Shown here piece after piece: positions 1 through 39,350 of a stretch of 39,350 nt of DNA (positions within the stretch are counted from its first letter, which is position 1; each line of letters begins with the position of its first letter). Source of the DNA: Candidatus Contendobacter odensis Run_B_J11. Its GTDB lineage: Bacteria > Pseudomonadota > Gammaproteobacteria > Competibacterales > Competibacteraceae. A model generated the notes under the pieces. It saw nothing but the letters and a program-made list of their open reading frames with translations, made no database searches and was not told the origin of the DNA. The translations under genes were made by a program, and so were the position numbers. Location of the stretch: positions 1-39,350 of the forward strand of contig NZ_CBTK010000269.1 in the NCBI RefSeq assembly GCF_000531125.1, in the 5' to 3' direction.

Positions 1-47
1 TGAGTCCCTACGCAATCCCTTCTACGACCGGCGGGGTCGTTCGTCAT
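1..47 (-). CDS. Possible start of a gene running off the window
   Basis: On the minus strand an ATG at 47 opens a frame that stays open to the window edge, 12 nt past the stop of the VbhA-like antitoxin gene. In VbhA-type modules the Fic-domain toxin follows the antitoxin, so this is where a Fic gene would be expected. The roughly 15 visible residues show no recognisable Fic motif and no strong ribosome binding site, so the identity is open. Confidence 0.2.
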   Translation of the reverse strand, partial: MTNDPAGRRRDCVGT

Positions 48-59
48 CCATGACTCACT

Positions 60-269
60 TCAAGGTAATGATCTTGGACCTCGTACTTTGCCATGTGCAA
101 ACTTTTTGTAGGCGTTTCGGATACCGTCCTCGATTTCAATTTCACCTCGGGCGGCTCGTCTCAAGTCTTCAATGACATCGGCTGGAACTTCAAGCCCTTC
201 GAGCCACTGTTGAGCAACCGCGTTCTCAACGGCTTTCAGATTCCAATGGATGTCCTGTTCATTTGGCAT
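60..269 (-). CDS. VbhA-like antitoxin (Fic-inhibitor family)
   Basis: This 69-residue protein resembles the VbhA antitoxin, a small helical protein that binds a Fic AMP-transferase and blocks its active site with a Glu in the motif [S/T]xxxE[G/N]. Visible here are the helix around residues 12-25 ending in LEGLE, and the second half GEIEIEDGIRNAYKKF, which matches the VbhA pattern of GEL/I followed by an acidic turn and a basic helix. The inhibitory Glu (E24) and Gly (G25) are present, but the usual Ser/Thr is Gln (Q20). The start is supported by AGGAG 5 nt upstream. A Fic toxin would be expected immediately downstream, beyond the window edge. Family recognition is from pattern memory, not a search. 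Confidence 0.6.
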   Translation of the reverse strand: MPNEQDIHWNLKAVENAVAQQWLEGLEVPADVIEDLRRAARGEIEIEDGIRNAYKKFAHGKVRGPRSLP

Positions 270-294
270 AGAGCGCTCCTAAACGAGTTGGGCG

Positions 295-335
295 CGGGCA
301 TCTTGCCCGTGAACTGAACACGGGCAAGATGCCCG
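295..335. repeat. Nested palindromic (REP/BIME-like) repeat
   Basis: Two 17-nt arms (295-311 and 319-335) are perfect inverted copies around a 7-nt loop. Each arm is itself a palindrome built on CGGGCA-TCT-TGCCCG. It lies between the VbhA-like gene and the 3' end of the chemotaxis gene. This nested architecture is typical of dispersed intergenic REP/BIME elements. It could also act as a bidirectional terminator, although no strong T tract follows. Confidence 0.65.
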
Positions 336-377
336 TGCTACGACGAATTCTACAAGTCAAATAGGATTGCTAGAGCA

Positions 378-3028
378 CTACTCCTGCCTGCTGATTGATA
401 GGGGGGAACCTGCGTCATCACCGGCGGGGGGATTCGGCTCCTCTTTGTTCCGCGTCAGCAACTGCTCCCGCTCATCGCGCACCCGACGCAACTCTATCTC
501 TAATCGTTTCGACACGGTAATGTCCATCAGCGTCACTACCACGCCGTTAATCCGGTTATCCACAGTCCGGTAAGGCATGATCCGCACCGTGAACCAGCGC
601 CCGTCCTGGGTCGTGATAGGCTTTTCGACGAAGATCAGCGTCCGCAACACCTCCGCCACGTCCGCCGCCAGCGCGGGATAGATCAGATCCGAGGCGATAT
701 CGGTAATCGGTCGGCCCACATCGCTCGGAATCAGCTTGATCAGCTTGGCGATTTGAGGGGTGAAGCGGCGCACTTGCAGGGCGTCGTTGAGGAACACCGT
801 GGCGATTTCAGTGCTGTTCAGCAGATTGATCATGTCATTGCTCGCCTCCATCAACTCCTTTAACTTGGACTGAAGCTCGGAATTGACCGTCTGCAACTCT
901 TCATTCATCGACTGCATTTCTTCCTTGGAGGTGGTGAGTTCCTCGTTGGTGGACTGGAGTTCCTCGTTGGTGGACTGGAGTTCCTCGTTGGCGGATTTCA
1001 GTTCTTCCTGCGAGGTTTGCATCTCCTCACGGGTCGCCTGCAACGTTTCGCGCAATTGCTGCACCTCCGGTTCCAGGGGCGCGCCCTCGGCACTGCGACG
1101 CTTTTTGGCGCGGCGCGGCGCGGCCGCCTCGGCGAACACCACCAGGATCATCCCGCTTAGCGCTTCCGGTTCCTCCAACACCTGAACGGTGAGATTCACG
1201 GTCTGAAAGTCGCCATTGGTCCTGACCTGCACCCCGCGCCGAGTGATCGCTGCCGGCGACTTTTGGCGGAGCGCCTGCTCGAAAACGCCAGGCAACTCCT
1301 GATTCAGTCCCTCGCGGGCCATAGCGAACAGATTCAAGTTCACCTGGCCGGCGGCCGGTTCCAGATATTTGCCGGTACGGCCACTGATATAAAGAATGTC
1401 GCCCTGGGCGTTGGTCAGCACCGCCGCTGGGGAAAAGTGCTGGAGCAGGACGTGATCCACCAGCGTTTGGAGGGAAGCGACGGCGGGCGGGGCTGCCGCG
1501 ACGGCCTCCCTCCTGCTGACCGGAACCGGCGCGAAGACGGGGGGGAAGTCCATCGGCACGGCACTAAAGGTCTTGCGCCGGTACAGCCGCCACGGCCCGC
1601 CCAAGGATTCAAACAAATCGAGTGAATTGCTAATGGTTTCGGCGGAACCCAAAAACAGGAAGCCGCTGGGACGCAAGCTGTAATGAAACACCGACATCAG
1701 CTTGGTCTGTAGCTCCGTCGTCAGATAGATCAGCAGGTTGCGGCACACCAGCAGATCGAGTTTGGTAAACGGCGGATCCATGACCAAATTCTGGGTGGCA
1801 AAGGTGACCCGCTCCCGGATCATGGGGCTGATTCGGTAACGACCTTGCTCCTTGATGAAAAATCGCTGTAGCCGCTCTGGCGAGACATCGCTGGCAATGT
1901 TCTCCAGATAGAGACCTTGACGGGCTTGAGCAATGGCGTCTCGATCCAGGTCAGTGGCGAAGATTTGCACGGAACCCGCCGGCGAGGGACTGAGTTTTTC
2001 CAGCGCTTCTGTGAACAGGATCGCCAGGGAATAGGCTTCTTCGCCGCTGGAACAGCCCGCCGCCCACGCCCGCAACGAGCCTCCCGGCGGCCGATCGGTC
2101 AGCAGCGCCGGGATCACCTGCTCCTGCACTTGCTCCCAAGCCGCCGGGTCGCGGAAAAAGCGGGTCACTCCGATCAGCAGCTCCTGAAACAGCAGATCAA
2201 TTTCCTGGGAATTCTCCTGCAAGTAGCGAACATAGTGCGCCAGCTTACTCAGGCGGTGGAGGCCCATCCGCTGCTCGATCCGGCGGTACAGCGTGCTGCT
2301 TTTATACTGGGAAAAATCGTGGCCGTTGTGGGTCCGCAGCAGGATCACGATCTGTTCCAGGCCACTCTGGTTCCGGTCGTCCAGGATCGGATCGGCAGGC
2401 GTGATGAGCGATGTGTGTCCGAGGCAGGTGACCAACCGGTCGTACAGCACATCGGCGGGGGCGACGATGTCGACCAGCCCGGCGGCAATGGCGCTGCGCG
2501 GCATCGCGTCGAACTTGGCCGAGGTGGTCTCCTGCACCAGCGCCAATCCCGCCCGTTCCTTAATCGCCTGCAGGCCCAGCGTCCCGTCGCTGCCCATCCC
2601 CGACAGGATGACGCCCACGCTCCGTTCCTGCTGATCTTCGGCCAGAGTGCGTAAAAAGAAGTCTATCGGCAGGCGCAAGCCACGCGGCGAGGCCGGCTCT
2701 AACAGGTGCAGGGTTCGATGCAGGATCGACAGGTCGGCATTGGGCGGAATCACATAAACGTGGTTCGGTTCGACCTTCACCTCGTCCCGCGCCTGCCTAA
2801 CCACCAGCCTGGTGATCCGCTGCAACAGTTCGGGCATCACGCCCTTGTGGGTGGGATCGAGGTGCTGGACGATGACAAACGCCATGCCGAGTCCCCAGGA
2901 ATAGGACTCAAAAACAGCTCCAGCGCCTCCAACCCGCCGGCAGAGGCGCCAATACCTACGATGGGGAAAGCGTCGGGCGGGGGTGGTGACTGCGGTTCCG
3001 GCGGCGGATGGCCGTTGGTGGTGCTCAT
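378..3028 (-). pseudogene. CheB-CheR-PAS chemotaxis fusion protein, frameshifted near the N-terminus
   Basis: The protein joins a CheB-type methylesterase, a CheR-type glutamate methyltransferase and PAS sensor domains; such fusions modify receptors or signal without a receiver domain. The N-terminal piece starts at 3028 (GGAG upstream) and carries GIGASAGG with the CheB nucleophile Ser. It then runs out of frame at about 2885. The 835-codon frame from 2885 continues with the catalytic His (QHLDP, residue 8) and Asp (SGMGSDG, residue 100). CheR motifs follow: FFRD, WAAGCSSGEEAYSLAI, IFATDLD, and CRNLLIYL. After those come a PAS-like region, a heptad coiled coil (EELQSTN repeats) and a C-terminal PAS domain. 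Adding one base just upstream of 2885 restores a continuous protein through DS-G-MAF, as in homologues. Either this is a real disabling deletion or a sequence error; the rest of the frame is intact. Confidence 0.85.
940..1002 (-). repeat. 21-bp tandem repeat encoding coiled-coil heptads
   Basis: Three consecutive 21-bp units (940-960, 961-981, 982-1002); the first two are identical and the third diverges. They lie inside the CheB-CheR gene and encode successive EELQSTN-type heptads of the coiled coil linking the two PAS regions. Whole-heptad repeats keep frame and register, so copy number could change linker length. Confidence 0.85.
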
Positions 3029-3095
3029 CAGCTTGACTCCGTTGTGATAGCCGTAGTCTTCATCGGGAATCAAGCCGTTGCAACTGCTAAAAAAC

Positions 3096-3431
3096 TCAGT
3101 GCAGATCCAGATCAGCCAGATGCAGATCAAAATTCTGGATCGCCTCGGCAATACTGCGGATTTCTTCGGGCGTCGGAGTTTCCTGCTGACCTTGGCCGGA
3201 TCGAGTCAGCACCCGTCGCGCCAGTTGCTTGAGTTCCCGCAGACCGTGGTCGTCCTCGACCGCTTCCACCACCGCGCCGCATTGCACCAGTTGATCGAAA
3301 AAGTCGCGGCCCTCCTGCTGCGCCCGCACCAATGCCCCGATCCCCGCCAGCCAAATCTGGCTGGCTAACAGCAGCGTGTCTTCCACCGTGCGTGTTTCGC
3401 GCAGGCAGTATTGCAATTGTTGGTACGCCAT
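3096..3431 (-). CDS. Phasin family protein (PhaI/PhaF type, short)
   Basis: This 111-residue protein has the signature of PHA granule-associated phasins: SQIWLAGIGALVRAQQEGRDFFDQLV at residues 24-49 matches the IWLAG-GA-RAQEEG-F--LV core of the PhaF/PhaI family. It would coat PHA granules as an amphipathic helix. The C-terminus (about 75-111) is Gln/Glu-rich and less conserved. AGGAG upstream supports the ATG at 3431. The gene lies 67 nt upstream of the CheB-CheR start and downstream of the DUF29 gene on the same strand. A second phasin-like gene at 22496-23128 and methylmalonyl-CoA mutase at 33-37 kb strengthen the PHA interpretation. Confidence 0.75.
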   Translation of the reverse strand: MAYQQLQYCLRETRTVEDTLLLASQIWLAGIGALVRAQQEGRDFFDQLVQCGAVVEAVEDDHGLRELKQLARRVLTRSGQGQQETPTPEEIRSIAEAIQNFDLHLADLDLH

Positions 3432-3521
3432 GTTCGTTACTCCTGTCTGCCATGTTCCAGCACGATAGCGGCAACCGTTAGAATAAACACACTAAGGGGA
3501 TGGAAAAGGCAGTTACGAAGC

Positions 3522-3950
3522 TTACGGCAGCCATTCAGGGTCAAGGATTTGAGTCGTGGTCCACGGGCAGGCTTCGGGAAAACTGGATAACCCGGTCGGT
3601 TCGGCGGCTTGGGCGGTGGCCTCGTCCCACACCTCCTCCCACCACGCCGGATCAGCCCATTCCGCTTTGAGGCTGGGGGTCCGTTCCAGTCGGCGGGCGA
3701 TACCACGCCGTTGATTGCGGATCGTGATTTGCCCACTGGCCCCCCGCCGTTCGGGCTGAAACTGCCACTTGAGCAGGTGCGCCAACAACACCGCTACCCG
3801 GTTGACCAACTCGCGCTGTTCGCTTTTGCCCACGTCTTCAATCTCTTCGGCGATATGCTCCACATCGATCTCAGCCCACCGACCCGCTCGCAAAAAAGCG
3901 ACTTGCTCATTCGCCCAAGCGACCACATCTTGCTGATAAGGCGTCGTCAT
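3522..3950 (-). CDS. DUF29 family protein
   Basis: A 142-residue protein of the DUF29 family, recognised from the opening YxQDVVAWANEQVAFLRAGRWAEIDVEHIAEEIEDVGKSE and the LLAHLLKWQFQPERR segment. The fold is helical and the function is unknown; these genes are common in cyanobacteria and environmental proteobacteria, often in multiple copies. The start at 3950 is preceded by AGGAGGACGAG, a strong ribosome binding site. It follows znuB by 28 nt on the same strand, so it may be co-transcribed with the zinc operon, but nothing in its sequence suggests a role in zinc transport. Confidence 0.8.
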   Translation of the reverse strand: MTTPYQQDVVAWANEQVAFLRAGRWAEIDVEHIAEEIEDVGKSEQRELVNRVAVLLAHLLKWQFQPERRGASGQITIRNQRRGIARRLERTPSLKAEWADPAWWEEVWDEATAQAAEPTGLSSFPEACPWTTTQILDPEWLP

Positions 3951-3978
3951 CTCGTCCTCCTCTCGTTCTTCCTCACCC

Positions 3979-4776
3979 TTAAAATGAGCGTCGGGCGCGA
4001 CCAGGAACGACCGAACTCAATGCAAACAGGGCGGTAGCGGCCACCACCACCGAAGGGCCAGCGGGCGTATCCCAGCGCAGCGACGCCCACAACCCCAATC
4101 CGACCGCCGCACCGCCCAACAGGCTGGCCAGTGCCGCCATGCTTTCCGGTGAATGGGCGAAACGGCGCGCCGTCGCTGCGGGGATGATCAACAGCGACGT
4201 GATCAGCAGGATGCCGACCACCTTCATCGCCACTGCAATCACTATGGCGATCAGCAGCATGAAAGCCAGCCGCACCGGGAACACCGCCACCCCCTCCACT
4301 TGCGCCAGTTCCTCATGGACGGTGATCGCCAGCAGCGGTCGCCACAGCCCGATCAGCGCCGCCAGTGCCAGCGCGCCGCCGCCCCAAATCCAATACAGAT
4401 CAGCCGTATTGATCGCCAGAATATCGCCGAACAGATAGCTCACCAGATCCACCCGCACCGTTTCCATGAACGCCAGCGTCACCAGTCCCAGCGACAGCGT
4501 GGCGTGAGCGAGAATCCCCAGCAGGGTATCGGTCGCCAGCCGGCGCTGCCGTTGCAGCAGCACCAGCGCCAGCGCCACCCCCAGGCAGGTCGCCACCACC
4601 CCCAGTTGCGGGTTGGTATGCAGCACTGTGCCGAGGACGACGCCCAACAACCCGGAATGGGCCAGGGTATCGCCGAAATAGGCCATCCGCCGCCAGACAA
4701 TGAACGCACCCAGCGGCCCCGTCGCCAGCGCGACGCCGAAACCGCCCAGCAACGCCCGTTGCAGAAACTCATCCAT
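3979..4776 (-). CDS. znuB: Zinc ABC transporter permease ZnuB
   Basis: A 265-residue ABC-3 family membrane protein that would form the inner-membrane channel of the ZnuABC zinc importer. It has multiple hydrophobic segments and the family features [30 protein letters not shown] near the N-terminus and [24 protein letters not shown] late in the protein. The frame extends upstream inside znuC, but the true start is taken as the ATG at 4776 ([12 protein letters not shown]), which overlaps the znuC stop by 8 nt and implies translational coupling. The order zur-znuC-znuB with divergent znuA is the standard proteobacterial zinc locus. Manganese or iron specificity is possible for the ABC-3 family but is made unlikely by the neighbours. 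Confidence 0.92.
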
Positions 4777-5533
4777 GGGCGCCGCGCTCCGCTGCTTCCA
4801 CCACTGCGCCGTGCAAATCATGGCGGTGGTTATGGTGATGATGATAAATCGCCAACCGCTGGGCGCCATCGCGGCCAAACAGCTCCAGGTAGGCCGGATC
4901 GCGGGCGACATGATCGGGATGCCCGGAACAGCAGACATGCCGGTTCAGGCACAGCACTTGATCGGTGGTCGCCATCACCAGATGCAGTTCGTGCGACACC
5001 ATCAAAATTCCGCAGCCCCGCCGCTGGCGCAGACCGCTGATCAGATCGTACAACTCATATTGACCATTCAAATCCACGCCCTGAATCGGCTCATCCAGCA
5101 CCAGCAAATCGGGTTCGCGCAGCAGCGCCCGCGCCAGCAGCACCCGCTGCATCTCGCCACCGGAAATAGCCTGCACTGGTGAATCAAGCACTTGCGGTGC
5201 GCCCACTTCCTCCAGCGCCGTTCGGACTCGCGCCCGCGTCGCCGGGGTGCCAAGGGTGATGAAGCGTTGCACACTCAGCGGCAAGGTATCGCTTACCGTC
5301 AACCGTTGCGGCATGTAACCGACCCGGATGCCGGGTTTGAGCCAGACCCGGCCATGATCGGCCCGCATCAGGCCGAGGACGATGCGCACCAAAGTAGATT
5401 TACCGGCACCGTTCGGGCCAATCAGCGCGACGATTTCGCCGGGACTAACCCGGAGATTCACCTGTTGCAGGATCGGGTTGCCTCGAATAGTGAGGTTGAC
5501 GTTCTCCACCGTCAGCAGCGGTTCAACCGACAT
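4769..5533 (-). CDS. znuC: Zinc ABC transporter ATP-binding protein ZnuC
   Basis: This is the cytoplasmic ATPase of the ZnuABC importer. It shows Walker A (GPNGAGKST), the Q-loop MPQRL, the signature [15 protein letters not shown] and Walker B (LLVLDEP followed by IQGVD), with the switch His in MVSHELH. Length is about 254 residues from the ATG at 5533. An alternative ATG at 5548 exists. The start overlaps the zur stop by 11 nt and the 3' end overlaps znuB by 8 nt, so the three genes are tightly coupled. The C-terminal tail contains a run of histidines ([14 protein letters not shown]), a feature of several ZnuC proteins that may bind zinc. Confidence 0.93.
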
Positions 5534-6014
5534 CGGACAAGGTTCCACGCTGGCAGTCCGGGCAACGGCCTAGCACTTCGACCATTTGCGTCAACACCTC
5601 AAAGCGGCGGGCAGCGGCTTCGGCGCCCAGCAAATTCTCAACGGCTGGACTGTTCATCTCATTGACCTGGCCGCAATCCCGGCAGATCAGAAACTGACCG
5701 CCGTGGCGGCTATCCGGCTGACAGCAACCGGCGTACACATTCAGCGAAGCCAACCGGTGAATCAAACCCTGTTCCAGCAGGAAATCCAGCGCCCGGTAGA
5801 CGGTGGGCGGCGCACCCTGCCGGCCATCGTCGCGCAGTACATCCAGAATCGCGTAAGCCCCCATCGGCTTAGAGTGACTCCAGATAATTTCCAGCACCCG
5901 CCGCCGCAGATCGGTCAAGCGAACACCGCGTTCCTGACACAGCGTTTCCGCCTGCGCCAGCGCTTGACCTGTATCGGAGGGCGAGGAATCAATAGAAATG
6001 GGGGATGGAGTCAT
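5523..6014 (-). CDS. zur: Fur-family zinc uptake regulator Zur
   Basis: A 163-residue Fur-superfamily repressor. The N-terminal winged helix includes [13 protein letters not shown] and a [18 protein letters not shown] recognition region. The C-terminal dimerisation part holds the structural zinc cysteines in CRDC (about residue 104) and CPDC (near the C-terminus). Its place at the head of znuCB, divergent from znuA, identifies it as Zur rather than Fur. With zinc bound it should repress both directions through the palindromes at 6043-6057 and 6087-6099, including its own operon. No clear ribosome binding site precedes the chosen ATG, so a leaderless or slightly different start is possible. 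Confidence 0.92.
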
Positions 6015-6042
6015 AGGGATTCAAATTGACCAGAAGAGGTAA

Positions 6043-6057
6043 TGTTATCTTATAGCA
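6043..6057. promoter_or_regulatory. Zur box 1 (zur-znuCB side)
   Basis: The 15-mer TGTTATCTTATAGCA closely matches the gammaproteobacterial Zur core TGTTATANTATAACA, differing at two positions. It is centred 36 bp upstream of the zur ATG. On the minus strand it contains TGCTATAAG, an extended -10-like element, so a bound repressor would block zur-znuCB transcription. Confidence 0.7.
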
Positions 6058-6086
6058 AATATGCCACAATCCGCCGTGAAAGCCCC

Positions 6087-6099
6087 GTTACAATATAAC
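6087..6099. promoter_or_regulatory. Zur box 2 (znuA side)
   Basis: GTTACAATATAAC matches the Zur core GTTATANTATAAC with one substitution. It ends 14 bp before the znuA ATG and covers TACAAT (6089-6094), a plausible -10 hexamer, with AGGAG at 6103-6107 following. Occupancy would prevent znuA transcription. Confidence 0.7.
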
Positions 6100-6113
6100 T
6101 TTAGGAGCCACCG

Positions 6114-7097
6114 ATGCAGTTTAATCCGATACCTCAATTTCTGCCCAAACTGCTGGGCGGGATGCTGCTGCTGGGCGGATCGCTGGCTGCGTTCGCGATG
6201 GAACCCAAGGTTGTGGCCAGCATCAAGCCGGTGCATTCGCTGGCGGCGGGCGTCATGCAAGGAGTGGGTGAACCGCGCCTGTTAGTTTCGGGGGGCGCTT
6301 CGCCGCATGAATACAGCCTCAAACCTTCGGATACCCGCGCCCTTAGTGAAGCTCAGCTTGTGTTCTGGATCGGGCCGGATTTGGAGAGTTTCCTGGTCAA
6401 GCCGCTGAATAACGTCAAGGATAGAGTCCGTGCCGTGGCGTTGCTGGATGCGCCGGGGATGATGATTCTGCCGCTGCGCAAGGGCGGCGCTTGGGAACCG
6501 CACCAGCACGGTCACGCAGAACCGGATCACGATCAGAAGAAAGAATCGCCTGCGGAGCATGACCATGAACATGCGGCGGATCACGATACCCACATCTGGC
6601 TGGATCCGGTTAACGCCATCGCGATGGTTCGCCAGATTGTTGCCCAGCTTGGCGAGGCGGATGCGGCCCATAAAGCCGATTACGAGCGCAACGGCGCGGC
6701 GCTGATCGAGCGGCTGAACCGGTTGAACCAGCAACTCATTACGGAATTGGCTCCGGTCAAGAGTCAGCCTTACCTCGTATTTCACGACGCCTACCAATAC
6801 TTCGAGCGGCGTTATGACTTGAGTGCGGTCGGTTCGGTGGTACTCAGCCCGGAACAGCGGCCCGGCGCGAAACGGGTGGCGGACATTCAGGCCCGCATTC
6901 ACGATCTCCATGCCCGTTGCGTATTCAGCGAGCCGCAATTTCAGCCGGCGCTGGTGGAAACCGTCATCGCCGGCAGCACCGCCCGGCGCGGGGTACTCGA
7001 TCCACTGGGCGCGGAGTTGACCGCTGGTCCCGAGGCCTATTTCCAGTTAGTGCAAGGATTGTCGAGTTCGCTGCGCGCCTGCCTGAGCGGCGCTTGA
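6114..7097 (+). CDS. znuA: Periplasmic zinc-binding protein ZnuA
   Basis: The 327-residue solute-binding protein of the zinc importer. Residues 1-28 form a signal peptide ending AAFA-ME. Metal ligands are visible: His in SPHEYSLKPSD (about 62), His in HIWLDP after the variable loop, and His in FHDAYQYFE. The loop near residues 129-160 is rich in His, Asp and Glu, the hallmark of high-affinity ZnuA proteins. AGGAG 6 nt upstream supports the ATG at 6114. It is divergent from zur-znuCB across a 99-bp region with two Zur boxes, so it should be derepressed under zinc starvation. Confidence 0.94.
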   Translation: MQFNPIPQFLPKLLGGMLLLGGSLAAFAMEPKVVASIKPVHSLAAGVMQGVGEPRLLVSGGASPHEYSLKPSDTRALSEAQLVFWIGPDLESFLVKPLNNVKDRVRAVALLDAPGMMILPLRKGGAWEPHQHGHAEPDHDQKKESPAEHDHEHAADHDTHIWLDPVNAIAMVRQIVAQLGEADAAHKADYERNGAALIERLNRLNQQLITELAPVKSQPYLVFHDAYQYFERRYDLSAVGSVVLSPEQRPGAKRVADIQARIHDLHARCVFSEPQFQPALVETVIAGSTARRGVLDPLGAELTAGPEAYFQLVQGLSSSLRACLSGA

Positions 7098-7195
7098 ATT
7101 CCGGTCAGGGCAATGCGTGGCTGCGCAGATGCTCCCGCAACTCGTCCGACACCGGCGCGATCAAGCCGGTTATCCGCACGGCTACGCCACTTTCT

Positions 7196-7363
7196 TTAAC
7201 GGCACTTCGGCTTGCTCAAATAAAGTACCTCGATACCGACGACCCGGCCTTCGGCGTCGTAGTCCATGATGATTCCGGGTTGAATCTCCTTGGACTCCTC
7301 TACCTCGGCATCCGTCAATTCCAAATAAACCGCATCCGCTTGGGGATCGAATTCGAGCCTCAT
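7196..7363 (-). CDS. DUF2283 small protein, probably with a frameshifted tail
   Basis: A 55-residue protein starting MRLEFDPQADAVYLEL and continuing to GIIMDYDAEGRVVGIEVLYL, the DUF2283 pattern. Its ATG overlaps the stop of the upstream DUF4258 gene by 4 nt (ATGA). DUF4258/DUF2283 pairs occur widely and behave like toxin-antitoxin pairs in genome context; DUF2283 would be the antitoxin. Beyond IEVLYL the present frame ends within five residues, whereas another frame continues as ASRSAVKESGVAVRITGL to a stop at 7105-7107. ASRS is what homologues show after IEIL-D, so the 3' end appears frameshifted. Function is inferred. Confidence 0.65.
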   Translation of the reverse strand: MRLEFDPQADAVYLELTDAEVEESKEIQPGIIMDYDAEGRVVGIEVLYLSKPKCR

Positions 7364-7608
7364 CGATCGCTCACCTCATCATCGAAATAGGCGGTCACCA
7401 CCGTGACCGGATCAGCCGTTTCGTTGTAGATGACCGGAAGGATTTGGAACCCCTTCTCTGGGATCGGCCGCAACGTATGAGCCAGAGTCGGATCAACATC
7501 GTCGTTTTCTGTACGTGCCGGATGAGCTAAAGTGATCTCGATCCATTCAGTACCAATCTTCCGCTTCAAAATTCGCTTGCGAGCATGATCGCTCAGAATA
7601 TGATCCAC
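7360..7608 (-). CDS. DUF4258 family protein (toxin-like partner)
   Basis: About 82 residues from the GTG at 7608 (VDHILSDHARKRILKRKIG), chosen because AGAGGGA lies just upstream; a GTG at 7632 would add eight residues. The N-terminal H-A-KR-R-I pattern and the C-terminal VIYNETADPVTVVTAYFDDE strand pair fit DUF4258, a RelE-like small family often paired with an antitoxin. The stop overlaps the DUF2283 start by 4 nt, showing a two-gene unit. The target and toxicity are not established from sequence. Confidence 0.6.
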   Translation of the reverse strand: MDHILSDHARKRILKRKIGTEWIEITLAHPARTENDDVDPTLAHTLRPIPEKGFQILPVIYNETADPVTVVTAYFDDEVSDR

Positions 7609-7785
7609 TACCGTCCCTCTGCGCAGTGACACGCGGGTGCATAACTGGATTTCTAAGTGAGGTCTGTTAAGATTAAATTGGCGCTTCGATCTTTCTACCC
7701 TGAGCGTAATGCCTGTTGCAGGATGGAAAAAAGATAATTTTTCAAACCCTTTAATCCGTTTTATTTAAGGATAAGGTTAAAACTT

Positions 7786-8124
7786 ATGAACATCATCAAG
7801 AAATTACTTTCTGCTATTGAACCCAGCACCAGAGCTATTTCAGGTACTGACAGTTTAACTTCTCCATTAGAATCAAAGCATCGATCAGAGATTAAAAAGA
7901 CGGGACAAACAGCCTATATAGATTATAGTTCCCTGCTTTCAGCCTCTATTAAAGATAAATCTGCTGTTTATATTAAACTCATTGAGGAGCGTGATGTTTA
8001 TCAGCAGTTGATTAATAAAGGGAAAGGAACCTGGAATACACCTAATTACGTCAATGATGAAACCTGGTCTTGCTGGATACACACTTTATCGGTATTAAAT
8101 CGAATTTTGGGCAGTAAAGGGTAA
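7786..8124 (+). CDS. AT-rich hypothetical protein
   Basis: A 112-residue Lys/Ser/Ile-rich protein that I do not recognise. It is visibly AT-richer than the surrounding genes, with an AAGG 9 nt before the ATG. It has no signal peptide or membrane segment. The C-terminal half (NTPNYVNDETWSCWIHTLSVLNRIL) is the only part with evident hydrophobic packing. It lies alone between the DUF4258 gene and the convergent roxA-like gene. Base composition suggests acquisition by transfer. Confidence 0.55.
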   Translation: MNIIKKLLSAIEPSTRAISGTDSLTSPLESKHRSEIKKTGQTAYIDYSSLLSASIKDKSAVYIKLIEERDVYQQLINKGKGTWNTPNYVNDETWSCWIHTLSVLNRILGSKG

Positions 8125-8163
8125 TCTCGTTATAGACCCAAATCTGAAGACCTCTCCTATCGA

Positions 8164-9333
8164 TCAATCGCTCCCATCTCCATCTTCTTCGTAGATGACC
8201 AGATAGCCCTCATTCAACAAATCCAGCAGCAATTGCCGGGCGTCGGCCGGTTTCAGCGCCTCGCGCAATAACGCCAGAGTCAACCGCCGATGCCGACACA
8301 GCAGCGGGGCCATAAAGGCTACTTTCGGCCCCAGCGCGAATTCCTGCCCGTCCACGAACAGCAGCCTCTCGCCATCCAGCCCGGCGATATAATAAAAGCG
8401 TGAACCGGGATTGCGCTCCAGCGTCCCGCCGCCGCGCAGATGTTCCCGCAACTCATCCTCAGCATAGGGATCGGATTCCGGTTCAGCCCGAAATCCTGGC
8501 CGGGTTTCACTGAGAAAGCGCCCGAACCAGACTGCAATCGTCTCATCATCCAAAGCAATGGCATGACGCAGCAGCGTTCGCACCTGATCCAGCGCAGCAG
8601 CGCTGATTTCGCCGGGATTCTCCTGCACCATCAAATCAGGATCGGCGTAGCGCGCCTCGGGATCGACGTCTTCCAGCAGGAATTCCAGAAACCTGCTGAG
8701 CAGTTCCCGATGACGGGGCGCGTGAAAATCCACCGCGTAACTCAAACTGGCTTCCAGCGCGACTCCACGGTAAACAACGCCCGCCGGCAGATACAACCCA
8801 TCACCCGGTTCCAATATCCACTCCTGCTGCGGCGTCAATTCGCTCCCGGCCAAAACCGTAGCGGATTCCGCCTGCTGTATCCCGATCTGCCAACGCTGCC
8901 GCCCCTGGCCTTGCAACAAAAACACGTCATCCTCGTTCACCTGCGGCCCCACTGTTCCCTGCGGCATGGCATAACGGGCGGTCAGGCCATCACCGCGCCA
9001 ATCGGGGATAAAGCGGAACGGCTCCAGCAACGCCGTTAGATTCGGCGCGTGTTTCTCGACATCCCGCACCCACAAGGTCCAATGGCTCTCCGGCAGACTC
9101 AGAAAATCATGATCGGTAAACGGCCCGTGGCGCACCGGATCAGCTTCCTCACCCTCCGGTTCCGGCACCAGCCACGCCTCTACCCCTTCGGTGCAGGCCA
9201 GTCCGGCCAGTTCTTCCGGCGTCAACGGATCGCAGAATTCCGGCCACGCGCCGCGCACCCACAGCGGCTTTTTCTGCCAGTATTCCGCCAGAAATTGCGC
9301 CGGACTCAATTCGCCCAAGATCCGCGAAGGCAT
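8164..9333 (-). CDS. RoxA/YcfD-like cupin (ribosomal oxygenase family) lacking the iron ligands
   Basis: By alignment from memory to E. coli RoxA (YcfD), the 2-oxoglutarate oxygenase that hydroxylates ribosomal protein uL16, the 389-residue protein matches along its whole length: FLAEYWQKKPLWVRGAWPEF, PFRFIPDWRGDGL, DDVFLLQGQGRQRW, GDGLYLPAGVVYRGVALE. RoxA binds Fe(II) with HxD plus a distal His. Here GPHxD reads GPQVN (Q131, N133), and the distal PHxG reads VYRG (Y188), so all three ligands are replaced. The codons are CAG, AAC and TAC on the coding strand. It should be unable to bind iron in the normal way and may be a scaffold or pseudoenzyme. The start at 9333 lies 7 nt after the purB stop. 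E. coli roxA also lies near purB. Confidence 0.85.
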   Translation of the reverse strand: MPSRILGELSPAQFLAEYWQKKPLWVRGAWPEFCDPLTPEELAGLACTEGVEAWLVPEPEGEEADPVRHGPFTDHDFLSLPESHWTLWVRDVEKHAPNLTALLEPFRFIPDWRGDGLTARYAMPQGTVGPQVNEDDVFLLQGQGRQRWQIGIQQAESATVLAGSELTPQQEWILEPGDGLYLPAGVVYRGVALEASLSYAVDFHAPRHRELLSRFLEFLLEDVDPEARYADPDLMVQENPGEISAAALDQVRTLLRHAIALDDETIAVWFGRFLSETRPGFRAEPESDPYAEDELREHLRGGGTLERNPGSRFYYIAGLDGERLLFVDGQEFALGPKVAFMAPLLCRHRRLTLALLREALKPADARQLLLDLLNEGYLVIYEEDGDGSD

Positions 9334-9340
9334 GGCCGGC

Positions 9341-10756
<1,416 letters not shown>

Positions 10757-10759
10757 CTA

Positions 10760-10972
10760 TCACGTCGCATTCGCAATTTGCGCGGCGGTAGGGCTATCGA
10801 TCACAATCGGCCAAAATCCAGCCGCTTTGGCCTCCAACAGGGTGATTTCACCAATACCCTGCCCCGTATAGCTGATATTGACATTCCAGCCCTGAGACAC
10901 TTCACGAGTGATCGGTTCATCGTTAAACTTGATGAACAGAATATCATCCTCTTCGTAATAAATAATCCGCAT
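10760..10972 (-). CDS. Solo DUF2283 family protein
   Basis: A 70-residue DUF2283-like protein (MRIIYYEEDDILFIKF, then INISYT-like and EITLLEAKAAGFW). GGAGG 7 nt upstream supports the ATG. Unlike the gene at 7196-7363 it has no DUF4258 partner next to it: upstream is an EamA transporter gene and downstream is purB. It is either an orphan antitoxin-like gene or a stand-alone regulator; the sequence does not decide. Confidence 0.65.
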   Translation of the reverse strand: MRIIYYEEDDILFIKFNDEPITREVSQGWNVNISYTGQGIGEITLLEAKAAGFWPIVIDSPTAAQIANAT

Positions 10973-11050
10973 AATTTATTCCTCCAACCGCCAATTAATC
11001 ATTCAGAGATTGCAGTTGAAGCGCCGACAGATCAATGATTTCGTCAACGG

Positions 11051-11905
11051 TTACGCCCTTTTATCCATCGCCCGAAACAGCACCGCACCCAGAATAATCG
11101 CTCCACCCAGCAAAGCCATCGATCCCGGCGTTTCCCCCAGCAGCAAAAACACCCACAGCGGATTAAGCACCGGTTCCATCATTGGAATCAGAATCCCTTC
11201 CACCGCACGGACATGACGCAAGGCCAGCGCATACATGACATAGGGCAGGCCCAGTTGCACTATGCCCAATAACAGCAATCCGCCCCAACTCATCGCGTCC
11301 GGCATCGACTGGAACATGAACGGCAATCCGATTAAACCCGCCAGCAGATTACCCAGCACCAGCGCCGAAATCGCCGATTCCTCGCGGTGGCGGCGCAGAA
11401 ACAGCGTCAGCCAGGCAAAGCAGAATCCACTGAGCAGCGCCACCCCATTACCCAGATAACCGCTGAGGCTCAGCGCATCGCCGAAGAACAGCAGCATCCC
11501 GACCATAATCGCCGCCAGACTCAACCAGTCGTTGCGTTGCGCCCGTTCGCCCAGAAACCACGGGCTGAACAGCGCGACATAAACCGGCGCGGTGTATTGC
11601 AGCAAAATGGCATTAGCAGCGGTCGTCAACTTATTGGCGACCACAAAAAGAATCACGGTGCCGGCATAAGCGACCGCCACCCCGATCTGCTCGAATGACC
11701 CAGTGAATTTCAGTTCCTTGCGGAAGATCAGCGCAATCACCGACCCACCGATCAGGCTGCGCATCCCGGCAATCGCCACCGGATGCCAGTTCACGCCTTT
11801 AATCAGCAGCCCGCCCAGGCTCCACAAAATCGCCGTCGCTAGCAGCATCAGCACCGCACGACGATGAGCGGGATCGGCTGCGATCACCGCATGACCGGCG
11901 CTCAC
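11051..11905 (-). CDS. EamA/DMT family transporter
   Basis: A 284-residue inner-membrane protein with about ten hydrophobic segments and two EamA repeats: the first from residue 18 (LLATAILWSLGGLLIKG) and the second from about 150. The motif PVYVALFSPWFLGER in the first repeat and EPVLNPLWVFLLLGETPG in the second are typical of drug/metabolite transporters, often amino acid or metabolite exporters. The ATG overlaps the livF stop by 4 nt, placing it at the 3' end of the liv operon. It may export a substrate related to branched-chain amino acids; this is inference from position. Confidence 0.85.
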   Translation of the reverse strand: MSAGHAVIAADPAHRRAVLMLLATAILWSLGGLLIKGVNWHPVAIAGMRSLIGGSVIALIFRKELKFTGSFEQIGVAVAYAGTVILFVVANKLTTAANAILLQYTAPVYVALFSPWFLGERAQRNDWLSLAAIMVGMLLFFGDALSLSGYLGNGVALLSGFCFAWLTLFLRRHREESAISALVLGNLLAGLIGLPFMFQSMPDAMSWGGLLLLGIVQLGLPYVMYALALRHVRAVEGILIPMMEPVLNPLWVFLLLGETPGSMALLGGAIILGAVLFRAMDKRA

Positions 11906-12615
11906 CCGCCGCCGCCCAGATAAGCGTTGCGGACTTCGGGATTGATCAGCAAGGCATCGGCGCGATCTTCCAGCACGATTCGACCTACTTCCATCACATA
12001 ACCGCGATGGGCCAGCTTCAAAGCGGCGCGGGCGTTCTGCTCGACTAAAACGATAGTGACGCCGGCTTCATTGATTTCCCACAGGATCTGAAAAATGGCT
12101 TTAACCAGCAATGGAGCTAAGCCGAGACTGGGTTCGTCCAGCAGCAGAATGCGCGGATTCGCCATCAACGCCCGGCCAATCGCCAGCATTTGCTGTTCGC
12201 CGCCGCTCAGGGTGCCCGCCAATTGTTCGCGGCGCTGCGCCAGCACCGGGAACAGCTCGTGAATCCATTGCAGAGTCTTGGCGACCTTGGCCTGATCGGT
12301 GCGGGTAAAAGCGCCCAGATTAAGATTTTCCCGCACCGTCAGGGTGCCGAAGATGCGACGACCTTCCGGCGCCTGGGCGATACCCATTTCCACCCGTTGA
12401 TGCGCCGGTATTTGGTGAATCGGGCGGGATTCAAAGCGGATTTCGCCCTGCGCGGGTCGCAGCAAACCACTGATGGCGTGCAAAGCTGTGGTCTTGCCAG
12501 CGCCGTTCGCGCCAAGAATAGTCACGATTTCACCTTGGCGAACACTCAGGTTAATGCCATGCAGCGCCTCGACATTGCCATAGCCCACGTGCAGATTTTC
12601 GACTTCGAGCAGCAT
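11902..12615 (-). CDS. livF: Branched-chain amino acid ABC transporter ATPase LivF
   Basis: A 237-residue ATPase. Walker A is GANGAGKTT, the signature is LSGGEQQMLAIGRALM, and Walker B is LLLDEPSLGLAP, the LivF-specific wording, with VEQNARAAL afterwards. It pairs with LivG to power uptake of branched-chain amino acids or related amides. The liv operon order is kept, although the Uma2-family gene separates it from livG, with 27 nt on each side. It overlaps eamA by 4 nt. Confidence 0.93.
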   Translation of the reverse strand: MLLEVENLHVGYGNVEALHGINLSVRQGEIVTILGANGAGKTTALHAISGLLRPAQGEIRFESRPIHQIPAHQRVEMGIAQAPEGRRIFGTLTVRENLNLGAFTRTDQAKVAKTLQWIHELFPVLAQRREQLAGTLSGGEQQMLAIGRALMANPRILLLDEPSLGLAPLLVKAIFQILWEINEAGVTIVLVEQNARAALKLAHRGYVMEVGRIVLEDRADALLINPEVRNAYLGGGG

Positions 12616-12642
12616 GTCAGCAGCGTCCTGATCGAGTGGAAT

Positions 12643-13200
12643 TCAGCCCCATAAGCCCGCCAGCGCGAAGGCTATCGCATCAAACGGCACGACGCGCACC
12701 TCCTCGTCATTCTGATAAATGTGTTCCAACAACCAACGCCCCTCGCACAGTGCGAAGACTTCCAGAGTGCGCAGCGCGGGATCGATCAGCCAGAGAAACG
12801 GTACGCCCTGCGCAGCATAGATCGGCATTTTGTCGGCCCGATCCACTCGCGCTGTACCCAGCGACAATACTTCGCAAATCCAGTCGGGCGGCACGGTGAA
12901 ATAAGCCGTTTCCGGCAATTCCGGCAAGCGTTCCCGCCGCCAGCCCGCCAAATCCGGCACCAGGATATGCGGGCCGAGATGCAGTTCGGGTTCATCCAGA
13001 ATCCACCAGCCGCCGGGGCCACCCCGCCCTTTCTGAAACGGACTCACTAATTCATCGCCCATTGATGAACTGGCCAGCGCATGTTTAGGCGCAGGCCGAG
13101 GTTGAGTAATCAATTGACCATGAATAATTTGGCCGATGAGGTTTTCCGGCAGATCAAATAAATCTTCGTAGGTAGCGAACTTGTGCGCGGTTGCGGTCAT
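12643..13200 (-). CDS. Uma2 family (DUF820) putative restriction-endonuclease-fold protein
   Basis: A 185-residue protein with the Uma2/DUF820 pattern: YEDLFDLPENLIGQIIHGQL near the N-terminus, then HILVPDLAGWRRERLPE, PPDWICEVLS and DRADKMPIYAAQGVPFLWLIDP. The Asp of VPDLAGW, the Glu of ICEVLS and the Lys of ADKMPIYA are positioned like a PD-(D/E)xK nuclease core. The biological role of Uma2 proteins is largely unknown. It sits between livG and livF with 27-nt gaps on either side and in the same direction, so it has been inserted into the operon without breaking it. Confidence 0.85.
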   Translation of the reverse strand: MTATAHKFATYEDLFDLPENLIGQIIHGQLITQPRPAPKHALASSSMGDELVSPFQKGRGGPGGWWILDEPELHLGPHILVPDLAGWRRERLPELPETAYFTVPPDWICEVLSLGTARVDRADKMPIYAAQGVPFLWLIDPALRTLEVFALCEGRWLLEHIYQNDEEVRVVPFDAIAFALAGLWG

Positions 13201-13227
13201 GGCGAAAATTTCTCCAAAGGATTGGCG

Positions 13228-13995
13228 TCACTCATCATCCCCTGCCCCCAAATACGCCTCAATCACTCTCGGATCGCGGCGCACCTGATCCGGCGATCCC
13301 TCGGCAATCTTGCCGCCATATTCCAATACCACCAGCTTCTCACAAGCGCGCATCACCAGCCGCATATCGTGCTCAATCAGTAACAGGGTGATCCCGCGCG
13401 CCTTGATTCGACCGATCAAGCCAATCAGCGCCTCGGTTTCCTGCTCGTTCATCCCGCCCGCCGGCTCATCCAGGATTAATAAACGGGGTTGAGTCGCCAG
13501 CGCCCGGGCGATTTCCAGCCGGCGCTGATCGCCATAAGCCAGATTCTTCGCGACGGTTAGCGCCTGTTCACTCAGGCCAACAAATTCCAACTCCCGCAGA
13601 GCGCGGGCAATCGCATCCGCTTCCTCGCGCTGTTGCGCCGGCAACCGCAACATGGCGGATAAAATTCCGCCGCGCATCCGATAATGGCAACCCGCCAGCA
13701 CGTTTTCCAACGCGCTCAACTGCTGAAACAGCCGAATGTTCTGAAAAGTACGGGCAATACCGAGAGTGATAATGCGATGGGTGCGCAATCCAACCAATTC
13801 GCATTCGGCAAACGTGATTTGTCCACGATCAGGCTGATAGTTGCCGGTGATTAAATTGAATACCGTGGTCTTTCCCGCGCCATTCGGCCCGATCAGACCG
13901 ACTACTGCGCCCTCGTCCACATTGAAGGAAACATTGTTAACCGCCGTCAGACCGCCGAAGGTTTTGGTGAGTTGTTGCAGGCTGAGCAAGGTCAT
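13228..13995 (-). CDS. livG: Branched-chain amino acid ABC transporter ATPase LivG
   Basis: A 255-residue ATPase with Walker A (GPNGAGKTT), the LivG-type ARTFQNIRLF stretch (about residue 83), the signature region LAYGDQRRLEIARALA, Walker B (LLILDEPAGGMN) and the switch His in IEHDM. It is the partner of LivF on the cytoplasmic face. The ATG overlaps the stop of the DprA-like gene by 4 nt, so ribosomes may pass from the defence-like pair into livG. Confidence 0.94.
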   Translation of the reverse strand: MTLLSLQQLTKTFGGLTAVNNVSFNVDEGAVVGLIGPNGAGKTTVFNLITGNYQPDRGQITFAECELVGLRTHRIITLGIARTFQNIRLFQQLSALENVLAGCHYRMRGGILSAMLRLPAQQREEADAIARALRELEFVGLSEQALTVAKNLAYGDQRRLEIARALATQPRLLILDEPAGGMNEQETEALIGLIGRIKARGITLLLIEHDMRLVMRACEKLVVLEYGGKIAEGSPDQVRRDPRVIEAYLGAGDDE

Positions 13996-15290
13996 GGATG
14001 GGATACTGCGTCAGGAGTTGTCAGGAGCGAGACCTGCTTTGGCCGCACCGCCTGCCACTGATAGCGCACCGGCTTGCTGAGCTTGATCGCCTGTCCTTCC
14101 GCCATGGCGCGTTTCAACCAAGCGTGCAATTGCGGCTTGCTAATTTCGAGACGGGTTAGAAGTTCTTGATCGGTGACCGGGGTCTTCGCAGTCAAGGCTT
14201 GCAACCGACGCAGAAACAATTGATAAAAGCTCAGGCTATCCAGCGTAGTATCCGCCACGGGATAGAGCGTTGCAGGCGATATCAACACGGCTGGCGCCGG
14301 TTCGGCGATCAAGTCCAGCGCCGACTCAACCCCAAGCCTTGCATCCCGAGTACTAGCCGTCGCACTTTCCCGAATCAACAAAGTTGCCAAATCACCGGGA
14401 TCTTCCGGCAACTCGCGCCCTCCCCGCCGGATCAATTCGACATTGCCGGACGCGGGATTGGGATGCGGCTTGACCCACAGCGGCGTCCAGCCGTGCTTGA
14501 GATTTTCCACCGCGCCGTTCCAGGTGCCACCCCGCTCCCGGTCCACCGCAATAACGATGGCGGCATCGGCCAGGCAGTAGATGTATTTATTGCGGGCCAT
14601 GGCGTTACCCACCTCGAAACCCGCTTCCGGGTTGAAGGGTGACAGCAACGCCAGATTGCCGCTGATCAGTCCTGGGCGGAATTTAGCCGAGGTGGCGGCG
14701 CGCAATAGACTGTCGGCGAGAACCCCGACCACCGTGCCTTCCTGCGCCAGCGCGCCCAGCATCGCCGTTTCATCCACACCCCGCGCTCCGCCGGAAATAA
14801 CCGATAAGCCCTGTGCCGCCACTGCTGCGCCAAAACGGGAGGTTAGCGCCAGATCGTCCTGACTGGCGTGGCGCGAACCGATCACCGCAATCCCGCCCCG
14901 ATCCAGCAATCGGCGGTTGCCACACCCAAACAGCACCGGCGGCGCTTCGGCCTGAAGCTGTCTTTTCAACCGTCCGGGATAGTCGGCATCGGCCCGAATC
15001 AGTATCCACAGGCCGGCGCGTTGCCACTTTTCCACCGCCAGTCCCAAGGCTCCAGCGCGATTCAGCAGCGCTTGAATGCGTTCCAGGGTTACGGTGCGAT
15101 CCAGCCAGCCGTCAAGCAACGGAGCGGGATCGTCACGTAGCAACCTTTCCGGAGTGATCTCGCGTTCCTTCAACCAGCGAGCAAAGCGCCCCCATTCGGT
15201 CGGCGACAAGGGGCGCGGTTCCCCTTGGGCGGGCCGGGCAAGATAGGCGGTTAACAATAAGACCGCCTGGGCTTGAGCGTGCAAATCCAT
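13992..15290 (-). CDS. DprA-like protein, partner of the RecQ-like helicase (RqlI/PsyrA type)
   Basis: A 432-residue protein with a DprA/Smf Rossmann fold: GIAVIGSRHASQDD (from about residue 133), ISGGARGVDETAM (about 166), SPFNPEAGFEVGNAMARNKYI and AAIVIAVDRERGGTWNGA. These correspond to the ssDNA-binding fold of DprA. The C-terminal 60 residues (TDQELLTRLEISKPQLHAWLKRAM) form a likely winged helix. In RqlHI/PsyrTA pairs the DprA-like protein restrains the harmful activity of the RecQ-like partner. ATG at 15290 is chosen because it lies 1 nt after the helicase stop; longer starts lie inside the helicase gene. It is not housekeeping dprA, given its partner and its location inside the liv operon. 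Confidence 0.85.
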   Translation of the reverse strand: MDLHAQAQAVLLLTAYLARPAQGEPRPLSPTEWGRFARWLKEREITPERLLRDDPAPLLDGWLDRTVTLERIQALLNRAGALGLAVEKWQRAGLWILIRADADYPGRLKRQLQAEAPPVLFGCGNRRLLDRGGIAVIGSRHASQDDLALTSRFGAAVAAQGLSVISGGARGVDETAMLGALAQEGTVVGVLADSLLRAATSAKFRPGLISGNLALLSPFNPEAGFEVGNAMARNKYIYCLADAAIVIAVDRERGGTWNGAVENLKHGWTPLWVKPHPNPASGNVELIRRGGRELPEDPGDLATLLIRESATASTRDARLGVESALDLIAEPAPAVLISPATLYPVADTTLDSLSFYQLFLRRLQALTAKTPVTDQELLTRLEISKPQLHAWLKRAMAEGQAIKLSKPVRYQWQAVRPKQVSLLTTPDAVSHP

Positions 15291-15291
15291 G

Positions 15292-17418
15292 TCAATAATC
15301 CCCACCGCCAGCGGTGGTCGCCAGCGCCACCGGCCATACGGGCCCACTCCCCGCCTGTCGCAACAGGGCCGCCACGACCGTCAGGGTCCAGGTCGAATCC
15401 ACCATGTCATCCACCAGCAACACCGGCCCGGTCGGGAGAGCAGTACCCACCGCAAACGCGCCATCGAGGTTGCGGCATTGGTGGTAACGATTCTGCTGAG
15501 ATTTCTGGGGCTGATTGTTCTGTACCTTGATAACGGCAGATACGAACGGCAACTGTAGTCGGGCGGCCAAGCGGCAGGCGAAATCCGGAACCAGGTTGGG
15601 ATGCAGGCGGGATGGGACGCAGGTTACCCAAACCGGCGCGGGTTGGGGGCACCAGCGTTGCTGAATCATCTCGGCCAAGGCTTCCACCAACTCATCGCAG
15701 AAATAGCCGGCCCTCTTGTCCTCGGCCACCCTCCGCCCCCAGCCCGCATCACCCCAGTACGACAGTACCCGCCCAGTCTCGGCACGCAAACAGGCCGCCA
15801 GATTGCCGCGAAATGGGTAAACGGTAAACGCGCCGTTCGCGACTTGCTTTTTGCATTCCAGCGCTAATTCGGAGCGCCGCAGGTATCGCGCCGCTTGCAC
15901 CACCCGCATTGGCGAGGCGCTTTCCCCGACCACTGGTTGCCTCAGACACCGGGCGCACTGACCGCACGGTTGCGGGTTCTCATCATCCAGCGCCGTGGCG
16001 AGAAATCGCATCAAGCAATCCGGGCTGTCGATATACGCCTGGACTTCGCGCCACTCCTGCTCGCGCTGCAAGGTCAGACGCCGGATGCGCTCGTGATCCA
16101 GGCGATAGGCCACCGGGGTGCGCCGCCAGCGGGAACCGTCCTTGATCACCGGCGCGGGATTTTCAACGCTCAGAAATTTCAAAACGTGCTCGATCTGCTT
16201 GCTTCGTCTGAGATTGACTACTGCTTCCAACTCGATAACCGTCAGGCCATCAGATTGATCCAGCGCATGCAGAATTGCGTTAACCTGAATTTCATCGGGA
16301 AAGGCGCTCTCGCGGAAAAAATCGTGAATTTCGGCGTCTTCCCGTCCTGCCAGCAAAATCCCCACTGCATAGGCAATGGCGCGACCAGCGCGACCGACCT
16401 GCTGGTAGTAGGCAATGATGGAACCGGGCGCCTGATAGTGAACGACGAAACCCAAATCCGGCTTGTCATAGCCCATGCCCAGCGCCGTGGTCGCCACCAG
16501 CGCCTTAATCTGGTTGGTCAGCAACAAGGTTTCCAGATGTTGCCGGTAGGCGTTGGCGTCGGCGAAGCCCTCGGCCACGCTATCGCTGTGATAGGCCAGG
16601 GCTGAAATACCGTTCTGGTTCAGCCAGTCGGCCACCTGTTCGGCATCGCGGCGAGTCAGGGTATATACAATGCCGGTACCAGGCAATTCCGGCAGATGTT
16701 CCGCCAGCCAGGCCAATCGCGCCGCCTGATCGGGCAACCGCAAGGTTTGCAAGGCCAGGGTTTCGCGCATCAGCGAGCCGCGCTGGATATTGATATCGCC
16801 TAACTGCTGGCTAATATCGGTCAACACCCGGTTATTGGCGGTCGCGGTGGTTCCCAGCACCGGCATGTTGGGCGGCATCCGCCGCAATATATTGACCAAG
16901 CGGCGATAATCCGGGCGAAAATCATGGCCCCAGTCGGAAATGCAATGGGCCTCGTCCACCACCAGCAGGCCGAGCCGCTGAGTAATCGGCAACAGCACAG
17001 TACGCACGAATTCATCATTCGCCAGCCGCTCGGGGGAAATCAATACCGCGTCAGCTTCATCGTTCAGAATGGCGCGAGTGAGCCGCGACCAGTCGCTGCG
17101 GTTGGCGGAATTAATAGTCAGCGCCCGAATGCCGAGTCGCTCGGCGGCTTCGATCTGATTGCGCATCAAGGCCAGTAATGGCGAGACGATCAGCGTCGGC
17201 CCCGACCCCCGGTCCCGCAACAGGCGCGCAGCGATGAAATACACCATGCTCTTGCCCCAACCGGTACGCTGCACCACCAGCAATTTCTCTCGACGGTTGA
17301 CCAAAGCGTCAATGGCTTCCCACTGGCCGGGGTGAAAATCAGCGAGTGGTTGCGCGAGCGCCTGGCATAACTGTTGACGAGCAAGTTGGCGCTGGTTTTG
17401 GGATTGCGAATCAGTCAT
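15292..17418 (-). CDS. RecQ-like helicase fused to a phosphoribosyltransferase domain (RqlH/PsyrT type)
   Basis: The 708-residue protein begins with a superfamily-2 RecQ helicase. Walker A is RTGWGKS (51-57), the DEAH box is VVDEAHCISDWGHDF (about 153-167), and motif VI is YYQQVGRAGRA. A likely zinc-binding cluster follows (SPDC...CGQCARC). The C-terminal part ends in a type I phosphoribosyltransferase domain with the PRPP-binding loop VLLVDDMVDSTWT (about 666-678). This helicase-PRTase layout next to a DprA-like protein is the described RqlHI/PsyrTA toxin-antitoxin or anti-phage architecture. It lies 24 nt after the livM stop and 1 nt before the DprA-like ATG. All key helicase motifs appear intact. 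Confidence 0.87.
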   Translation of the reverse strand: MTDSQSQNQRQLARQQLCQALAQPLADFHPGQWEAIDALVNRREKLLVVQRTGWGKSMVYFIAARLLRDRGSGPTLIVSPLLALMRNQIEAAERLGIRALTINSANRSDWSRLTRAILNDEADAVLISPERLANDEFVRTVLLPITQRLGLLVVDEAHCISDWGHDFRPDYRRLVNILRRMPPNMPVLGTTATANNRVLTDISQQLGDINIQRGSLMRETLALQTLRLPDQAARLAWLAEHLPELPGTGIVYTLTRRDAEQVADWLNQNGISALAYHSDSVAEGFADANAYRQHLETLLLTNQIKALVATTALGMGYDKPDLGFVVHYQAPGSIIAYYQQVGRAGRAIAYAVGILLAGREDAEIHDFFRESAFPDEIQVNAILHALDQSDGLTVIELEAVVNLRRSKQIEHVLKFLSVENPAPVIKDGSRWRRTPVAYRLDHERIRRLTLQREQEWREVQAYIDSPDCLMRFLATALDDENPQPCGQCARCLRQPVVGESASPMRVVQAARYLRRSELALECKKQVANGAFTVYPFRGNLAACLRAETGRVLSYWGDAGWGRRVAEDKRAGYFCDELVEALAEMIQQRWCPQPAPVWVTCVPSRLHPNLVPDFACRLAARLQLPFVSAVIKVQNNQPQKSQQNRYHQCRNLDGAFAVGTALPTGPVLLVDDMVDSTWTLTVVAALLRQAGSGPVWPVALATTAGGGDY

Positions 17419-17442
17419 TGCTACCGCTCCGTGAATAAACCA

Positions 17443-18369
17443 TTATCCAAAGCGCCGTCCCCTTGCCGGCAGCAATCCCTGTGGCCGGACCACCATCATC
17501 ACCATCATCACCAAGCCGAACACCAGCATTCGCGCACTGGAAAACTCCCGGAACAGTTCCGGCAGCCCGATGACCAAGAACGCGGCCAGCAACACTCCGG
17601 GAATGCTGCCCGCGCCGCCGAGAATGACGATCATGAACAGCATCACCGATTCCCAGAAGCTGAACGACTCCGGCGAAATGATGGTCATCTTGGCGGCGAA
17701 CAGACAGCCCGCCATGCCGGCCCAGAATGCGCCCAGGCCAAAGGCCGCCAATTTGTAGTACGCGGTATTGATGCCGCTGCCCTCTGCCGCCACCGCGTCC
17801 TCACGCAAATAATTCAGCGCCCGCCCGAATCGCGACTGCTTGAGCCGCAGCAACAGAAAAATGGTCAGCGCGACGAAGCCCCAAATCAGATAAAAAAACT
17901 GTTGCGGCTGGCGAATAATGAAACCAAAAAAATTCGGGCGGCTGATGCCAAAAATGCCGTTAGCGCCGCCGGTGATTCCGAACACATCATTGACCAAGGC
18001 AATGCGGACGATTTCACCAACGCCAATGGTCACGATCAGCAGATAATCACCGCGTAAATGCACCACAGGCCGCGCTACCGCCAACGCAAACAATCCAGCG
18101 ACCAGACCGCTCAACGGCAGCGTCCACAGGATCGGAATCTGATAGCGAGTGTTAAGAATCGCAGCGGTGTAAGCGCCCATCGCGTAGAACGCGGCATGGC
18201 CCATATTGAACAATCCCGCCTCGCCCAGAATCAGGTTGAGGCCGAGCGCCAGCAGCGCATACAAACCCACGCTATTGAGCACGTCTACCCAGTAGGCGTT
18301 GAGCAGTAGCGGCGCAACCAGCAGCAATGCGGCGCACAGACCCGCAATCCATCCGTCAATACGGTTCAT
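17443..18369 (-). CDS. livM: Branched-chain amino acid ABC transporter permease LivM
   Basis: A 308-residue LivM permease with about eight hydrophobic segments and the family motif GEAGLFNMGHAAFYAMGAYTAA in the N-terminal third (around residues 50-71). The stretch REDAVAAEGSGINTAYYKLAAF is the LivM cytoplasmic loop that contacts the ATPase. The ATG overlaps the livH stop by 4 nt. Its own stop is followed after 24 nt by the RecQ-like helicase instead of livG. Confidence 0.93.
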   Translation of the reverse strand: MNRIDGWIAGLCAALLLVAPLLLNAYWVDVLNSVGLYALLALGLNLILGEAGLFNMGHAAFYAMGAYTAAILNTRYQIPILWTLPLSGLVAGLFALAVARPVVHLRGDYLLIVTIGVGEIVRIALVNDVFGITGGANGIFGISRPNFFGFIIRQPQQFFYLIWGFVALTIFLLLRLKQSRFGRALNYLREDAVAAEGSGINTAYYKLAAFGLGAFWAGMAGCLFAAKMTIISPESFSFWESVMLFMIVILGGAGSIPGVLLAAFLVIGLPELFREFSSARMLVFGLVMMVMMVVRPQGLLPARGRRFG

Positions 18370-19274
18370 ATTTTATCCGCCACCCGCTCACCGAGCAGGC
18401 CGGTGGGTCGGACGATCAGAATCAGAATCAGCACAAAAAACGCAATCGCATCCTTCCAGGCGATGGAGAGGTAGGCCGCGCCCATGGCTTCAATCACCCC
18501 CAGTAATAAGCCGCCGACCATTGCGCCAGGAATGTTGCCGATACCGCCAAGAATCGCGGCGGTAAACGCTTTCATGCCGTAGACCCAGCCCATGGTGAAA
18601 TTGATCTGGCCGTAGTACAGTCCGACCATTAATCCCGCCACCCCGCCCAGCGCCGGCCCCAGCAGAAACACCAGCAGGATCACCCGATTGACATCAATCC
18701 CCATCAGTCGCGCGGCGCCCTGATCAATCGCCGCCGCCCTAATCGCAGCGCCGATCCGGGTTTTTTGAATAAACAGGTACAGCGCAATCATCATCAACAC
18801 TGAAGCCAGCACGATCAGCACCCGCATCAGTGGGATATAGAAACCGAACAGATCCAGCGTGGTATGAGGCAATACATCATCGGGATACACCTGAAAGCGC
18901 GCACCATAAATCAGCATCAGGGTATTTTGCAGAAAGATCGAAGCGCCCAGCGCCGACACTACGGCGGACAGTCGCGGCGATTCGCGCAAGGGTCGGTAAG
19001 CAGCTCGTTCCAGAATCGCGCCCAGCACCGCCACCAGACCCATCACCATCAGCACCAGTACCAACACGCCCAGCGCAAATCCCAGCCGGTCGGTCAGCGC
19101 CAGCGAAGTCAGCAGGGTCAAACCGAGATAAGCGCCGTAAGTAAACAGATCGCCGTGGGCGAAATTGATCAGCTTGAGTACGCCGTAAACCATGGTGTAG
19201 CCCAAGGCGATCAGCGCATAAATACCGCCGACGGCCAGGCCATTGGTGAGTTGCTGGAGGAATTCTTCCACGAG
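18366..19274 (-). CDS. livH: Branched-chain amino acid ABC transporter permease LivH
   Basis: A 302-residue LivH permease from the GTG at 19274 (VEEFLQQLTNGLAVGGIYALIALGYTM). The open frame reaches 19322, but that start overlaps hicA by 37 nt and adds an untypical Cys/Phe-rich leader, whereas the GTG begins exactly where LivH homologues begin and lies 11 nt after the hicA stop. Clear motifs are ALGYTMVYGVLKLINFAHGDLF and GIGNIPGAMVGGLLLG. It forms the transmembrane channel with LivM. Confidence 0.92.
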   Translation of the reverse strand, partial: LVEEFLQQLTNGLAVGGIYALIALGYTMVYGVLKLINFAHGDLFTYGAYLGLTLLTSLALTDRLGFALGVLVLVLMVMGLVAVLGAILERAAYRPLRESPRLSAVVSALGASIFLQNTLMLIYGARFQVYPDDVLPHTTLDLFGFYIPLMRVLIVLASVLMMIALYLFIQKTRIGAAIRAAAIDQGAARLMGIDVNRVILLVFLLGPALGGVAGLMVGLYYGQINFTMGWVYGMKAFTAAILGGIGNIPGAMVGGLLLGVIEAMGAAYLSIAWKDAIAFFVLILILIVRPTGLLGERVADKI

Positions 19275-19285
19275 ATTGTCGAACT

Positions 19286-19477
19286 TCAGGCTGAAGGAAA
19301 AGGAACACCGAGTTGCCTGCAAAGACTCGCTACTGTGAAATCCACCATCTCACGATGACGAGGAATGGAAGCGCGGCGGTTATTGGCTGGATTCTCCCGG
19401 ATGGAATGCTCGCCACCTTCCCGTAATAGCCGGCAGCCATACTGACTCAAATGGCGCAATACATCACGCCGTTTCAC
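19286..19477 (-). CDS. hicA: HicA-type toxin (mRNA interferase)
   Basis: A 63-residue HicA protein: MKRRDVLRHLSQYGCRLLREGGEHSI followed by SIPRHREMVDFTVASLCRQLGVP. The double-stranded RNA-binding-like fold with a catalytic His in GGEH (residue 24) is intact, so the toxin is probably active, cleaving mRNA in a translation-dependent way. It overlaps the hicB stop by 4 nt. The antitoxin-first order (hicB-hicA) is an accepted variant. The pair sits between livJ and livH in the operon direction. Confidence 0.85.
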   Translation of the reverse strand: MKRRDVLRHLSQYGCRLLREGGEHSIRENPANNRRASIPRHREMVDFTVASLCRQLGVPFPSA

Positions 19478-19758
19478 GCGGCTGTAATTTCCGGGATCAT
19501 ATGCACATGAGAGGCTGCGGTTAGCAGCAGGTGAATCGGTTCTTCCAAATCGGCTTCAGGGTGAGTGCAAGCCGGTTCAGGGCGCGGTAACGATTCACCT
19601 TGCAACAGGCAGGTTTCCGCCATATCCACCAGCGCGCTCGCCAATAACCGGCGCGCTTCCGGGAGATCCTTAGCGCAAGTCATTACACCAGGAAAATCCA
19701 GCACCTCGGCATGAACTCCAGCATCGAGAAACTTGTACATCGCTTGGTACGTCAGCAT
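19474..19758 (-). CDS. hicB: HicB-type antitoxin
   Basis: A 94-residue HicB-like protein from the ATG at 19758: MLTYQAMYKFLDAGVHAEVLDFPGVMTCAKDLPEARRLLASAL shows the partially degraded RNase-H-like fold with the DFPG core and the ALVDMAE helix. No C-terminal HTH or ribbon-helix-helix is evident, so it may rely on the operon promoter rather than autoregulation. The open frame extends 47 codons upstream into livJ, but only the short form matches the family. It lies 58 nt after livJ, with a hairpin in the gap. Confidence 0.8.
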   Translation of the reverse strand: MLTYQAMYKFLDAGVHAEVLDFPGVMTCAKDLPEARRLLASALVDMAETCLLQGESLPRPEPACTHPEADLEEPIHLLLTAASHVHMIPEITAA

Positions 19759-19776
19759 GGTCGTCCGCGCAGTTAA

Positions 19777-19808
19777 GGCGGTTCCCCCTAACCCACCGGA
19801 GAACCGCC
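19777..19808 (-). promoter_or_regulatory. Intercistronic stem-loop after livJ
   Basis: A perfect 8-bp stem, GGCGGTTC (19777-19784) with GAACCGCC (19801-19808), and a 16-nt loop, lying 8 bp after the livJ stop on the minus strand. No T tract follows. Such hairpins after the binding-protein gene commonly protect or partly terminate the message, giving excess binding protein over the permease. Here it would also lower hicBA expression. Confidence 0.6.
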
Positions 19809-19816
19809 GACATTGA

Positions 19817-20941
19817 CTATTTCTGCAACACGAATTTCCCCTCGGCATCCACTTGGTAGACCCGATAGACATCCCCTTCACGGTCGCCCTTGGCATCAAA
19901 CGAGATCGGGCCGCTCAGACCGGAGAAATTCTTGAGGTCTTTATGCAGATATGCAGCGATTTTGCCGCCCTCGGTGGATTTAGCGCCGGCAATACCCGCT
20001 GCCGCCACCCGGAAGCCATCACCGGCCAGCACTGCCCAAATCGAGGCCGGCGCTTCGCCGTATTTTTTCTGGTAATCCGCCAGAAACGCCTTGGCTTCCG
20101 GCGTATCCAAATCCTGCGGCACCGGCGGGCTGAGGAAATAGAAGCCCTCAGCCGCTTCCTTACCCGCGATCTTGACCAAATCAGGGTTATTGGTCGCATC
20201 GCCGCCGATGAACGGAACCTTCCAGTTCATTTCCTTCTTCTGCCGCAGCAACAGGCCCGCTTCAGGGTAATAGCCGGTGAACAGCACCACCTCGGGCTTG
20301 GCGCCTTTCAACTTGGTCAGAATGGCGTTGTAATCACGCTCACCGGGGGTCAGCGCGTCAAAGAACACCACCTCCGCGCCTTTTTTTTTCAGCAGATCAT
20401 TCGCCTCCTGAGCCAAACCCTTGGCGTAAGAAGTACTGTCGTGCAGGATGGCGACTTTCTTGAAGCTCAGTTTCTCGATAGTCTGCGCCGCCATCCGACC
20501 CTGCTCATCATCGCGGGGAGCGGTGCGGAAGAAGAGCTTGAAACCCTTCTCGGTCAGGCGGATCGCGGTAGAGCCGTTGGCGATCTGCGGAATCCTGGCT
20601 TCATCGTAAATCGCCTGACTGGCTTCGGTCACTGAGGAGCCATAGGTGCCGACCACCGCCGCGACGCCTTGGGTCGTCAACCGTTGCGCCGCTAATGAAG
20701 CGGTGCGTGGATCACCGCCGTCATCTTCGGTGACGACCTCGATTTTCTGGCCCAGAACGCCACCCTTGGCGTTCTGCTGCTCGGCCAGTAGTTCGACGAT
20801 CTTTTTCATCCCCTGCCCTTCACTGGCCCAGGAACCGGTCAGTGGCGCCATCAGGCCAATCTTGACGGTATCCGCCGCCTGCGCCACACCGCCGCCCAGC
20901 GCCAGACCTACCGCGATCACCATCAATAATTTTTTGTTCAT
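19817..20941 (-). CDS. livJ: Branched-chain amino acid-type periplasmic binding protein
   Basis: A 374-residue type I periplasmic binding protein. Residues 1-22 are a signal peptide (MNKKLLMVIAVGLALGGGVAQA). The mature protein starts with TVKIGLMAPLTGSWASEGQ and has the family stretches DDGGDPRTASLAAQRLTTQGVAAVVGTYGSS and FIGGDATNNPDLVKIAG. The ligand could be leucine/isoleucine/valine, or amides or urea as in related systems; the sequence alone does not decide. AGGAGAGG upstream supports the ATG. It heads the operon, with a promoter-like sequence at 21030-21059. Confidence 0.9.
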   Translation of the reverse strand: MNKKLLMVIAVGLALGGGVAQAADTVKIGLMAPLTGSWASEGQGMKKIVELLAEQQNAKGGVLGQKIEVVTEDDGGDPRTASLAAQRLTTQGVAAVVGTYGSSVTEASQAIYDEARIPQIANGSTAIRLTEKGFKLFFRTAPRDDEQGRMAAQTIEKLSFKKVAILHDSTSYAKGLAQEANDLLKKKGAEVVFFDALTPGERDYNAILTKLKGAKPEVVLFTGYYPEAGLLLRQKKEMNWKVPFIGGDATNNPDLVKIAGKEAAEGFYFLSPPVPQDLDTPEAKAFLADYQKKYGEAPASIWAVLAGDGFRVAAAGIAGAKSTEGGKIAAYLHKDLKNFSGLSGPISFDAKGDREGDVYRVYQVDAEGKFVLQK

Positions 20942-21029
20942 CCCATCCTCTCCTGGTGGCTAAAACCGGCAGTCGTAAAAGGATCGTTCGCAAAGAAAGC
21001 CGGTCTGATTGGTAAACTCATGGCAATGA

Positions 21030-21059
21030 ACAATAGCAGCGAACTTCAAAAAGCGTCAA
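21030..21059 (-). promoter_or_regulatory. Candidate sigma-70 promoter for the liv operon
   Basis: On the minus strand TTGACG (complement of 21054-21059) and TATTGT (complement of 21030-21035) are separated by 18 bp. The -35 hexamer overlaps the ttcA stop codon. It lies about 90 bp upstream of livJ. No other candidate in the gap looked as good. Confidence 0.45.
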
Positions 21060-21994
21060 ACCTGCCGCATCTTTGGCAACGGCACGCGAACCTCGGCGGG
21101 CGGCAAATTCGTCATCACCAGCGGCAACGCATCCTCATCGCCCTCTTCCACTTCATCGCAACCACTACCAGGCAGCCATTCCGGCGCGACTCCGCTATTA
21201 CGCGCACCCAAGCGGGCGAAATCAAACAATGCGGTATCAGCCAGATGCGACGGCGCTACGTTCTGAAGCGCGGCGAAAATGCTTTCTACCCGTCCCGGAA
21301 ACTGCTTCTCCCACTGCCGTAACATCCCCTTGATCGCCTGGCGTTGCAGGTTCGACTGCGAGCCGCACAGATTGCAGGGAATGATCGGGAATTGCCGGGC
21401 AGCAGCGTAAGTGGTCAGGTCATGTTCCTTGCAATACGCCAGAGGTCGAATCACCACATGCTGGCCGTCGTCGCTGAGCAGTTTCGGCGGCATCGCCTTG
21501 AGTTTGCCGCCATAGAACAGATTCAGGAACAGCGTTTCGAGAATATCGTCACGGTGATGCCCCAAAGCGATCTTGGTCATGCCCTGCTCGGCGGCGAAGG
21601 CGTAGAGAACCCCGCGCCGCAGCCGCGAACACAGCCCACAGGTGGTTTTACCTTCGGGAATGACCCGCTTGACCACGCTATAGGTATCCTGCTCGATAAT
21701 ATGGAACGGGACGCCGATGCTCCGTAAATAATCCGGCAGCACCTGTTCGGGAAAGCCGGGCTGCTTCTGATCCAGATTGACCGCCACCAGTTCGAACGCC
21801 ACCGGCGCCCGCGCCTGCAAATTGCGCAGGATATCGAGTAAAGCGAAGGAGTCCTTGCCGCCGGACAGGCAAACCATCACCCGGTCGCCGTCCTCGATCA
21901 TATTGAACTCCTGAATGGCGCGGCCCACATTCCGCCGCACCCGCTTCTGGAGCTTATTGAAATTGATCTGCTGTTTGCGGATTGCCGCTGTCAT
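21056..21994 (-). CDS. ttcA: tRNA 2-thiocytidine(32) synthetase TtcA
   Basis: A 312-residue PP-loop ATPase that thiolates cytidine 32 of tRNA using a 4Fe-4S cluster. The PP-loop [10 protein letters not shown], the [10 protein letters not shown] cysteine pair and the second Cys pair in [15 protein letters not shown] are visible, so both cofactor sites are present. The start at 21994 is chosen because AAGGGG stands 6 nt before it; an ATG at 22000 is the alternative, and the open frame up to 22114 is non-coding. The C-terminal tail (about 260-312) is acidic and variable. Confidence 0.93.
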
Positions 21995-22205
21995 CGTCAT
22001 CCCCTTGAAAACCCCTCGCGTGGCGAGAGACTTTACCCGAAACGTGCCGGATTGCGTCAAGGGTGCGGCTTGCCGGACGCCGGACAGGGGGCTAGACTCC
22101 CCAGCGATGACCACGGTTTTATACCGTGTGTCGGGTTCCTGCCCGGTCTCTGCTGGCCGTACCCGTACCGTGCAGGCTTGTGTCTATCCGTCCGAGAACC
22201 CGGCC

Positions 22206-22412
22206 ATGGAGATGACTGAAATCGAAAATTACAAGCGTCAGCTCGGTGAACTGCGGATCGAGCATCGTGATCTGGATCAAGTGATTGTCCGCCTGTCTGA
22301 AGACCCTTTGGTGGATGAGCTTCAGCTCAAGCGCTTGAAAAAGCGCAAGCTCATGCTCAAAGACATGATCGCTCATCTGGAAAACAAGCTCATTCCCGAT
22401 CTCAACGCCTGA
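22206..22412 (+). CDS. YdcH family (DUF465) protein
   Basis: A 68-residue coiled-coil protein with the DUF465 pattern: YKRQLGELRIEHRDLDQVIVRLSEDPLVDELQLKRLKKRKLMLKDMI and an LIPDL end. DUF465 proteins are short helical hairpins of unknown function. ATG at 22206 or 22212 are both possible; the longer frame upstream into the ttcA 5' region has no family match. It is divergent from ttcA and convergent with the phasin-HHH gene, with a terminator between. Confidence 0.85.
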   Translation: MEMTEIENYKRQLGELRIEHRDLDQVIVRLSEDPLVDELQLKRLKKRKLMLKDMIAHLENKLIPDLNA

Positions 22413-22420
22413 ACTAGCCC

Positions 22421-22463
22421 AAAAAGCGGGGCCACTCGGCCTTACAGCGCGTGGTGGCCCCGC
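22421..22463 (-). terminator. Rho-independent terminator
   Basis: A perfect 10-bp GC-rich stem, GCGGGGCCAC (22426-22435) with GTGGCCCCGC (22454-22463). Read on the minus strand it is followed by TTTTT (complement of 22421-22425), a textbook terminator for the phasin-HHH gene. On the plus strand only a weak ATTTT follows, so it may also partly stop ydcH-like transcripts. Confidence 0.8.
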
Positions 22464-22495
22464 CCCCCATTTTCAAACTTCACTGCACTGGTTTT

Positions 22496-23128
22496 TTAGA
22501 GGGGAGTGCCGTACTTCTCGAGATAGCGCATTCCCGCTTGCCCGATCCAGTCTTCGCGGCGAATGCGCCCGCTGGAATGAATCACCTCCGATTCGATGTG
22601 TTCAATAGCGGTATCGGTCAATGCCGCGATCTGCCGGTAGCTGCAAATACCAGCGCCATTCAGCTTACCCTCCAATACCGGGCCAATCCCGTTGATCAGC
22701 TTTAGATCATCTTTCCCGTCCTCCGGCACAGCCGCCGCTTCGGCAGCGCACCGTTCGTCAGCCAGAGTCCTGAGTAGCCCATTCATCTCTTCCAATCGCT
22801 TAGCGATGCCCTGTACATCATCGCGAGTGGGCACACCCAGCCGCTTCAAAGCCCGCGCCACCCGCTCCTCAAACAACTGCTCCAAATTGTCCAAGGTATC
22901 GGTCGCCTTAACTTTAGCCTCCTCGACCCTGCCACGAACCTCGTCCACTCGTTCTTTCACCTCGCCCACTGCCTCCTCGGCCAGCTTCAGGGTCTGATCG
23001 CGCAGTTTCCCGCCCTCTTTAACCAGCGAATCCACCACTTTACCGGCTTCTTCCTGCGCTTTATCCACCGCAGTTTTAAGCTGATTCACCATGGATTCGG
23101 GTGCCTGCTCTTTAGTATTGTTGCTCAC
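22496..23128 (-). CDS. Phasin-like helical protein with a C-terminal helix-hairpin-helix domain
   Basis: A 210-residue protein. Residues about 10-125 form a long amphipathic helical region of the PhaF/phasin kind (QEEAGKVVDSLVKEGGKLRDQTLKLAEEAVGEVKERV, then NLEQLFEERVARALKRLGVPTRDDVQGIAKRLEEM). The last 70 residues are a helix-hairpin-helix domain: DDLKLINGIGPVLEGKLNGAGICSYRQIAAL, ending RIRREDWIGQAGMRYLEKYG. The start is the GTG at 23128, preceded by AAAGGAG; the longer frame to 23206 is not supported. It may tie PHA granules to DNA. A terminator lies downstream. Phasin identity is strong for the 85-125 stretch. Confidence 0.8.
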   Translation of the reverse strand: MSNNTKEQAPESMVNQLKTAVDKAQEEAGKVVDSLVKEGGKLRDQTLKLAEEAVGEVKERVDEVRGRVEEAKVKATDTLDNLEQLFEERVARALKRLGVPTRDDVQGIAKRLEEMNGLLRTLADERCAAEAAAVPEDGKDDLKLINGIGPVLEGKLNGAGICSYRQIAALTDTAIEHIESEVIHSSGRIRREDWIGQAGMRYLEKYGTPL

Positions 23129-23410
23129 GTCGCACTCCTTTCGGCTGTCGCCGGGGTTCCCGTTAATGATTGTATCTACTTTAGCTGCCAAAATTAGTGC
23201 AAACACCCCAACCTCTCGCGCCCCTTGCTGATTTCAGTGCGTCGTCATCACAGTTGGCCCGGTTGCTCTTTATCCGGTAACGCGGCGCACCCGTCCATCA
23301 AACCGCCGCTGTGATAAAGTAATAAGCAATCAATAAATAGTATTTCCGATCCGCCGACCCGCCACTGCTGGCAGGGCCGACTCCTATCCAGAACCCTACC
23401 GATTCGTCCC

Positions 23411-26293
23411 ATGATCCTGAGCCGCTTCCTCAAGCCCAAGTGGCAACACGCCGACCCCGCAACCCGCCAGCAAGCCGTACAAGGATTGGAGCATACCGAC
23501 CCGACGCTGCACGAACTCGCCCGGCTGGATCCCGATCCCTCGGTCCGCCGCACCGCGCTGGAACGCCTTGGCGATCTCGACCTGCTGCAACGCCTCGCCC
23601 GTGAGGACACCGACGTCAGCGTTCAAGCCGCCGCCGCAGCGCGTTACCGCGCTCTTCTGGCCGGCCAGACCGGCAACGGTTCGGCGTTGGCCGAACGGTT
23701 GGAGCGGTTGCAGCATAACCTCGATGCCGATTTGGTGGACTACCTGCTGCGCCATGCGGTTGAGCCGGAACTACGGCTGGCCGCCTTGGCGCGGGTTGAC
23801 GCCGAACCTACCCTGGCCGAGATCGCCCAACGCGATGCTCACCCGGAAGTACGGCTGGCGGCGCTGGAGCGGGTTTACGATCCGGAACTGCTGGACCAGA
23901 TCGCCCGCCAGAGTCGCAATCGCGACAAACGTCTGTACCGGCGGGCACGAGAGCGACTGGATGCCCTGAACGCCGAACAGGCGAGTACCGCCCACCGCGA
24001 ACGGCTGTGCGCTGAAATGGAGCATCTGCACTGGGACGGCGAAAGCGGGATCAACGCGGCCCGGTTTCCCAAACTGGAGCAGGAATGGCGCGATCAGGAG
24101 ACCGCAGCGTCACCCGAACTGCGCGAACGCTACATCCAGGCGCGTACCGGTTTTTTGGCTAATCGTCAAGCCAGCGCCGGGCGTCGGAGCCAACGGCTGG
24201 AACTGGTCGCCTCGCTGGAAGTCTTGCTGGAGCGGCTACACCATGAAACCGAACCCAGCGCCGAACTTAACGCGGCGATCCAGTACGCCACCCGTGAAGC
24301 GCCGGCAGCCTGGGCGCAATTTGGCCCCGCCCAGGATGCCGAGATTCGGCGACTGGAAGAACGGTTTCAGCAACAGGTACAAGATATTCACGAGCGGGAA
24401 CGCATGCTGCAACGCAGTCATGCCCGTGCCGAACGGCTGCGCGAGTTGTTGCAACAGGCAGAAACCTTGCTCCAGCAACCGAGCGAAGTTCACGAGGCCG
24501 AACTCAAGCAACTGCGGCAACGCTGGGAGGGTCTGGAGCGTCCTGAATCTGAGCCGCTGGCCCGCCAATTCCAGAGCAGTTTCGACGGCCTGCTGGACAA
24601 GTTGCGCGGCCGTCTGCAACGACAGGTTCAGCAGCGGGATCAGGAATGGCAGGAGCTTCAGGATTGCGTCCGCCAGCTTGAGGCCGCTGCCGAGGAAGGT
24701 GAATTACAGCACGCCACCGAGTTTCAAGAGCAGGCCCGCCACCGGCTCAAGCACAACATCGGCCTGAGCCGGGCGCAAATGGCGGCGATTGAGGAGCGCC
24801 TGCAAGCCTGTGCCGGTCGCCTCGGCGAACTGCGCGACTGGCGACGGTGGGGCGCTCATCAGGCTCGCGAACAGCTTTGCGCCACCGCTGAAACCCTGAT
24901 CGGCCTGGAAGCTGAGCCGACCGAAATTGCCCAACGCATTCAGCAGGCCCGTGATGCGTGGAAGGATTTGGACCACCACGAAGGCGCCGCGCCCAAGGCG
25001 CTGTGGAAGCGCTTTAACCACGCTTGCGAACGGGCTTACGCTCCCTGTCAAGCCTTTTTTGAGGCGCAAAACCGTGAGCGCCGGCAGAACCTTGAAAAGA
25101 AACAAGCGATCTGTGATCAGTTGGAACAGTTCGAAACCGCTACTGACTGGGAACGGGTGGACTGGCGCGAGGCCGACCGCTTGCGCCGCCGGGCGCAGGA
25201 GCAATGGTATAAGAGCGGACCGGTCAACCGCACCGACCGCAAGACTCTGGACCGCCGCTTCCAGCAGGTTCTGCAACGGCTCGAGGAACGGCTGAGTATC
25301 GAACGCGACCACGAACTGCAACGACGCCAGCAACTCATCCAGCGAGTTCAGGCGCTAGTGGATAGCCCCGACCTCCGCACTGCCATCGAAACCGCCAAGA
25401 AAGCGCAGGCGGAATGGCATCCCGCCGTGCAGGCTTCGCCCCGGCAGGAACAGGTGTTATGGAAAGAATTTCGCGCCGCTTGCGATGCAGTGTTTGCTCG
25501 CCGTCACGCTGAGCAGCAGGCCGTTGATGCCGAGCGGCAAGGTCACCTCCAACGCAAGCGGGAGCTATGCGCGGAAATTGAGACCTTGGCTGCAACCTCC
25601 GATCCTGAACAACGGGATCAGGCTCGCGCCCGATTGCAAATCGCCCAGCAGGAGTGGGAAGCGACTGGACCGGTACCCAAAGCAGAGCAGCGCAGTCTCG
25701 ACCAACGCTTTGAGGCGGCCCTCTACCAGTTCGACCAGCAGGAACACACCCTGCGCCGAACTCGAGTCCGGGATACCTTTGAGAATCTGCACCGGCGCGC
25801 CCGGTTATGCGCCGGGTTGGAAGCGTTGCTCGCCACAGTACCCGCCGCCGAAATTGCCACACTGATCGCGGAGATACGGGAAATCTGGTCAGCGTTGCCG
25901 GCATTACCTGCGGCGCAACTGGAACCAATCCAGCAGCGCTTCGACACTGTTGTTCAGGCCCTGAGCGATGCCGATAACGCCGATTCCATGCGAGAATTGC
26001 GTATTCGCCTGGAGCAGAATCTGGAACGCAAGCGTATCCATTGTGTCTCGATGGAAATCATTACCGGGATGGAATCGCCGCCGGATTGTGCCCAGTTGCG
26101 GATGGAGTATCAGGTCGCCCGTCTATCCGCATCATTGACCGGCGCTGCCGCTAAGACGGATACGATCCCTGATCCCCGTGCCTTGCGCGAACAGTGGTGT
26201 CTCATCGGGGCGCTGCCCGCTGCAGACGAGGCGGCACTGGACACCCGCTTCCTGCGCACTCTGGATGCCTGGTGGCAACGGGAGGAGGACTGA
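23411..26293 (+). CDS. Large DUF349 protein with N-terminal HEAT-like repeats
   Basis: A 960-residue, highly charged, mostly helical protein. Residues 20-180 contain HEAT-like repeats with the recurring unit (DPSVRRTALERL, EPELRLAALARV, HPEVRLAALERV). From about 200 to 950 it is built of repeated DUF349 units with the pattern W-R-A-(E/D)-LW--F---C (e.g. WKDLDHHEGAAPKALWKRFNHACE, WEATGPVPKAEQRSLDQRFEAAL), alternating with coiled coils. DUF349 proteins are widespread, of unknown molecular function, probably structural or nucleic-acid associated. The ATG at 23411 follows a 282-bp region divergent from the phasin-HHH gene. The EamA gene starts 29 nt after the stop. Confidence 0.88.
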   Translation: MILSRFLKPKWQHADPATRQQAVQGLEHTDPTLHELARLDPDPSVRRTALERLGDLDLLQRLAREDTDVSVQAAAAARYRALLAGQTGNGSALAERLERLQHNLDADLVDYLLRHAVEPELRLAALARVDAEPTLAEIAQRDAHPEVRLAALERVYDPELLDQIARQSRNRDKRLYRRARERLDALNAEQASTAHRERLCAEMEHLHWDGESGINAARFPKLEQEWRDQETAASPELRERYIQARTGFLANRQASAGRRSQRLELVASLEVLLERLHHETEPSAELNAAIQYATREAPAAWAQFGPAQDAEIRRLEERFQQQVQDIHERERMLQRSHARAERLRELLQQAETLLQQPSEVHEAELKQLRQRWEGLERPESEPLARQFQSSFDGLLDKLRGRLQRQVQQRDQEWQELQDCVRQLEAAAEEGELQHATEFQEQARHRLKHNIGLSRAQMAAIEERLQACAGRLGELRDWRRWGAHQAREQLCATAETLIGLEAEPTEIAQRIQQARDAWKDLDHHEGAAPKALWKRFNHACERAYAPCQAFFEAQNRERRQNLEKKQAICDQLEQFETATDWERVDWREADRLRRRAQEQWYKSGPVNRTDRKTLDRRFQQVLQRLEERLSIERDHELQRRQQLIQRVQALVDSPDLRTAIETAKKAQAEWHPAVQASPRQEQVLWKEFRAACDAVFARRHAEQQAVDAERQGHLQRKRELCAEIETLAATSDPEQRDQARARLQIAQQEWEATGPVPKAEQRSLDQRFEAALYQFDQQEHTLRRTRVRDTFENLHRRARLCAGLEALLATVPAAEIATLIAEIREIWSALPALPAAQLEPIQQRFDTVVQALSDADNADSMRELRIRLEQNLERKRIHCVSMEIITGMESPPDCAQLRMEYQVARLSASLTGAAAKTDTIPDPRALREQWCLIGALPAADEAALDTRFLRTLDAWWQREED

Positions 26294-26322
26294 TCCCGCT
26301 CAGTGAGGCGCCGCCCGTTGTG

Positions 26323-27186
26323 ATGAAACCCGGCGATCTGGCCCTGGTCCTGCTGGCCAATGCCGCCTGGTCGCTAAACTTCCTGGCGGGCAAGGCGGGC
26401 GTTGAACATTTTCCCCCACTGCTGTTTACAGCGCTGCGCTTCGCGATTCTGCTGTTCGTGCTGCTACCCTGGCTACGTTGGCTGCCAGGAAAAATGCGGC
26501 AGGTGCTGGAAATCAGCTTCCTGCTGGGAGTCTTGCACTTCGGTATGATCTTCGTCGGGCTTAAAGCCAGCGGTGATATTGCCTCCGTTGCCATCGCCAG
26601 TCAGTTGTATGTACCCTTCTCAGCGCTTCTGGCGGTGATTTGGCTGGGTGAGCGACTGGATCACCGACGGGGCGCGGGGATTGCCGCTGCCTTCGCCGGA
26701 GTGCTGGTGATCGGTTTTGATCCGACTGTGCTTGCCCATCTCGACGCCTTGGCGTGGATTGCCAGCGCCGCGCTGGTCATGGCGGTCGCCACTATTCTGA
26801 TGCGCCGTTTAGTCGGCGTGAGCGTGTTTGCGTTGCAGGCATGGATCGGTGCGGTGGCCACTCCTTGTCTGCTGATCCTGTCGCTGCTGCTGGAACAGGG
26901 ACAAATGGCGGCGCTGCACTCGGCGAGCTGGCTGAATTTCGCTACACCCTTCTACTCAGCTATCGGAGCTTCGCTGGTCGGTCATGGCATCGTCTACCAT
27001 CTGCTGACCCGTTATCCGGTCAGCCTGATCACCCCACTGCTGCTGCTGGCTCCGGTGCTGGCGGTGATTTTCGGCGTACTGCTGTGGGGCGATGTCCTAA
27101 CCTGGAAATTGATCCTGGGGGGCGTCATGACCCTGGTGGGCATTGCTGTCATCACCGTGCCGCCGCCCCGCGCGGTGCCGGGATAG
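26323..27186 (+). CDS. EamA/DMT family transporter
   Basis: A 287-residue membrane protein with two EamA repeats of about five hydrophobic segments each. The first repeat opens with GDLALVLLANAAWSLNFLAGKAG and has ASQLYVPFSALLAVIWLGER; the second includes LITPLLLLAPVLAVIFGVLLWGD. The start at ATG 26323 (MKPGDLALVLL) is preferred over an upstream frame inside the DUF349 gene, but its ribosome binding site is weak, so translational coupling to the DUF349 gene is possible. The substrate is unknown. It is not a close repeat of the EamA protein at 11051-11905. Confidence 0.82.
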   Translation: MKPGDLALVLLANAAWSLNFLAGKAGVEHFPPLLFTALRFAILLFVLLPWLRWLPGKMRQVLEISFLLGVLHFGMIFVGLKASGDIASVAIASQLYVPFSALLAVIWLGERLDHRRGAGIAAAFAGVLVIGFDPTVLAHLDALAWIASAALVMAVATILMRRLVGVSVFALQAWIGAVATPCLLILSLLLEQGQMAALHSASWLNFATPFYSAIGASLVGHGIVYHLLTRYPVSLITPLLLLAPVLAVIFGVLLWGDVLTWKLILGGVMTLVGIAVITVPPPRAVPG

Positions 27187-27214
27187 TAAATCGGTACACC
27201 TCTGCATTCTGGAT

Positions 27215-28084
27215 TCAGAATTCCCGGCGAACCAGTTGCTCGATTAGCGGTTGCAGAATGATTTCCATGGCCAGCCCCATCTTGCCCCCCGGCACCACGA
27301 TGGTGTTGCGTCGCGACATAAAGGAGTCGTGAATCATGCTGGTCAGGTAGTGAAAGTCCGGCTGAATCTTCTTGGAATTCTTGAACCGGATCACCACGAA
27401 ACTTTCGTCCAGGGTCGGAATGTCGCGAGCAGCAAATGGATTGGAAGTATCCACTGTGGGCACCCGCTGAAAATTGATGTCGGTCAGCGAGAATTGCGGC
27501 GCAATGTAATGGGTGTAGTCGTACATCCGCCGCAGAATAGCGTCAGTGACTGCTTCGGCGCTGTAACCACGCTCAGCGGTGTCACGGTGAATCTTCTGAA
27601 TCCATTCCAGATTAACAATCGGCACGACCCCGATGAGCAAATCCACATAACGGGCAACATTAACTTGGTCAGTGACTACCCCGCCATGCAGCCCTTCGTA
27701 GAAGAGGAGATCGGTATCGGGTGGCACCGGCTCCCAAGGGGTGAAGGTGCCGGGCTTCCGGCCGTAGCGTTCCGCTTCTTCATGGTCGTGCAAATAGCTG
27801 CGCCGCAGACCCGCGCCGCGTTCGCCATATTCCATAAATAGTGCCTCCAGCCGGTCGAACAGATTGCCTTCAGGGCCGAAGTGGCTGAGATTGCGCCCCC
27901 CCTGCTGGGCGCGTTCGACCTGCTGCTGCATTTCCAACCGATCATAGCGGTGGAAGCTGTCACCCTCAACGATGGCGGCCTCGAAGCCGTCCCGCCGAAA
28001 AATATGTTCCATCGCCACCCGAACCGTTGAGGTCCCGGCACCGGATGATCCGGTAATGGCAATGATGGGATGCTGTTTCGACAT
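27215..28084 (-). CDS. prk: Phosphoribulokinase (class I, proteobacterial)
   Basis: A 289-residue class I phosphoribulokinase, which phosphorylates ribulose 5-phosphate to ribulose 1,5-bisphosphate. The P-loop GSSGAGTST (about 12-20) is the class I form, and SFHRYDRLEMQ, FGPEGNLFDRL and LLFYEGLHGG are family motifs. Length equals the usual proteobacterial enzyme. No Rubisco gene lies in the window, so a role in the Calvin cycle cannot be shown. Isolated prk genes also occur in non-autotrophs such as E. coli. It follows mrpC on the same strand but has its own promoter-like sequence. Confidence 0.93.
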   Translation of the reverse strand: MSKQHPIIAITGSSGAGTSTVRVAMEHIFRRDGFEAAIVEGDSFHRYDRLEMQQQVERAQQGGRNLSHFGPEGNLFDRLEALFMEYGERGAGLRRSYLHDHEEAERYGRKPGTFTPWEPVPPDTDLLFYEGLHGGVVTDQVNVARYVDLLIGVVPIVNLEWIQKIHRDTAERGYSAEAVTDAILRRMYDYTHYIAPQFSLTDINFQRVPTVDTSNPFAARDIPTLDESFVVIRFKNSKKIQPDFHYLTSMIHDSFMSRRNTIVVPGGKMGLAMEIILQPLIEQLVRREF

Positions 28085-28117
28085 AAACGCCCCGTACCCT
28101 GAAACTAAAACAGCGCT

Positions 28118-28149
28118 ATTGTAGCATGACTTATGTTGCAGTGCGGCAA
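28118..28149 (-). promoter_or_regulatory. Candidate promoter for prk
   Basis: The minus strand reads TGCTACAAT, an extended -10 (hexamer TACAAT, complement of 28118-28123), with a weak TTGCCG (complement of 28144-28149) 20 bp upstream. It ends 33 bp before the prk ATG and would uncouple prk from the mrp genes. Confidence 0.38.
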
Positions 28150-28156
28150 AAGCGGT

Positions 28157-28489
28157 TCAGGGATGGGTGCGACTCCCATCCACCTGATCGCTACCCAAGT
28201 CTTTCCGGGCGCGCAAGGCTAATACGGTCAAGAAGGCGGTCATCCCGAAACCGATGACAATCGCGGTCAGCACCAGCGCCTGTGGCACGGGATCGCTGTA
28301 ATCCCAGCGCCCCGGCTCCAGAATCGGTGGCCGGTGCATCGCCAGTCGGCCCATGGCCAGCAGAAAGAGATTAACGGCATAGGACAGCAGCGCCAGCCCC
28401 AGCACGACGGTGAAACTGCGCGCCCGCAGCAGCAGATAGACCCCACAGGCCGTCAACAGCCCAATGACGCCAACAATCAGCAGTTCCAT
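28157..28489 (-). CDS. mrpC: Mrp-type Na+/H+ antiporter subunit C
   Basis: A 110-residue NuoK-like membrane protein with three hydrophobic segments: ELLIVGVIGLLTACGVYLLL, FTVVLGLALLSYAVNLFLLAMGRL and QALVLTAIVIGFGMTAFLTVLAL. The wording SYAVNLFLLAMG and DPVPQALVLTAIVIGF is diagnostic of MrpC/MnhC. The start overlaps the mrpA 3' end by 13 nt. In the canonical operon mrpD follows at once; here the next gene is prk. Confidence 0.92.
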   Translation of the reverse strand: MELLIVGVIGLLTACGVYLLLRARSFTVVLGLALLSYAVNLFLLAMGRLAMHRPPILEPGRWDYSDPVPQALVLTAIVIGFGMTAFLTVLALRARKDLGSDQVDGSRTHP

Positions 28490-31260
28490 GCTCCCTCCGC
28501 CGTTTCAGATTGACCCAATTCCAGCAGGATCAGCATGACCACACCAACCACAATCAGGTAGACGCCGAGATCAAAAATCATGGCGCTGGCGATTTCAAAC
28601 TCGCCTGTCAACGGAAAATGGAGATGGGCGAAGGTTGAAGTCAGGAAGGGGTGATCAAACGCTGTACTCATCAGGCCAGTCAGCGCGATCAGCAATAAAC
28701 CCACCGCAATCAACCGCTGGTGATCGAAGCCCAACTTCTCAGCCGTCCAACGAAAATCACCGGCCAGATATTGAGTTACCAGACCCAGCGCCGTCACCAG
28801 CCCGGCAACAAAACCGCCGCCGGGCAAATTGTGCCCGCGCAAAAAAACGTAGGCTGCCAGGAGCAGGGTCACGGCCAATATCGGGCGAACACCCATTCGC
28901 AGCAGTAGCGGATGACGATCCGCATCCCTTGCCGCTACCGGTGGCGCGGTCGGCGTCGGCAAACCGCCCGCCAGCAGCGCCACGATGCCCAAAGCGGCAA
29001 TGGCAAGCACGGTGGTCTCCCCCAATGTATCGAAGCCTCGGAAATCCACCAGGATCACGTTAACTACATTGGCGCCGCCGCCACCCGGCAAGCTGGTCGC
29101 CAGCAGATAATCCACCAGCGCGGTATGCGGCGCTCGGGTCAATACGCCCCAGGCTAAAATCGCTACGCCCAAGCCCACCATGATTGCCAAACCTGCGTCG
29201 CGGAGACGGCGGCTCAACGCCGATTCCACCATGGCTTCCGCCGGCAAAAACCGCAGCGCCAGCAATAGCAATATCGTTGTCACCACCTCTACGGTCAGTT
29301 GGGTCAAGGCCAGATCCGGTGCAGAGAAACGCACGAATGCCAGCACGACGACCAGCCCCACCACGCCCAGCACGATCAGCGCGGTCAATCGCTGGCGTTG
29401 CCAAAACACGGTCAGCAGCGCTGCTACCGCCAGCAACAATGCCAAGAGCAGGCTCAGGCCATCCAGCGGCTGCAACGGTACTTCACCGGTCAACTTCCCA
29501 CCACTCGCCAGACCCCACCCACCAGCCAGTACGGCAGTGCCCAACAGCCAGGCTAGATAACATTGTAGTGAACCGTTTTCCAGCCAGCCGGTGATCTGGC
29601 GGGTAGCACTGATCACCGCCCGCTGACTGCGCCCAAACAGTATCTTGCCGACCGGCAGCGGATAGCGGTCGCGCAGACGGAATAGCCATTGCCGCTGCCC
29701 ATACATGCAAGCACCGCCGGCTAAGGCTAAAGCGCTCATCAACAAGGGCAGGTTGAACCCGTGCCAGATAGCCAGGCTGTAAGGCGGCAACGGTCCCCCA
29801 ACCACACTGACGGCAGCAACCGCCAGCATCGGCCCGACCGTGTACGCGGGCACAATGCCCACCAGCAAACAGACCACCACCAGAATTTCCACTGGCACTC
29901 GCAGGTAGCGCGGCGGTTCATGCGGTATACGCGGTAAATTAATCGGTTCGCCGTTAAAAAAGACGTCATGGATGAATCGAGCTGAGTACGCCACCGAAAA
30001 CACCCCCGCCACCGTCGCCAACACCGGTAGCAACACACCGGCCCCGCCCAGCGCCGCTGAGTGGATGGTCTGGGCAAAGAACATTTCCTTGCTCAGAAAA
30101 CCGTTCAGCAACGGCACCCCAGCCATTGCCGCCGCCGCAAGGATCGCCAGCACTGCGGTCTGCGGCATGAATTTGAATAATCCGTTCAACTGGCGCATAT
30201 CCCGACAACCGGTTTCGTGATCGATGATCCCCGCCGCCATGAACAGCGATGCCTTGAAAATAGCGTGGTTGATGATGTGAAACACCCCGGCCACTGCCGT
30301 AAGCGGCGTTCCCAAGCCGAACAGCAGGGTAATCAGCCCGAGGTGGCTAATCGTCGAGTACGCCAGCAGGCCCTTGATGTCGTGCTGAAACAGGGCGGCA
30401 TAAGCGGCGAACAGCAGGGTCAGCAAGCCAACGCCTCCCACCAGAAAAAACCACGGATCGGTATCGGCCAGCACCGGAAACAGTCGGGCCAGCAGAAACA
30501 CGCCCGCCTTGACCATGGTGGCCGAATGCAGGTAGGCGCTGACCGGGGTGGGCGCGGCCATGGCCTGCGGCAGCCAGAAATGCAGGGGAAATTGCGCTGA
30601 TTTGGTGAATACACCCAGCAGGATCAGCAGCAGGGTAGCGAGATAGCCGGGATGCTGCTTGACCGTCTCGCCCGCTGCCAGCACTGCCGACAATTCAAAG
30701 CTGCCGACGATATGGCCCAACAGCAGGAATCCACCCAGCAACGCCAGCCCGCCGCCGGCAGTGACGGTCAATGCCAGCCGTGCGCCGCGCCGGGCATCAG
30801 CGCGTGGATGCCAGTACCCGATCAGCAGAAAGGAACCAAGACTGGTCAATTCCCAGAACATCAGCAGGAGCAGCAGATTGTCGGCCAGCACGATGCCAAG
30901 CATTGCCCCCATGAACAGCAGCAGCAACGAGTAGAAGCGCCCCAGATTATCGTGTTCGGATAAATAGTAGCGGGCATAAAGGATGACCAGCAGCCCGATC
31001 CCGGTGATCAATAACCCGAATAGCAGCGCCAGACCGTCCAAGCGAAAGCTCAGGTTCAGCCCCAGTTCCGGCAGCCATTCCCAGCCGGCTCGCTGAACAC
31101 CGCCGCTGAAAACGGCGGGTGACAGGAATAACAGCGCCGCCAGCGCCAGCGCTGTTACCAGCGCGGTAGTCCACGCGCCGGCGTTACGACCATCGTAGCG
31201 CTCAGCCAAAGGCGGCAGCATGGCTGCTAACAACACGATCAGAGGAATAAAAGGCAACAT
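28477..31260 (-). CDS. mrpA: Mrp-type Na+/H+ antiporter subunit A fused to B
   Basis: A 927-residue multi-spanning protein. The first 500 residues are a NuoL-like proton channel with the signature FPLHFWLPQAMAAPTPVSAYLHSATMVKAGVFLLAR and HIINHAIFKASLFMAAG. After that come the MrpA-specific C-terminal domain (LTQLTVEVVTTILLLLALRFLP) and then an MrpB domain from about residue 790 (RPILAVTLLLAAYVFLRGHNLPGGGFVAGLV). This A/B fusion is the Pseudomonas-type form. The Mrp complex exchanges Na+ or K+ for protons and normally needs A-G. No DEFG genes are seen here. Confidence 0.93.
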   Translation of the reverse strand: MLPFIPLIVLLAAMLPPLAERYDGRNAGAWTTALVTALALAALLFLSPAVFSGGVQRAGWEWLPELGLNLSFRLDGLALLFGLLITGIGLLVILYARYYLSEHDNLGRFYSLLLLFMGAMLGIVLADNLLLLLMFWELTSLGSFLLIGYWHPRADARRGARLALTVTAGGGLALLGGFLLLGHIVGSFELSAVLAAGETVKQHPGYLATLLLILLGVFTKSAQFPLHFWLPQAMAAPTPVSAYLHSATMVKAGVFLLARLFPVLADTDPWFFLVGGVGLLTLLFAAYAALFQHDIKGLLAYSTISHLGLITLLFGLGTPLTAVAGVFHIINHAIFKASLFMAAGIIDHETGCRDMRQLNGLFKFMPQTAVLAILAAAAMAGVPLLNGFLSKEMFFAQTIHSAALGGAGVLLPVLATVAGVFSVAYSARFIHDVFFNGEPINLPRIPHEPPRYLRVPVEILVVVCLLVGIVPAYTVGPMLAVAAVSVVGGPLPPYSLAIWHGFNLPLLMSALALAGGACMYGQRQWLFRLRDRYPLPVGKILFGRSQRAVISATRQITGWLENGSLQCYLAWLLGTAVLAGGWGLASGGKLTGEVPLQPLDGLSLLLALLLAVAALLTVFWQRQRLTALIVLGVVGLVVVLAFVRFSAPDLALTQLTVEVVTTILLLLALRFLPAEAMVESALSRRLRDAGLAIMVGLGVAILAWGVLTRAPHTALVDYLLATSLPGGGGANVVNVILVDFRGFDTLGETTVLAIAALGIVALLAGGLPTPTAPPVAARDADRHPLLLRMGVRPILAVTLLLAAYVFLRGHNLPGGGFVAGLVTALGLVTQYLAGDFRWTAEKLGFDHQRLIAVGLLLIALTGLMSTAFDHPFLTSTFAHLHFPLTGEFEIASAMIFDLGVYLIVVGVVMLILLELGQSETAEGAWNC

Positions 31261-31364
31261 GGTGTGGGTTATCGAGAAGCAAAAGGCGGTTGTTCAGGAG
31301 GGAAACCAATTGTGCCCCTGGCGAAGCGTACCCACTGATGAGCGCGAGTGCTCATTAAGCGGAA

Positions 31365-31784
31365 CTAAGCCAAACCGATGGTGAGGCGCTTGCCTAGCGC
31401 CGCTGCCGCCCGTTCCAGTTGTTTCAATGTAGGATTGCTCCCGGCGTGTTCCAGCCGTTGCGCGGACGGCCAGGACGTTTGCAGGGCGCGAGCCATATCC
31501 GCCAGTGTTTTGCCTTGAGCTTCGCGCGCCTGGCGCATGAGCAGCGCGGCCTGGGCGCTGGCTTGGGGGTACGCCAACGGGTGGCCTTCGTCAGCCGAAG
31601 GCGGCGGGATTGCCCGTCCATCTGCGAGGCGCTGTTCGATCACCAGTGACAGCACTTCAACCGCATTGAACGCCGCTTCTTCCAGGGTTGCGCCTTCGGT
31701 AAAGGCTTCTGCAAAATCAAGAAATTGGACCAGATAGCCATCGCCTTCCTGCGAATCAACAGTGTAGGGGTAAGCTGCATTCAT
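31365..31784 (-). CDS. hicB: HicB-type antitoxin with C-terminal HTH
   Basis: A 139-residue antitoxin. The N-terminal part (YTVDSQEGDGYLVQFLDFAEAFTEGATLEEAAFNAVEVLSLVIE) is the HicB RNase-H-like fold. The C-terminal part (REAQGKTLADMARALQTSWPSAQRLEHAGSNPTLKQLERAAAALG) is an XRE-type helix-turn-helix, so it should bind its own promoter. The ATG overlaps the stop of the upstream hicA by 4 nt. HicA itself carries a frameshift, leaving this antitoxin without an active partner at this locus. Confidence 0.87.
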   Translation of the reverse strand: MNAAYPYTVDSQEGDGYLVQFLDFAEAFTEGATLEEAAFNAVEVLSLVIEQRLADGRAIPPPSADEGHPLAYPQASAQAALLMRQAREAQGKTLADMARALQTSWPSAQRLEHAGSNPTLKQLERAAAALGKRLTIGLA

Positions 31785-31965
31785 GTGAGTTTGACTCCGG
31801 TTTGTGTCTCGATTTTCTTAAGCAGCCCGATACCCAGATCCTGGGAGCCGTGGACGGGAACCGGAATGGTAATGCTATCTTTTTTCAGCATGTGGTGACT
31901 GCCATTGACGCGAGTTTGCGTCCAGCCGTGGCGCTCCAGGATTTTGATGACTATGTGCCGTTCAT
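31781..31965 (-). pseudogene. hicA: hicA toxin gene with a frameshift in codon 5
   Basis: Read from the ATG at 31965, the frame gives M-N-G-T and then TAG. In the neighbouring frame the sequence continues VIKILERHGWTQTRVNGSHHMLKK, then DLGIGLLKKIETQTGVKL and a stop overlapping hicB, which is a full HicA protein with its catalytic His in GSHH. One added base after ACAT would restore MNGTxVIKILERHGW, matching the normal HicA start. The total length of 185 nt is one short of a multiple of three. Either the toxin is inactivated or there is a base-calling error. Confidence 0.7.
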
Positions 31966-31972
31966 GCTGTTA

Positions 31973-31996
31973 AATATATACTATATAAGATATATT
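31973..31996. promoter_or_regulatory. AT-rich palindrome upstream of hicAB
   Basis: Inverted repeat AATATAT (31973-31979) and ATATATT (31990-31996) around a 10-nt TA-rich centre, ending 8 bp from the hicA ATG. The minus strand also contains TATAGT-like -10 sequence. It is a plausible operator for the HTH of the adjacent HicB, although simple AT-richness could produce it by chance. Confidence 0.4.
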
Positions 31997-32079
31997 AAGG
32001 TGTAAAATTTCTTGGCACTGCCCCAAAAAATCGCTGCCAGCCGGGGGGCCCGGCACCCTCAGTGGGTCAAACCGCCCAC

Positions 32080-32116
32080 GCCTCTGTTTTCGAGCCTTGA
32101 CTGCGGAAACAGAGGC
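32080..32116. terminator. Stem-loop downstream of the VOC gene
   Basis: A perfect 10-bp stem GCCTCTGTTT (32080-32089) with AAACAGAGGC (32107-32116) and a 17-nt loop, 19 bp past the stop of the VOC gene (minus strand). The A/T-containing inner stem and lack of a T tract leave open whether it terminates, stabilises the message or is a dispersed repeat. Confidence 0.45.
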
Positions 32117-32135
32117 GCGGCTGCCCACGTCGGGA

Positions 32136-32609
32136 TCAAGCGACCTTAGCGAATGCTTCGATCACCTCTGGCGGAGCCTGAATCAGCTCAATCAACACGC
32201 CTTCACCGCATAGCGGGGTTGCGTCGTTGCCCTTGGGATGCAGGAAGCAAACATCGTAACCCGCCGCGCCCTTACGGATACCGCCCGGCGTGAAACGCAT
32301 GCCCTTGGCGGTCAGCCATTCCACCGCTGCCGCTAGATCACTGATCCACAGCCCAATGTGGTTAAGCTGTGGCTCGTGAACCTTGGGCGCTTTGGTGGGA
32401 TCAATGGGCTGCATCAAGTCCACTTCGACCTTGAACGGGCCGGAGCCGATGGCAGCGATATCCTCATCCACATTCTCGCGCTCACTGCGGAAGTTGCCGG
32501 TCAGGGTCAGGCCCAGCGTGTCAATCCACAGCTTGCTGAGTTTGGTTTTGTCCAGTCCGCCAATCGCAATCTGCTGGATGCCCAGCACTTTAAAAGGTCT
32601 ATCGGACAC
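32136..32609 (-). CDS. VOC-fold metalloenzyme, methylmalonyl-CoA epimerase/glyoxalase-like
   Basis: A 157-residue vicinal-oxygen-chelate protein with two beta-alpha-beta-beta-beta modules. Candidate metal ligands are Q13 (IQQIAIG), E62 (KVEVDL), H84 (NHIGLWI) and E141 (LIELIQ). GTG at 32609 is the start, with AGGAG 7 nt upstream; the longer frame to 32696 is not supported. It is divergent from mutAB across 207 bp, which suggests a methylmalonyl-CoA epimerase role, but the Gln-Glu-His-Glu set is closer to glyoxalase I, while epimerases usually use His-Gln-His-Glu. Assignment between the two is unresolved. Confidence 0.7.
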
Positions 32610-32816
32610 AGGTATCTCCTCATGAGTGGGGGTTGCGGGGTTGGAAAAAGTAACAGACCTTTTTAGTATGTCATTCCACTTCACGATTGCAACCATAGCC
32701 TCACTACGGTCAGTTCACAGTCAGCCCGATCCCTGACCGTGATTTGAGCCATTCTTCAGTTATACTTTTTTGGTATTGCCCGCTCATCGCATCTTGGTTC
32801 CACTTGGAGGATACGC

Positions 32817-34955
32817 ATGTCAGACCAGCAACTAGCGGACGCGGCCACCCCGACGTTCAGCGAATTTCCACCGACCCCCTACGAGGAATGGCGCAAGGTC
32901 GTCGACAAGTTCCTCAAGGGCGCACCGTTTGAAAAACGGCTGATCACCAAGACGTATGAGGAAATCGACCTCCAGCCGATGTATCGACGGGAAGATGTCG
33001 CGGGACTCCCACATCTCGACAGCCTACCCGGTTTCGCCCCCTATCTGCGTGGGACCAGCCCGCTCGGTTATGTCACTCAGAGTTGGGATGTCGCTCAGGA
33101 ATTGCCTTGCGCTACGCCAGCGGAATTCAACGCCGCCTTGCGCGCCGATATGAGCCGGGGCCAGAACGCGGTCAATCTGGTGCTGGATCACCCCACTCTG
33201 TCCGGCGTAGACGCCGATCAGGCCCATGCGGGTGAAGTCGGTAAAGGCGGTCTGTCCATTTCCAGCGTGACCGATCTGGCGCAGGCGCTGGACGGCATTG
33301 ATCTGGAAACCACCCCGATTTACATCCAGGCCAGCGCCAGCGCCCTGACCTTCACTGCGTTGCTGGCGGCGCTGGTCAAGCAGCAGGGCAAGTCCCTCGC
33401 CAAGGTGCGCGGCGCTGTCGGCATGGACCCGCTCAGCCAACTGGCCCGCGACGGTCATTTGTCCCGCGATCTGGATGGCATTTACGGCGTGATGGCGCAA
33501 CTGACCACTTGGGCCGCTGCCAACGCGCCACAGGTGCAGACCATTACCGTGCAGGGCCACCCGTATCACAATGGCGGCGCCAGCACCACGCAGGAACTGG
33601 CTTTTGCGCTGGCGACGGCGGTTGAATACATCCGCGCCATGCAAAACCGTGGGCTGAGCATTGACGACATCGCGCCACGCATTCGTTTTTCGCTGTCGGT
33701 CGGCACCAACTTTTTCATGGAAATCGCTCGGCTGCGGGCAGCGCGGTTGTTATGGGCCAAAATTGTCAAAGCCTTTGGCGGTAGCGAACAGGCTCAGAAA
33801 ATGAGTCTGCACGCCCGCACCTCGGCCTGGAACCAGACCGTCTATGATCCGCACGTCAACTTACTACGCGCCACCACCGAGGCGTTTTCCAGCGCGGTCG
33901 GCGGCTGCGACAGCCTGCACATCTCGCCGTTTGACGAGTTGCTCCGTACTCCCGACGAGTTCTCCCGCCGCATCGCCCGCAACACCCATACCGTGCTGCG
34001 CGAAGAAAGCCACATCACCCGCACCGTTGATCCGGCTGGCGGCTCCTGGTACGTCGAAAATCTTACCGATTCGGTCGGGCGCAAGGCGTGGGCGCTGTTC
34101 CAGGAGATCGAAAAGCAGGGCGGCATGGTCAAGGCGCTGGAAGCCGGTTGGCCGCAAAAACAGGTCGCTGACACCGCCACCAAACGCGCCGCGAACATCG
34201 CCAAGCGCAAGGATATTTTTATTGGCAGCAACATGTATCCAAACCTGAAGGAAACCCGGATCGAGCCGGAGGCGGTGGATTTTGCCGCCCGGCAGGCCGA
34301 ACGGGCAGCCGCGTTGAGTCAGTATCGGGCCAGCGCCAACGCCGGTCAGAAACAGGCGGCGCTGGATACGCTTTCGCAAGGCGGTAATAAGGTTGAGGCC
34401 GCGATTCAGGCCGCGCTGGCGGGCGCGACCCTCGGCGAGATTGCCCACGCCGCCCGCGCTGATGCGAAAACCGGCCCGACGATTACCCCGATTTGCGCTC
34501 ATCGTGGCGCTCAGGCGTTCGAGGCGCTGCGGGAAGCCGCCGAAGCCTACGTCGCTCGCGTCGGTCAACGCCCGCAAGTGTTTCTCGCCACCATGGGACC
34601 GCTGACCCAGCACAAAGGCCGCGCTGATTTCGCTACCGCGTTCCTGGCGGTGGGCGGCATCGAGACGATCTATCCGGCGGGTTTCACTACTCCAGATGAA
34701 GCGGCGGATGCAGCGCTGGCTTCTGGGGCCAAAGCGGTGGTGATTTGTTCCACCGACCCCACTTATCCCGAACTGGTCCCGCCGCTGGCGCAGAAACTCA
34801 AGCATGCCAATCCCGGTCTGATTGTGCTACTGGCTGGCTATCCCGCCGATCACGTCGAAGCGTTCAAAGCGGCGGGCGTAGATGATTTCATTCATCTGAA
34901 CGCCAATTGCCAGAGCCTATTGTCAACCTTGCAGAAGAAGATGGGAGTCGCCTGA
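32817..34955 (+). CDS. mutA: Methylmalonyl-CoA mutase small subunit
   Basis: A 712-residue protein paralogous to the large subunit; it forms the non-catalytic half of the heterodimer. The N-terminal barrel includes [15 protein letters not shown] and [35 protein letters not shown] and [20 protein letters not shown] are conserved. In the C-terminal cobalamin-like domain the ligand motif DxHxxG is degenerate (TQHKGR), as expected for a subunit that does not bind B12. GGAGG 6 nt before the ATG gives strong initiation. It shares one base with mutB (TGATG), implying coupled translation. Confidence 0.93.
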
Positions 34956-37135
34956 TGAGTAACTCACCCGATTTCACCACGATGGATTATGGGGTGGAGT
35001 TTCCCAAGCCGAGCTTTGCCGAATGGCAGGCAGCGGTGGAGAAAGCCACCGGCAAGACGCTGGATCAACTGGTCTCCGCGACGATGGAGCAAATTGATGT
35101 TAAGCCGCTGTACACCCCGGACGACACCAAGGATTTGCAGCATTTGGGTTATGTCGCTGGCGTCGCGCCGTTTCTGCGCGGCCCTTATCCGGCGATGTAT
35201 GTGACTCAGCCGTGGACGGTGCGGCAATACGCTGGTTTTTCTACTGCTGAAGAGAGTAATGCGTTCTATCGCCGCAATCTGGCCGCCGGGCAGAAAGGCT
35301 TGTCCATTGCCTTTGATTTGGCCACCCATCGCGGTTATGACTCCGATCATCAGCGTGTAGTCGGCGATGTCGGCAAAGCGGGCGTGGCGATTGACTCGAT
35401 TCTGGATATGCGGATTCTGTTTGATCGCATTCCGCTGGATCAGATGTCGGTGTCGATGACCATGAACGGCGCGGTATTGCCGGTATTGGCCTTCTACATT
35501 GTTTCTGCTGAAGAACAGGGCGTTCCGCACGATAAGCTCACCGGCACCATTCAGAACGACATTCTGAAAGAGTACATGGTGCGCAACACCTATATTTATC
35601 CGCCCGATCCGTCCATTCGGATTATTGGCGACATCTTCTCCTACACCTCTAAGGAAATGCCGAAGTTCAACAGCATTTCCATCTCTGGCTATCACATGCA
35701 GGAAGCCGGCGCGACCGCTGATTTGGAACTCGGCTATACCCTGGCCGATGGGCTGGAATATATCCGTACCGGGATTAGAGCCGGGATGGACATTGACACC
35801 TTTGCGCCCCGGCTGTCGTTCTTCTGGGCGATTGGGATGAACTACTTCATGGAAGTCGCCAAGATGCGCGCCGGGCGATTGCTGTGGGCCAAGATCATCA
35901 AGCAGTTCAACCCGAAGAATGAGAAATCAATGGCGTTGCGCACGCATAGCCAGACTTCGGGCTGGAGCCTGACCGAGCAGGACCCGTTCAACAATGTCGC
36001 CCGCACCTGCATCGAAGCCTTGGCGGCGGCGCTGGGCCATACCCAGTCGTTGCACACCAACGCGCTGGATGAAGCGATTGCGCTGCCGACTGATTTTTCG
36101 GCCCGCATCGCCCGCAACACCCAGCTTTATCTGCAAGATGAAACCGCGATCTGCAAGGTGCTGGACCCGTGGGGCGGTTCGTATTACGTCGAAGCCCTGA
36201 CCAATGAGTTGATCAAGCGGGCTTGGGGCCACATTCAGGAAGTGGAAAGCCTGGGCGGCATGGCGAAAGCGATTGAAACCGGCCTGCCCAAGATGCGGAT
36301 TGAGGAAGCGTCGGCCCGGCGTCAGGCCCACATTGACTCCGGCAAGGAAACCATCGTCGGCGTCAACAAGTACCGGATGGCTAAGGAAGACAAGCTGGAC
36401 ATCCTCAGCATTGACAATACCGCCGTGCGCGAATCGCAGGTGCAACGCTTGCAGAAGCTGCGCGCCGACCGCGAGGAAAGCAAGGTCAAAGCCGCATTGA
36501 GCGCGATTACCGAAGCCGCTCAAAATGGTTCCGGCAATCTGCTGGAAAAAGCGGTGGAAGCGGCTCGCGTCCGGGCGTCGCTGGGTGAAATCTCCGACGC
36601 GATGGAGAAGGTGTTTGGTCGCCACAAGGCGGTCATTCGCGCCATTTCCGGGGTGTACAGCAGCGAGTTCGGCGAGGGCGACGAAATCGTCAAGGTGCGG
36701 GAGATGGCCGACGAGTTCGAGCAGCGCGAAGGCCGCCGCCCGCGTATTCTGGTCGCCAAGCTCGGTCAGGACGGCCATGACCGGGGTGCTAAAGTCATCG
36801 CGACAGCGTTCGCCGATCTTGGCTTCGACGTGGACATCGGCGCGCTGTTCCAGACCCCGGAAGAAGTCGCCCGTCAGGCGGTGGAAAACGACGTGCATGT
36901 GGTCGGGATGAGTTCGCTGGCCGCCGGGCATAAAACCCTGTTGCCGCAACTGATCGCGGAACTGAAGAAGCTGGACCGCGAGGACATCATGGTGGTCATC
37001 GGCGGCGTCATTCCCGCCCAGGACTACGAGTACCTCAAGGCCAATGGCGCAGCGGCGATCTTTGGCCCCGGCACGGTGATTCCGGTCGCCGCGCAGAAGG
37101 TGATCGCGGAGTTGAACGAGCGGCTGGCGGCGTGA
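34955..37135 (+). CDS. mutB: Methylmalonyl-CoA mutase large (catalytic) subunit
   Basis: A 726-residue adenosylcobalamin enzyme interconverting succinyl-CoA and (R)-methylmalonyl-CoA. The substrate barrel has [32 protein letters not shown] and [24 protein letters not shown]. The B12 domain carries the cobalt-ligand motif DGHDRG (606-611, His 608), followed by [20 protein letters not shown] 34955 overlaps the mutA stop by one base. The pathway would supply propionyl-CoA for 3-hydroxyvalerate in PHA or degrade propionate. No meaB-type chaperone gene is present downstream; a repeat and a DUF4258 gene follow. Confidence 0.96.
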
Positions 37136-37173
37136 TGCGGTAAGAAACGGTAGGGTGGGCAATGTCCACCCTA
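37126..37173 (+). repeat. Repeat copy 1 plus hairpin at the 3' end of mutB
   Basis: Positions 37126-37153 match 37825-37852 at 26 of 28 bases (core TGCGGTAAGAAACGGTAG). The repeat begins inside the last codons of mutB. It continues into a perfect 8-bp hairpin TAGGGTGG (37151-37158) / CCACCCTA (37166-37173), with TTTT a few bases on, so it may terminate mutAB transcripts. A similar hairpin at 37991-38006 suggests one dispersed family. Confidence 0.7.
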
Positions 37174-37209
37174 TTGATGCTTTTCAATTGGACTGAGAGT
37201 GCGTGACCC

Positions 37210-37494
37210 GTGCAACTTGATGATGTTATCGAAGCCATTCTCAATAATCGAGTCCGCATTACTGATCATGCTGACGAGGAAGCGCAAGCTGACTCCCTTG
37301 GATTCTCAGAGATTTACTTTAGTGTATTACATGGCGAAATTATTGAAGACAATCCAAACGACAAGCCTTTCCCAAGTTGTTTGATATATGGCGAAACATT
37401 CTCCGGCGAATCCGTCCATAGCGTTTGGGCCTATAATCCGGCTAATCGCTGGGCCGTTTTGATAACAGTTTACCGTCCTGATCCGCAGCGTTGA
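37210..37494 (+). CDS. DUF4258 family protein (toxin-like)
   Basis: A 94-residue protein from a GTG start (VQLDDVIEAILNNRVRITDHADEEA). The N-terminal RITDHADEEA-DS--F-EIYFSV and the C-terminal SVHSVWAYNPANRWAVLITVYRPD match DUF4258, a RelE-like small toxin family. The YgiT-type zinc-finger gene starts 29 nt later. DUF4258 next to YgiT/MqsA zinc fingers is a recurrent toxin-antitoxin arrangement. The ribosome binding site is weak. It differs clearly from the DUF4258 protein at 7360-7608. Confidence 0.7.
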   Translation: MQLDDVIEAILNNRVRITDHADEEAQADSLGFSEIYFSVLHGEIIEDNPNDKPFPSCLIYGETFSGESVHSVWAYNPANRWAVLITVYRPDPQR

Positions 37495-37523
37495 ACTGAT
37501 GGACGCCAAAGGAAGTCAAAATC

Positions 37524-37793
37524 ATGATGCCTTTTACTCAGTGTCCTGTTTGCAGTGGCGAACTGGCCGAGAAGCAGGTCGAAAAATTATTACGAGGTGG
37601 TTGTCATACAGCCATGATCTGTGTTCCAGCCGAAGTTTGTTTGCATTGTGGGGAACGCTTGTATTCTCAGGATATCGTCAGGCGTTTTGAGCAAATCCGC
37701 ACCAAACTGCAACGACAAGAGGTCTCAGAGTTTCAGCCTTTAGGTCAGTCGTTCCGAGTGGCTGAGAGTGGACTGACATATGATCATGCTTGA
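37524..37793 (+). CDS. YgiT-type zinc finger protein (antitoxin-like)
   Basis: An 89-residue protein with two CxxC pairs, CPVC at the N-terminus and CLHCGE around residue 40, typical of the YgiT/MqsA-type zinc finger. The intervening segment VEKLLRGGCHTAMICVPAEVC has the family pattern. The C-terminal half (IVRRFEQIRTKLQRQEVSEFQPLGQSF) lacks the HTH of full MqsA, so it is the short YgiT-type form. GGAAG 8 nt upstream supports the first ATG. It is the putative antitoxin of the upstream DUF4258 protein. Confidence 0.75.
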   Translation: MMPFTQCPVCSGELAEKQVEKLLRGGCHTAMICVPAEVCLHCGERLYSQDIVRRFEQIRTKLQRQEVSEFQPLGQSFRVAESGLTYDHA

Positions 37794-37824
37794 AATGGGG
37801 ATTCCGGTTGCTACGCAGCGGATT

Positions 37825-37852
37825 GGCGGTGTGATACGGTAAGAAACGGTAG
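37825..37852 (+). repeat. Repeat copy 2
   Basis: Same 28-bp sequence as at 37126-37153 with two differences. In copy 1 the repeat runs directly into the GGGTGGGCA...CCACCC hairpin. Here about 138 bp separate the repeat from the corresponding hairpin at 37991-38006. Confidence 0.7.
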
Positions 37853-37980
37853 TAACCTTTGGTGCTAGTTCATTTCCGTTGAACAAAATCAACAGCTTAC
37901 GGTTCATAGTTGCCAGCACTAGGGAACTTACTCCTAGTAAAATCAATATGTTACTGAATAAAATTAGCACCAGTGGTTAG
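37852..37980. mobile_element. MITE-like inverted-repeat element
   Basis: Ends 37852-37870 and 37962-37980 are inverted copies at 15 of 19 bases (core TGGTGCTA / TAGCACCA). The element is about 129 bp, AT-rich and without coding capacity, and sits exactly where the repeat of copy 1 is continuous, as if inserted between the two halves. No clear target-site duplication was found. Confidence 0.5.
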
Positions 37981-38112
37981 TAATAGCAGTGTGGGCAAAT
38001 GCCCACCCTACCTAACTCTAAAACCACATATAGGTAGTAATGCCAAATTATCTACCATATAAGTGATTAGAAGCCTTCTAAGCGAAAGTCCTAATTTTTT
38101 ATGGAGTAGATA

Positions 38113-38550
38113 ATGAAAAGTTATACGGATGTGGGTTTCGTCAATGCCGTCAATGCATCAATATCTGCTATAGATAATGCGGAAATTGCATTTCGCATTT
38201 TGATAGAAGCTATAAAATCACGTATTGAGTTGGTTGAGTGGGAAGAGAGATTAATATTTTTTTACGCGAACGCTTTTAAAGCACTGCAATTAGGCTTCTT
38301 AGAAATGGTTCAAAAAGCCAGAAAGACTGAAAGAAACTTTAATAAGGCTTATAATGCCTACTTGTCAGTGTATGACGTATATATGAGGGCATTTGAATTA
38401 GTTGAAGATTGTAGGGATACAGAGATAGTGCAGTCTAATCATAAAGCAGCAATAAATCTAATGGGAGCTTTAGGATTATATCACTCCATACTGTTAGGGA
38501 ATGATTCTTCAGTAATTGAGCATCAGATCACGACTAAAAGGCTAGGGTAA
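38113..38550 (+). CDS. AT-rich hypothetical helical protein
   Basis: A 145-residue, almost entirely helical protein (e.g. VNASISAIDNAEIAFRILIEAIKSRIELVEWEERLIFFYANAFKALQ) that I do not recognise. It has no signal peptide or membrane segment of full length. GGAG 8 nt before the ATG supports the start. Codon use is strongly AT-biased compared with mutB or the mrp genes. Together with its location between repeats this suggests a transferred gene. A helical bundle is likely. Confidence 0.6.
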   Translation: MKSYTDVGFVNAVNASISAIDNAEIAFRILIEAIKSRIELVEWEERLIFFYANAFKALQLGFLEMVQKARKTERNFNKAYNAYLSVYDVYMRAFELVEDCRDTEIVQSNHKAAINLMGALGLYHSILLGNDSSVIEHQITTKRLG

Positions 38551-38710
38551 CAGTTTTCGAATTGGGTAGTACGTAGTGCGAGTTAGCACAGCGTAACCTG
38601 CCGAAATTAGACGGCTCTACAATCGGCGGGTCATGGACTCGCATCCTAATCTGCCTTATGTCTGCGATTTTCTTCGTAGAGAGTAGGGATAGTAATTATG
38701 AGTGATGCTT

Positions 38711-38950
38711 ATGAGTCCAACTGTATTTCGCGAGCGAGGTTATCGGTTTTATTTCTTTTCGCGGGAAGAGCCAAGAATACACGTTCATGTGTATCACTCA
38801 AACGGCGAAGCCAAATTCTGGTTGGAGCCTGCTATTGAACTCGCTCAAAATTATGGATTATCTGCTCAGGAATTGCACGAGATAGAAAGCTTAGTGCGGT
38901 TGCGCGAACAGGAGATCAAAAATGCTTGGCGCAGACATTTCTCAAGTTGA
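38711..38950 (+). CDS. DUF4160 family protein
   Basis: A 79-residue protein from ATG 38711 (MSPTVFRERGYRFYFFSREEPRIHVHVYHSNGEAKFWLEP), the diagnostic DUF4160 pattern with RFYF, EP-IHVHV and AKFWL. A GTG at 38702 and ATG at 38705 in the same frame are alternatives. It overlaps the DUF2442 gene by 29 nt. DUF4160-DUF2442 pairs are common and are suspected toxin-antitoxin modules; which protein is toxic is not established here. Confidence 0.8.
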   Translation: MSPTVFRERGYRFYFFSREEPRIHVHVYHSNGEAKFWLEPAIELAQNYGLSAQELHEIESLVRLREQEIKNAWRRHFSS

Positions 38951-39176
38951 AATTTCAGGAGTTACTAAGCATGGCTTTTGGTTACTTCTCGATGAGCAAG
39001 AGGAGCTATTTGTTTCTTTTTCAGAGTTTCCATGGTTTCGTTCAGCATCCATCGAGCAATTATTTAGCGCCGAGCGGCCACAATCTCATCATCTCTATTG
39101 GCCTGATTTGGATATTGATTTGCATGTCGACTCTATCCGTTATCCTGATCGCTTTCCTTTGGTTGCACAGCATTAA
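38922..39176 (+). CDS. DUF2442 family protein
   Basis: An 84-residue protein with the DUF2442 pattern: ISGVTKHGFWLLLDEQEELFVSFSEFPWFRSASIEQLFSAER, then YWPDLDIDLHVDSI. DUF2442 is often an antitoxin-like or nucleic-acid-binding partner. It overlaps DUF4160 by 29 nt, so both are read from one message. The alternative frame at 38926 is a shadow. Confidence 0.82.
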   Translation: MLGADISQVEISGVTKHGFWLLLDEQEELFVSFSEFPWFRSASIEQLFSAERPQSHHLYWPDLDIDLHVDSIRYPDRFPLVAQH

Positions 39177-39214
39177 TTAAACATCGCATAGAAGATATGT
39201 AAGGAGTTTATGAA

Positions 39215-39340
39215 ATGCATATTATCACTCGAAAACGACTTAATGAGCTCGCAGAAAAATATCCTGATACTAGATCGGCTCTTGCTTATTGGTATAGCAA
39301 TCATTTACAGGTTGTGGAATTTTTCAACACACCCTTCTGA
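39215..39340 (+). pseudogene. Truncated HigB-type toxin remnant
   Basis: A 41-residue frame starting MHIITRKRLNELAEKYPD, then TRSALAYWY, matches the N-terminus of HigB-family mRNA interferases, which normally run to about 95-100 residues. After AYWY it changes to unrelated residues and stops at TGA (39338-39340). AAGGAG at 39201-39206 is a good ribosome binding site. The window ends ten bases later, so a continuation in another frame cannot be excluded. Confidence 0.6.
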
Positions 39341-39350
39341 AAAATTTATA

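Follow-up and report, generated by a model that had tools for sequence, protein, structure and literature searches.

An RqlHI/PsyrTA-type helicase-DprA gene pair predicted within the branched-chain amino acid transport operon of Candidatus Contendobacter odensis

Introduction

Genes for defence and toxin-antitoxin systems are usually sought in genomic islands and mobile elements. The locus described here, from Candidatus Contendobacter odensis Run_B_J11 (Competibacteraceae; genome G000 in the comparisons below), raises the question of what such genes are doing within a nutrient transport operon. The window, i.e. the whole stretch of DNA that was analysed (39,350 nt of contig NZ_CBTK010000269.1), carries genes for a RecQ-like helicase and a DprA-like protein between two genes of the operon for branched-chain amino acid transport (liv). 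Within a single bacterial family the pair is found inside two ordinary operons, for which there are also empty sites to compare with the occupied ones, and this setting allows one to ask how such genes enter operons, how they are expressed without a promoter of their own, and whether the host operon comes to depend on them. Among the papers listed in searches on defence or toxin-antitoxin genes placed within housekeeping operons, nothing on point was seen. One MAG survey reports PsyrTA as under-represented in defence islands (PMC10924106).

Results and Discussion

Identification of the gene pair

The helicase gene, rqlH/psyrT (positions 15292-17418, minus strand), is predicted to encode a 708 aa protein, of which residues 10-704 were matched by the PADLOC profile PsyrT (990 bits, E = 1.4e-298). 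The gene that follows, rqlI/psyrA (13992-15290, minus strand, ATG start at 15290), is predicted to encode a DprA-like putative antitoxin, matched by the PADLOC profile PsyrA (502 bits, E = 2.9e-151) and by Pfam DNA_processg_A (126.6 bits). The start given for this gene by the ORF caller was a GTG at 15347, inside rqlH. These matches bear out the original prediction, made from the sequence without database searches, that a helicase and a DprA-like protein form an RqlHI/PsyrTA-type pair. A PRPP-binding phosphoribosyltransferase (PRTase) domain had also been proposed at the end of the helicase, and this was upheld in part: the motif VLLVDDMVDS aligns with VLLVDDIVDS of the E. coli protein, but the match to the Pfam PRTase family remained sub-threshold (19.6 bits, cut-off 26.3). 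Alignment with two E. coli RqlH sequences revealed that the Walker A lysine, the DEAH box and the acidic residues of the PRPP site are identical, while positions near these residues differ (I to M in the PRPP loop and G to T after the loop). In E. coli, changes in the Walker A, DEAH and PRPP sites abolished or altered the effects of RqlH (PMC4670107). The C-terminus of RqlI aligns with that of E. coli RqlI, the Pfam HTH match being absent, and the C-terminal HTH was dispensable in the E. coli assays (PMC4670107). Judged by sequence, the pair in the liv operon is an intact RqlHI/PsyrTA system.

In its organization the pair resembles RqlHI of extraintestinal E. coli (Russell and Mulvey 2015; PMC4670107), with a RecQ-like helicase carrying a C-terminal PRTase domain, a DprA-like partner directly downstream and the same motifs. 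It differs in location, as the E. coli genes lie close to an integrase and tRNA-Thr in SCU-102 and between hsdS and hsdR in 2/0, whereas the present pair is inside the liv operon. PsyrTA corresponds to both present proteins over their full length, and here too the genomic setting is different and a role in defence is putative. ShosTA likewise includes a DprA-like antitoxin, and the present DprA matched ShosA (79.7 bits) and the solved ShosA 9vzo; however, this score is far below that for PsyrA and the partner of the present DprA is a helicase-PRTase. The locus is an additional member of the already known RqlHI/PsyrTA systems, in an unusual operon setting.

The domain content would also suit a DNA-repair or competence module in which the RecQ-like helicase and DprA handle incoming DNA, an option discussed by the RqlHI authors (PMC4670107). 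The broader RecQ subfamily model TIGR00614 was indeed passed (244 bits, cut-off 220), but the RecQ and DprA equivalog models gave partial matches that missed their cut-offs, and the full-length best matches are PsyrT and PsyrA, so that a function of this kind is considered unlikely.

In E. coli, RqlH exerts a genotoxic effect via its PRTase domain when RqlI is absent, and RqlH and RqlI bind each other (PMC4670107). PsyrTA has been described as a toxin-antitoxin system protecting by abortive infection (PMC10855318). In another study, an E. coli PsyrTA gave no detectable protection to its native host against 10 phages or to K-12 against 15, and K-12 carrying it had a growth defect (PMC12409345). 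On this basis a toxin-antitoxin function is ranked first here and defence second, and phage defence may be attributed to the present pair by analogy with its family. It appears probable that rqlHI encodes an intact toxin-antitoxin system whose genes are guests of the liv operon; RqlH would have a PRTase-dependent genotoxic activity that the DprA-like RqlI would bind and restrain.

The liv operon and the junctions of the pair

The order of genes on the minus strand is livJ, hicB, hicA, livH, livM, rqlH, rqlI, livG, uma2, livF, eamA and purB, where purB was named from the sequence and the others by profile scans. The first gene, livJ (binding protein, 19817-20941), the permease genes livH (18366-19322) and livM (17443-18369; BPD_transp_2), and the ATPase genes livG (13228-13995; ABC_tran and BCA_ABC_TP_C) and livF (11902-12615) all passed the Pfam cut-offs for transporter families. 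NCBIfam models for LivJ, LivM and LivG were the best matches, yet scored below their own cut-offs (PRK11301, 255 bits versus 366, for LivM; 291 bits versus 362 for LivG). The listed TTG start of livH is probably too far upstream, with a GTG available near 19271. The placement of livJ, livH and livF outside the pair, as originally predicted, is correct, but further guest genes had been missed. Between livJ and livH are genes for a HicB-like antitoxin (19474-19758, minus strand), named by its place before HicA as its match to Pfam UPF0150 (23.1 bits) was sub-threshold, and for a HicA-like toxin (19286-19477, minus strand; Pfam HicA_toxin, 34.8 bits, cut-off 27). A gene for a putative endonuclease of the Uma2 family (12643-13200, minus strand; Pfam Uma2, 76.5 bits; PADLOC candidate PDC-S03, 58.4 bits) lies between livG and livF. 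An operon hosting toxin- and defence-type guest genes is the main curiosity of this locus.

The rqlHI genes are codirectional with the liv genes and both outer junctions are within 60 nt, in agreement with the coordinates first reported for the pair. A spacer of 24 nt (17419-17442, minus strand) separates rqlH from livM, which ends at 17443, and includes GGAG 5' of the rqlH ATG, for which the predicted anti-SD pairing is only -6.4 kcal/mol. Between the rqlH stop codon, which ends at 15292, and the dprA ATG at 15290 there is a single nucleotide (TGA-C-ATG), a junction that would keep the antitoxin made together with the toxin. The dprA stop (13994-13992) and the livG ATG (13995-13993) share a 4-nt ATGA overlap (13992-13995, minus strand). 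A repeat pair at the livM-rqlH and dprA-livG junctions was not found within 13700-17800, nor was a recombinase among the operon genes scanned from livJ to EamA; insertion of a mobile element was rejected, the junctions being without repeats.

A sigma-70-like promoter match, by consensus only, is located upstream of livJ (21030-21059, minus strand) and is the sole minus-strand match in 9000-22500, where this crude scan gave 3 sites in all against 6.0 expected from shuffles. Terminator-like sites in the same interval were at chance level (16 against 14.0 from shuffles), two of them on the minus strand inside rqlH. The scan gave no sign that the pair has an insulating promoter of its own, and the pair would be transcribed from livJ.

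The livG start in G000 has no Shine-Dalgarno-like site (predicted anti-SD -0.9 kcal/mol), and the value is the same in G013, a second genome with the pair in this position; in 17 genomes in which the site is empty, values of -5.4 to -12.6 kcal/mol were obtained for the starts judged likeliest. Because a ribosome-binding site of its own is missing and the start lies in the ATGA overlap, the sequence suggests that livG is translationally coupled to the end of dprA. Weak sites are also seen in G037 (-1.3, but with a 52-nt gap to the guest) and in detached livG copies without rqlHI beside them (G016, -1.4; G018, -0.6; G019, -3.6), so that a missing site is not proof of coupling; the detached copies of G014 and G017 both gave -6.5. 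Values for livH ranged from -0.3 to -6.2 (likeliest starts) with no contrast between genomes with and without HicBA. If livG is coupled in this way, loss of the guest would disturb the transporter, which would help to keep the pair in place.

Occurrence of the pair at the livM-livG site

RqlH was detected at E ≤ 1e-100 in 9 of the 39 genomes of the family, and livM in 25. The gap between livM and livG is at most 92 nt in 17 of these 25, equal to 17 of the 19 junctions seen whole. The livM-rqlH-rqlI-livG order, which the original prediction suggested seeking in relatives, is present but rare: rqlHI occupies the site in two of the 25 (G000 and G013, the latter across a contig break), and a DUF4258-DUF2283 pair does so in G037. 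Other genes follow livM in G014, G016, G017 and G018, where livG is on a separate contig. In G015 livM is cut by the contig end, and upstream of livG are a type II methylase (PADLOC, 535 bits) and a BsoBI-like endonuclease ORF (PADLOC, 262 bits; Pfam, 344 bits) that ends 24 nt before the livG ATG. This ORF covers positions 113-313 of the 313-position model, is 339 nt from the methylase ORF and looks broken or misassembled; the case for a restriction-modification pair as an occupant of the site is suggestive only.

G013 belongs to another species of the same genus and repeats the livM-24 nt-rqlH-dprA order, the proteins being 92% (RqlH and DprA) and 98% (LivM) identical to those of G000; the arrangement is thus not restricted to one assembly. 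The G013 contig stops just inside livG, and the start of its livG contig shares 23 identical nt and reads straight through. A break exactly at dprA/livG is what chimeric junctions might produce, but the junction anatomy is identical in two separate assemblies and the overlapping contig ends read through, so that a chimeric join is very unlikely, and misassembly was rejected on the evidence of G013. Residues 62-142 of LivF are missing in G013, by a real break or an assembly fault, and with livF interrupted or misassembled its transporter may not work.

A second site in the Hsp70 operon

In G004, G005, G006, G017 and G018 the pair was found flanked by the Hsp70-like genes Hsp70a and Hsp70b (the latter a DUF3731 protein), a setting equally tight and mid-operon. 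The distance from the dprA stop to the conserved first bases of Hsp70b is 9 nt in G004, 2 nt in G006 and 17 nt in both G017 and G018, while in G005 the stop overlaps these bases by 15 nt. At the empty sites listed (nine, in eight genomes) these conserved Hsp70b bases follow directly on the end of Hsp70a. In G000 the two genes are on separate contigs, without the pair there. Both Hsp70 genes of G004 match only in pieces, a full Hsp70b match not being found, and in G019 the contig starts within a DprA gene that is separated from Hsp70b by about 940 nt containing other small ORFs. At this site G014 carries a deletion relic that lacks the ATPase domains of the helicase, RqlH 491-583 being fused in frame to DprA 83-425.

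The Hsp70-borne RqlH proteins are 84-87% identical to that of G000; the host operon differs, DprA is only 70-75% identical, and the C-terminal tail of DprA differs in G006, the one compared. In a tree of 17 RqlH sequences, seven from the family group and ten chosen others, those seven fall into a single group (100/100), within which the two liv-borne sequences pair together (100/98) and the five Hsp70-borne sequences group weakly (85/85). The pair has therefore occupied two different host operons within one bacterial family. Transfer from one operon to the other would explain this most simply, but given the modest support for the Hsp70 group it is unproven over two acquisitions.

The Hsp70 setting bears on the regulatory part of the original prediction, that starvation or nutrient control may set the level of the pair. 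On such a reading, amino-acid limitation would act through the liv promoter to raise the pair, arming a defence when infection is least affordable. The codirectional tight position and the promoter-like match close to livJ are the only points in favour of this proposal. Toxin and antitoxin would, however, rise together, and the placement is not conserved; as close relatives lie in the Hsp70 operon in five sister genomes, control by amino acids is not conserved with the pair. Nutrient-gated defence is accordingly regarded as rather improbable.

Other guest genes of the liv operon

The HicBA genes located between livJ and livH are intact in G000, G013, G014, G016, G017, G008 and G034; in G018, G026, G011 and G037 they are broken or a relic. 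The Uma2 gene that follows livG is intact in G000, G013, G015, G008, G006, G002, G037, G009, G005 and G004, cut by the contig end in G007, and present in G010, G033 and G025 in broken form or as a relic. A Schlafen/AlbA-like gene is present between livH and livM in G037. Among 75 liv junctions seen on one contig, 19 exceed 250 nt, of which 18 have a recognised guest, whole or broken, and the other is a 261-nt gap in G030 without one. As a control, the PstA-PstB-PhoU junctions of the pst operon of the family exceed 250 nt in 1 of 58 cases (30 loci out of 48 PstB matches, with PstA-PstB gaps overstated by as much as 90 nt). The difference has a Fisher p of 1.2e-4, although the rows are related by descent and inherit the same insertions, and the fair unit is about five insertion events versus none, with one control operon only.

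It is conceivable, if doubtful, that the liv operon of the family is a landing platform, at the gene boundaries of which five unrelated guest modules (HicBA, Uma2, RqlHI, DUF4258-DUF2283 and the Schlafen/AlbA-like gene) entered, some of them having replaced the start signal of the host gene that follows, which would make the transporter dependent on translation of the last gene of the guest. If true, this would be addiction at the level of the operon, without dependence on a mobile element.

Selection and retention of the pair

Between G000 and G013, dN/dS is 0.148 for RqlH and 0.232 for DprA, compared with 0.021 for LivM and 0.086 for LivG, values showing purifying selection on both rqlH and dprA. 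The synonymous distance is 0.31 and 0.19 for the rqlHI pair and 0.24 and 0.14 for HicB and HicA, against 0.45-0.59 for LivM, LivH and LivG and 0.36 for LivJ. The lower distances of the pair and of HicBA would fit later exchange; the pair may have arrived in the two species, or been exchanged between them, after their split, and a slower local rate is a possible alternative.

These data have to be weighed against a neutral history, in which the pair reached the boundary between two genes through illegitimate recombination and has persisted only because insertions at such places mostly do no harm, its shared transcript having no regulatory meaning. The rarity of the livM-rqlHI-livG order agrees with such a history, as do the presence of the pair in unrelated operons (Hsp70; hsdS-hsdR in E. 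coli 2/0), the abundance of such genes in G000, where 20 Uma2 and 10 HicA genes were found, and the decay in place of neighbouring guests in other species. The features of the livG start differ where the guest is present, which does not fit, and neither does the purifying selection on both genes, though the toxin-antitoxin bond itself could cause the latter. A neutral passenger is quite possible, at little short of an even chance.

The pair outside the family

From the best 80 relatives listed, 72 had more than 300 nt on both flanks, and by the automatic ORF caller nine of these were tight on both sides, a share probably not above that of ordinary genes. Searches at the order level added one genome and no new case. 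A general enrichment of RqlHI inside operons was not supported; the pair is sometimes, not usually, mid-operon. RqlH coverage of at least 80% was reached in none of 28 matching phage records and in 11 of 274 matching plasmid records, giving little sign of a mobile (phage or plasmid) origin. For the hsdS-hsdR arrangement, a query of dprA with the start of hsdR was covered to at least 80% in at least 53 of 5426 E. coli genomes. One E. coli record among the matches listed has an IS between its dprA and hsdR pieces.

Gene boundaries of the liv operon in related genomes

Boundaries of the branched-chain amino acid transport (liv) operon were found to carry other genes in genomes of the same family. 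In genome G015, a type II methylase gene and a shortened ORF for a BsoBI-like endonuclease were located upstream of livG (L162, 5053-7467), with 24 nt between the endonuclease ORF and the livG ATG. These ORFs may lie in the same slot as the rqlHI pair (RecQ-like helicase and DprA-like protein) of the window, between livM and livG, but the livM gene of G015 is at another contig end. The liv operon of G015 is also interrupted by a gene on the opposite strand, identified by eye as CorA/ZntB-like, between uma2 and livF (L162, 2646-3668). In G037, the livM-livG boundary holds a DUF4258-DUF2283 pair, with the match to DUF4258 below threshold, and the livH-livM boundary a Schlafen/AlbA-like gene; these genes are all codirectional with the operon (L138, 6643-7127 and 8211-9413).

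In G013, LivF lacks residues 62-142 (L145, 3242-3777), although the neighbouring EamA, Uma2 and LivG are complete or almost complete. Some members of the genus have a divided liv operon: livJHM and livG of G017 and G018 were on separate contigs with unrelated neighbours (L130, L131, L164 and L167).

The Hsp70 slot

In G014, a deletion relic of rqlHI, in which RqlH 491-583 is fused in frame to DprA 83-425, was found between the Hsp70-like genes Hsp70a and Hsp70b (L202, 4092-5246). The start of Hsp70b, the DUF3731 gene, was compared in 34 rows (L121-L125 and L169-L205), in which certain genomes are counted twice. In 18 of these, no ATG, GTG or TTG occurs from the preceding in-frame stop to the conserved GIDLGTTH, for example at about 4611 in L205; other rows have GTG or TTG at this motif, and one (L200) has ATG. 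A conserved ATC is present close to the upstream stop in most rows, a hint that AUC might serve as a non-standard start codon of Hsp70b.

rqlHI in E. coli

In E. coli 2/0, rqlHI is inside a type I restriction-modification operon, between hsdS and hsdR (L208, 4763-12704), and the dprA-hsdR stretch is common to at least 53 of 5426 E. coli genomes (near-mode search).

A second HicA-like gene was noted on the window contig that carries rqlHI (31793-31951, 59.6 bits).
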